Source of the DNA: Clavaria fumosa
Lineage: Eukaryota; Basidiomycota; Agaricomycetes; Agaricales; Clavariaceae
Direction of reading: 5' to 3'
DNA: 64,000 nt
Assembly (NCBI GenBank): GCA_951802425.1
Contig: OX637794.1
Span: 620,001 to 684,000 of the forward strand
The notes under the pieces are model-generated. The model was not told the DNA's origin. It saw nothing but the letters and a program-made list of their open reading frames with translations, and made no database searches. Position 1 is the first letter of the stretch; each line of letters opens with the position of its first letter. Of this stretch, positions 1 to 64,000 are shown in pieces. The translations under genes and the position numbers were made by a program.

Positions 1-128
1 TGGATTCCGTGGTGTGCAAGCTAAAGGTTAGTTCTATTTCTCTGCCTTGTCGCAAATTGCGCAACATTCTCACATATCTAGTCATTGTTCAACTTTCCGG
101 ATGGTCTTTTTCAGATACTCAGGAAGTT
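1..128 (+). other. Possible exon end and long intron leading into the array
   Basis: The first 26 bases are followed by a donor-like GTTAGT at about 27, and the next clear acceptor is TTTTTCAG at about 107-114, just before the first recognisable array unit (acceptor CTCAG, triplet GAA, near 118-125). If the array belongs to a transcript, this would be the last piece of an exon whose gene begins left of the window. Only the splice-like signals are seen; the reading is an inference. Confidence 0.25.
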
Positions 129-3100
129 CCCGATTCGCATAAATGTCCGTGTGCTTGTCTAATGTGTACAAAACCTCATGCTCACTGCGTTGCAACATTT
201 ACTCATCCTCAGGAAGTGGGTGAACTCAGTTCATAGGTTCAGAATCCCAATCTGACAGTGACCCGGTATTGGCCTTCCTTCAGTGGGTGCGCAAACTTGT
301 CCCATACGCGCAGAAACTCGCAATGACTATTCCTTGTATCTGGCCACCCTCAGATTGTGCGCGAACTTGTTCCATAGCTGTAGAAATCCGCTGATGCTGT
401 CCCGACGTTTTCTCGCCTTCAGCAAGTGAGTGAAATCGATTCATAGCTGCAGAAATCCGTGCTGACGCTGTTCCTGCATTTTCTTACCCTCAGAAAGTGC
501 GCGTATGCATTCCATAGCTGCAGAAATCCATGCTGACACTGCCCCTGCATTTTCTTGCCCTCAGGAAGTGCGTGAACTCAATTCATAGCTGCGGAAATCT
601 GTGCTGACGCTGTCCCTGCGTTGTCTTGTCCTCAGCTTGTGAGTGAATTCGTCCCATAGCCGCAGAAATCCGTGCTGACACTGTCCCGGCATTTTCTCGC
701 CCCCAGCGAGTGCTTGAACTCCTTCCATAGCTGCAGAAATCTGTGCTGACACTGTCCTTGTGTTTCCTTGCCATCAGGAAGTGTGTGAACTCACTCCATA
801 GCTGCAGAAATCCGTGCTGATGCTGTTCTGCATTTTCTTGCCCTCAGCTTGTGTGTGAACTCGTTCTGTAGCTGCAGAAATCCATGCTGAAGCCGTCCCT
901 GCATTTTCTCGCCATCAGGAAGTGCGTAACTTGTTCCATAGCCGCAGAAATCCGAGCCAACGCTGTGCATTTTCTTCCCCTCAGCTTGTGGGTGAACTTG
1001 TTCCATGGCTGCAGAAATCCCTGCTGATGCTGTCTCTGTCTTTTCTTACCCTCAGGACGTGCGTGAACTGTTTCCATGGCTGCGGAAATCTGTGCTGATG
1101 CTGTCCCTGCATTTTCTTACCCTCAGCCTGTGCGTGAACTCAATCCTTGATTGTAGAAATCTGTGCTGACACTGTCCCTGCATTTTCTTGCCCTTAGCTT
1201 GTGCGTGAACTTGTTCCATAGCTGCAGAAACCTGTACTTCTATTGTCCATGTGTTGCCTTGCCCTCAGGAAGTGCGTGAATTCGTTCCATAGCTGCAAAA
1301 ATCCGTGCTGATGTGGTCCCTGCATCTTTTCGCCCTTAGCGAGTGCGTGGAATCGTCCCACAGCCGCAGAAATCAGTGCTGACACCGTCTCTGTTTTCTT
1401 GCCCTCAGGAAGTGTGTGAATTCATTCCATAGCTGCAGAAATCCTTGCTGATGCTATCCCTGCATTTTCTTGCCCTCAGCTTGTGCGTGAACTCAACCCA
1501 TTGCTGCAGTAATCGGCGCTGATGCTGTCTCTGTGTTTTCTTGCCGTCAGCTTGTGCGTGAACTCAATCTGTAGCTGCAGAAATTCATGCTGATGCTGTC
1601 TCTGCACTTTCTTGCCCTCAGCTTGTGTGTGAACTTGTTCCATAGCTGCAGAAATCCATGCTGAAGCTGTCCCTGCATTTGTTTGCCCTCAGCCTGTGCG
1701 TGAACTCGTTCCATAGCCACAGAAATCCATGCTGACACTGTCTCTTCGTTTCCATGCTCTCAGTATGTCCGTGAACTCGTTCTATAGCTGCAGAAATCCA
1801 TGCTGACACTGTCCTGGCGTTTTCATGCCCTCAGCGGGTGCGTGAGCTGGTTGCATGGTCACAGAAATCCATGCTGACCTGTCCCGGCGTTTTCATGCCC
1901 TCAGCGGGTGCGTGAGCTGGTTGCATAGTCACAGAGATCCATGCTGATATTGTCCCGGCGTGTTTTCTTGCCCTCAGGCTGTGCGTAAACTTGTTCCATA
2001 GCTACAGAAATCTGTGCTGACACTGTCCTGTGTTTTCTTGCCCTCAGTCTGTGCGCACACTCCTTCCATCACTACAGAAATCTGTGCTGAAGTTGCCCCT
2101 GCATTTTCTTGCCCTTAGCTTGTATGTGAATTTGTTGCATACCTGCAGACATCCGTGCTGACGCTCTTCATGCCCTCAGCGTGTGCGTGGACCTGTTCTT
2201 AAGCTGCAAAAATCCGTGCTGATGCTGTCCCTGCATTTCCTTGCCCTCAGCGAGTGCGTGAACATATTCTATGGCTACAGAAATCCGTGCTGATGCTGTC
2301 CCTGTGTTTTCTTGCCCTCAGGCTGTGCGTAAACTTGTTCCATAGCTACAGAAATCTGTGCTGACACTGTCCTGTGTTTTCTTGCCCTCAGTCTGTGCGC
2401 ACACTCCTTCCATCACTACAGAAATCTGTGCTGAAGTTGCCCCTGCATTTTCTTGCCCTTAGCTTGTATGTGAATTTGTTGCATACCTGCAGACATCCGT
2501 GCTGACGCTCTTCATGCCCTCAGCGTGTGCGTGGACCTGTTCTTAAGCTGCAAAAATCCGTGCTGATGCTGTCCCTGCATTTCCTTGCCCTCAGCGAGTG
2601 CGTGAACATATTCTATGGCTACAGAAATCCGTGCTGATGCTGTCCCTGTGTTTTCTTGCCCTCAGTCTGTGCGTAAACTGCTTCCATAGCTACAGAAATC
2701 TGTGCTGACACTGTCCTGTGTTTTCTTGCCCCAGACCGTGTGTGAACTCATTCCATAGCTAAATCTGTACTGATATCTGTCCCTGCATTTTCTTGCTCTC
2801 AGTCTGTGTGTGAACTCATTCCATAGCTACAGAAATCCATGCTGAAGCTGTCCTGTTTTTTTTATTAACCCTCAGTTGGTGCGTGAACTCATTCTATAGC
2901 TACAGAAATCTGTGCTGATTCCTGTCCCTGCATTTTCTTGCCCTCAGTTGGTGCGTGAACTCATTCTATAGCTACAGAAATCTGTGCTGATTTCTGTTCC
3001 TGCATTTTCTTGCCCTCAGTTTGTGTGTGAGCTCATTCCTTAGCTAAATCTGTGCTGATTCCTGTCCCTGCATTTTCTTGCCCCCAGGATGTGCGTGAAC

Positions 3101-6100
3101 TCATTCCATAGCTACAGAAATCCGTGCTGATTTCTGTTCCTGCATTTTCTTGCCCTCGGTTTGTGTGTGAGCTCATTCCTTAGCTAAATCTGTGCTGATT
3201 CCTGTCCCTGCATTTTCTTGCCCTCAGGCCGTGCGTGAACTCATTCCTTAGCTAAATCTGTGCTGATTCCTGTCCCTGCATTTTCTTGCCCTCAGGTTGT
3301 GTGTGAATTCGTTCCATAGCTCCAGAAATCCGTGCTGATTCCTGTCCCTGCATTTTCTTGCCCTCAGGCTGTGCGTGAACTCATTCCATAGCTACAGAAA
3401 TCCGTGCTGATGCTGTGCTGGTGTCTACCTGCCCTCAGCCTGTGTGTGAACTCATTCCATAGCTACAAAAATCTGTGCTGATTCCTGTCCCTGCATTTTC
3501 TTGCCCTCAGGCTGTGCGTGAATTCATTCCATAGCTCCAGAAATCCGTGCTGATTCCTGTCCCTGCATTTTCTTGCCCTCAGCGAGTGAGTGTACTTCTT
3601 CCATAGCTGCAGAAATCCCTGCTGATGCTGTGCTGGTGTCTACCTGCCCTCAGCCTGTGTGTGAACTCATTCCATAGCTACAGAAATCCGTGCTGATTCC
3701 TGTCCCTGCATTTTCTTGCCCTCAGGCTGTGCGTGAATTCGTTCCATAGCTCCAGAAATCCGTGCTGATTCCTGTCCCTGCATTTTCTTGCCCTCAGCGA
3801 GTGAGTGTACTTCTTCCATAGCTGCAGAAATCCGTGCTGATGCTGTGCTGGTGTCTACCTGCCCTCAGCCTGTGTGTGAACTCATTCCATAGCTACAAAA
3901 ATCTGTGCTGATTCCTGTCCCTGCATTTTCTTGCCCTCAGGCTGTGCGTGAATTCGTTCCATAGCTCCAGAAATCCGTGCTGATTCCTGTCCCTGCATTT
4001 TCTTGCCCTCAGCGAATGAGTGTACTTCTTCCATAGCTGCAGAAATCCCTGCTGATGCTGTGCTGGTGTCTACCTGCCCTCAGCCTGTGTGTGAACTCAT
4101 TCCATAGCTACAGAAATCCGTGCTGATGCTGTGCTGGTGTCTACCTGCCCTCAGCCTGTGTGTGAACTCATTCCATAGCTACAAAAATCTGTGCTGATTC
4201 CTGTCCCTACATTTTCTTGCCCCAGACCGTGCGTGAACTCATTCTATAGCTACAGAAATCCGTGCTGATTCCTGTCCCTGCATTTTCTTGCCCTCAGGCC
4301 GTGTGTGAACTCATTCCTTAGCTAAATCTGTGCTGATTCCTGTCCCTGCATTTTCTTGCCCTCAGGCTGTGCGTGAACTCATTCCATAGCTACAGAAATC
4401 CGTGCTGATTTCTGTTCCTGCATTTTCTTGCCCTCAGTTGGTGCGTGAACTCATTCTATAGCTACAGAAATCTGTGCTGATTTCTGTTCCTGCATTTTCT
4501 TGCCCTCAGGCTGTGCGTGAACTCATTCCATAGCTACAGAAATCCGTGCTGATGCTGTGCTGGTGTCTACCTGCCCTCAGCCTGTGTGTGAACTCATTCC
4601 ATAGCTACAAAAATCTGTGCTGATTTCTGTTCCTGCATTTTCTTGCCCTCAGTTTGTGTGTGAGCTCATTCCTTAGCTAAATCTGTGCTGATTCCTGTCC
4701 CTGCATTTTCTTGCCCCCAGGATGTGCGTGAACTCATTCTATAGCTACAGAAATCCGTGCTGATTCCTGTCCCTGCATTTTCTTGCCCTCAGGCCGTGTG
4801 TGAACTCATTCCTTAGCTAAATCTGTGCTGATTCCTGTCCCTGCATTTTCTTGCCCTCAGGATGTGCGTGAACTCATTCCATAGCTACAGAAATCCGTGC
4901 TGATTTCTGTTCCTGCATTTTCTTGCCCTCAGTTTGTGTGTGAGCTCATTCCTTAGCTAAATCTGTGCTGATTCCTGTCCCTGCATTTTCTTGCACTCAG
5001 GCCGTGTGTGAACTCATTCCTTAGCTAAATCTGTGCCGATTCCTGTCCCTGCATTTTCTTGCCCTCAGGATGTGCGTGAACTCATTCCATAGCTACAGAA
5101 ATCCGTGCTGATTTCTGTTCCTGCATTTTCTTGCCCTCAGTTTGTGTGTGAGCTCATTCCTTAGCTAAATCTGTGCTGATTCCTGTCCCTGCATTTTCTT
5201 GCCCTCAGGATGTGCGTGAACTCATTCTATAGCTACAGAAATCCGTGCTGATTCCTGTCCCTGCATTTTCTTGCACTCAGGCCGTGTGTGAACTCATTCC
5301 TTAGCTAAATCTGTGCTGATTCCTGTCCCTGCATTTTCTTGCCCTCAGGATGTGCGTGAACTCATTCCATAGCTACAGAAATCCGTGCTGATTTCTGTTC
5401 CTGCATTTTCTTGCCCTCAGTTTGTGTGTGAGCTCATTCCTTAGCTAAATCTGTGCTGATTCCTGTCCCTGCATTTTCTTGCCCTCAGGATGTGCGTGAA
5501 CTCATTCCATAGCTACAGAAATCCGTGCTGATTTCTGTTCCTGCATTTTCTTGCCCTCAGTTTGTGTGTGAGCTCATTCCTTAGCTAAATCTGTGCTGAT
5601 TCCTGTCCCTGCATTTTCTTGCACTCAGGCTGTGCGTGAACTCATTCCTTAGCTAAATCTGTGCTGATTCCTGTCCCTGCATTTTCTTGCCCTCAGGCTG
5701 TGTGTGAACTCATTCCATAGCTACAGAAATCCGTGCTGATGCTGTGCTGGTGTCTACCTGCCCTCAGCCTGTGTGTGAACTCATTCCATAGCTACAAAAA
5801 TCTGTGCTGATTCCTGTCCCTACATTTTCTTGCCCCAGACCGTGCGTGAACTCATTCTATAGCTACAGAAATCCGTGCTGATTCCTGTCCCTGCATTTTC
5901 TTGCCCTCAGGCCGTGTGTGAACTCATTCTTTAGCTAAATCTGTGCTGATTCCTGTCCCTACATTTTCTTGCCCCAGACAGTGCGTGAACTCATTCCTTA
6001 GCTAAATCTGTGCTGATTCCTGTCCCTGCATTTTCTTGCCCTCAGGCTGTGCGTGAACTCATTCCTTAGCTAAATCTGTGCTGATTCCTGTCCCTGCATT

Positions 6101-9100
6101 TTCTTGCCCTCAGGCTGTGCGTGAACTCATTCCATAGCTACAGAAATCCGTGCTGATTTCTGTTCCTGCATTTTCTTGCCCTCAGTTGGTGCGTGAACTC
6201 ATTCTATAGCTACAGAAATCTGTGCTGATTTCTGTTCCTGCATTTTCTTGCCCTCAGGCTGTGCGTGAACTCATTCCATAGCTACAGAAATCCGTGCTGA
6301 TTTCTGTTCCTGCATTTTCTTGCCCTCAGTTGGTGCATGAACTCATTCTATAGCTACAGAAATCTGTGCTGATTTCTGTTCCTGCATTTTCTTGCCCTCA
6401 GGCTGTGCGTGAACTCATTCCATAGCTACAGAAATCCGTGCTGATGCTGTGCTGGTGTCTACCTGCCCTCAGCCTGTGTGTGAACTCATTCCATAGCTAC
6501 AAAAATCTGTGCTGATTTCTGTTCCTGCATTTTCTTGCCCTCAGTTTGTGTGTGAGCTCATTCCTTAGCTAAATCTGTGCTGATTCCTGTCCCTGCATTT
6601 TCTTGCACTCAGGCCGTGCGTGAACTCATTCCTTAGCTAAATCTGTGCTGATTCTTGTCCCTGCATTTTCTTGCACTCAGGCCGTGCGTGAACTCATTCC
6701 TTAGCTAAATCTGTGCTGATTCCTGTCCCTACATTTTCTTGCCCCAGACCGTGCGTGAACTCATTCTATAGCTACAGAAATCCGTGCTGATTCCTGTCCC
6801 TGCATTTTCTTGCCCTCAGGCCGTGTGTGAACTCATTCCTTAGCTAAATCTGTGCTGATTCCTGTCCCTACATTTTCTTGCCCCAGACAGTGCGTGAACT
6901 CATTCCTTAGCTAAATCTGTGCTGATATCTGTCCCTGCATTTTCTTGCCCTCAGTCTGTGTGTGAACTCATTCTATAGCTACAGAAATCCGTGCTGATTC
7001 CTGTCCCCACATTTTCTTGCCCTCAGGCCGTGTGTGAACTCATTTCATAGCTGCAGAAATCTGTGCTGAAGCTGTCCTGTTTTTTTTTAACCCTCAGTGG
7101 GTGGGTGAACTCATTCTATAGCTACAAAAATCTGTGCTGATGCTGTCCCTGCATTTTCTTGCCCTCAGGCCGTGCGTGAACTCATTCCATAGCTACAGAA
7201 ATCCGTGCTGATGCTGTGCTGGTGTCTACCTGCCCTCAGCCTGTGTGTGAACTCATTCCATAGCTACAAAAATCTGTGCTGATTTCTGTTCCTGCATTTC
7301 CTTGCCCTCAGTTTGTGCGTGAGCTCATTCTATAGCTGCAGAAATCTGTGCTGACATTGTCCCTGCATTTTCTTGTTCTCAGGTGCGGTGAACTCATTCC
7401 ATAACCGCAGACATCCGTGCTGATACTGTCCCTGCATTTTCTTGTCCTCAGGAAGTGTGTGAACTTGTTCTATGACTGCATGAATCGATGCTCACACACC
7501 ATCCCTGCATTTCCTTGCATTTAGCAAGTGCGTGAAGTTATTCCATAGCTGCGGAAACCTGTCCTGACACTGTCGCGGCGCTTCTCTCCCTCAGGAAGTA
7601 TGTGAACTCGTTTCAAAGCTGCAGAAATCAGTGCTGATGCTGTCCCCACATTTTCTTTCCCTCAGCGAGTGTGTGAACTCATTCCATAGCTGCAGACATC
7701 CGTGCTGATGCTATCCCTTCTTTTTCATGCCCTCAGCGAGTGAGTGTACTTCTTCCATAGCTGCAGAAATCCCTGCTGATGCTGTCCCTGCATTTTCTTG
7801 CCTTTAGCAAGTGTGTGAAGTCATTCCATAGCTGCGGAAATCCGTTCTGACACTGTCCCGGCGCTTCTCTCCCTCAGGAAGTACGTGAACTCGTTTCATA
7901 GCTGAAGAAATCAGTGCTGATGCTGTCCTCACATTTTCTTGCCCTCAGCGAGTGTGTGAACTCATTCCATAGCTGCAGACATCTGTGCTGACACTATCCC
8001 TGCTTTTTCATGCCCTCAGCGAGTGCGTGTACTTGTTCCATAGCTGCAGAAATCCCTGCTGATACTGTCCCTGCATCTTCTTGCCCTCAGCTTGTGTGTG
8101 AATTTGTTCCATAGCTGCACACATCCATGCTGATGCTGTCCCCTGCATTTTCTTGTCCTCAGGAAGTGTGTGAACTTGTTCCATAGCTTTAGATATCCGT
8201 GCTGATGCTGTCCCTGCATTTTCCCGCCCTCAGGAAGTGCGTGAACTTGTTCCATAGCTGCAGAAATCTGTGCTGAAGCTGTCCCTGCATTTTCTTGCTC
8301 TCAGGAAGTGCATGAACTCATTTCATAGCTGCAGAAATCCATGCTGATACTGTCCTTGCATTTTCTTGCCCTCAGCTTGTGTGTGAACTGGTTCCATAGT
8401 TGCGGAAATCCATGCTGACACTGTCCCTGATGTTTTCTTGCACTCAGCGAGTGCGTGAACTTGTTCCATAGCTGCAGAATTCCATACTAATGTTGTCCCC
8501 GTGTTTTCTTGCCTTCAGGAAGTGTGTGAACTTGTTCCATAGCTGCAGAAATCTGTGCTGACACTTTCCCTGCATTTTCTTGCCTTCAGCTTGTGTGTGA
8601 ACTTGTTCTATAGCTGCAGAAATCCGTGCTGATGCTGTCCCTCCGTTTTCTTGCCCTCAGCGAGTGCGTGAATTCGTTCCATAGCTCCAGAAATCCGTGC
8701 TGAAGCTGTCCTGGTTTTTTTAAAACCCTCAGTTAGTGCGTGAACTCATTCCATAGCTGCAGAAATCTGTGCTGATGCTGTCCCTATATTTTCTTGCCCT
8801 CAGCGAGTGCGTGAACTCAATTTATAGCTGCAGTAGTCATCTGTGTTGACTCTATCCCCGCTTTTCCTCCCCCTCAGGAAGTGTGTGAATTAGTCTATAG
8901 CAGCATCAATCCATGCTGACCCTATCCTGGCTTATTCTCACCTTCAGGTTGTGCGTGAGCCTATCCATAGCTTCAGAAATCCGTGTTGATGCTGTCCTCG
9001 TCTTTTTCGCCCTCAGATTGTGCGTGAGCCTGTTCCACAGGCACAGATATCGGTACTGACACTGTCCCGGCGTTTTCTCGCCCTCAGCTTGTGCGCGAAC

Positions 9101-9990
9101 TCATTCCATGGCTGCAGAAATTTATGCTGACTCTTTCCTGGACCTTCTCGCTTTCAGGCAGTGTGTGAACTTGTTCCACTCCCGTAACTTGAGCTGACAA
9201 TCTCCTGGCCTTTTATATGCCTTCAGTTTGTATGTGAACCTATCCTATATCTTTAGAAATTTGTGTTGACATCGCCCTGGCCTTGTCCTGTCTTCAGGAA
9301 GTCCGTAAGCTTGTTCCATAACTGCACGAACTTGTCCTCACTGCATTCCAACTCTTTTCCGCCATCAGTGGGTAGGTGCACTTGTCACATTGATGCAACA
9401 CTTGCAATGACCCTGTCTCGGTTGTTTCCTGCCCTCAGCTTGTGTGTAATCTTGTGCCATAATCTCAGAACCTCGTGCTGACCATCTCCTGGCCTTTACG
9501 ACCTTCAGCGAGTGCGTAGACATGTCCCATAGCCATGGAACCTTTTACTGACCATATCTCGGCCTTTCACTCTGCTTAGAATGTGCGTGACCTTGTCCCA
9601 TAGTTGCAGAAGCTTGTGTTGACCATTCCTGACATTTCCCCCATTCTCAGAGAGTATGTGAACTCCTTTCATAGTCATAAAAACTGACCGCCTCCCTGCC
9701 TTTCCCTAAACCCAGGAAGTTCGTGGACTCAATCCATTGCTGCAGAACCTCACACTGATTGTGTCTCCTCCTTTCAATAATCCCGCTCCCAGTGGGTGTC
9801 TGGGTTTGACCTGAGGACCATGTGAATCATGTCCTGGCTTTCTATTGTTCCAGGCTGTGAGTGAACTTGTCTTATCATGTCAGTAATTTGCACCGTGATA
9901 ACGTGGCCTTTTAACATGGCCTTTTCATGTGCTCAGGAGGTGGTAGATCCTCGCACTTACATTTGCTTTGAATTGTGTTGTTGCACATGA
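100..9990. repeat. Tandem array of ~71-bp intron-like units
   Basis: About 9.9 kb of head-to-tail units, roughly 135-140 copies, mostly 71-72 bp, with a shorter class of about 65 bp that lacks a few bases near ACAGAAA. On the + strand each unit reads GTGCGTGAAC, then TCATTCCATAGCTACAG, AAATCCGTGCTGAT, CCTGTCCCTGCATTTT and CTTGCCCTCAG, followed by 3 variable bases. Units in the middle (about 2.0-7.3 kb) are nearly identical and form higher-order blocks; units towards both edges are older and diverged, the usual picture for unequal crossing-over. Read as RNA, every unit carries a donor, a branch point, a pyrimidine tract and an acceptor in correct order and spacing. Whether it is transcribed or spliced cannot be seen. 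It could be only a minisatellite that grew from an intron. No long ORF crosses it in any frame, and the short minus-strand ORFs inside it are repeat artefacts. Confidence 0.95.
1963..2665. repeat. Direct duplication of a five-unit block inside the array
   Basis: A block of about 344 bp (five units, with variable triplets GCT, TCT, CTT, CGT, CGA in order) at about 1977-2320 is repeated almost base for base at about 2321-2664. This is a recent higher-order duplication and marks where the array changes from older diverged units to the young homogenised core. Confidence 0.85.
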
Positions 9991-10033
9991 GTCTGTCCAG
10001 TGTGCTGTAATCATGTATTCATATTTCCCTTAG

Positions 10034-10060
10034 GGTTATGGCAGGGTTATGTTTAACTGA
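10034..10060 (+). other. Possible terminal exon of the array transcript
   Basis: After the last array-like unit (triplet GAG near 9940) the next acceptor is TTTCCCTTAG ending at 10033. Read in phase 0, the sequence from 10034 gives eight codons and then TGA at 10058-10060. This would close a transcript whose exons are all whole codons. The support is splice-site position and frame only, so chance is quite possible. The rest of 9,990-10,240 shows no gene. Confidence 0.2.
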
Positions 10061-10336
10061 CAAAGCCAGAACCATATTAGTAATGCCTGGTTTACACTAC
10101 CAGTATGTTATGTGGCATTCATTCATGGTGAGCCTGTGTGACAGACTACTTGTCACGCATCACAACCCATTTAGTCACATTTTTTATTACCCAACAAGTT
10201 TGATTGTCTACAGTTTCCTCATGCCAGACTCGAGAAAAAGTGCTCGAAGCACTTAATCTGCTTGGGGTTGCGGACCTACACTCGGGGCTTTGTCACCCAC
10301 CACCGAACCTTGTCCGACACTGTGACGGACCGGCGG

Positions 10337-10343
10337 TATAAGA
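10337..10343 (+). promoter_or_regulatory. TATA box of reductase copy A
   Basis: TATAAGA preceded by CGGCGG, about 74 bp upstream of the ATG at 10417. The same block occurs upstream of copy B, so the promoter was part of the duplication. Confidence 0.55.
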
Positions 10344-10416
10344 GGAGCTTAGTGCTCGTCAATAGCAGAGCATTTCTGGTACACCCGAAGCATTACCTGA
10401 CAACAACCCAAACATA

Positions 10417-11755
10417 ATGCCTGAAATCATCTTTGTACGTCCCATTTGTTGGGTTTCCTAGTGCAACGTATCTATTTTATCGCAGATAACCGGCGCTACT
10501 GGCTTCCTCGGTTCTCACATCGTCGACCAGCTGTTGGCGAAAGGCTACGCCGTCCGAGCGTGCGCTACCTTCTTTTCTCCACTTCTTCCGAACCTGTCGT
10601 CTCATCCGGACTGTTTGTCTCTACCTAGGGCGGCCCGAGGTGCCAAGGCTGAGCACCTGAGGACCTTCTATGCGGATTTAGGAGAGCGCTTCGAGGTCGT
10701 GTCTATCCCTGACATCGCGAAGGACCAATTCCCCGATGCTCTCAAGGGTGTGCATGCCGTCATCCACACCGCGTCTCCCATCCAAGCGAGTAATGCTGAG
10801 GCGGCCTTGACCGTAAGCGCTCTCTCCTTGCATTGATGCCTGCAGAGAAGCTGAACCCAATTTGGCACCGTAGACGGCTATTGAAGGTACCATGAACGTT
10901 ATCCGTCAAGCCGAAACGGCTGGAGTCAAGAGGATCATCTCGACGAGCTCCATGTATGCCGTGTTGAACCCTAGGTATTCCTTTACGGACGAAGGTACGC
11001 AATTATAGGCGGATGCTCCGTATGTCACTCATCTGGTGACGCGCCATCTCATAGACTGGAACCCTGTCACGATGGAAGAGGCACTCAGCGGCAGCGCGCG
11101 TGTGACGTATGCGGCGTCCAAAACGTTCTCCGAGCGCGCCGTCTGGGAGTTCGCCGACGCGCATCCCGACATCGACATCACCACGTGTAAGCCCACTCCC
11201 TCCTCCCAGCCCCCTTCTGACAAACCCGAACGCATACCAGTCTGCCCGCCCTTCCTGTATGGAGCATTCGCCCCCAACTTCGCGGTGCCGACACCCAACC
11301 ACGCCGCGCTCTCCACGAACGTGCTGATCCACCGGCTTCTCAAACCGGACGGCGTCTTCCCGCGCATGGCGGCGCACGCCGACATCCGCGACGTCGCGCG
11401 CGCGCACGTCCTCGCGCTCACGGCGCCACCGACATCCGTTGTCGGCCGCAAGCGCATCCTCTTTTCGTCCCCGCATGCATCGGACTTTGCAGGCGCCGTG
11501 CGCCTCGTGGCGGAGAAACGCCCCGAGCTGAAGGACCGGCTCGTCGACGTCGCCAAGGCGCCGCAGTACCCGCTCCCACGGATTCCCGTCGACTTTGGGC
11601 GCATCGAGGACGTGCTCGGGATGAAGAAGGAAGAGTTTAGGACATGGGAGGAGACGGTGCTTGATACGGTTGATGCTTTGGTCAAGATTGAGGAGGGTTG
11701 GAAGAGTAAAGGATACGAAGTCGAGATTCCGATACGCAATGCTGCGAACTGGTGA
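10417..11755 (+). pseudogene. NAD(P)-dependent ketoreductase-like, copy A, with premature stop
   Basis: An extended short-chain dehydrogenase of the dihydroflavonol-reductase/aldehyde-reductase type. Exons by splice signals: 10417-10434, 10486-10559, 10629-10812, 10874-11186, 11241-11755. The Rossmann motif TGATGFLGSHI, an HTASP motif after the second half of the nucleotide-binding fold, the catalytic Tyr region (VTYAASKT) and the FLYG segment are all present. In exon 4 the codon at 11006-11008 is TAG, at about codon 137, between the nucleotide-binding half and the catalytic Tyr. Copy B has a sense codon there, and copy A is 3 bases longer at that spot. The reading frame stays open on both sides, so the lesion is young. 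It could still make protein if a 15-base stretch containing the stop were removed, but that is too short for an intron. Copy A has retained the intron 4 acceptor that copy B lost. Confidence 0.75.
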
Positions 11756-11929
11756 TGAATAAATGTCGCATCAGACATAATTGGAGGTTCAATGTCCTCG
11801 TAGTCCGCCATCAGCAATCCTGACTGTTTCATCCTGCTAAGCTGCCAAATAAGGCAAGCAAAGCATGACGTTACATAATCCCAAGTGACCACACCCCTTA
11901 GCCGAGCTAACTCTCCCCAAAGGTAACTT

Positions 11930-12085
11930 ATAGCACCGACCCGAGATAGTAGAGCGGAACTGTCTCTTTCTCCCTGGCTTGGGTTGTTGGCTTGCTTGCT
12001 GTCTCATTAGGATGCTTGGTTGTCTCTGTCTGCCCACCTCCCGCGGTTGATGCTACGCGCTGTCGCCATATGACCAGACGATCCT
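11930..12085 (+). repeat. Remnant of ADA3 intron 1 left between the reductase copies
   Basis: From about 11945 the sequence downstream of copy A (TTTCTCCCTGG, TTAGGATGCTTGG, then GCTACGCGCTGTCGCCATA) matches the first part of ADA3 intron 1 at about 14,320-14,452. Up to about 11,940 it matches the region downstream of copy B (13,930). Exon 1 of ADA3, about 380 bp in the intact copy, is missing at the join except for a few bases. So the duplicated unit once reached into ADA3, and this copy then lost exon 1. Confidence 0.8.
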
Positions 12086-12319
12086 CGTCGCAACCGATAA
12101 CCTAACTGAGTAACGCATCATCTCCTGACGCGTCTCCTGTCACAAATATACTCGAAGAGATTGCCTTACTGATGGTCTGGTTGCTCGCTTACTCTCCCCG
12201 AGGCACTATGAATAAGCACAGGCTTTCATCACCGACGAAGCACCCAATCTGCCAGGGGTTGCGGACCTACCACTGGCAAGAACACCGAGCCTTGCCCGAG
12301 TACTTGGATGAACCGGCGG

Positions 12320-12326
12320 TATAAAA
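12320..12326 (+). promoter_or_regulatory. TATA box of reductase copy B
   Basis: TATAAAA in the same CGGCGG context as copy A, about 75 bp upstream of the ATG at 12400. Confidence 0.55.
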
Positions 12327-12399
12327 TGAGCTCAGTGTTCGCCAACCACAAGGCACCTCTAGTGCACTCGAGGCATTACCCAACAACAGCCCAAGCAAC

Positions 12400-13731
12400 A
12401 TGCCTGAAATCGTTTTTGTACGTCCCATTTATCGAGTTTCATAATGCTACGTATCAAATATTTTATTGCAGGTAACCGGCGCTACTGGCTTCCTTGGGTC
12501 TCACATCGTCGACCAGCTGTTGGCGAAAGGCTACGCCGTCCGAGCGTGCGCTACCTTCTTTTCTCCACTTCTGCCGAAGCTGTCGTCTCATACCGTGCTA
12601 CCTAGGGCGGCTCGTGGTGCCAAGGCTGAGCACCTGAGGACCTTCTATGCGGACCTAGGGAAGCGCTTCGAGGTCGTGTCTATCTCTGACATCGCGAAGG
12701 ACCAGTTCCCCGACGCTCTCGAGGGTGTACATGCCGTCATCCACACCGCGTCTCCCATTGATGCGAGTAATGCCGAGGAGGCCTTGACCGTAAGCGCTCT
12801 CTCCTTGCGTAGATCCCTACGGCGAAGCTAACTTCACTTTGGCACCGTAGACAGCTATTGAAGGCACTATGAATGTTATCCTTCAAGCCGAAAAGGCTGG
12901 TGTAAAGAAGATCATCTCGACAAGCTCCATGTACGCCGTGTTGAACCCCAGGAACTCCTTTACGGACGAGGGTGCGCAATTAGAGTATGCCCCGTTTGTC
13001 ACTCATCTGGTGACGCGCCATCTCACAGACTGGAATCCCGTCACGATGGAAGAGGCACTCAGCGGCAACGCGGATGTGACGTATGCGGCGTCTAAGACAC
13101 TCTCCGAGCGCGCCGTCTGGGAGTTCGCCGACGCGCATCCCGACATCGACATCACCACGTGTAAGCCCTGTTATCCCCCACTCCCCTCCTCCCAGCCCCC
13201 TTCTGACAAACCCGAACGCGTCCGCCCTTCCTGTATGGAGCATTCGCCCCCAACTTCGCGGTGCCGACACCCAACCACGCCGCGCTCTCCACGAATGTGC
13301 TGATCCACCGGCTTCTCACACCGGACGGCGTCTTCCCGCGCATGGCGGTGCACGCCGACATCCGCGACGCCGCGCGCGCGCACGTCCTCGCGCTCACGGC
13401 GCCACCGACATCCGTCGTCGGCCGCAAGCGCATCCTCCTTTCGTCCCCGCATGCATCGGACTTTGCAGGCGCCGTGCGCCTGGTGGCGGAGAAACGCCCC
13501 GAGCTGAAGGACCGGCTCGTCGACGTCGCCAAGGCGCCGCAGTACCCGCTCTCACGGATTCCCGTCGACTTTGGGCGCATCGAGGACGTGCTCGGGATGA
13601 AGAAGGAAGAGTTTAGGACATGGGAGGAGACGGTGCTTGATACGGTTGATGCTTTGGTCAAGATTGAGGAGGGTTGGAAGAGTAAAGGATACGAAGTCGA
13701 GATTCCAATATGCAATGCTGCGAACTGGTGA
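12400..13731 (+). CDS. NAD(P)-dependent ketoreductase-like, copy B, altered splice site
   Basis: Same family as copy A, and offset from it by 1,983 bp. Exons: 12400-12417, 12472-12545, 12606-12789, 12851-13160, then 13241-13731. VTGATGFLGSHI binds the dinucleotide; the TYAAS-K pair and the HTASP motif follow. Compared with copy A, about 10 bases are missing around 13,220, and these held the AG acceptor of intron 4. The first acceptor that keeps frame is the AG at 13239-13240. Using it gives 358 residues but drops about nine residues, including the conserved PPFLYG stretch near the substrate pocket. Expression is likely from the duplicated TATA promoter; the substrate is unknown. Activity is doubtful, and the gene may be on its way to being a pseudogene. 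Confidence 0.7.
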
Positions 13732-14059
13732 TGAATAAATGTCGCATCAGACATAATTGGAGGTTCAATGTCCTCGTAGTCCGCCGTCGTTAGAGCAATC
13801 TTGACTCTTTGTTTCATCCTGCTAAGCTGCCAAATAAGGCAAGCAAAGCATGACGTTACATAATCTCAAGTGACCACACTCCTTAGCTGAGCCACACTCC
13901 TCCCCAAGGTAACTTATAGCACCGACCCGAGATAGTCGCGCTCGGTGTGCCCCGACTCGCTCTTCGTCGACGCGAGTTTGCACTCAACTCTGTGTGCCGG
14001 TCTTTGCGTCGCCCCCCCACACCATCCGCTCCCCACCCACCACCCGTATCGTTTGAATC

Positions 14060-16441
14060 ATGCTCCCGCGACTCACGAGGTACCCCACGCCACCGAGCGT
14101 CGCCTCACCGCTGTGCAAGCACCCAACGGCGGCGATGCCGCCGCTGGACGACCTCGTCGCGCTCCAGCAGCAGTTGGCCGCGGCGCAGGAGCGGTCGCTC
14201 GAGCGCGCGCGGAAGGCCGAGGACGATCTGCGCACCATCCAGGAGTCCATCCGGCGTATGAAGCAGCGGGAGAAGGGCAAGGCAAAAGCGATAGAGAACG
14301 TGAAGCGCGAGCGAGACTGTGCGTTTCTCCCTGGTTTAGGGCTGTTGGGTTGTTTGCTGACTCGCTAGGATGCTTGGCTGTTCCCCGTTCCCCCTTTGTC
14401 CGCCCGCTTCCCGCGGGGCGTGATGTCTATGCTACGCGCTGTCGCCATACGAACGTGTCTTGTCGTCCTGGTGGTATGTGTCATCCGTATCTATGCGCCG
14501 CGGAACCCGCCGCACCCGGGCTCTCGTATCCGTCACACGACATAACCACGGGAAAATGTCCGGTTGCGCCTGATTTGGACCCCTTCGCCGACTCCCACCA
14601 GTCACGCCTGTTCTCGACCATGACGAACCGAGAGCGACTAGCTTGCAAGCCGCCCCGCCAATACAGCGGCACGACTCCGTGCCGGTGGTCGCCACCCCCC
14701 GCTCCGCGTTGGACGCTCGCCGACTGTGAGTTCCCCTCCCCAGATTGTTTGTCGCTCCGTGGTTCGGGCTCGGTCTGACCCCAGACACCCAGGGGAGACG
14801 ACATCAAGAAGAAGCATAAACGGAAGCGAGATGACGACAGCGAGGCTGAACATGGTACGATTTCTGCTGTCTCGCCAGCAGCCCCTCATCTGAGCGGCTA
14901 GGGACAGACGCTCTGCGACCGAGAAAAGGGTCACTACCTCCTCAATATACTCACCCACATACGACACCGAAAGCTACGAAACTTGCCAACACTGTATCCC
15001 ATCCTCACGTGAAGGTAACGGTGTCTATTGCGAGCTGCCTACGGAGAAGCTGACCGACAACACTTGCCTGTGTCACAAGTCTCCCGCCGGGCCTGAATTC
15101 TCAGTCCCCCCAGCTGTCTCTCTTCTCCCAAGCCGACCGCCAATAGCCGCCCCACCTATCCCTGGTCCTAGTAAATCGCTGGATGTGCATGACGACTTTA
15201 GTAAGTTAAAACCGACCGGACAGCCGGTCCCCGTTGGCACATTTTACGCCAGCATCGAGCCGTGGTTACGAGGCGTCAAAGAGGAGGACGTGGGGTTTCT
15301 GGAATGGCGCCTAGACGAGGTCGAGCCCTTCGTCATGCCGAAACTTGGAAGACATTACTTGGACGCGTGGGAGGAGGAAGACACGAAGCTCTATGGCGCC
15401 TCTCTTCCGGGCTTCCCGTCCGGCCGGACGGGCGGCGGCGCCGGGGGCAGCAGCAGCAAGGAGCACGTATCAACTGTTGCGCCGCAGCCGAACTGGGAGT
15501 CGGCGACGCTGGCGGAACCGGACCTGCTCACGGAGGAGAAAGGCCATGGGCCGTTGACGGAGCGGCTGATCAGTGCGCTGCTGCCGATGCCGGACATGAC
15601 CGTGTGGAAAGGCGTGAAGGCTGCGGAGGACGCGATGGAGGGGAGGCCGAGCGGCAGCGCCTCCGCTGCTGCGAAGAAGGAGAAGATGAACGTGGGCGAT
15701 TTGGAGGAGAGGATAAGGGACACGATGAAATTTCATGGGCTTTTGGACGCGATGGTATGGGGTTTTCTCCTCTCAGTCTTATTCGGGACTAAGGGTCACT
15801 GGTGATGATGTGTGGATGAAAAGCCTGATTATACCGCGAAAGTGGATGATCCAATAGCCACTGCCCTGCGACACGCACAGCAAGAGCTGCGGACCGTAAT
15901 GGCGACTAACAACGCCAGAAAAGCACGGCTTCTTGCTGTCGCACGCGATCGAATGGCCTGCCAGGAATATGTGGAGCTGCGCGATTCTTTGGACAAGAAT
16001 ATCGTAAGCATGTATACCAAGTTACAGAAGAAGGATCTGCCGAAGGCGAACAAGAAAAAGAAACACAAAACGGATGGGACGGGGAAGACTAACGGGCGAG
16101 ACGCAAATGGGCTAGCGGCCCCCTTGCCCAACCCTGCGTCGTTGGGGTTCGGGCCGGACGAAGAACACAAATTGGTGGTCAACGATGCGCTGTATCAGCT
16201 AACGAAGACGAGGAGAGAGTGGGTCGATTTGGTTGGAGACACGTTTGCGGAGCGGAATCGGGAAACGCCAGGGAGGATATGGGGGATACCGCAGGAGAGT
16301 GTGTACGGTGGGATTGAAGAGGATATTGAGAGGGAGATGCAGAAATCCATTATCACCCCGCGGAATCCTGATGTCCGTCTCGATGTTCCCAGACGGACTG
16401 GCGCAAAAGGGAAGGAGAAAGCGATAGAGGATATTTCATAG
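14060..16441 (+). CDS. NGG1: SAGA/ADA histone acetyltransferase subunit Ada3
   Basis: Subunit of the SAGA-type histone acetyltransferase module (with Gcn5 and Ada2), acting in the nucleus. Exons: 14060-14318, 14602-14725, 14793-14854, 14902-15014, 15080-15754, 15824-16441; they sum to 616 codons. The N terminus is a charged coiled coil, followed by a basic KKKHKRKRDDD segment that looks like a nuclear localisation signal. The C-terminal half is the Ada3 domain: PTGQPVPVGTFY, then DDPIATALRHAQQEL, then a long basic helix. Intron 1 is unusually long for this window (283 nt) and its first part was copied into the neighbouring duplication. The last acceptor (GAAAAG at 15823) has a weak pyrimidine tract but joins LLDAM to PDYTAK in frame. 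A second ATG lies at about 14135. The family is clear; the exact start is less so. Confidence 0.88.
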
Positions 16442-16537
16442 CCTTGGGTTTCTTATCATCTTTCCCTTGTCATTCCCATTTGGGTTACACAACGATATCG
16501 CAAAGACGCAACTAATTGTATTGTGATGTTCATTTCA

Positions 16538-17343
16538 TTATCCTCGGGCCCTGCTCGCATCCCTCTTGTGCCTTTTCCTCTTCTTCTCTTGTTTCACCAC
16601 CGGGGTGCGAACATCTCCAAAATCTGGACCTACGCTGGGTTGGATGACTGACTCAGAACCGATGGGTAGAAATTTGTGTTTGAGCATTTCGTCGGGGTAA
16701 GAGAATCGCGGAGCGCTTTGCATCTTCGCGGGCTCTGTAATAGGAGGATCCGTGATAGGTATTGCAGGTGAAGAAGAAACGATGAGGTATCGAGACACGG
16801 GAACCGGGGCTGGAGGGGGGTTGGTTATTGAGAATGGACGACTCCTGATGCGGCATCAAATCGGAACCTTGCCTTTGTAGAGTTTCCCATGTTTAGCTCG
16901 TCGGGGGAGGAGACAAGAGATGGTCCGCATTTCCTCTGCGCCAACTGCGCTGTCCGCACCCGCTTCGATGGACCATACATCATAGGTTGCTTGTTTGCGT
17001 GTGAGGGTACCAGAAGGAGAGGACGAGGTGAGCTCGATGTTTTCCAGGTGGTTAGACTTCAGCTGGACGATCCCATTATTAATTAATCGCGAGAGCGCAG
17101 AAGAATAAGCAAAGCGAGGGTGCTGACCTCGTGCGGGGCTCTTATCAGCCACAATTCGAGGTCTGGATCGTTCTTCACCGCATCCCAGTCGAATTCAGCG
17201 CAGTCCACGTCGTGATCTGCCAGACCGTACGCGTTTGGAGGTTCGTAAGCCCAATGTGGGTTTTTGCCCTCGTTTTTCGCGTGCTCGTTGCCATGCTTGA
17301 CTCTTTTTTTACCCTTGATTCTCCGTGCAGGATCACCTGACAT
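16538..17343 (-). CDS. RNA polymerase I subunit RPA34.5-like protein
   Basis: Exons on the minus strand: 17343-17128, 17062-16873, 16809-16538 (225 residues). A basic N terminus is followed by FDWDAVKNDPDLELWLIRAP, the kind of segment that opens the RPA34.5/CAST family, then HLENIEL and a SRYLIVSS strand, and a Lys/Arg-rich tail. RPA34.5 pairs with RPA49 on Pol I to help initiation and elongation of rRNA genes. Intron 2 (16872-16810) is only in frame with a GC donor (AAAG|GCAAGG), a GC-AG intron. The family call rests on pattern recall, not a search. Divergent to the kinase gene, with 330 bp between the starts. Confidence 0.6.
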
Positions 17344-17673
17344 TGTTACCGACGACGACGAACGACGACCACGACCACGACGAAAACGCTGTGCTCTTAG
17401 AGACGCGCTTATTATGACTCACGTGATGATGCATTGAGGCGGAGTATGAATGAACCCAGCTCTTTTGGAGTCATTCACTGCGCAAGACTGCAAGAATTTT
17501 GTACCGCTGCTTTTTCGTCATCGTCGTCGTCGTTGTCGTCGTCGTCGTTTATGGCGAGCACATAACGCCCTCCAAATGCACAGCAAGTGAAGAACCCGCC
17601 CTCCTCTGAACGACATTTTACCCCCCCCCCCCTTTCCCGCTCACCGGCTCCACCATTCCCCTGGGCATCCCCT

Positions 17674-19635
17674 ATGGCGACCTCAATGACTACGCCCGTC
17701 GAACCCCTGCGATCCCCCCTGTCTTCGATTCCCTCCTCTCCTCGCTCTTCCAAGTCCCTCCTTTCAGCTTCGTCTTCCAGCTTCTCAGACGCTTCTAGCC
17801 TTGCCTCAGTTTCTCCCTCTTCCTTATCCCCTTTCTCAACTCCAGCACCGTCTATCTCGAGCAAGACAAACGCTTTCTTTGCCTCCCCTTTCTCCACCCG
17901 TCCACCCTCACCTCTGCCCCAAGACACCCCCACACCGACACATAACAGACGGCATGACAACGACCCCCACGTCGAAACACATTCTTTGCTCAACGCTCAC
18001 TTCACCCAAGCTCAGGCGAATAAGGTCCTAGCCCGTCTCTTCCCATCCCGCTACAAGTCCGAAGGGAATACCAACTCCCGTCGGGAATTCCCGCAGCTCA
18101 ATATCCACCTTGATTCTAGACCCAATCCCTTATCCGCGAAATTTGCCGCAACCGATGATCCCGATCCGCTCAACCCCAGATCGGCCGACCCGCCCTTATC
18201 TCTGTCTGAGGCGCCGGCTTCCACTCACACACCAGGGCCTGGCACAAATATTGCCTCTGTTGACGTGTGTCTTTCCCTTGTCAAGTCCCTTGGTCAGGGC
18301 ACTTTCTCCAGCGTTTGGCTGGCGGAAGACAAGTCCGCCGCACCGCTCGCCCCCCGCTTGTCCGATAATCTATTAAAGAGGTCCAACAACGCGGCAGGAG
18401 CGAAATTGCTCAGTCCCCATCCCCCTGCGAAAACTACTAGCGATCGCGATGGGGCCAGGTTCGTCGCGGTCAAGTTGACTCCACGTTTACCCGCCGCTGA
18501 AGACGGGAACCGGACGAAACTGAGCTTCGTGCGAGAGGTCGAAATTCTTCGTGTTGGTGCTTCTGTCTTTCCCGCGCCTGATTGACTGACTTGCAATCAG
18601 CACATTGTCCACCCGCACATCACCCCGCTTCTGGCGCACCTCACCACACCGACGCACTTTGTGCTTGTACTTCCCTATATGCCGGGTGGTGACCTGCTGG
18701 GCCTCGTGAATAATGATTCTGCGGATGCCAAGATCACCGAGGGAATTATGAAGCGGATGACACGTGAGCTACTTAGCGCGGTGGCGTGGATGCACAGTGT
18801 TGGCATTGTGCATCGTGATATTAAGCTCGAGAGTACGTGTTGCCTCGAACGCGTGCTCGTACGACGCTGATTTTTGCCCCAAACCGTGTCAAATCAAACG
18901 TCTACACTACCCGCAGATATACTGCTCTCCTCGCCGATGCCGTGGACGCACGTTCCAAGCCAGATGATCATGCTCACGGATTTCGGGCTGTCGCGTTTCA
19001 TCGACCCCGCGAACCCGTGGCTCACGACCCGCTGCGGATCTGAGGCGTACGCTGCGCCGGAGCTCGTCGTCTCTCGCGGGGACGGCGAAGGATATGACGG
19101 GCGCGACACGGATGCGTGGGCGTGTGGCGTCGTGATGTACGCTTTGGCATGTCGACAGCTACCGTTTGGCGAAGGACCCGGAGAGGTGCATCCTGGGTGC
19201 ATCGGGCGTGAGGCACCTGCGGGGCGTGTGACCGCGCGTGGCGGAATGACGCCGGCATGGAGGAAGGGCCAGCGGGAGCGCGAGGCGCGCCGTGTGTGGT
19301 TGGGCAGGATCGCAAAGGGCGAGTGGTCATGGCCCGAGGCGCGCCAGGCAGGAGGTGTCGGGCCTGGGTCTGGGTCTGGGTCTTCATCTGACGAGCCGGA
19401 TACCACACCGAGGTTGGGTGGGACAGGCTGCAAGGCTGGGGAGCTGGTGCGCTGTGCTGGGCTGAGGCGAGTGGTCGGGCGCTTGTTGGTGAGGGATCCT
19501 AGGGCGAGGGCGAGGGTCGCGGAGGTGCTGGAGGATGAATGGGTGCGGGGTGGGAGCAGCGGCGAGATGGATGGCAAAGGGCAACTGGTGAACAGTGAAA
19601 CTATTGGGAGTGTCGTGCGAGAGGAGGTGGAATGA
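17674..19635 (+). CDS. Serine/threonine protein kinase
   Basis: Exons 17674-18552, 18601-18832, 18917-19635 (609 residues). About 190 residues of Ser/Pro-rich, probably disordered N terminus precede the kinase domain. Catalytic features in order: glycine loop GQGTFSSVW, VAVK lysine, an E in the C-helix, HRDIKLEN, DFGLS, and YAAPEL. Two insertions stand out: about 55 residues between the glycine loop and VAVK, and a Gly/Ser-rich stretch in the C lobe after the helix bearing DTDAWACGV. All catalytic residues are present, so it should be active. It looks CAMK-like by its activation segment, but I cannot place it in a named subfamily. Translation from GTG 17587 is open but the ATG at 17674 is the plausible start. 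Confidence 0.8.
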
Positions 19636-21630
19636 TGGTTAGGCACCTGCCCCGCCCCCCACCCCCCCACTTTCTTTTTAACTTTTCCCTGAAGGACCGC
19701 CTCCTCGGCGCCAAATTTTGCTACGTGAAACAACTGGGAAGATATCGAAAACGAAAAAAGCGCCATACCTCCGGCTACCCCCGCGATTATTTTGTTTGCG
19801 GTATGTAAACGTATTTCATCGGGCCTTTCCTGGATCACCCCCTGTTTTTTGGCGGTCTTATGTCTCTTCCTTATTTCTCTGGTCTTTATGCTCCGCCAGT
19901 GTGTGTAACACGAAGGTGTACAAAGTGTACTTAAGACACAAAGAGCAATACTAACTAAACCCCTCCCCCTCATAAATTTTAGAGTATTTTACTACGCATG
20001 CCGTATACCTTGATAGAAATTTAACTGTTTGGTCTCGTCCGTTTGGCGGATTATTGGGTGATTGGATGCGATATGAATCCCCGTGTCGACCTCGGCTGAT
20101 ACAGTATTTAGGCCGTCGCAAGGAGATGACCCTCGTAAGCCGCACTGTATACAATCAAGCTATCGTCGAGCTACATCGCTGGTAAGTCTTGGCCACTTTC
20201 TTGTTAGGATCCACACGATTTAACCAAGATCTTAGCTCAGTTCAACGAACTGGTGTTTCCCCTCTTTGCCAGGTTCTAATGCGAAGGCCATCAGCTCTTC
20301 TTCAACTCGCGTTTCGCAACTCGAGTTACACCGTGAGACTGGTTGATATCTCGTCGTCTTCCTCTTGCTGGTTCCTTGGTCGGGCATGAAGTTTCCCCAT
20401 CGTCGCGCTACCGGACGTTGCCAACGGCCTACACTCCCACGAAGCAATTAAGCATCCCCTGGTGACTTACGCCGAGGCGAGCCGAGAGAAATGCGCTGGT
20501 GCTCGTGCTGAAGCTCCATCTTTCCGGTCGGCGTGTGTCTGTCTCCCTGCCAAAGTACAGCTTCCGTCGTCCGTTCCTACGTCGTCTTCTAATTCATCTG
20601 CCTCAACTCCCACCTCACTCTATTCTCCGAAATTCATCCTCATGGCCCTGGCGCGCAAAACTCATCGGCGTGTTGGCCTCTACTTGCCGTCCTTTCGGCG
20701 TATGGAAAGCTCGCCGACGCACGGTAAGTGTGCGCGCGTGTGTGTGACGAACTCACAGCAAGCAATGTAGGAATGGAATGCTAAGGCTCCACTCCATCTT
20801 ATTATGCATCGTCAAGGGAGCAAACTTTTTATTTCCTTTTTACGTCATTCCTTTGTGGCTTTCCGCGCAAGGTCCAAGTCCAAGTGTTCATAGTGTCTCA
20901 TCATCAGGAGCTATGAAACGCAGTAACCGTGCCGTGGAAGCGAAGCGAACTAATCTCGTCAAGTCATATCAACTTTTACATGAATCATTCACTCTATGGC
21001 TGTTGTTTATATACACTTATCCGTAGTCAGAGAGCACAGAGAACACAGGAAAGCCATACCCAACTCTTTTACTGTATTGCTAGCCGCAATTATTGAATAG
21101 CCGACACCGCCTGTTACGGGAACAGGGAGGAGATGTAAATAAAATGATTTGGTGATTGTGTATGTGTATTTGTGTCTCGCCACAGCTGTCGTCGACAACC
21201 ACCTTGAGGCATCACAGAAGTGCTTGTGGTCTCTTCAGCCTTGCTTCGCTCATTCATCCTCGCCTTTTTTTAACCGTACGCTCGCTGCTGTCGCTTCATC
21301 TGAGGTACCACCTTCAATTGACTCGCCCAATCTGTACTGCTACATCCAGGCCCTTTATCTAGAAGAGGTCTACGCTTAGGAAGTTTGGCAGCACTCAATA
21401 TTCTTGCAATTATCAAGGGTTTTCAGGCTGTGTCTCTTACTTCTTTTTTCTCCCTCTTGTGAGTTTATCATTGCAAATTGCTTGTGCATTCCATCGTAGC
21501 CCGGATACAGCCAACTTCGGATGGTATTCGGGCTTCGGTGGGGCACACAATTCTCTGAGTAACCTGTTGCAAGGTCCACTCACTCGTGGTTTCTCCAATT
21601 CGTGACTTGTTCTAGATAGACTACTGAGTC
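19636..21630. other. Intergenic region, CDC42 upstream and leader
   Basis: Two kilobases with no convincing coding exon. Pyrimidine-rich stretches (for example about 20,560-20,640) and several donor/acceptor-like sites suggest promoter and a spliced 5' leader of CDC42, but nothing firm can be assigned. Confidence 0.4.
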
Positions 21631-22410
21631 ATGCAAACAATCAAATGTGTAGTGGTTGGGGATGGTGCTGTGGGCAAGGTGAGTTTGCCTGATCTCGCCG
21701 TTGCGCATGCATTGATGGTCTTCTTGAGACATGTCTATTGATCTCGTACACGACGAACAAATTCCCAAGTGAATACGTTCCGACGGTATGGTCACGATGC
21801 CGTTCTGCCACGTCCTTACAAACATGCAACAATTAGGTTTTCGATAACTATGCGGTGACAGTGATGATCGGAGAAGACCCGTACACCTTGGGCTTATTTG
21901 ATACAGCTGGTGTGTACATAGGACATTTGTCATTTTTGTCCGTTAACGCGTTTATAGGTCAGGAAGATTATGATCGTCTTCGCCCCTTATCTTATCCGCA
22001 GACGGACGTTTTTCTGGTTTGTTTCAGCGTGACATCCCCAGCCTCCTTTGAGAACGTTAAGGAAAAATGGTTTCCGGAAGTCCACCACCATTGCCCAGGC
22101 GTGCCCTGCCTCATCGTTGGCACGCAAGTCGATTTAAGAGATGACTCGCAGGTGATCGAGAAGTTAGCGAGGCAGAAGCAGAGGCCAGTGACTATGGAGC
22201 AGGGAGAGAGACTCGCACGGGAGTTGGGGGCGGTCAGATATGTCGAATGCTCGGCGCTCACTCAAAAGGGCCTCAAGAATGTGTTCGACGAGGTGAGAGC
22301 AACTTTTTTTGGCTTTCGTCGGGTCGATTGAAACGAGATATCCTCAGGCTATTGTGGCTGCTCTGGAGCCCCCCGTCCTCAAAAGAAAAACAAAATGTGT
22401 CATTATCTGA
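21631..22410 (+). CDS. CDC42: Rho-family GTPase Cdc42
   Basis: Controls polarised growth, actin and septation at the plasma membrane. Five exons: 21631-21678, 21729-21785, 21837-21909, 21958-22292, 22348-22410, giving exactly 191 residues, the usual Cdc42 length. P-loop GDGAVGK near residue 10, effector region [17 protein letters not shown], switch [15 protein letters not shown], and the Rho-type insert are intact. The tail is Lys/Arg-rich and ends CVII, a CaaX box for prenylation. Intron 1 interrupts the P-loop after GK. Nothing looks damaged. Confidence 0.97.
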
Positions 22411-23040
22411 ACCTAGCTGCCACTACGTCACCAGTCCCCCCACCATCACGACGCCTTTGTGTTTCCATGTCTCCCCCTGCCAACTATATATCCGTTTAGC
22501 GCCATCATCTTGCCCACTCCCGTATGCTGCCTCTTCAGCTCATTACATTCGTTGGCTACCCCCGGAGCGTCGTCGATTCGTTCATGGGTTTTCCTCCTTT
22601 CACTCCTTACTCTTTGACCGTCACGCTCCGCCTTCCCCTTTTCGTAGTCCATTCTACAGTAGCAGGACTTGGTACTGCATGGTAATGCCAATGGGCCGTT
22701 ATTCGGGTCAAAGTAATGCGACATTTGTGCTATCAATGCACTCGCTGGTAATATTGAGCGTTGCTGGTTTTCAGTGAAACACTGGAAGTGCAGGGTTTTT
22801 TTTTCGCATGGAGTATAGTGAAATCACTTAGATTACTCAAGTTGTCAGAAATGAAATCAGATGTACTACCAACGTGTCATCTTTTCCATACTATGGACGA
22901 CGTCCATCACTGACGGCGGATTACAAGTTTGGCATCCATATGAAAGTGTTCAGATATACAGAAGAGACCAGGGTCGTGGATCAACCCGGATTCAACAGAC
23001 AGATCTTACTGTAACGAGAAAGCAGCATGTACAATTATGA
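22411..23040. other. Convergent intergenic region CDC42/HOS2
   Basis: 3' flanks of two convergent genes. No coding potential beyond short chance ORFs. Confidence 0.4.
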
Positions 23041-24951
23041 TCAATGCAAGCGACAATCTATATCATCGCCCGAATCTCCGGGTTCATCTAAATCCATGTC
23101 CAAATCCCAATGCACGTCTAGATTAGGTGATTCCTGACGTTGTCCCATCATGACATTGCTATCTCCCGTGGTCTCAGCCTGGTCTTCGTCTCGAGTCTGC
23201 TCGACCTCGCCGCTCACCATCCTTGTCTCACCTACCTCTCTGGTATTCTCGATATCAAAAATTTCCCGAGTCTTCTCAGTTTCGGCCTTCTTAGTTCGGT
23301 TCGATCGACTCTTGTTTTTGTTTCGCACCCGAGGGTGTCGAGGCTGCCCAGAAGAAGCAGCGGCTTGATCGCCATCTTCTTTACTGGTCATGACGGTGAG
23401 TGGAGGTAGGGGTGAGGGCGGAGGAGGCGACGAGGTGCTTCTGCGCACACGTGGTTTCTTGGCCCGCCGATTTGCGCTGGTTTCGCCAATGCTCAATGCA
23501 TCTTCCGCATCAACGTCGCGCTCTGAGTGAAAGAACTCGTTTAATGCGGCATGTCGGTCGCGCCGACGCTCGCCGGCCGCCTGGGTGCCATGCTCCTCCT
23601 CCTTTTCCTCGGCCGTGCGCCCCTCATCGGCGAGGAAACCCTGGATGTCCGGCGGGATCTCCTGCAGGGCGACGCTTGGCGCGCCCTGGAGGTACCGCAG
23701 CTTGCTGCGCACGCTCGAGACGATGCCCTGGAGCGACGCGGGCGTGTTCCGGTTCTCGACCTTGCCCGTGAGCGGGGGGTGCAGCCGCCAGTTCGAGTCC
23801 TCGAAGAAGGAGTCGTACGCGGTCACGGGGAGCTCGTCTGGGATGGACACGCCCACCAGGACTGCGGTCTCGTACGTCCAGCATCGGCTGACGTTCTTTA
23901 TGGTGTACCCGCCCCCGCCGAGGACGAGCAGGGGTATGTCGAACGCACGGACAAAGTCGACGCATTCGCCGTGTGCGGCGATAGAGAGATTGAACGCACC
24001 GAGCCGGTCGCACCCGAGGGAATCGGCGCCGCATTGGAGGACGATGGACGAGGGCTGGAACGCGGCGACGACGTCCCCTATCACGGCTTTGAATGTGGTC
24101 ACATACATTTCGTCGTCGATGCCGTCGAGTAACGGGACGTTGATGGAGAAGTATTTGCCGATCCCTCTTCCGTTATCGTCGAGTTTGCCGGTGCCCGGGA
24201 AGAAGTCGCCAGTGTACTTGTGGAAAGACACGGTCATCACGCGGTTAGACTCCCAGAACGCTAGTTCAACCCCATCGCCATGATGAATATCAATGTCGAT
24301 GTATAGCACGCGGGGATGGTACCTGGTATTTTCTCAGATCGCACTCGCTAACGCCGGCGTGTGTGTAACGTTACCTTAGAAGCTCCAGAATCGCGAGGAC
24401 AATGTCATTGACGTAGCAGAAGCCACTGGCTTCACCGCGCTTGGCATGGTGTAGCCCGCCCGACCAGTTAATGGCGATGTCCGTCGTCCCTGCAGCGAGT
24501 TTCCGTGCTCCGGCGATCGAAGCCCCTGCATACTTTCGACAAAAGTCGAACATGTCTGTGAATATTGGACAATCTTCTACACAATTGTAGGTCTCCAGCA
24601 TTGCCTTCATTTCTGATTGATTTTGAGGAGTGACTCTGGAAACGATATGAGTGTGTGTGTGGTAGAGACAGTCTACACAGTGTTGTGATGCACCTTGAGA
24701 GGAAATCAACGTAGTCGTGGTCATGATACGCTTCGAGCTCTTCCTTCGTCGCAAGACGAGGGTTGTAGATGTGATCAATCCTCTTGCCGAGGTCGTATCC
24801 AAAGATCAATGCATTAGTCAAGGTTAGCCTATGAGGTTTCATTGGATGGTGCTCCTAACCAACAGTCAAGACCTTAAAAATTCCTGCAGGAGAACATCCA
24901 GACCTACTCCATAGTGGTGCTCACCCACACGGTGCGGATAGTAATATGACA
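23041..24951 (-). CDS. HOS2: Class I histone deacetylase, Hos2/HDAC3 type (5' end uncertain)
   Basis: Exons on the minus strand: 24951-24908, 24854-24694, 24635-24375, 24322-23041. An N-terminal exon is still needed; the ATG at 25130 with an exon to 25029 is the nearest candidate, but its phase does not fit. Zn-dependent deacetylase core: [37 protein letters not shown] and LVLGGGGYT, with the metal ligands and the His pair present. [13 protein letters not shown] and [11 protein letters not shown] are of the Hos2/HDAC3 kind, not Rpd3. It would act in a Set3C-like complex on coding regions. Beyond the catalytic domain there is a long acidic and basic low-complexity tail of about 170 residues (KKPRVRRS, Glu-rich), longer than in yeast Hos2. 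Confidence 0.88.
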
Positions 24952-25149
24952 CTATTGGCCGAGAATGTGGCTGTCGAATTTTCCAGTACAGTGGGGACAA
25001 AAGACCAACTTGAAGGGGAGAATCCTACCTGCATCCTCTCCGATATGGGTGTCGCCGCACCATAGTGAACTTGGTCAGAGAAATAGGGTGTTGATGAGAA
25101 TGTGGTCGATTGCCAGCTACGGCGGACCATTTACTTGGATTGTTGAACT

Positions 25150-26650
25150 CTTGTTGTAGAGAAGAGTTGGTACGGATGAACAAAAGTGTGAGGCGAAGTT
25201 GCTTTGAATGTCAGTAATTTGTATTACGTTTTAGTGAACAGAGCTTTGAGCATTGAAAATTCAGTGTCTTGTCTTGGCCAGTGCATAAAACAAGCTGCTA
25301 ATTTGTCGCAACTCTCTCTGGGGAACACTAACAATAATTTCATAGAAACGAAACGTGTTGCTAATAACCCGCTGAACAGGAGCCACGGTCGAGGTGTCCT
25401 ACTAGTAATCGCCCGAAACTGTCACTGCCTACTAGACTGCCATTGTGTTCGATGGTTTTAAACTCGCGTAATAAAACGAGCAGTCGCAAAGCTATAGTCA
25501 ACAGCCAGGTGGCCGACATCTTGTAGAGATAGAGAGAGAGAAAGAGGGAGGGAGAGAGGGAGAGAGGGAGAGAGGGAGAGGAGAGAACGGTTCTTTCTAC
25601 GGACACCCGAGACTGTGCTAGCTTGGAAGGATGGGGGTGACGCCATAGTTTGTAAACACTCCGTTCATCTTGCCTAGGGTGAGTCGGACATAGATCGAAA
25701 ATCGAGAGCTTAGAGGAATAATCGTGCTCGTGTGATGACGAACTGTGGCTGCCTCAGTAGTGGGATGGCGATACCAAAGCTGCAGAACCCTGTAACAACG
25801 TCTTCGGGTTGAATTGGAACATCCAACGTGGATAATTGATCCCGCCCATCATGCAAGTCATGGCATCTTGATGTAAAGGCGGCCTACCGCAAAGGAATTT
25901 CCAATGCGGACGAACATCACACGCGCAATTAGAGCTGCGACGTTGATGTCATGGAGTACGTTCCTGACTCTGTAACTTGATTGCAGGCGCGTTCACTTTA
26001 ATGTTTGAGTTGAGTAGAAACAAGCAATGACCAAGAAGGGTAAGGACGTACACCATCGACGAAGTAGAATGACGCACGTCCAAGTGCAAGTGCATCACAA
26101 TGGAAAAGATAGACACTGGCGAGAAACTGAGTGGACAGAAAGGCTCGGCGCTAAGCAAGGAACCGGAGTGGACCGTTGTCATTACTGGCGTTATGTTCGC
26201 TGGACGCCCGCGTTGATGCATAGCGATGATTTGATCTACCAAGGCCTGATGCGCGCTGAAGCCAAAAAAAAAAGATATATGCAGAGTGTCGGATCACAAG
26301 ATGGTATCGAATATCATCTCTCCGTTGACTTGGTAGCACTCGTGCAGATGTTCTCGAAGATGCCTTACCCCGTGCTGCTGCGGTGATGAGGACAGTGCAG
26401 TGAGCGGGTGATGGTCACGAAATAATTTGGAACTCCGCGTACTGGCTCAATTTCCAAACAACGACCACAACGACCACAACGACCAACGGCTGCGCCTAAC
26501 CCTTCCGAAACGCAACACGCAACCAGCAAACATTTTACTCTAGCTCTTGGTCCGCTATCAGGTGCGTCGTCAGTATGGGCAACTTGTTGCACCCTGTTCA
26601 CGACACACCACAGACGAACGTTCATCCTTCTACACCCACATAAGTAACGA
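25150..26650. other. Intergenic region with purine microsatellite
   Basis: 1.5 kb between the divergent HOS2 and RAB11 genes. It holds a GA-rich tract at about 25,527-25,586. An open + strand stretch at 26,027-26,386 has no recognisable motif and is probably chance. Confidence 0.4.
25527..25586. repeat. Polypurine (GA/GGGA)n microsatellite
   Basis: About 60 bp made only of A and G in imperfect GAGA and GGGAGA units. Such tracts can take unusual DNA structure or act as GAGA-type promoter elements; here it lies about 400 bp upstream of the HOS2 5' region. Confidence 0.8.
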
Positions 26651-26653
26651 TAA

Positions 26654-27737
<1,084 letters not shown>

Positions 27738-28286
27738 ACAGCATATGCTGACCTGGGATGGCAGGGGCATGTTGAGCATGCGATGTGTGTGCGTGAGGGA
27801 GACTCGCGTTTTTGTTTCTCCGTATACTGCCTTCTTGTAATTCCGTTCCATGATATGATGGCCCTTTTTTGAGAAATCCTTGGTACACACTCGCTGACGA
27901 TTCATTATTAGTGTCAGTGTGTAAATGATTGTAGTTATAAACTTCCGTAGACGCTTTCACGCTGAGTCCTGTAAAGTCGATCACGTGGTAACCGCAGTGG
28001 TAACGAGCAGTTGTCGCATGCAATCGCACCCGAGGAAGGAACCAGATTGGCTCAAACCGCACCGGTGCGTGTCCTATCAGCTCAAGGGGCTGCTGGTTCT
28101 GAGGCGCAAAGTGTACGGCGTCGGATGCTTGGAGATCTTTCGGTACACGTCTGTCACAGTGATTCGCTAACCATGATGCGCATTAAGTGATGACGGTGAT
28201 ATTTCGTGATGTCCCATGCGATGGATAGAATAAGTGTCCAACCAAGCGGCGTAAAAATGAATCGGCAAAGCTCAGTGTCCAGCATA
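27738..28286. other. Convergent intergenic region
   Basis: 3' flanks of RAB11 and the GPI-anchored protein gene. No gene seen. Confidence 0.4.
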
Positions 28287-28909
28287 CTATAGCACCATAG
28301 CACCACCAAACAGCACACCCACCAGCCCCACCAGCCCGAAAAGAGCCCGCAGCCGCCCAGCGCTGGATGTGTAGCTGTCGTCTGGACCATACACGCCCGC
28401 GGGGCCCCTCGCGCCCGGACTGGGAGCACCATGTGGGCCGTTCCCGCCGCCGTTGACGTCCGTTGGGGCGGTGGGGAGGATCGAGGTCGTCTTGCTGGTG
28501 GTGGTGGTGCTTGTCGAGGTGGAGTTGCTAGAGGCTCTGGAGTTGCCAGAGGCGCTGGAGCTGCCCGTTCCGGTCGTGCTGAAGCTGCCGCTGCCGCTAC
28601 TGCCGGATCCGCTTGAGCTGCCGGTGATGCTCGCTGTGCCGGTGTTAGCTTGAGTTATCACGGCGGTCTAAAAGGCCCAAGCGCCTAGAATGAGTATTGT
28701 TGTGGTAGTTTGAAAAGCTTGGGAACACGAGACCGTAGTGAATATAACTGGATTGCCATCGGGTCCCATGGAGGCGCCCACAGACGTGATTGTTCGAGTC
28801 TACAATGAAGAGATGAGATAATGTTGACTATTAGTGAGACCAGTCTGCTTACTTGGGCATGTATGAGCAGAGGGAAGAGTAAGAGTAGAGAAACGGAGAG
28901 AATCCGCAT
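28287..28909 (-). CDS. Small secreted Ser/Thr-rich protein, probably GPI-anchored
   Basis: Exons on the minus strand: 28909-28853, 28799-28734, 28667-28287; 167 residues. An N-terminal signal peptide (MRILSVSLLLLFPLLIHAQ) is cut off exactly by intron 1. A short middle part (SVGASMGPDGNPV) is followed by a Ser/Gly/Thr tract typical of O-glycosylated stalks and ends in a hydrophobic tail (ALFGLVGLVGVLFGGAMVL) without charged residues after it, as expected for GPI attachment. Cell-wall or plasma-membrane surface location is inferred. No enzyme domain is seen; similar proteins are common and mostly uncharacterised. Confidence 0.7.
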
Positions 28910-29366
28910 GTCTATGAGACGCTGATACAGGTCGCTCGCTTGCACAAGATTTTGCAGCACAGCACACAACCTTTGAGTCACGGGGATGCTTGACGTAAGC
29001 AGTCATGTGCTCAAATCGCGTCCGTTAATCCTTTCAGCTTTCAGTCAATGTTACAGTAACCCTCAGTCGTATCTGAGCGCTCGTGATGATAAGGAACGTT
29101 CCAGACCGCTACGTGTCGGAATTCATGGCCGTCGTCAGATAGCCGCCCACACTCCTGACACCCCCATGTTCCAGATCAGTGAGTGCTGCAAGTACCTACA
29201 ACCCTGCTCATTTGATGGATCTTTGGCAGTTCCAGTTGTGTTTCTTTTTATCACCTTGGTGATTGAGGCATGCTCTCCAACTTCTTCTCGATTGATGCGC
29301 GAATTGGCTAACACCTTTCTATGTGCCTAGCTTGCAATCTCTTCATGGCTCACGGCTCAATTCAAA

Positions 29367-29859
29367 ATGCAACCTAATACGGTTCCCCACACCGAGCTTG
29401 CCCGCACGCACTTCGTTCTGTTCTGCTGCATTTTCACGTTGCTATTGTTGCCATTGTTCTTTGTACGAGTTGCCGGGCTTATAAGGTGAGCTACTCGCTT
29501 GTCATTGAGGTTTCTCGTCATCAGTTTCACATTTCATGCTGACCATATTGTAGTGGGTCCTTCAGCCTCATCCTTTGGATTGCGGCAGCCATTTCTGTCT
29601 CAACGATGCTGCATGGCTATCCGCGGCATTGCTCGTAAGTCATAGTTTTTATTTTCCGAGGTAACACCTTCAACTCAGCATCCCCAGTTCTCAAGATGTC
29701 CTCTACTGTTCACACGTGAAGGCAATGGAAGGCTTTGCACATCTCAACTTGTATGTCGCATCCCATATTACTTGCTAGCATGGCACCCATTGTAGACCAC
29801 CTCTTAGGTGGCTCGTTCTCTTTTCAGCGATTTGTTCTGCCGCGTCATCAGGAGACTAG
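29367..29859 (+). CDS. Small MARVEL-like membrane protein, 5' part unclear
   Basis: Exons 29367-29485, 29554-29634, 29679-29750, 29808-29859 read in frame for 107 residues. There are three hydrophobic segments: FVLFCCIFTLLLLPLFFV, SFSLILWIAAAISV, and LWLVLFSAICSAAS, with a Cys pair and KAMEGFAHLN before the last. That order resembles the second half of fungal MARVEL-domain proteins. One more N-terminal membrane segment may lie in an unassigned exon at about 29,160-29,330. The family is an inference from layout; the splice sites are good. Confidence 0.45.
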
Positions 29860-30327
29860 GGATTGAAGCAAAGTACTGTATACCAAAGGCTGAGAGCTAG
29901 TCTATGACAAATTCTGCTTGTAACACCATGTCTATGCATCTTTTCGTGCACCGAGGATTTCACATGCCAGGGACTGTTCCGCCCTATAGCTGAGTAGATT
30001 GGTGTGGATGTCGTAAGAGGCATATGCAATGCGTTGGTTGATTTGGCGGCGGTGATTGACCAACAGCCTTGACATACCTGGTCAAATAATTGCCATTCTG
30101 CGAAGTAGTCGTGATGGCGTGGTAGGGATACAAGATGGTCATTGCCAAAATCTGGACTTGATCGCGGGTGTGGTCAAACTCAGCCCCAAAAGCATCTTCA
30201 CATCGTAAGAGCACAATCATAAAAGTACATTTCAACCTACATACAACCGGAGAGGGACATAAAAATCATAATAAACAATACGTAGACGTAATAGATAAAC
30301 CCCAATATTGAACCATTGCTGGCCCGC

Positions 30328-31699
30328 TCATTGCCACGCGGGGAAAGGAGGGAAGGGATCTGGGCGCCAAGTGGCTTCGTCGCTCATGATCTGAGGGTCG
30401 CAATACATAGGCAACGGGGCGTCCCTGATGTCCGTGGCGATGGCCGAGGGCTGGACACCCTGCTCGAATCCATATTGGTCGTACGGCTGTGGCACCACGT
30501 CGAAGTACGCAGGCAGGACGGGCGAGTGCCTCACGTCGTCGTACCGCGCGTGCCAGTCCATCAGGTGCTCATGGTTGGCGTGGGATGGGGAAGCGCCCAG
30601 GAACAAATTCGGGAGAGAGGCCCGCGGGTCTCCTTTTGCTTTCAGGAAAGCGCCGACCTTCATATCGTCGTACGTCGGCGATCTCGCGCCACCTGGGCCG
30701 ACACCGTTGTAGATGCAGAAGCGCGCGGGCGTCGTCGGCTCTGCTACGGGAGAGGTGTACAACGGGGGTGGGGTGTACACCAGCGGTGACGACATTGCCG
30801 ACTCGGACATCGAGCTCCTTGAGGACGAGGCTTCCAGAGGCAGCAACACCGGCCGTCGGGATCGCTTCGGAGCAGTCAGCGCGGGAAGATCTTGCGAACA
30901 CTTTTCGTCGTCGAGTCGTACGAGCTGCTCAGTGTTATAGGGTTCAAATGTGAGGTGCTGAGGCGACATTACGGCAGGATGAGCTGTGGTGGCGGTGGCG
31001 GCGGCGGCGGCGGTGTCTAGGGTCGTAGAGGAGTCCGCTAATGGCCTTGACGGAGGTGCGACTTGCGCAACTGCGGGTTGCTGAGGGGGGAATTTGGAAC
31101 CTGCTACGTGGCTGCGCTGGTAGATATAGTCTGGGAAGAGCTGGCGATGCTCTTCCGCAGCTGCCATTGCTCGTTCTTTGTAGGCCTTCTTGACGTCACT
31201 CGGAAGCCGCTTCCATGCTTCCCCAGCACGTCGTGATAAGTCGCCGCCGGTGCCAACATTCTGACGCACAAAATCGCAGCGAAAGAAAACGAAAGAATTC
31301 GGAGGACGTGGGATGTATCCCGGCCTTTTAGCGCTCTTCTGTTTCCACTTGCGCAAGGTAGAAGGTGGTATCGTCGGGTATATGTCGTGCTACCAGTCAT
31401 GGATGAACGAAGTTAATTGGCTCGTTGAGGGACGGACACACCGTTGTCGTGTCAATGACTTCTCGCTCGTCAACAAATTCGTAAGACTCGCCGGTCTGCG
31501 GTTGCCAGCTGTACGGAGGCGTGGACCGCATGGCGTTGAAAGAAGAGCCACGTTTCGCAGCGCGTTGATCGTCCGGTCTCCTATATGTCTCTGCGTAGGT
31601 AATGGCACTAAGCCTATTGCGAAGTTTCGGCGCCCAAGTATCGTGACTCTTAGCGAAATTTCGGCCATAAAGAGCAGATCTCGACCATGTCTCAGTCAT
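30328..31699 (-). CDS. HMG-box transcription factor
   Basis: Two exons on the minus strand, 31699-31442 and 31389-30328; 439 residues. The HMG box of the sequence-specific MATA/Sox type starts at about residue 100: IPRPPNSFVFFR, then DLSRRAGEAWKRLP and YKERAMAAAEEHR, with the DNA-intercalating residue region and the basic flanks KRPGYIPRPPN. The rest is Pro/Ser-rich and probably disordered. In basidiomycetes such factors include pheromone-response and fruiting regulators, but nothing here decides its targets. It sits 700 bp from PLP2, divergent. Confidence 0.85.
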
Positions 31700-32397
31700 C
31701 CTGCTTACGCACTAGCACGCCTCTTGAATAATCCCGACATTTCGGGCCCAAGCATTTTGCTCACCTGGTCGAAGACCTAGGGGTAGACCCGCGTGCGTTA
31801 TAGGGGAAGCAAGACACCATTCGAGGCACTTGCAAAGTTCAAACCTTCTTTGACATATGTCGTAGACCATCCATAGTGTGTAACTCGACATAGCGGGAAA
31901 GATGTAAGAAGGAGGGTAGATTGTGAGATCCGCGGCAGGTGCTATGAATCAGCTGTTAGGATGACCAGGAAAATGGGCGGGTCGAACTGGGCCACATTGG
32001 CTGAGATCTGAGACTGGTGATGAATTTTTGCGCTCGACCCGGGAAACATTCTTTCTGCTCTAAGCTTTTAGGGCGACTCGACTCCGTTGTGGTTGCTCAG
32101 CACAGCGCTCAGTACTTCTCGCTACAGCCAGCTTTCCGCTTCACAAGTGGGACTTTCTCAATGCTGGTAGATCCGTGTCGATGAGACTCCCCGTCTCTCT
32201 TGTCTCGAGCCCAGACCCGGTGTTGAGTGAGGTTTCGCCGTCTGACGACCAAAAAAGGCTTACGATGATACGATCGTCCACAAGTTGCTGTCACAGGGCC
32301 AAGCGGCCTCGACTGTACCGACACGTGATGCTAAACCTGGTCGTGGCTGCGGCACAACGCTCAACTGCGCAACTACTGTAGATTGCCCCTGCTCATC
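31700..32397. other. Divergent promoter region HMG-box gene/PLP2
   Basis: About 700 bp with no coding exon; expected to hold the promoters of both flanking genes. Confidence 0.4.
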
Positions 32398-33420
32398 ATG
32401 TCCGTCAATCCCGACGAGGACACCGAATTGTGAGTACGCACATAACCGGAGCAAACTCTTCCTTATCCTGACCCCATCAACGTCTTTCTCGTCAAGCAAT
32501 GACGCTCTGCGCAAGCACGGCATACTCCCACCGCGCGAGCCTCCGCCTCGGACTCCGTCCCCGCCCCCCGTCTCCGTAGACGACCTCCTTGCAGAGCTCA
32601 CCGCGAACGAGCTGCGCGAGCTCGGGGAGGACGCTCTCCACGGTGGTGGTGCGGACCGCGAGGAGATGGCCCGCGCGGCCGATGCGTTCCTGCGCCTCCG
32701 CCTCGCGCAGGACAAGGCCGAGGAGAAGCGCGCGCGGTTCGGGTGTGTGTACCCGATTTCTAGGGAGGACTACACGCGCGAGGTGACGGAGGCGAGCTCT
32801 GTCGACGAAGAAGGCGACGAGGAGGGGAGAGGCACGGGTGTGGTTTGTTTCCTCTACAAAGATGGGTGCGGTTCTTGTGTTCTTTCTCTACGTCTTCTGC
32901 ACCCAGGCTCGCTTCTTTGCTCACGCCTTTACGATTCCTTTAGAATCCCACGTAGTGACCGCGTCTCCGAGCATGTCCAGGTGCTGGCCCAACGGTACCC
33001 CCGCACCAAGTTTGTCTCTATCGTAGGAGACAAGTGTATTCCGAACCTCCCCGACTCACGGCTACCCATGTTCATCGTATACCGCAAGGGCGATATACGG
33101 ACCCAAATTTTATCATGGTCTGCGGACAAAGATCGTCGTCTTGAAGGTGCGTGCTGCCAAGTGCGATGCAAAGCAACGTATGTCCTCAACGACATGTCAC
33201 AGAGCTGGAGGCTCTACTTATAACTGCCGGAGCCATTGAACCGCCTCAGCGAAAGCCTCTGGTGCACGACAGAGGAGATCGTTCCGACGAGGAGGAAGAA
33301 TCCGATGACGCGTCATTGCTCAAGTCGCGCTGGTCAGCTCCGCATTCGAATGCTCAAACGCGAAATTTGAGAACTTCTGTAAAACGTGATGATGACTCCG
33401 ATTTCGAGTTCGATCTTTAG
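32398..33420 (+). CDS. PLP2: Phosducin-like protein, PLP2/PDCL3 type
   Basis: Co-chaperone of the CCT chaperonin, needed for folding of actin and tubulin and for G protein assembly. Exons 32398-32429, 32497-32865, 32944-33146, 33203-33420; 273 residues. Family hallmarks: DTEFNDALRKHGILP at the N terminus, a helical region, and a thioredoxin-like domain (LYKDGIPRSDRVSEH, RYPRTKFVSIVG, LPMFIVYRKGD). The C terminus is acidic and ends SDFEFDL. The 79-nt intron 2 can be translated through without a stop, but splicing it restores the conserved YKDGIP join. Confidence 0.9.
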
Positions 33421-33681
33421 CAAGTCGGTGGAGAATGGGAATGATACCGTAAATTAATACTGGTCCTCGAATATGGCAACCTCCGTGTATGTCACGTGTC
33501 GAAGGCTAGCGCATCCTAATACCCCGCTATGGGGTAATACCTTAATCCAAGTAGCAGGCTCTATCGGTCGCGCAACTGAGCAGCGAAGTGCAACGTGATT
33601 AAATATATAGAGGGAGCATAGATCCTTCAAGACTACTGCACAGCATGCCGTTAGAGAGCAGCAACCGAATCGTCTTTTCCA

Positions 33682-34451
33682 CTAATCTTCTTTTGTCGCC
33701 ACTTCTGCTACAGCCTCGACCTGCTGCTGATCCGCATCCGGCGCGCCCGCCTCCCCCGTTTGATTGTCGTGGCCATTCTTATCATCCTGGCCATTCTTTG
33801 CATCCTTAGCCTTGGCAACCACGTTGTGCTCGTCGTCATCCTCCTTGGCCAAGAATTTGCTCCCCATAACGACGGCATTGAGCCTGTAAATAGCAAATGA
33901 GACGAAGCTAGTCAACATAAAGAGTAGGACTGGGTAGGCAAAACGACGGACGTCAGCATAACTTGCACTCGCATCTCCTCCCCGCCGCCACTCGGATCAG
34001 GGAGTTCTACCATTAGCTTCTTGGATGCCTTCCAGCCGAAGCTCCCCGTACTGAACGTGGTGGGAGTGAGCATCACGCTTCCAACGAGACCTGGGCTATC
34101 CGCCGTCGCCGTCGACGTCTCTGTGGCATCATTGCCCTCAGCGGCGGGTGTTGGCGGGTAAAGGATGTTGACGAGTAAGGGAGTTGAGCGATTCGTGAAT
34201 GCAGACGCGGCAACGGGTGCCTGAGAGGGCCGTTCAATAAAACATCGCCACGTAGGAAAAAGACGAATGAGAAGGAACCTTTTTCCTCCCCCCTCTCGAT
34301 GTAGTGGCGGATTTGGCACCTTCTGTCTTTGCAGACTTTGAGGAGCGAGTGACGACAGGTTCGACTTCAGGGGCGCGTTTCTTGCCTGAAAACGATTCAC
34401 CTGCCGATGAGTTGAGCGAGGCGAGTTAAACAGAAAACACTGACCAGCCAT
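33682..34451 (-). CDS. Conserved hypothetical protein
   Basis: Exons on the minus strand: 34451-34445 (7 nt), 34385-34279, 34220-33952, 33883-33682; 194 residues. Basic N terminus (MAGKKRAPEVEP), a beta-rich middle part (PLLVNILYPP, FSTGSFGWKASKKLMVELPD, MRVQVMLTLNAVVMGSK) and a low-complexity Asp/Lys/Gln tail. No signal peptide or membrane segment. I do not know its function. The 7-nt first coding exon (ATGGCTG) is supported because the join gives MAGKKR and the total is in frame. Confidence 0.6.
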
Positions 34452-34509
34452 TCTGACTACTTAGATTGCTTTGAGAAGATGGAAGGAAAGAGACAAGAGT
34501 GTAAGTGTG

Positions 34510-34728
34510 TTAGGAGGCAGAGACAGTGGCCAACTTTGAGGTCTCGGAAATAGTCACGCTCTTCAGCCACACACATACCTTTTTTTTTGCGGCTGAGCCA
34601 CGCGCGGAAACCAAACAGGCCAAGCCTGTAAATGTGTTGATCGCCGGTGTCACGTGATCATCGCCATTCTTGCCAAGGAAGCCAAAAATCATATTTGCTG
34701 GCGACGCTACGGTTTTGGTACCGTACAT
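34510..34728 (-). CDS. Very small single-span protein, possibly mitochondrial
   Basis: Exons on the minus strand: 34728-34579 and 34533-34510; 57 residues. MIFGFLGK then a short hydrophobic stretch (INTFTGLACLVSA) and a Lys-rich end (SAAKKK). Size and layout recall small subunits of mitochondrial membrane complexes such as ATP synthase subunit k, but the likeness is weak. Splice sites and frame are consistent. Could be chance. Confidence 0.4.
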   Translation of the reverse strand: MYGTKTVASPANMIFGFLGKNGDDHVTPAINTFTGLACLVSARGSAAKKKVCVWLKSVTISETSKLATVSAS

Positions 34729-35079
34729 TTTGCTGATATGTGGCCATGCAATGAGAGAAATCCGTTGTAACTTTTTACATGACGCTAAGACGTGTTGCTC
34801 AGCCATTGCGGAACGGAAGGATTGATGGGTGTGGGCAAATACGCACCGAAAAGATTCTCCTTCGTCGTGTATGTCAGGCGACGCCGGCGCCTTCACAGAG
34901 CACACCAGAAGTATCCTACTCTGAACCTGGACCCCGCTAACCCCGCCAACCCCGCCAACCCTGCTAACTGCTCCATCCCGTCCCTTGCCCACCGTTGATC
35001 CGCCCCCATGCCCCCCTTCTTCCGCCTCTCCGGGCCTGCCCTGTGCGCATGTGGCTCCATTGTGGAGCCTGCAAAACCG

Positions 35080-36660
35080 TCAGATATCATCGTTGTCCGA
35101 GTAGAACTCGTCCTCGTCTTCGTCGATCGATGTGAGACTGCTCAGGTCCACCTTGTACCGCAACAACCCGCCAATTCCGCCAAATCCTTTGACGAACTGT
35201 GCCCCCTCCTGCGACCGGTTGGTCACAAACTCGAGGGTCGCGCCGAAGTCTTTGTATTTCTCCGCGAACCATTCAAGAAGCGGTTGTGGTTCCCCGAGCG
35301 GTTCCATTTCGAGGCCGGTGGATTTATCTATGAATTTAGAGCGGTCTTTTTCCTGCTCCTTGTTCACATGGACTACTATCTCCTCTAGATATACAGGGTA
35401 AATAAACGACAAGGATGTCGAACGGGAACATACCTCCTGCAGCAGTGCGCAAAACGCAACGCGTTATGTCAAGATTTTCCCAGACAATCAAGGTTTCCAC
35501 AGCGCCCAGCTCAAGAGACTTGAGCGTGTCGTCAATGCCAAAGCAGTATTTGCCGCTATCCTGACTGATCTCGTCGAAGTATCGTTGGATAAGCCTCTTT
35601 TCTTGCACAAATTTGACATTTGCGAGAGATTCAGCCGCTAATTCGATGGCCTATAAAAAGCTGGCCTTAGACGGAGCTAATTACTTGCCCCTCAACAGAT
35701 GTACTCGCCTGGTTAAACCCATTCTCGCCTCCGTAACTGACATCGACTACCTTGATAATCTTGCTCCCCAATCTCGCATCTAACATGTCGCTCTGGCTGA
35801 GCTCCGTCTTGAAGTCCGCGCTTCCGGCCAAGACGAGTCCACTGACGTTGACCTTGTCATTTGTGATGAAGTGCTGCACGGCGAGCTCGGCGACCTTGCG
35901 AACGTAATTGTGCCTCTTTTCATCACGGAGACGCGAGAAACGGAGGGCTGACTGTCCACCACGGCCGTGTTTCTTTGGAAGGTCGACGGTGAATTTGTGA
36001 AGTACGTCGCGGGTGTTACCAGAGAGAACGCCGAAGAGAGTGCCGTTCCCGTCCATGACGATGAAGCCGAACTTGGCGTCGGACTCGAGGAGTTCTGCCA
36101 AAGCTTCGGTGTGGAATTTGTTATCACAGAGATAGAGCGAGCTGGTAGAACGTTGTGCGTTCAAGATATAGCGTAGACCGTAAGAAAGCGGGTACGTACG
36201 TATTGATGGGCTTGTGCGGCTCAAAATCGAATGTGACCTTCTTTTCCTTGCCTTCGTCTGTAAGGATTGTCCCGACGAACAATACGAGACCGTTTGGTGG
36301 TACTCGATTGTATAGCTTGAGGCGGTTCTGGGTGCTGGTGATTGCTGCTAGCACCGAGAGACGATTTACGCGAGATTTGATGTTAGATGCTGTGCCATAC
36401 TCTTGGGTCAGGAGTCCAGAAACCCGAGAAATTTGATCCTAGGCGAGGTCAAGACGCCAGTCATACTGTGCATAGGCTGAGCCATACCTTTGGTGGTATA
36501 ATTAAGCTGATCATCGACGTCCCAGCCCTACGAGCACCGCGCTTAACCTATAGACAGGTTACGATACGTCGCTAACTCACCCTCTGGCTGAATCGAGACT
36601 CTTGATAAGCTTCTTGACCTTCCACATCTGAATATTCTGCTCTGCAGCGTCTGTACTCAT
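35080..36660 (-). CDS. SUP45: Eukaryotic peptide chain release factor 1
   Basis: Recognises all three stop codons and triggers peptide release in the cytosol with eRF3. Exons on the minus strand: 36660-36581, 36527-36488, 36438-36200, 36141-35709, 35650-35434, 35384-35080; exactly 437 residues, the length of human eRF1. NIKS near residue 60, YLCDNKF (YxCxxxF) near 125 and GGQ near 182 are all intact, as is the acidic eRF3-binding tail. Intron 4 starts at CAG|GCGAGT, a GC donor; a GT donor at that place breaks N-Q-A-I-E-L. Confidence 0.97.
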
Positions 36661-36811
36661 CGTTGCGACTGCGTGCGCGATTGCAATCAATGACCAGATC
36701 AAGTCGACGTGCGAGAGAATCGATTGAAAATTTGCAGACTGAGCCGGCTTATGTAAGACACCGGATTTCAGCGCCTGCTTGTCCCGCTTTGAGTCAGCGT
36801 GACTTGCAACG
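36661..36811. promoter_or_regulatory. Bidirectional promoter of eRF1 and WRS1
   Basis: Only 151 bp separate the two start codons, so both genes must share this stretch for promoter and leaders. No TATA box is seen. Confidence 0.6.
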
Positions 36812-38598
36812 ATGAGCTCAACGACACCCTCGCAAGCGCCGGCTCAGCCAGACCGACCACGATCGGCCGTAGAATCACTTGTGAATTCGCTCCAGGACGC
36901 GACTCTGGCGACGTGACGTCCTCTTTTTCATCGTACGTTCCGAGCGTTATCCCTAATATCGCGCGCTGTTCAGCCCAGAAGAAGCCCAGGCGCTGCCCCC
37001 ACCGCTCTCAGCACCAGCGAGTGCCCACGATCAGGTCGTGACTCCGTGGGACGTGAAGGGATCCGTCACGTCGGACGGGAAGCAGCTCGCGATCGATTAC
37101 GACAAGCTCATCGTCCAGTTTGGCACTCACCGCCTCGACGAGGCGCTCCTCGCGCGGTTCGAGAAGCTGACTGGTCATAGACCGCATCCGCTTCTTAAGA
37201 GGGGCGCGTTTTTCTCTCATCGGTACGTTATCTAACTGTGGTATATCCTGCATGTAGCAATGACTACGGTATGCCACAGTGACCTTGGCAAAATCTTGGA
37301 CAGATATGAGCAAGGCAAACCTTTTTTTCTCTACACCGGGCGTGGTCCCAGTAGCGACAGTATGCATCTGGGTCACATGATACCTTTCGTTCTGACGAAG
37401 TTTGTCTTCATCCTTTTTGATGAAAAATAGTGTGACTAATTGTCTTTGGAGATGGCTACAGGATGTCTTCAATGTTCCATTGGTCATCCAACTTACTGGT
37501 CCGCAAAGCTCTGTGCTAGCACGAATGGCTCTCTGACTCATCCAATTCAGACGACGAGAAATTCCTCTTCTCACAAACACTCAAAGCTGACCAAACTCAC
37601 GCCTTTGCGTTTAAAAATGCGCGAGATATCATTGCTGTCGGTTTTGACGTGGAAAAGACGTTCATCTTCAGCAACTTCGCCTATATGGGCGGCGCATTTT
37701 ATCAGAACGTTTGTAAAATTGCGCGGCAGATCACGTATAGCCAAGCCAAAGCGACTTTTGGCTTCAATGACTCGTGAGCGACAAGATCTTTTTCTACCGC
37801 TCATTTCTCAAAAAAAAAAACAATAATTCACCCACGCCAGTGACAACATTGGCAAGATCCACTTTGCCTCAATCCAAGCCGCGGCCTCTTTCTCCAGCTC
37901 CTTCCCACACATCTTTGGCGGTGCCGCTGACGTGCCGTCGTTGATCCCGTGTGCAGTGGATCAAGACCCCTACTTCCGGCTGACGCGCGACGTCGCGCAG
38001 AAGCTGCGCTTCCCGAAACCGGCGCTGCTGCACTCGCGGTTCTTCCCCGCGCTGCAGGGCCCTCAGACCAAGATGAGCGCCTCGGACCCGACGTCAAGCG
38101 TGTTCATGTCGGACACGCCCTCGCAGATCAAGAATAAAGTGAACCGCCATGGCTTCTCGGGCGGCCGCGAGACTGAGGAGGAGCATCGTCGGTTTGGGGG
38201 CGATACGGACGTCGATGTTAGTTACCAGTATTTATCGTTTTTCCTCGATGACGACGAGGAGCTTGCGAGGCTCGGAGAGGTGCGCGTCCGTTATTATACA
38301 AGAGTGGTTTTCTTATGGTGATGGTCCCAAAACAGGAATACAGAGCCGGCCGTCTGCTCACAAGCCAGCTGAAAGCCCGGTGCATCGCTGTGCTTCAGGA
38401 TTTTGTCAAGGGATTCCAAGAGGTACTGCAGTTTCACCAACTCTCACATCGCGCTGCGCTGATCCCCTCTCTTTGACACGACAGCGCCGAGCCAAGATCA
38501 CAGACGAAGAAGTGCGCAAATTTATGGATCCGAACCGGTCTATCGTGTCCCGGTTTAGCAAGGCAGCAGCGCAACCGCCACCTTCGCGGAGTACGTAG
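36812..38598 (+). CDS. WRS1: Cytoplasmic tryptophanyl-tRNA synthetase
   Basis: Charges tRNA-Trp with tryptophan. Eight exons: 36812-36912, 36974-37222, 37280-37399, 37452-37498, 37551-37773, 37841-38279, 38336-38422, 38485-38598; 459 residues. Class I signature [15 protein letters not shown] (HIGH-like) near residue 145, the eukaryotic N-terminal lead VTPWDVKG, the Trp pocket ([12 protein letters not shown]) and KMSAS near residue 324 are intact. No N-terminal mitochondrial signal and no WHEP domain. All introns are GT-AG. Confidence 0.97.
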
Positions 38599-38639
38599 AG
38601 AATAGAAAGATTGACAAGTGCATTGATTTTTTCGCCAAG

Positions 38640-39205
38640 TACGGTAGCACGTGACATTCCCTCAACCGTACTGGCCTAATCCGGTCACATGAGTACTATA
38701 TTGGGAAGTCTTTCACCCCACAAATCATCGCCTCGAATGCACTGCAGCTGTTGCATTCATCAGACATTGCCTGAGTTCCGCTCAGAAGCACTGGTCTCTC
38801 GCCCCCTGCGTAGAATCCATGTGCTCCAGATCAGACCGAGCACCCTCCATCAATGACAGAAACACTCCGTCTTGACCTCAGATGCGCCCTGAATTTCTCT
38901 TTTGTTCTTCCATCAGCAGATTAAGCGCCATCCTACATGGAAAGCTGTGTCATAATTACTGAATCTGCTCTGAACTTCCTATTTCCATCAAATGTCCCGT
39001 CCGGTAGGGGATGAAGTCTCACCGATAACACCACCTCCAGCGCTTGCAGTCCCCGCCGAACAGAAGTCGAACGCCACCCATCTCGAACAGCCCTGCGGGA
39101 TCAAGGGAAACAATTAGTCCAGCACAACAGAGGTACATAGATAAAGGAGGATATGGCTCTTGTTAAAAGGGTCGGCCTTCAGTCTTCACCCTACCATCAT
39201 TCAGA
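38640..39205. other. Intergenic region WRS1/TRP-like channel
   Basis: About 570 bp without coding signal; expected to hold the channel gene promoter. Confidence 0.4.
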
Positions 39206-42200
39206 ATGCTTCCCATTGCTGAAGTTGCTCTAGCCCTCGTATTCCTAGCCCAAGGTGAAATTGATACTGCTATTACGATCCAATAGACACTAATGAAGAA
39301 ATTTCCAGCGTCACTGACCCCCGCGATCCTCTTGGAGCATAGTCTAGTCCTGTTTGGGCATGAACTCCAGAGAATTCCACCTCATTGCAATTCTGTTTGT
39401 GTAAATGTGTGGGACACGATAGCTGTCAGCCCTTTTTACTCTGTTGTTTGTCTAACGCTGATTCGTGAATGCCCAGTCTTGTAGTGCGGATCCTGCCGTT
39501 TGTTCTTGCGCTCAAACCGGAGGCCAGGCGGAACAGGTTTGTCGTGATTGTATTGCAGGGGTTGACCCGTCGCTTTCGGCGCTTGCTGCACTCGATGGTG
39601 AGTCTTCTAGATGCATAGTATTCTACCATCGAATTTTCCGCAACTTCTGGTTCGCAATCTACTTCCATTTTTCTCGATGGCTAGATGTATACGCAGATAT
39701 TGACTGAGGTATTCCAGCATATGTCAAGACATGCAGCAATGCGGAGCACCCTCCAGCGCCGTTGGTTCCACTAGCCCCTACCAGAATTGTTCCAAGACAA
39801 ACCTCCTCGCAACCCACACACACACAGTCAATCGTAATCGCCGAGACTTTTCCGCCGGGAGCTTCGATAACCCCCAGACCCGTCAATTCAAATAATGATA
39901 AACTCTCGCTGTCGCTTATCACAGATTGCGCTGGATCTGATGGTGGCATCGTGATGTCAAATTTGTCATTGAGGTGAACAACCCGCAATTCCTCGCCACT
40001 TGATCGGCTGCTCACACTAGACAGTTATTACCGTGCCAATTCAACATTCGAGTTCGCTGCTATCGGCAGCATCAACGCAGAAGGCGCATTTCCCAAGTCC
40101 GTAGTTTTCCGATTTCCAGCGCACTCTGATTGCTCAATCACCCCCAGACTTCAATTGACTCTCAAGCCCTATGGTATTACGATCCCTGAACATCCGGAAA
40201 TCGATCTGTGCAAGGGCTCGTCCCTCTGCCCACTCTCACTACATGATGTCTTTGACAGTATGTGATTTAATCGTGCTCATTAGTCTCCTCTGACACGACC
40301 CATTTTCTTCATCGAGTTCAACTCTCCTTGACTTTGGGTTCGCCAGTGAAGATCCCTCCTTTCCTTTTCAAAATCCCCGACGTGGTACGCATCAACTAGC
40401 CCATGTGCTGACGTTCATTGACAAGAAACCCATTTAAGCCTGTTAGTCTGGTTGTGAACATCACGGATTCGAATAGCAGTTCTCCACTGGGCTGTGTGAA
40501 ACTGGACCTCTCGAATGGCTTCACGCTGAAACTCCCGGCCATCCATGGAGTATCAAGTTTCTTTGCCATCGGCATCATCATTGTGGGAACGATTAGCCCT
40601 CTCCTGGGAGGCAATTTTTCGTCGATGGTGTCCTCGGCATGGACAGCGACGAAAGCTATTTGCTCGGTTTCCGTACCCGGTATGCCTTCTGTAGGCGCGC
40701 CTTCAATGTCTGTCACGGTCGGCGCACCCATAGGTCCTGTGGAGGATTTTGACCCGCTATCCTTAATCCCACAAGCTACACCTGAACCCGCAACGCCACC
40801 CCCCGCAGTCGCCTCGCCTCCTCCTGAAACAGCAGCACCATCCTTCAGGCTCACAGTAATCGAGGGGTTATCCTTCGATCTAGAGGAAACAGATGGTGGA
40901 ACTGGCGCCACGGCGGGCAACCTGCCTGATGTTGGATCAGTATCTTTTGAATCCAACACACCCTCGGGTCAGCCAGGAGCAGAACCAGCGGTGGCGCAAC
41001 ATGCTGTCCGGCGTGCTTCTGCAGCACACCCGCGTGGCCCTCCAGCGGGAAAAATGGACCCTATCTTCTTGTTCTTGCACTTCCAGAATATTTCGTCTTC
41101 GGGTCTTTTTTCGTTGAATTATCCGCCCCTCTATCTGGCTTTTACCGCGAATTTTTTCTGGGCAAACCTCATCGTTCCCATCCACTCCTTCAAGGATGCC
41201 GCGCGGAATATGCGGGGGTGCGATCTGGACCCAAACGCCCGTAATTCGCTCATTCCGAAGATATCGGGGCTCCCGAACGTGTTTTCTGACGCTCCGGGCG
41301 ACGTCGTTGGGATACCTGCCTATGCGCGCAAAATTGGTGTCAACGAGCAAGATCTCTTTGGTGTTGTATTGCTGGTGTTCGTGACTGTGTTCTCCGTGTT
41401 CCTCAGCATCTGTGCCATCGTCACGATCCTCCTGCAAGCGGGGGTCGGGGCCAGCTCGGCAAAGCGCAGAAATGCTTGGATTAGGCGGAGGGAGAGATGG
41501 CATGGATTTACGTCAAATAACTCTTTGCGTATCGTGCGTACCCGACTCACGGGACTGTCGGCGAAAAAACAAGCTCATGCATAAACGCACAGATGACGAT
41601 CTCTCTCGGCAGCCTGGCGACGTTTGCTTTCAATCAGTGGAACCAACCTTGCACCTCAGTGCTGACCTACGTGGTTTCCGCCATTGCGCTGTTCATCGCG
41701 GTCGTCACTCTTGGCGTAGTGACCTACCTGGTCCTACGTGTCGCCCGACGTCCTGGAGGCCTACAGCAGCTATTCGACGCAAACAGCGCGTACGGCCGCC
41801 GCTGGGGAACGCTGTACGACACTCTCCGCGAGGGACGGCTTTTCTTCGTCGGTATTTTCCTGGCCGTCATCGTCGTCCGGAGCGCGATCACTTCGTTTGG
41901 GCAGGGAAATGGGCTGCTGCAGCTGTGTCTCAGTGTTGTGCTGGATGTCATCGTTTGCATCAGTGAGTAGTAGTCCCTTCCCCCTGTTGGCCCCGGACGT
42001 GGATGTCAATGTTTTAATTTATTTTAAATCTCAGGTCTGGTCATCTACCGCCCTTACTACGGTCCTGGATACAATCGCGTAGTCTACCTGCTCGAATTCT
42101 CGAGAACGTTCTCCCACATCCTCATGGTGCCCTTCGTCAAGTCGATCCCACTCCCCGTCAGTCTGAGCTTTTTTTTGCTGCGATACTCGGGTGTCCCGTT

Positions 42201-42521
42201 TCTGATAAACTTTTTTTTGTTTTGTTTTGTTTCCTCCCAGGTGCCGGCGGGCGAGGCGACCGCGCTTCTCATCCTGATCAACCAGCTGTTCGTCGCGATC
42301 GTCATCACCTACTTGTCGGTTCTCAAACTCGGTCAGCCCATTTTTTGTTGTGGTATATCTGCCGTTTTTACTGACTAAAAATGCAAATGCCACCTCAAGG
42401 CTGGGGGACGCTGTGGCATCGCGGGAAACACGACGCGGTCGTCCTCGAAAAAATTCGGGGGAGCGATGAGTCTTTTCTGCATTTGCGCGAGAAGGCTTTG
42501 TCCGCTCCGCCCCGCGGCTGA
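39206..42521 (+). CDS. TRP-like/Flc-family membrane channel
   Basis: Family of fungal flavin-carrier/Pkd2-like TRP proteins of ER or plasma membrane (calcium and wall integrity). Proposed exons: 39206-39254 (signal peptide, phase unclear), 39477-39597, 39718-39973, 40025-40257, 40347-40384, 40439-41533, 41593-41962, 42035-42156, 42241-42331, 42400-42521. A Cys-containing lumenal beta domain (CSCAQ, LCPLSLHD, KIPDVPVSLVV) is followed by a Pro/Ser linker and then the TRP core (FLFLHFQNISSSGLFSLNYP, LFGVVLLVFVTVFSVFLSI, and at least six more spans). Around 40,970-41,060 a second frame (WRNMLSGVLLQHT) is also open, so one small intron may be missed there. The join of exon 1 to exon 2 does not fit in phase and needs transcript data. 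Confidence 0.75.
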
Positions 42522-43607
42522 GGCAGCGCGACACCCCCGTTGCTTGAATTGTACGAGAAAGAGAAAGGGGGGTTCGCCGGGTTTGCAAACATGTAATATC
42601 GTACTTGTGGATTTTGGTCATGCGATCTGGAAAAACGGAATGTATTTAATAGTACTTGGTTCTTGGGACAGTCACCCTCGATAGCATCTTGAAAATTGTA
42701 CCTTTTGTACCTGACCGTTGGATATGATATGAAATGTAGTGGGCCATACTAAGACTGATGAGGTAGGTTAAAAAATCAAATTGGCACCACAAAAGGATTG
42801 GCAGGTTCCACATGCAGGCGTGCCACCACCAAGATCAAATTCCCTCATCTGGGCATTAGCATGCCGTTAGGGGATATATCCAAACTTTTTTTCGTTTCCC
42901 TCTCCCTCCCCTTTTTTTGTTTTGTTTTGTAGAATTCTTTTTTTGATGATCAAATGACGAGAAAGTCGGATGCGCATTGACCGACTGCCATGATGGGCGC
43001 GGTAATCAAGCGGTACAAAAAAGTGCCACATCACATCATGATCATCCCCCGGCAGGCAAGGAGATTGACGGCATCTTGGCAGAATCACTATCACGCGATA
43101 GCGACGGGGCTACAGGGAAAAAAAGAACGTGCGTGCGAAAAGGGAACGGTTGATACAAACAACAACAACAACACAAAAATACACCGGCCCCCCTATTAAG
43201 CCGCAGACGATTCAGACGATACAGACGAGCCAAAGTCTAGTTTGGTATAAAGCGGAGATGGGAGTTTAATGTTGGTAGAGAAGAGGAGAGAACAAAACGA
43301 CACATAGATCCCACAAGAAACAGTGTACACGTTGGGCGACAGCTAAGGGCCGCAGCTAGGTTGCGTCACCCCCCAGCAAAGTTCCGCGAAATTTTCGTGA
43401 AGGAGAAGATTGGTCCAAGAAATGGCGTTTCCGCCCCGTTCGAGCCTGATTGAGACTCCGCGATTCTCATCCCATCTGCATTTACGTGTTTGAGTTGTTC
43501 GAAAAGGAGGTCAGGAGGTCAGGTCGAGATGGCCGTCCAAACACGGGATCGAAGGGAGCGCAAAGGCCGAGGCTGCAACAGGCGCCGAGAGCGATCCATC
43601 GCGAGCG
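42522..43607. other. Convergent intergenic region
   Basis: About 1.1 kb between two convergent genes. T-rich tracts, no coding exon seen. Confidence 0.4.
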
Positions 43608-45209
43608 CTAGTGCTTGTGACGGCTGATTTTCTCGACGCCCGCACACACGGTGATGCGTGTATTTGCGGGCTAAGAAAAATAAATAAATTGAGACATACA
43701 ACTTCGCCGAGACGGCACAAAAAGAATGGTGCAACTCACAGCATCATCCACGTCTTTTTCCTCCTCCCCCTCCTCCTCGTCGCTGTCACTGTCCTCGCTT
43801 TCAGAGTCACTCTGGCTCGTCTCGCTTTCCGCAACAGTGGGAGCAAAGGGCGCATCTCCTCCCTTGGGCGACGACAACGGTACCGGCGTAGACAGAGGCG
43901 CCGATGCGTCGTGCGTGGGCGTGGGCGTGTGGGCGTCGGCAGATTTCGTTTCTGAGGGGGTGCGACGGTGTCCGTGCCTATGGTGGTGATGGTGATGGTG
44001 ATGGGCGACCGGCGCCGGTATAGATGTGGTAACGATCTCGTGCTCGGAGAGGTCCGGCGCTGACGGCGGCTGCTCATCCTGTTCGGTCTGTTGCGGTATA
44101 GACGATTCAGGCGGCTGTTGCGGTTGCTGTTGCTGCGTCTGCTGCTGCGTCTGCTGCTCGCGCATCTCCAACTCCAGCTTCTCTTTCTCCCGTGCCTCCT
44201 TTTCCCTTCTCCGTTTTTTCACCCACCCCATACCACTACCATCGTCTTCGTCTTCGTTCTCCGAAGACATGCCCATGACGCTGCGGTTCGACTGGACAGC
44301 GCTCCAGACGCCGCCGCCGTTCTTGAGGCTGCCCATCCCGCCGTAGCCCCACTCGACGAACTCGGGCTCGTCATCGCGCGCGCTCGCGAACGGGTTTGCG
44401 CCCAGCTTCGCGGATGCAGCCGTGCCCTTGGCGCCGTACACGCGTCCGTTGAGCAGGGGCCGCCCGGCGGACTTGAGCGGCTTGAGGGCCGGCATGGACA
44501 AGGCGGGTGGTTGCGGGCGCGGGAGGCGGTTCTCGGGCGAGGCTGTGGAGGGGTTCTTGGGATTGCGCTCTTCCTTCTCCTTGCTGCCGACACAGAAGAG
44601 CTTAATCCCGTTGAGTAGCGGCTCTTCCATGGAGAGATCAGGGGGATCGGACGACAAGGTGGACCCGCGTCGGAACTGCAAGAAGAATTTCTTTCTAGAC
44701 CATGAGGTGCGACTACCGGTGGATGTGCGAGTGAGGGGGATTCCTATAGGGGGTCCTGGGTTGGAAGGAGAGTCGGTTTGCGGCTGGATGGTAGACAGGG
44801 GCTGAGACACTTGTTGTGGTTCGAGGGAGGGCAGAGGGGGGGGTGGTAGTGACATTGGCGAGGGATCTTTTGGGAAAACTTTAGACGTCGGCGAAGCAAC
44901 GGAAGAATGGAGTCGGCGTGGATCCGGCAGCGGCGCGAAGCGGACCCGGAGAACGCCCGGAGCAGAATGAGAGCGACTTTGTAGAGACAAGCTTTGTGCT
45001 GAAGAGGAGGAGCGTGAGGGTGGGTTTGAAGACGAGGGTGGCGAGGGCACGTTGGACGAGGAGGAGGAGGAGGAGGAGGAGGAGATGGAAGTGATGGATT
45101 GATTTGAGAGGGAAAGGGGCATTGAGATTTGACGTTGAGTGAAGATGTTGGGAGCGTTGAGGAGGATACCTGCAGTAGGGTGTTGAGTGGTTGTTTGAAC
45201 TGTGGTCAT
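43608..45209 (-). CDS. Low-complexity Ser/Pro-rich hypothetical protein
   Basis: Exons on the minus strand: 45209-43740 and 43670-43608; 510 residues. Mostly disordered: runs of Ser, Pro and Gln, a run of eight His, and an acidic Ser/Asp/Glu stretch near the end. The best-ordered pieces are HSAPGVLRVRFAPLPDPR, GIKLFCVGSKEKEE and FVEWGYGGMGSLKNGGGVW; a charged helix (KRRREKEAREKEKLE) follows. The last exon ends GVEKISRHKH. No known domain. It may be regulatory or phosphorylated, but function is unknown. Confidence 0.65.
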
Positions 45210-45601
45210 TGTCGAGTACGGTGTTGGAGGAGAGATGGTGATGGTCGACAGTTAAGAATGGATACTTTGACGGACGGGTCAAAAGCCATCATATTTGTGA
45301 GTAAAAAGTTAAAGGGAGACATCGTGGGAAAAAAATGAAGGGTGAACAAAGAATAAATATTATTAATAATACAATACAAACGTGCGTAACACATTTGGTG
45401 GTAACACATTTGTGGTAACATCAAAGTCTTATCTAATCTTTGAACGTGACACCGCCAAGACAATTCTATATATGGGATTTCACACCTGAGTCACAAATTT
45501 ATATATCTTGGGATTCACTTGAGTCACAATTAGTCACGATTCTATATCAGAGTCACGTGGGATTGCCTTCACTGCTGAAGAGGCATTGACGACAAGCTTG
45601 C

Positions 45602-45608
45602 TATATAA
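45602..45608 (+). promoter_or_regulatory. TATA box upstream of the GH20 gene
   Basis: TATATAA about 255 bp before the ATG at 45862. Several repeats of GATTC-TATAT with GAGTCAC lie just upstream (45,470-45,560), possible binding sites. Confidence 0.4.
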
Positions 45609-45861
45609 GAGGGAGCGGGCATCTTTCTGGACGACTCTCTCTGGTAATAATGGATTGCATTGCCTAAGGAATAGCCTTCACGGACTAGTCATCGCCACCT
45701 TGCGTCTCGACTTCTCCGTCATCCGTCTCATCACCAAGTCATGCGCCAGTCATTGAAACCCTCAACCAGTATCAGTACTTTTAAAACCCTTGGTGAACGA
45801 CACCATCCCAGATCTCACTTTCCCTCCACCAACAGTGACCTGAAAGTCGTCGGGGATAACC

Positions 45862-47986
45862 ATGATTCATACGACCAAAATATTTCTTGGACTCGGGGTC
45901 ATACTCAGTGGCGCTCTACAGGCTCTATCTGACCCCTTTATCTCACAAATTCCCTCTATCAAAGATTTCACGCCAACTCCATCAATAGACCCTTTCGTGA
46001 TAAATGAAGGGGTGAAGATTTTCATTGATTCCCGTTTACCTCCAACCCTTGCGAGGGTCGCCGAAATATTAAGGGACGATCTCCGCTTCGTCAAGAAATG
46101 GAACGCGTACTCTGCTCCTATTCCTGTGACAACTGGCACACCGCAAGCTACTGACAAACCATCGATCTACTTCGTGTCGGGTTCCAAGGGATATAAACTC
46201 TACAATACTGAATCATCGACAGAGGGTTATGACTTCGAAATCACAACCGACAGATTCACCATTATCGCTTCGAATCCCCAGGCTGCTTTTTGGGGTACAA
46301 GAACGTTGTTGCAATCAGTCCTCTTATCCCCGTCGTCGATCCCTGCAGGAAAAGGTACTGATTCTCCGGGATGGGGAGTCCGTGGCATCATGTTAGATGC
46401 CGGGCGGCACTTCTTTCCCGCGAGTTTCTTGAGTGAGTGCAGTTATTTTTACATGCATATATGCATTGTATATAGAAACTCAACCACACTTGATCATAGC
46501 CCGTCTTTGCGTATTCGCCTCTTTCTACAAGCTCAACGAATTCCAGGTTCATGCCTCGGACAATCTCAGAAGCAGCGAACTTGTGGGCGAGAATGGTGCC
46601 TGGACGGGTGTGAAGTCAGGTTTCCGCTTCCGATCCACTGATGCCGACTACTCAGGTCTCTCGAAGAATGGTGGTTGGACTCAAGAGGAATGGAAGGCCA
46701 TGCAGCAAACTTGCAACGAGCGTGGCATTCGTGTTGTTCCCGAGATTGACGTGCCTGGTCATGCCCTCGCCATTACACAATGGAAGCCAACGCTCAGGAC
46801 ACCTGACATGGCAGATGCCATCGACCTTTCTTCAGCGAAATATAGCGACGCGATTGGTACTGTCCAGGGCATATGGAATCAGTATTACGGTTGGATGACC
46901 TCCGATGAGGTCTCAATTGGTGCAGACGAATACCCGATTCAGGGTGCGGATGCGGACACGCAATATATCAAATTCATCAACGATATGTATGCCTTCCATG
47001 CGGCTAAGGGAAAGCACATGCGCGTATGGGGCGCAGGCAGGCAGGGCACTTCGATAAACAAGGATATCATCATCCAGCATTGGGACGACCAAACTGGCGG
47101 GATTCACGACGGTACCAATCCGCAAGCTTTGTTCAGCAATGGGCGTCGAGTAATCAACTCCAGTTCGAGGTTTATCTACCTTGGCGTCAGGACCGGGATT
47201 CCGTTTCCGTTATATGATCCCCCTGTACTCGACCAAGGCACGATATGGGGCTGGGCGCCGAACGTTTTTACCGATTCTATCACAGTTTCTCCCGAGCAAG
47301 TGGGCCTTCTTGGTTCGATCATGCCTCTCTGGAATGATTGGGGCGACAGACCTAGCACTCAGCTCGAGGAGTACTACCAGTTTGCTGAAAGCATCCCTGT
47401 TTTCGCACAGAAAGTATGGGCAGGCAATGGAGTCAGGGCGACGGATCTCACGCAGGCCATCTATCAGAACATCTACCAGACATTGAATAAATACGCTTCG
47501 GGGTCACTTACTGGCGACCCGACTGTCACCACAACCACTACCGATGGCCAACCCCTCTTCACATACGATAACATACCCGCAACTGTCAGTACGAGCTTCA
47601 AGACTGTTGAACCTCCGTACACGTTGAAGTTCACCATCAACCCCACCGAGGCGGACGCAAATGGCAAGATTTTCAGTGGGGAGGATACGGAACTCTTGGT
47701 CAATAAGCTTGCGTTTCGCGACGTGTGGACAAACGAGCTCTTCGCACTTTCTGACTCCTACGTTCTTCCGGTGGGCCAGCCGACTGCTGTGGTGATCCAT
47801 GCCACCCGGGAATATACGGAGGCTACCATCGGCGGGCAGACCATGCGTTGGACAGTGTCATTCACTGGCTGGGGTGGTGGTCAGGTGACGAAAGATACGG
47901 TTTTTGCAGCACCTTCGTCCACACTTAGAACCTCATTCGGAGGATCACTGACCGCTGTCTCGCTGACTATTGGTATCCAACCTTGA
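45862..47986 (+). CDS. Secreted GH20 beta-hexosaminidase-like glycosidase
   Basis: Removes terminal N-acetylhexosamine (or lacto-N-biose) units from chitin or glycan chains outside the cell. Exons 45862-46432 and 46500-47986; 685 residues. Signal peptide of about 20 residues (TTKIFLGLGVILSGALQ). An N-terminal GH20b-type domain ends before WGVRGIMLDAGRHF, which opens the catalytic barrel; NEFQVHASDN and VVPEIDVPGHA follow, and the catalytic Asp-Glu pair lies in GADEY near residue 332. The substrate-binding Trp of IWGWAPN is present. The length and the GADEY form fit the lacto-N-biosidase-like branch of fungal GH20 rather than the classic lysosomal type; that is inference. A C-terminal beta domain of about 150 residues follows. 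Confidence 0.9.
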
Positions 47987-48180
47987 GTTGTTCAATACAC
48001 ATACCATATGGTGTATATAGGTTGAATTTATTGACTCTTATTATATTACATGAAATTTTAATTGCCCAGGGACATGCAGAATGGGACCCGTGGTACTCTT
48101 TGACGAAGACATGCCGAAAGAGCAATGGCCGCCATCATGTGATCTATGGAGTCCTTCCTCGTCGTGTACAGCCATCGAGT

Positions 48181-50237
48181 ATGAATGACTGGACCTGCGA
48201 TTCTAACGAGGCTCTGACCCTCTCTCTAGGTAAGCTAAGACCTCCTTACATTGTCGCCGGAAACATTTCCCTGTCTGACCCATCGCACCAGTTCGGCCAT
48301 CCGAGGACAAGGACCAACTCGGTCCAGGCGAGTCCTACGAGAACTTCCACCCTGCTTTCACCTATCCAGTGTGTTCGGCCTTGCGCTTCCAAGCGAGTTA
48401 CGACTATTGTTCTGTAGCTGAATAGGGTTTTTTGTTTGTTTTTTTGTTTGTAGATTTATGGCGAGGACGAGAAGTTGTACGGGTACGAGGGCCTCGTCAT
48501 TGACGTGCGTGCTTCTCTTATCATAGCATCTGCTCATCTAATCTGCTCCACTCGTAGCTGCGCTTTGCGTCCGGATCGCTGGTGCAGTATCTGTGCGTGC
48601 GTTATTCCGAAAAGCTCGAGGACAAGTCCACGGTAGACGATGTCGAGGGCACGCTCGCCAAGTACATTCCCACCGGTCGGTCGCCGCTACAGCAGACGGT
48701 CGTCTCGCTAATATATCCCCCTCCTCTCGTATTTGGGTTTGCGTAGACTACTACACGGATGACGCGCGTTTCCGGGAACGCGTCGAGAAAGACGCGACGA
48801 CGTTCCGACCGCCGGGAAAACTCGTCTACTCGTACGCGCGCACGGCACCCGCCGCCGCCCCGGTGAAGACGGACGAAAAAGAGCGAGATGCGGCGGGTCC
48901 CAGCTCGTCGGGCCTTGTGGAATTCGAGGTGTACCATGTGCGGCTCTATGCGTTCTTTTTATTCATTCTCGCCGTCTCCTCACTCCTCGGTGATGCCTCA
49001 GGCCACGTGGGCTACGCCTGGGTTCAGGGAATATCATAGAAGAATGCAGCTATTCATTTTACTATACATTGAGGCAGGCTCTTTCATACGCGAGGAGGAA
49101 GATCAGTGGGAATTTGTCATTCTGTGAGTGACGATCCCCCAAAGTAATCCCTTTATCTCCACGTGCCCAACGCGTTTCCACCCCCCAAGGTACGAAAAAC
49201 GGAGCCGGAAAGCGTCTCCCAACGTCCAATCATATCATTTTATCGGTTATTCGTCTCTATATAATTTCTATTGTTTCCCAGAGAAAATTAGAATGAGGCT
49301 GAGGTGCGCCTTACATTCATCTGTCTACCCTGACACTCAATCTTCCTACAAAACAGCCAATTTGTCATTCTGCCGCCTTATCAGCGAAAAGGACACGGGT
49401 GTATGTATTTATGTTCCACCCCCCCAAGAAAAGGGGGCGAAGTTCGCGTCCATTTGTCTCATTTCTCCTCCCCGACCCAGCCGAACTGTACCGCGCCATC
49501 TATCAGCTCGTCCTCTCGCGCCCAGACGTGGCCGAGCTGACGGTCGAAGACCCAGCGGAGGCCTTCGAAGACCTGCGCGACCGGAACGACCTCGCCATGC
49601 TGCTCGCGCACGCGCGGTTCATGCGCGAGGGGCGGGGCGGAGACGAGGGGGGTAAGGAGGCCGAGGCTGAGGCGGAGTCCCATGGCGGTGGGCGAGTTGG
49701 TGGGAAGACGGGGAGGACGAAGAGGCGCAACAGGCCGTCGGGGCCCATGGGGCCGCCCCCGCCGCGGGCAAAAAAGCCGGGGATGCTGGGGCCCCCTGCG
49801 GACAAGGCTTGGGTAGAGCGGTGGAGGGTGGAGCTTAAGATGGCTAAGGTTGGCTCTTTCTTCGTGCTCCCTTTTTTTTTTTTTTTTTTCCCTTCTTCGG
49901 GTTGCTCGAAAACCGTTATGGCCTGCTGACACGCCGTTCGTCACCAGCGCCAGTTTCAGCGATTGATCGAGATGCTCATCCAGATGCACCTCGATAAGTC
50001 AGACGCACGCGGTGAAAGGGCGTACAGACTCCAAGTCAAAGAACGTCTATACCGGTTCAACTTTGTGCGTCTAGTTCTATATCCCTGATGTCGGAGCAAT
50101 GTTGATGGATGGATCAACTCTCGGCCTTTCAGGAAGTTCTGGCTCAGCTGGATAAGCAAGAGAGGCTTGAGAAACTCGAGGAGACGTACCAGGTCGTCAA
50201 GGCGGATTACGCACGAATCCTAGCCATGATTTCGTGA
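48181..50237 (+). CDS. HAT1: Histone acetyltransferase type B catalytic subunit Hat1
   Basis: Acetylates new histone H4 on Lys5 and Lys12 before deposition. Eleven exons: 48181-48229, 48292-48368, 48454-48504, 48558-48675, 48747-48937, 49002-49123, 49190-49303, 49357-49400, 49481-49848, 49948-50064, 50133-50237; 451 residues. N-terminal domain with NEALTLSL and HPAFTYPIYG; GNAT core with HFIGYSSLYNFYCFPE and the acetyl-CoA loop PPYQRKGHGSELYRA. The C-terminal helical part holds EDPAEAFEDLRDRNDL. A Gly/Lys-rich insert of about 60 residues lies in exon 9. Intron 9 contains a run of about 19 T. Confidence 0.93.
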
Positions 50238-50406
50238 GCTGTACGGACCAGATCTAGGCGCCGAACGGATATATATTACAGGGGAAATCACGCGTGTTCT
50301 ATATACAATACAACTCCGGCATTGAAGAATCGCAGAACACGAGGAGGCAGACACAACGCATAATAGGGCGCGTGAAGCACGGCCCAACAAAAAAACTGGA
50401 AACGGC

Positions 50407-51536
50407 TTAGCACTCTCCACCGTCGCCTTGCGGGTCCTCGTCGTGGTCTGTCAGCCTTGTGCCGTCCCCTGCGTGATCGAGGCGCTTTTTCTCCATGATC
50501 AGGAGCGAGAGGACGGCAAGATCCAGATCGAGCGACGATTGCTCCTGGACCTGCAGACATGCCCTGCGCTCGCCGCTGAACAGGCCTTTGCCCTTCATCC
50601 ACCGCCTGAACGAGGCCACCTCTTCCCCTGTATCGTGCGCCGTGAGCTATAAGTTAGGGTGAAAAGATTAATGCGTGTCATGGGAATCGCGATTCGCGTC
50701 GAAGTAGAAGCGAAAACGTGCCAGCGTCGTGACTTACGAGAAAGCCTTTCCAGGCGGGTTTCCAGCGGTATTGCTTGCCGTCATTCCCTATGAAATAGCG
50801 AGACCTAACGGACGGAGCCAATTTTGTTCATGAGGGAATTTACTTGGCGTCAAACAAGATTATAATAAACCCACTGGCTGAACTGTCCTTGCTTGGACAA
50901 GAACTCTTTGACGATGAGCCCAGTCTGCATCCCGTCTTGCAGGGCGCTGTAGATCGTTGTGGATGTGCCCCACGTTTTCCACGCGATCTCGGCGACGATA
51001 CTGGCTGCTTGGGACTCGGCCGGACGTTGCACTGTGGTGACGAGGCGCGGAGGCAAGTGACCGTCGCATACCTTGTCGGTCTGCACGGAGTAGTACGCGA
51101 CGCCAGTCGGGGAGACAAGCACGGTCTGGAGCGGGTTGTAGGGCACGAGGAAGAGCTCCATTCGGGGGGCGGGGCCTGCGCTGGCAGAGTAGATCGAGGT
51201 GTCGGAGGGAGGTTCGGAGAGAGCGAGGAGGGCGCTCAGATGAGGCTGACGGCTGCTGACGCCTGTCATATATGTTCGTGGTTTTACGGGAACGTCGAGG
51301 GCCTCGCCATTGGGGCTGCGGATGACCGACCGCTTTCGAGGGCGTGGCGCGAACACAAAGCGCGCTGGTGTGAGGGCGTGTGAGTGACGTGTGGCGTTTT
51401 GTCCGTCGTCGTCAACGTCGTCGTCGTCGCACTGAATGTCGGCGTCATCGTCGTATAAATCCTCAAAAGAGGCTTTCGTCTCTGGAATGACGGGCTCCTC
51501 GTTCGCCCACGTCAACTCAATTATAGCCGTCGCCAT
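50407..51536 (-). CDS. DUF6593-domain protein
   Basis: Exons on the minus strand: 51536-50875, 50804-50738, 50646-50407; 322 residues. The domain found widely in mushroom-forming fungi is in the second half: IVAEIAWKTWGTSTTIYSA, then SRYFIGNDGKQYRWKPAW, then an amphipathic end (DLAVLSLLIMEKKRLDH). An acidic stretch (DDDDVDDDGQ) and Pro-rich middle come before it. No catalytic residues are known for the family and its role is not established. Head-to-head with GWT1 with almost no space between. Confidence 0.8.
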
Positions 51537-51569
51537 CGTTCGTGCCGTTCCAGGTTATTTCCAGATTTT

Positions 51570-53465
51570 ATGACGCTCACATTCAACGTCGACATCGACG
51601 ACAATAACTGGTCAGTCGTCAGTAGGTCTCTACTCTGCCATCCGCTCGCGCCTGCCCGCAACAAGGCCACTTCCTTTTTTCGCGGAATGGACGCTTCTGG
51701 TCTTACCTCTCCTTCTCTCCGTCACTCTGTTCGCGAACGTACCCGTGTTACTGGTCGCATTCCTGCTTGTGCCATCCGTGCTCCTGCTTTTCATACCACC
51801 TAGCGATGAAAGAGTGGCTCTACCATCCGACCAGTCCCAAATTTCCTCGCCGCCACCCTCACCACCGCCCCTCGCGGACGACCAGTCCCAAGGAGTCCCC
51901 GTCGCACCGTTTCCCGCCTTGACCACATATCGCGCGGATATGCTCCTCCTCACGTTCATTAGTATATTGGCCGTAGATTTCCCCGTCTATCCGCGCACTC
52001 TGGCAAAGTGCGAGACGTGGGGCGTGTCCTTGGTTTGTGCCTCGTTACCTACCCAAGTTACCACTCATGCGACGTGTCTTGACAGATGGACGTGGCCACC
52101 GGGGCGTTCATATACTCTCAAGGTATAGTCTCAGCAATTCCCATCCTCAAGGACCCAGGCCACCTCGACAGCCCACTCTTTCCGAAATTCCTCAGCACGG
52201 CACGCAAATCTCTCCCCATCCTCGTTCTTGGTATTATTCGTGTGATTTTGGTCAAAGGGACAGAATACCCTGTAAAATATCTCATTGTACCAGGTTCTGA
52301 ATTGAAGCCTATCTGATGCGCCTACCAGGAACATGAAACTGAATACGGGACTCATTGGAATTTCTTCCTTACACTCGCTGTCATTCCCGCTTTTCAGGTC
52401 CTTCTGCACCCCATCATCAGACACGCGCCAATTTCGCTCTTCGGAGTGCTGGTGGGATTGTGTACGTCCTGTGCTCTGTCTCATTTCCACACACCGCCAT
52501 TCACGTAGGATTTTTACAGCACACCAATTTGCCCTCTCATTCCTCGGTTGGCAACAGCATGTCCTCTACACGCCAAGGACGAACATCATCAGTGCAAACA
52601 AAGAAGGACTAGTCTCGCTTCCTGGTCAGGATTCTCTGATCGGCGTGCTGTGGTTGACCGCTGACCAGATCCCCTGTAGGCTATCTGTCAATACACCTCC
52701 TGGGCTTGTCAGCTGGCACACTCCTTCTGCCTCCCTCCCCTTCGTACTTCCGCAGACGGCAACGAGCCGATCAGGACACGTCTCGACGGAGAAAGAGCAG
52801 CGATGCAGCCTCGCGCCAACACCCATCGGCCGCAGGGTCCTCGCCAGTCAACACGCTGCAACGCAAGAACGACAAAACAGCCACCGAGCTAGTTTCGTAT
52901 GCCGTCGTGTGGTGGGCTCTGCTGGGGGTGGCACAGCTATCGGGCGTCGGTGGAGGTGTCTCGCGTAGAATGGTGAGTCGTAGATGTTTGGCTTTGGTTT
53001 CCTTGATATTAGCTCCTTAGCTTATGATATACTCAGGCTAATTTACCGTATATTCTATGGGTCGCGGCTGTCAACATCACTGCCCTCTTCTGCTACGTCA
53101 TGCTAGATTTAATCTTCTTCCCTTCACCGCTCTGTAAATCGTTCTATTCCCCCGTCTCGGGTCTGAAAGCTTTACCCCCCGTCCCTCTCGTCAAATCCAA
53201 GGAGCAGACACCCGCACCGCTGCTAGAAGCTGTGAACAAGAACGGATTCGTCTGGTTCCTTCTTGTGCGTCTCTCTCTGCTTTGGACCCAAGTCGATCAC
53301 ATCATTTTCTACCCCTAGGCAAACATTGTGACGGGTGTCATTAATCTGTCGGTCAAAACAATGTATACACCAGATAGATGGGCAATGGCCATCCTTACTG
53401 GATACACATTTGGGATCAGTGTTCTGGCATGGGTATTCAGGGGCCGCAGGATTTGGCGACTTTGA
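51570..53465 (+). CDS. GWT1: GPI-anchored wall transfer protein 1 (inositol acyltransferase), 5' end uncertain
   Basis: Adds a fatty acyl chain to inositol of GPI precursors in the ER. Exons: about 51,620-52032, 52086-52271, 52329-52461, 52520-52624, 52680-52972, 53037-53264, 53319-53465. [10 protein letters not shown] and [18 protein letters not shown] open the family pattern, then [46 protein letters not shown] and [14 protein letters not shown]. About ten membrane spans. The usual N terminus (about 30 residues before LYSAI) is not found on the + strand in a single ORF: the ATG at 51570 is in another frame, so a first exon probably overlaps the DUF6593 gene's 5' side. It lies only 34 bp from that gene's start. 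Confidence 0.88.
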
Positions 53466-53581
53466 GTTTCCTCCACTTACCAGATCATTGCTGAATGTAT
53501 TCGAGAGTATCTCAAGAGCGTTGACCACATGCATCGTGTGCTAGCAATCTTTATATCTATATATATAGGTAATAAACGTAT

Positions 53582-56500
53582 TCATCCTTCCGCTACAAAT
53601 GTAAATACACCAATAGTGTTTCCAAAACCGGCCAAGGCAAACGAGCGACTCGCAATCAAAGGCGAGACGCGTGTAAACGGAAGTTGAGGGACGCAGGAAT
53701 CGCGCCGCGGCACCGCCGGCGAAGGAGAGCCAGGTGTTTCTTGGTGGTTGATCGCGTCGAGGCGCGACACGCGCAGGTGCCCGCTAGGCGGATCAAACAC
53801 CCACACTTCCCACCGCTCCAGCGTGGCACCCGTGAGCACGTCCGGCTTGCGGCTTTCCAAGCGCGCGGCAGGCGCGCCATTCGCTTTGGGGTGCCCACCG
53901 TGGCCCGTGGCACCGCCCGCGGTGCGCGACCGCCTCCGGATGCCTACTACCTGCCGCTGGCACATGTCCCAGCACCCTCGGTCGCAGGTCACGTCGCCCG
54001 TGCGTACGACGGTCACGTTTTCCCACAGCGTGCTGGGTGCTTGGGTCAGGAGCGGGGACGAGTTCGCTGCATCCGCCGGCCCGACTAGATGTGCTGGCTC
54101 GTGCTCGCTCATGGTGGGCGGGATGCTCAAGGTAATATCCTGCCGCCGGTGCGACTCCTTCTCCGAGAGCCGCCGTGAATGCACTCCGTGCGGGGACACA
54201 GGAAACGCTTCGGTCCCGGTGGACAAACCATTAGCAGGCGACAAAGACGGCCGCGACCTTGCGAACGACTGCGGTACTGTCGTACTGAGAGACGCCGAAC
54301 TGTTTTTTCGTGAACGACGTCCTTGCACAGCATCCCGCGCGAACCGTAGCCGTGGCTGACTTTGCGGGCAAGAACACCGTCTGCCCCTGACTGACAGATG
54401 CGCAATATAGATCAGCACTCTCCGTCTTGACGACAAAGAAATCGAGAAGCTATCCAACGGCCGTTCTCCGCAGTAGAGACACGTCTTGGCGCTGACGGGC
54501 GCGATGCGGAGCACATCGACTGGTCCGTGCACACCTTCCAAGATAGTGATGCACGCTGCGGTGAGGCCGTCCCATAACGATACCACTCCAGCCTCTGTGG
54601 CAGCCCCGATTACGAGGCGCATTGTCCCCGCGAGCTCAACGAGAGATGCGTGAATTTGGGACACAGGATCCGCAGGATTGCCCGCCTGAACGCGGTAGTC
54701 CGTACGCAGGTACGTTTCGGACCCATCCAGCGCGACCACCTGCAGAACTCCGTCTTCCAATGCATAGGCTACCATGGGCGGCGAGCCCACCTGGACAGGC
54801 AAATGCTTGGCACACTTCAGTCCAGCCGTCTGTGGAGGCGAAAATACGGTTGCAGAGGGCGCCAGACCGACGTTCCAGTTGACCACCACACCGTTGACAT
54901 GAATGACACTTAACGCCACAGATCCACTGGGGCCTAAAGTAGTCGGGGACTGACGGGGGCCCTTTGGTGTGACGACAGGCCATTGCATCTCCGAGACACC
55001 AGATGAAATATGGTCGAGGCTGAGATGAGTCAAGGATTGCACGGAATCCTCGCCCACGATCCATACTCCGACCACTCCAGCCCCAGTGCCGACGGCGCAG
55101 TAGTGCCCCGCATGGTCGAGGGCAAGAGCAGTCAGTTTGGATGCTGCACAGGACGTGCTGGCGGCACGAAGCAAGATATCAGTCACGTCAATGCAGATAT
55201 GCAACTGGCTCGCCGTGCGCCACACGGTGAGTTCGTTTTGCACGCTGACGGATGCCACCACCTTTCCGTCTTTGCTGGCGGCAAGTAGCTCCACATCCGA
55301 GGTAAACATTCGAGGCAGAGTCGCAAAGCTCGTGCAATCATCCAGGGTTGGGTTGTCGTTGGAGGGAGATGAAATATCGTTGCCAGAAGGTCTCCTCTGT
55401 GCTTCTAGTAGTTCCGCGTTCTTGAGAAGATATAGACATAGACCATAAAGCGCAGAGGTAGTGGCCGTAATAGGCAATACCACAATTTTGCAAAACCACA
55501 ACAACGACCTCAAAGTCCGGAACAGATGCTCACGGGACTGGTCTGAAGGTTGGGAATCTGGGCGGAAGGGTCGGAATGTCAGGATTGATGGTAGTTCTAT
55601 GCGGAGATGGAGTAGCGGGTCCTCGTCTGGGTTCAACAGCTTCCAAATATGCCATGCTGGAAGGTGGTGCTCGGATCCGCTCAAGCCCGTTCGTGAACGG
55701 GACAGAGCACCTCGTTGGGGGATCGTGCTAGAGTCGTTAGGGCGTGAAGCGGCAGGATATGTCGCGTAATACAGTGTGGCGGTTGTTGTGAGCAACTTCG
55801 AACATGAATATCAGAAGAGTTGTGGCAAGGACAAATGTGGAGATTTTACCAGTAGGAGACTTATGTTTTTCCGTGCGCGACCTTGAAGAAGACTTTGGGC
55901 CGTCATGACAAAATTGTTCCAGGCACCGCCCTGTGGGGCTCCGAGTGGTTCGCGGGAGGGCTTTGGGACCGGAGGTGCCAAGCTCGCATTTTGGCGAAGG
56001 AGTTCCTCAAGCTGGTAGACAAGCGGCCATTAGACCATTTATAATCTAAAACCTAACCAAAGCAAAGACAAACCTCGAGTCGTTGTATATCGATCGAGAG
56101 GACTGTGATGAAGAAAGTGTGCGCCAAGAACCAATGCGCAACCATAACCACGATGGCCAAGACGCAGAATTGTCTGATTGCGCCGACTTTGAAAAAGGCA
56201 ATGGTTCCCAATATGATATTGTAGGAGATAACCTTGAGAGAATTGGAGGTCCCTGCCCGGCTTAGGCCCTCTGCGATGCGTTGTTTGACGGGAAGTGTAA
56301 TGGATGTCTTGGTGACAGCATCTACCTGTATAGTATGCAGTCAGACAAGAATGACAGATAACACACAGAATAGCTTACCAGATTGAACATGTTTTCGGCT
56401 CCCACAAACACAATGACAATAGGCAACAATTCCCTTAAGCAAGCAAGCATGAGCAAATTCTGTGCAATGCGTCCACATTGGCTTACCATGGAACCATGGT

Positions 56501-57675
56501 CACCTTGAAGCCCACAAGGGTACATATGCTCAAGCTAGTGATCGTACTAACGGTGATTTCGATGAGTGCCGTGAACGTCACACCGATACGTGAATGCACG
56601 CTGTCCATGCGCCTCATCGACCATGTGACATATGCAAAGAATCCGCTATAGGCTAAGTATAAAAAGGCCGAGATGGCCGAGAGGCCTTGACTTTTCGACA
56701 GATTGGGGTCGTACTAGCGAGAGAGAGATATGAGTCGGTCAGTTCGGAATAAGACAAGGAGCCGTGATGCCCGACGGGATTGCTGACCTCGATTGCAATG
56801 AAGGATGGCTGCTGCACTTGAGCTACGAGTTCCTCTCCTTCAGTGGCGAGTTCTAGGATGTGCAAGAATGCGGAGTGGGAGACGGCACTAAGACAATCTG
56901 TTTCGGGAAAAAAATAAGAGAGCGCAAGAAATGTGGCAAAGTCAAAGTCGGCTGCAGCGGGCTCGTTCGCCCTGCGCCCTGCTAAAACCATATGCGGAGA
57001 GACAGGGACACCGTCGATGGATATGTTCCTGGAGAGACTCAAGGTGTCCAGGATATTAGAGTCAAGCCGTACAGCTCCTTCGTCGTGACCCCAGAATGCC
57101 AGTGGGGAGAGAACAAAGCATTGCCCATCGGTGGTACGAAGACAGGGTACGTTGCGTGATGAAATGAGATTGGCAATGCGACGCTCGAGGTGTAAAGTAT
57201 ACAGCAAGATTTGATGGTTCAATGCGCCCTCGTCATCGGTGAGCGGGCTTTGTATCAGGACACGCTCGACACGAATTGTGCGCTCTAAACCACAGCGTGC
57301 CCTGGAGACAGCGTCGTCACGTATGCGAAGCGCTGTATACCCAGACCAGAGGTTTCTTAGGTCGTATTGGGCGTATGTGGAGAACCCTGGAACATCGCTT
57401 GGAGCAAGAAACGCGTCGAGAATGCGGAGCTTGGAGCCGGAGAAAATCCGGGACTCTGAGGAAGCGTAGAGCGCGAGGGCGGGATAGAACAGCGAGGTGA
57501 TAACGACACATGAGATAAGGATAACACGAATTTGGTGAGTTGCGCAGTGACTGGTACGACGACCTTGAATCAGCTACCAATAGGTCATAAGAAGAGAAAC
57601 GCACATTCCAAACCGATGGAAGAGTCTAGCCACAATTGCTCTCATTCGATTTAATGCCATTGCGCCGAGTTCCAT
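53582..57675 (-). CDS. SCP1: SREBP cleavage-activating protein homologue (SCAP/Scp1)
   Basis: Sterol sensor that escorts SREBP from ER to Golgi or to the Dsc ligase, so controls ergosterol genes and low-oxygen growth. Exons on the minus strand: 57675-57605, 57550-56788, 56713-56487, 56433-56379, 56325-56074, 56011-55850, 55795-53582; 1,247 residues. TM1 (IRVILISCVVITSLF) is followed by a large lumenal loop, then the sterol-sensing domain: GVTFTALIEITVSTITSLS, ELLPIVIVFVGAENMFNLVD and RQFCVLAIVVMVAHWFLAHT. The C-terminal half holds WD-type repeats (for example LLAASKDGKVVASVSVQNEL, YCAVGTGAGVVGVW) and a basic, probably disordered, Ser-rich insert. Its 3' end lies 116 bp from that of GWT1. Confidence 0.9.
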
Positions 57676-58043
57676 GTTTGAGAAAGCGAGTAGACGGGTT
57701 ACGAGCGAGAAGTGCTTCGTAACTGATATACAAGGAACAGAGAGAGAAATGACGGTCAGACTAAGCGCGTTTGCATGGAGTAATGAAGCGGTCCTCGGAG
57801 ATGCAAGCTTGTAAGCGATCGAAAATTCCTTTTAAGGCTACCCCGGTGGCATTGAATAAGCAGCCACAATCTATTGCTAGAGTAAGCTAGCTAGCTACAG
57901 GGCAGCAATTCACAAGTTACTTTTGTCCCTCACAACTGGCCCTGAAACAGCCCTTGCTATTAGAGTCACATCATGGAATTGTTTTGCTACTACAAGCCTA
58001 CATACAACGGCAAACGGGTCAGAGACATCTGGCCTTCCAAGGC
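57676..58043. other. Intergenic region upstream of SCAP
   Basis: About 370 bp without coding signal; promoter of the SCAP gene and 3' flank of the next minus-strand gene. Confidence 0.4.
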
Positions 58044-58639
58044 CTAAAATGACATAGTTGACCTTGCCCACCACTTGCGCGCGTTCTCTGCAGTCTCCTT
58101 GTCCATCACAGAACGCGCCTCGAATGTGTTTGACGACCTAGGACCTTGTTCAGTGTCGCGAACTATGCCATCATTGTGGAGGAGCCAAGCAGGGGTGCCA
58201 TATAGACGTGCTCGCAGTATATTTGTTGAACATGAGCTGGGAGATGGGGGAGCTCCCAGTGACCAGGTTGAGAACGCAAGAGCCGCCAAGTGCGCACACT
58301 CTTGAGGCTGAGACAGACCTGAAACAATGGGCTTGTCGTCTGGCTAAACGCTATAGACAAACCGAAAGCTTGACGTGGCGAAGCGTCCACCCGGGGACAT
58401 CGTCACACGCAGAAGGTCGTAGAACGCATGTGATGGCAATGCCCTGCGTAGTATGCATCATCCTTGGGATATTCCGGCTCATGCGAAGCGTCAGATCTAT
58501 ACAGGATGAACCATGGCTCTTCATCTGGACCTGGCAACGTCTCCACGTCCACAAGTGTGGGTGTGTGGGCAGAAGAGGAAACTTGGAGCAGCTTCTTGAC
58601 TATGGCATGTTCCTTCGATGATTGGGATAGGCTTGCCAT
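58044..58639 (-). CDS. Small conserved-looking protein of unknown function
   Basis: Exons on the minus strand: 58639-58409 and 58343-58044; 176 residues. It reads SKEHAIVKKLLQVSSSAHTP, PDEEPWFILYRSD, and near the end YGTPAWLLHNDGIVRD and WWARSTMSF. Both halves join in phase 0 at clean GT and TTTAG sites. No signal peptide, no membrane span, no domain that I recognise. Divergent from the PDX1 gene with 172 bp between starts. Confidence 0.5.
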
Positions 58640-58811
58640 ATACTAGGCTAGGGTTAGAGCGAGGTTGACTGCTGTAGTGCTCGGGGAATCAGGAATTGAG
58701 ACCTGATTTACTTGCTAATTAGCGGGTGAGAGTTGCAAGAGCTGATTTACCCTATGTGGCTGTTCTGGCGCGACACGATCATTGCCACCATCACTTCCCC
58801 GACTCTCAACT

Positions 58812-60029
58812 ATGAGAATCGGCTTGTGGTCGTCGCTGTCAACCAGAAAATTCTGTCATGCACGATGTATGTCCTTTCGGGCTCTAGCGGCGCGTCCCTG
58901 ACTCCTCTAGATTTACATGGCACAGCGATTCGTTCGGCGGTCACAAAGCTTCAGATGCCTGCCATGTCACCCACCATGACCGAGGGCGGCATCGCGCAGT
59001 GGAAAAAGAAAGAAGGCGAGGCTTACTCCGCGGGAGATGTGCTCCTTGAAATAGTGCGCCTCTTGTATACACACCCGGGTCACGATTCGACGTTTTCTTC
59101 CTTCAGGAAACAGACAAGGCGAGCATTGACGTGGAAGCGCAGGACGACGGTATAATGGGTAAAATCCTGGTATGCTCGTTTCTGGTCCCCCAATTTTTCC
59201 CTTGGTCAATTCACCCTGCACATAGGTGCCAGACGGCACCAAGAACGTCGTCGTCGGAAAGACCATTGCCTTGCTGGCGGAAGAAGGCGACGACATCTCC
59301 AACCTCGCTGTCCCCGAAGACGAGCCGGCCCAACGAACCCCGTCCCCACCGCCACCCATAAAAGCCGAGAGCCAGTCATCGCACACTCCCGCATCCTCCC
59401 CTTCAAGCTCATCCGCTGGGCGCGGGGCGACCCCCCAGCCAGAACCACATTCGCACGTGCCCACTACACATTCCCGCCCCCTCTTCCCCTCCGTCCACCG
59501 TCTGCTTCTCCAGCACGATGTCCCTAATCCCGACGCCATCGTGGGCACCGGTGTGCGCGGCATGCTCACGCGCGGAGACGTGTTGGCTTATCTCGGGAAG
59601 GCGTCCAGCCCGACGGGTACATACCAAACCCCAAAGAAAGATGAATTCGTGTCAGCCAAGGCTGAGCCAAAGGCACGTACAGCTGTCTTCACTGGCCTTA
59701 GTCTAAGACTGAATAAACCTGCTCTTATCTAGGTTCAACTGCTTGACGGACCCACGCTCCGGCGACTCATCCTAACGAACTTATCACAAGTATCTGCTAC
59801 ATCCCGATTACGACAAAGCGAGTTCCTTTCTCTGACACACGCGCAACGCTCAGACTCATCGCATGTGGCTCCCATAGCTCCAGCCGCGCCACCTACCTTC
59901 GACTCTATCCTAGCTGACTATCTCCCACCGCCGAAGTCAACACCTGTGTCAACAACGTCCCCTCTATCACCGAAGGCTGAAATCAAGGACAGTACGACAG
60001 CCTATTTCGAGGGGTTAACTGACGTCTGA
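58812..60029 (+). CDS. PDX1: Pyruvate dehydrogenase complex protein X (E3-binding)
   Basis: Anchors the E3 dehydrogenase to the E2 core in the mitochondrial pyruvate dehydrogenase complex. Exons 58812-58866, 58911-59053, 59107-59169, 59226-59672, 59733-60029; 334 residues. An Arg/Ser-rich targeting peptide ([19 protein letters not shown]) precedes the lipoyl domain ([14 protein letters not shown]; lipoylated Lys in [10 protein letters not shown]). A Pro/Ser hinge leads to an E3-binding domain ([33 protein letters not shown]). There is no acyltransferase domain, so it is protein X, not E2. Intron 4 uses either a GC donor at 59673 or a GT donor at 59649; both keep frame. Translation from the ATG at about 58867 gives a poorer leader. 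Confidence 0.88.
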
Positions 60030-60278
60030 CGAGAAGGGGGCAAGAGTAAACTCGCGTGTTACGATAATTTATAATGCCGTATAACATAGAATGCTCGTCT
60101 GGTAGGTTGATTGTATTTCGCTGAACAATGTCTATGGCCTCGGTTTTGCTACTTGGCTCCTGAACATTAACAATATTAGAGGTAAAATCATACGCGTTCT
60201 TGACCCTCGGGCATTGTCATGTCACTTTCCTACATCCGTTGCTGCGGCTACGGCTGTTTTCTAACACATGGTTAATCT
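60030..60278. other. Convergent intergenic region PDX1/RAD1
   Basis: About 250 bp between two convergent 3' ends. Nothing coding seen. Confidence 0.4.
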
Positions 60279-61862
60279 CTACAACTCTTCGTCCAACGCC
60301 AGACACTAGACCACCCAAACGTAGATCAGTCTATGCACCCAGAAAGCACGACCATCCGAGACAACTACTCACCCGAAACTCAATGAAAGCGTCTGACCCT
60401 ACAGGCTTCCCACTCGAGCCATTCCTCGGCATGAGGAACTGCAAACTCAAGAGACCCTCGTTATCGATGCGCAAAGACGTCTTGGTTGGAGCGTCCGGAG
60501 CGCCCGTGTGATGTGCGCAAAACGATAGCTGGCGGAGGGCGGTCCCGCCCCTGTGTTCATCATTTTGGTATTGCCTATGATGACGGCGCAAAACAGACCT
60601 GAAGCGAACAGCAGAGACGCATTCCACGGTCTCCAGCACCTCCCTATCGTTCGGGTAATCCATCTGTCTTCCCAGGCTCGGTCAATCTACGCAGCAGGGC
60701 AGGACAAGGGGCCATAAACCGGCCTCGGCACTGCCGAAATTCCCACTCGCCTGCAGTCTTAATATCGGCTTGACTTCGCCAACTCCAGCTCGTGATCTGC
60801 CTCCCAGTGGTGGCGGGTTGCCAATAATAACCAGTTTGTCGCAGGAAGGGTCAAGCTCGGAGAGCGCATCGCGTAGCCATGAAGACTAGATGGGGCTATC
60901 AGAACAATATTCAGGTCGTATAGGAAACATGGACCTTGAGGATAACTTTGAGCACACTGAGACAGAGTTAGTAAACATAGGCTGCCATTTAAAGGAAGAT
61001 CACAGACGTCTGGTTGGAGTCAAATGGGAGATCAAGCTGCGGCTCCGAATTGAAAGTCGTGATCTCGCACGTCGTTGTTGGGCCATTCGATTCCTCAGCA
61101 CTGAAACCTTACTGTCAGCGAGACATGGAGAGGTGACTCAAAGCACATACAGCAACAATGTCAGGGGGTGCCCGCTCCCAACATACTTCATCCGCATTCC
61201 TGTCCTCTTCCCCTCGCCCAGGGCACCAGAAAGGTGTCGATCAAACCCGTTTCTGCCACCACCGCCGCTCGCACTGAACCCGCCATCGTCATCACGATCG
61301 CTGCCGTCGTCTGCTCTACGCCACCTCTTCTCCGCTCGGGCCCAACGCAGATGGCGGGACGCCGGCAGAGCCGAAGATGTTCAAGCAATCGATCAGGATG
61401 TTGAGCGGCACCTCAAACGTCGCGTTGTTTGTCTGGTCTGGATCTTGGGCGTCAAAATCGGAGGACGGAGAAGCGGGAATGCCCGTTGCGGAGGGCTCGG
61501 GGTGGTATGCGTACTCGTCGAAGACATCCTTGAATACATATGCAGTCGCTGCAATAGTGCTGCATGAACGAACGGCTGTACGTGCATGTGAGGAATGAAC
61601 CACACAGACCGAGAACGGTGCGAGCTTCCTCTACTGTAATGGTGCAGCCACTGCCTGTGATGATCACGGTGGCACGCTTATAATAAAAGCACTTGAGGCT
61701 CTGCTCGCACTTTGAGTAAAGCAAGTAGAAACCCACATTGGCAAAATGTATGCCACGCAAGAGGGTAACGAAGTACTGAACGTCGTGGACGGACGTGACC
61801 AGAACCTGTAAAGGAAAATATAAAGATGGGTCACTGGCAGGAGATAGCATGTTCTTGGGCAT
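60279..61862 (-). pseudogene. RAD1: RAD1-type checkpoint clamp subunit with apparent frame breaks
   Basis: Subunit of the Rad9-Hus1-Rad1 ring that signals DNA damage. Exons on the minus strand: 61862-61737, 61676-61610, 61548-61151, 61100-61008, 60956-60935, 60885-60724, 60663-60599, 60528-60373, 60305-60279. Family pattern: LVTSVHDVQYFVTLLRGIHF, ATVIITGSGCTITVEEARTV, YVFKDVFDEY, MRMKYVGSGHPLTLLL, SSWLRDALSELDPSCDKLVI, MDYPNDREVLETVECV, RIDNEGLLSLQFLMP. Two places need a shift: in exon 3 near 61,330 the frame changes from NIFGSAG to EKRWRRADDG with one extra base, and in exon 8 near 60,480 from YRFAHITRAL to TKTSLRIDNEG with one base missing. The E-to-M join at 60724/60663 needs a GC donor. 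It is either a young pseudogene or holds assembly errors. Confidence 0.6.
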
Positions 61863-62040
61863 ACTGGTTCTGATTCTTCTTGCGCGGACATCAACCTACC
61901 TCTTGTACACTGACCAGGACCGTGCTGACCGACCAGGTGATCATAGCCCTCGAAGCTCGAAGCTTGAAAGCGCCAGGACTTATTTGGTTCTGTTTCCTCT
62001 CCCTTGCTTCCGAGCCAAGCACATAACGCGAGTGAGGACA

Positions 62041-63413
62041 ATGAAACGCGGTTTCTTGAACAAGACTAAAGCTTCTGCTACGCGTCAGTTCTCGGATGAT
62101 CTGCGGTTGCCATGCTCATCCTGCTTTCTAGATATCCCATCACAGTCCACTGTGACCAAACCTGCTGGCGCGATCTCGAGTTCACCTCTCCCCATATCCA
62201 TGCCCGACGATGCCACCGCTCACCACTTCACCAGAACTATCCATGGTTTCAAGTTCATGAACCATGACCCCCACGCAACCGTTCAATATCCTGAGGACAC
62301 CTGTATATTGACTTCCGTTGCTCCAAAGAGCACTCACATATTGCCGCTTGGAAATGAACACGCTGAATGCATTTTCACTGGTGGCACGGCCATAAAGACT
62401 GTCTTCTCCATACCCAAATTCCCTCTGCCCATGCCAATGCCAAATGGAATCACCTATCTGATTCAACCCACATCCAATACGGGCCTCGGGATATTCGCAT
62501 CACAGGACATCAAGAAGGGTGATCTCATCCTTGCTGAACGACCTCTCTTCCTCGTCCCCGTGGCCATGCCTCGACCCGCCATCGGGGATCCTGACATTTC
62601 TGACATGGAGAAATTCCTTCAACCTTGTTTTGAGCGACTTTCACCAGAGAATCAAGCCGCCTATCGTGCGTTGGCTAATTGCCACACTGAAGACGGCAGT
62701 GGACCTCTTCTGGGTATTCTCCGAACCAATGGCTTCAGCGTCCAATTGGGAGAAGCGCCTTTGAACAGGTACAGTGCTGTTTACAAGGAACTTTCTAGAG
62801 CCAATCACAGGTATAATGGCATTTTTTGTATTCATTCCATCAGAACCCATTGCTGAGACACACCCCAAATAGCTGTAGACCAAACGCCATAAACACGTTT
62901 GCATTACCGACCTTCTCCGTTCAACTTCGAGCATTACTTGACATCAAGAAGGGTGATGAGATATTCATGTCCTACCTTGACTTGCCTGAAATAACCCCAA
63001 AACGCCAAGCTGTTCTCGCTCCATATGGGTTCCAGTGTACCTGTGCCTCATGCACCTTACCCTCATTTGATCATCTCTATCAGAAACTCCACAACCGTGT
63101 CTTGCGCCTCCACAGCTCAGTCGTTAAATGGCTCCAAGACCGCTCCCTACCATGGGACCATCTCATCAAACCGGCCTTGGCATTGGTACCATTGTTGGAG
63201 GCGAATGGCATTGTTGCCATGGAGATCTATGAGACAAACATGGTCACACTGATGACATGTTATGTGGCATTGGGAGACTTGCCTAATGCGATGAAATACT
63301 CAAGAATCTGTGGAATCTGGGGTCTTGTACAGAGGGGGGATCTGGAAGGCTATGAAAAATCGAAGGATCCTCTGACACTTCTGACACATATAGGATGGTG
63401 TACCCGTGTTTAG
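62041..63413 (+). CDS. SET-domain protein (SMYD/Set5-like)
   Basis: Exons 62041-62810 and 62873-63413; 436 residues. The SET domain is split by an N-terminal region: TSNTGLGIFASQDIKKGDLI is the start, then after about 110 residues ANHSCRPNAINTF, DIKKGDEIFMSYLDL, and a post-SET Cys cluster (CTCASC). The AdoMet-binding NHSCRPN and the catalytic Tyr region are intact, so it should be a Lys methyltransferase; the target is unknown. The C-terminal helical region (LLEANGIVAMEIYETN) is of the TPR type. The first 140 residues have no known domain. An intron and a further exon beyond 63413 cannot be excluded. It is divergent to RAD1. Confidence 0.82.
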
Positions 63414-63778
63414 CACATTTTTTTTTTTTTTCACAGCAGGAGACAAGTGAATTAGTTTGTAGTATACCTGATTTTTTCATGAAACTGGCCTGAGGTATTC
63501 AGAGATCCCACCTCATGTTCTATGGTTCCAGAGATATGGGTTGAAGCCAAGAGGTATAGACAAGTACTAAGGATGGTAATGAAATGACATATCCAAACCA
63601 GTTGCTAACATGTAAAAAGAGTGTTTCCACTGGTACCTTGATTTATGAGTGATGAGCCTGGCAAGTATAAGGCCAGAGGGAGTGCCTCAGCCAGTGTCAG
63701 TCCAGATCCCTCTCAAAGAGCAAAAGGGGGAAAGGGCTCAATTTCAATGTGAGGAATCACAACTATTACAAGGGAGGT
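63414..63778. other. Region downstream of the SET gene
   Basis: A T-run at about 63,420-63,431 and no coding signal. Confidence 0.4.
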
Positions 63779-64000
63779 ATATACAGTGACTCACAAAACT
63801 GTTCGAATGTTTTGCACTTTTGAGATGATTCACATAAATCTCTCCAGATAAAATTCTGAGGATATTTGTGAAGATAGCCATATGTCTTAGCTACAACCTT
63901 GCTCTATACCATAAGGAACTATCTCCATTTTTGGTAATGTTATTACACCATTTTCTTTCTCACATCATTTGAACAGTTTTGTTGCTGACAATTTTATAAG
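63779..64000. mobile_element. End of a Tc1/mariner-like element or a related MITE
   Basis: The stretch starts at a TATA step (possible TA target) followed by CAGTGACTCACAAAACTG, the type of terminal sequence seen in fungal Tc1/mariner elements. About 170 bp later TTGAACAGTTTTGT (63,969-63,982) is an inverted match to ACAAAACTGTTCGAA (63,794-63,808). The sequence between is AT-rich and without an ORF. Either this is a short non-autonomous copy ending near 63,996, or one end of a longer element that continues past the window. Confidence 0.5.

Follow-up and report, generated by a model that had tools for sequence, protein, structure and literature searches.

Arrays of candidate single-codon exons in a NACHT NLR gene and in unrelated genes of the agaricomycete Clavaria fumosa

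Results

The array and its gene

We analysed a 64,000-nt stretch of the Clavaria fumosa genome (the window, C1:620001-684000; genome 48.8 Mb, 17 contigs). It opens with the end of a NACHT-coding exon, an ordinary exon and a long array of intron units, each followed by a triplet (Table 1). Judged by its sequence, the array makes up the 3′ portion of a gene whose upstream exon encodes a NACHT NLR, a probable immune receptor. Upstream of the window, on the strand of the array, runs an open frame with NACHT/NPHP3_N domains: two Pfam models of NACHT-type NTPases, PF24883 (2.6e-28) and PF05729 (3.6e-11), match above their cut-offs, and the NACHT part has no relatives among PDB sequences at E 0.001. 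The NACHT exon, exon 2 and the array are all joined in phase 0, and the array occupies the place where the C-terminal repeats of an NLR would stand. Between positions 1 and 10461 neither strand has a stop-to-stop ORF that reaches 100 aa.

Table 1. Features of the window NLR gene and its array (window coordinates).
Feature	Position	Strand	Basis or remark
End of NACHT-coding exon (...VCKLK)	1..26	+	Open frame, Pfam NACHT/NPHP3_N; remainder precedes the window (L009 from 8398)
Ordinary intron 1, phase 0	27..114	+	GTTAGT...TTTCAG; comparison with paralogues
Exon 2, 30 nt, ILRKFPIRIN, phase 0	115..144	+	Donor placed by eye; paralogues ILRKLPIRIH
Array of intron units, one triplet after each	210..9856	+	135 candidate single-codon exons
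First candidate single-codon exon, GAA	213-215	+	
Last candidate single-codon exon, GCT	9854-9856	+	
Broken unit	3085..3227	+	Inner acceptor is CGG
Broken unit	3938..4083	+	Inner donor is AT
Broken unit	7309..7451	+	Triplet after inner CAG not intact
3′ end units alignable with paralogues	9155..9795	+	Triplets A-F-E-W-L-R-N-R-E-W
Possible last exon, GAG...TGA	9937..9990	+	By eye; A and B read differently, C unalignable

A preliminary description of this DNA had reported a repeated order of donor, branch-point-like motif, pyrimidine tract, CAG and exactly three bases, and this layout was confirmed. Chaining gave 137 junctions from 120 to 9934. The first of them, at 120, falls within the ordinary 30-nt exon and is spurious, which leaves 136 plus-strand junctions of the form YAG-NNN-GT (210 to 9934). 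Of 136 intervals, 118 measure 68-72 nt; the spurious junction opens one of the 136. Acceptors are CAG in 130 and TAG in 7 of the 137, and the donors include GTGCGT (62/137) and GTGTGT (44/137). Of the 136 intervals, 116 contain a strict CTRAY motif 8-60 nt upstream of their 3′ end; the other 20 have CTGAA (8), TTGAC or TTGAT (3) or weaker motifs. Donor, branch motif and acceptor are thus ordered at the distances of fungal spliceosomal introns, and they are under constraint. Unit length varies, yet the length of the triplet is retained in 136 of 139 units. Shuffling, which had been proposed as a check on a chance origin, spoke for the layout: it appeared in full in 6 of 20000 sequences obtained by dinucleotide shuffling of a single 71-nt consensus unit, and an 18-base junction pattern had 64 matches in the window against a mean of 0.02 in shuffles. 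If retained in phase 0, 114 of 133 window introns would introduce a stop.

In all arrays, triplets ending in CA (e.g. at window positions 5975, 6884 and 9155) create, as NCA followed by GTGCGTG, a second CAG-NNN-GTG four bases on, so that a shifted splice choice would also yield a 3-nt exon. Several near-copies of one gene lie on both sides of the NLR gene (window 10462-13731; L009 ~4924-6206, minus strand). We took it for an NAD-dependent epimerase/reductase by its start, TGATGFLGSHIVDQLL; a single piece run against Pfam had no match.

Paralogues of the window gene

Similarity searches of the genome identified three further arrays of the same layout (A, B and C) on contig C2, with 51, 72 and 89 chain members, respectively, each count including the junction before a possible last exon or next unit. 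The window aligns with these paralogues over ~1.98 kb, up to the first array units, at 73.6-74.0% identity. Past the first ~120 columns, the coding part has five gaps, of 9, 6, 15, 3 and 24 columns, each of them divisible by three; nearer the beginning of the alignment, within those 120 columns, gap lengths do not follow this rule. In the NACHT part, dN/dS is 0.31-0.34 between the window and A, B or C, and 0.44-0.57 among A, B and C. An N-terminal ORF of the window gene found no match when compared with the 5′ flanks of the three paralogues.

Both ends of the triplet series are kept between paralogues, as EWI and A..WL..R.W. The series begins GAA TGG ATT in the window, A and B and GAG TGG ATT in C, and ends A-S-S-W-L-[RL]-[SR]-R-K-W in the three paralogues, in which AAG is the acceptor before the first TGG. 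The window unit at 9851, which the splice-site count given below does not cover, has an acceptor that is not retained in A and B. At synonymous sites of the NACHT part the three paralogues differ by ~7.7%, yet only short blocks are common to their inner codon strings. The joined codon strings are low in complexity, and none of the four from NLR genes has any Pfam match at E 0.01, be it to a C-terminal repeat domain (WD40, ANK, TPR) or to another family.

We scored 85 NACHT loci in the genome. On contig C5 (~2.15-3.02 Mb) such loci form a dense row, often ~10 kb apart; one NLR there (L019) is followed by 11.8 copies of a 126-bp repeat, WD40-like by eye, which are not single-codon exons. No array follows within 5.6 kb of a partial NACHT sequence on C10, which aligns over 234 of 505 residues at 59%. 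Contig C8 carries two near-identical orphan fragments of window-type units, about one and a half units each (L017 ~4195-4305, minus; L018 ~4937-5047, plus), within CT-rich low-complexity DNA and with similar surroundings in opposite orientation. Six bases (AGGGAA) take the place of the triplet in them, and we rejected them as arrays, there being none around either. A further match resembling them lies at C2:2164728.

Arrays in unrelated genes

Scanning the genome with a gapped junction pattern starting with GTGCGT gave 90 plus and 159 minus matches, and none for the pattern read backwards. The four NLR arrays supply all 90 plus and 64 of the minus matches, and nearly all others belong to a further array, D, on C10. 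The survey covered this donor type, and the seven array genes described here are a lower bound.

Array D has 133 chain members, the first being the end of an ordinary exon (...FFQKF), which is joined to the array in phase 0. Its triplets are TTC (61), AGA (31), GAA (26), GAG (8) and seven others, hence limited almost wholly to Phe, Arg and Glu codons; long, near-exact copies of several units occur in it (L022/L023), and three units have AT as donor. The exons before D encode a Tle1-like catalytic domain (PF09994, above its cut-off) and a HEAT-like match (below its cut-off), and they appear to form one gene with the array.

A third family consists of two genes on C2, E and F. Both show a TATA-like stretch and a short leader, followed by CAG-ATG-GT, CAG-GCA-GT, CAG-GAG-GT, CAG-ATA-GT and so on; from their sequence they seem to start with the ATG as an exon of three bases. 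MAE and 61 (E) or 76 (F) further triplets run in frame into ordinary phase-0 exons that are coiled-coil-like, reading VKQDLQIEEKCKGLEQKL in E and differing by one residue in F. The flanks, including the array ends, are 94-96% identical between E and F, and the inner codons differ. Their post-array exons (L024 ~2080-2390 and L026), 33 to 63 nt in length, look like near-copies of one another (A.Y..DM..), as if larger exon-intron units had also been duplicated.

Queried with one piece each of D and E, the genome gave no copies other than D, E and F. The unit sequences of D and of E/F are unrelated to those of the NLR arrays, and the layout with a 3-nt triplet is common to all.

Stop codons and splice-site constraint

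The 617 triplets of the seven arrays contain no stop in phase 0. For the four NLR arrays, 19.6 stops were expected from positional base use and none was found in 348 triplets; T is the first base in 0 of 160 triplets where a stop would result and in 60 of 188 elsewhere, although many triplets are copies of one another and these larger counts are not independent. Counting distinct triplets per array, the figures are 0/26 and 15/53 (P 0.0016). The other two frames of the joined NLR triplets hold 3 and 36 stops. Frame 1 is also stop-free in the window array, B and D, with 3 stops in A and C and 1 each in E and F, so the absence of stops singles out phase 0 only in some arrays.

Splice sites were compared in the 12-13 homologous end units, the window units being chosen for intact GT and AG and the paralogue units not. 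Between the window and B, GT/AG changed at 0 of 50 positions, against 134 of 592 other intron positions; changes were found at 6/36 triplet positions, at 7/46 donor positions +3 to +6 and at 6/40 positions of the branch 5-mer. GT/AG likewise changed at 0 of 50 positions between the window and A and between the window and C.

Variability of the triplets

To compare the triplet with the rest of the unit, we used a held-out control in which pairs of units were picked without the tested stretch and end units were left out. The triplet was the most variable of 64-66 three-base stretches in all seven arrays. Its variability, 0.26-0.52 per site, was 4.5-20 times the mean of the other stretches (0.015-0.095), exceeding the most variable of them only 1.2-2.6 fold. 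Over all pairs, the triplet ranked first in six of seven arrays, and two stretches of B exceeded it. Earlier ratios of triplet to intron variability (6-12; 6.4-10.4; 203 in D; 12.7 and 9.6) were discarded in favour of this control; they were too high because their pairs had been selected for similar introns.

Close pairs with different triplets differed by an amino-acid change in 78 cases and synonymously in 3, across the six arrays that were classified, D not among them (changing/synonymous: window 15/2, B 9/0, A 11/0, C 18/1, E 9/0, F 16/0). This pattern fits diversifying selection and is not proof of it: constrained introns, or introns homogenised while codons persist, would yield part of it.

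Discussion

Alternative explanations

In our estimate there is a probability of roughly 0.85 that the arrays are chains of single-codon exons building a variable protein segment, C-terminal in the NACHT NLR gene. Chain splicing was one of three fates offered by the preliminary description, and the one-codon-exon reading behind it is well supported in the sequence by phase 0 on the 5′ side (in E and F on both sides), the absence of stops, the constraint on splice dinucleotides, the paralogues and the unrelated arrays. Its other two suggestions, removal of the whole array as one giant intron or by recursive splicing, would both keep the triplets out of the mature mRNA, and we regard them as unlikely. 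A full skip would be in frame too, as the array ends in phase 0, and single units are weak or broken, but triplets destined for removal are a poorer fit to the avoidance of stops, to the retention of the end triplets between paralogues and to a triplet that is the most variable position, with mostly amino-acid-changing differences. In E and F, moreover, the ATG is itself such a triplet.

Even less probable is a minisatellite of intron origin, evolving free of selection and passing on its layout by duplication alone. Unit duplication is plain, the longest exact repeats measuring 362 nt (window array) and 404 nt (array B); against this stand the GT and AG, kept while other intron positions differ by 23%, the constant triplet length in units of varying length, the avoidance of stops and the recurrence of one layout in unrelated unit sequences. 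We give next to no credence to the idea that the 69-nt units of A, B and C are themselves translated, as a protein repeat of 23 residues. These three arrays do have one frame that stays open for as long as 702, 201 and 567 residues, respectively, but the variants in that frame (27/61/2, 17/40/1 and 34/68/3 synonymous/changing/stop) match the expectation under no selection (26.4/62.4/1.2, 17.0/40.2/0.8 and 30.9/72.8/1.4) and show no trend with codon position, and the window array, in which most units are 71-72 nt long, contains 144 stops or more in every plus frame. This reading was therefore rejected. A structured RNA or snoRNA array was also rejected: window positions 1-10500 gave no match to Rfam at the gathering score, and four units folded at z of -1.68, -0.67, -0.54 and 0.45.

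A chain of one-codon exons and its consequences

We infer that a transcript is made and spliced as a codon chain. Each unit would be a spliceosomal intron of ~65-69 nt plus one codon, and splicing would join the codons in phase 0 into a segment of up to ~135 residues, predicted in the window gene to begin with EWI and to end with the conserved A..WL..R.W stretch. Since every exon is one codon, the frame survives whenever whole units are gained, lost, duplicated or skipped; near-identical introns could therefore recombine and alter the protein codon by codon. Skipping of units may add further protein variants, and skipping of broken units would likewise preserve the frame. By analogy with other fungal NLRs, the codon segment may serve recognition.

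We lean towards single-codon exon arrays being a general mode of protein building in this fungus, in which recombination and alternative splicing would both work with the codon as their unit, always in frame, as at least three families carry them and two of the genes seem to use them from the ATG on. If transcripts bear out the chain splicing, a product can be varied by single amino acids, through copying, loss or skipping of introns, at no risk of frameshift, and intron repeats would be linked directly to the diversity of immune receptors. More than 100 consecutive 3-nt exons would also test the limits of splicing, and gene prediction at such loci would overlook whole segments of protein.

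Comparison with known systems

Truffles are ascomycetes and the host of the present arrays is an agaricomycete, so we think that this fungus is a separate case from the truffle. In keeping with this placement, the genome has five matches to DUF6534, a basidiomycete family, four of which exceed the cut-off, and 14 control genomes gave none; its many NACHT loci also suggest an agaricomycete. In the accessible parts of four papers, NACHT-ANK genes of Tuber melanosporum are described as containing codon-sized (3-bp) exons, in the tens or dozens, that are alternatively spliced, with Iotti et al. 2012 as the source cited for these exons (PMC3689799, PMC4986451, PMC10197012, PMC9815663); the statement in the preliminary description that no such array had been described was wrong. 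As far as those parts go, the likeness extends to a NACHT NLR, many 3-bp exons, their C-terminal position and a proposed diversification of the recognition part; tens of such candidate exons follow the NACHT part in the window, A, B and C, as genomic layout only. The systems differ in that the NLR triplets here do not encode a recognizable ankyrin domain (no Pfam match at E 0.01), and in that the layout here is shared by a Tle1-like gene and by two small genes that seem to begin with the ATG as a one-codon exon. What appears new relative to the truffle is this spread to non-NLR genes and the start codon as a single-codon exon: among the matches listed, the literature search gave no such arrays in non-NLR genes and no one-codon ATG exon, which is weak evidence, subscription papers being mostly outside the search.

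Schistosome micro-exon genes have very small exons, many of them in a row, and we know of no micro-exon system with tandem near-identical introns carrying one codon each. An isolated 1-nt exon is described for Fusarium CYP621A in the part of the source available (PMC12940212). Very small exons are what both have in common with the arrays here.

Fungal NLRs, according to the available parts of two papers, carry highly similar WD40, ANK or TPR repeats that are reshuffled by recombination (PMC4986451, PMC9815663). As described there, they resemble the arrays in having, after the NACHT domain, tandem DNA repeats with a few hypervariable positions. In those NLRs the repeat is coding, whereas in the present arrays it is the intron that repeats, with a single codon as the variable part.
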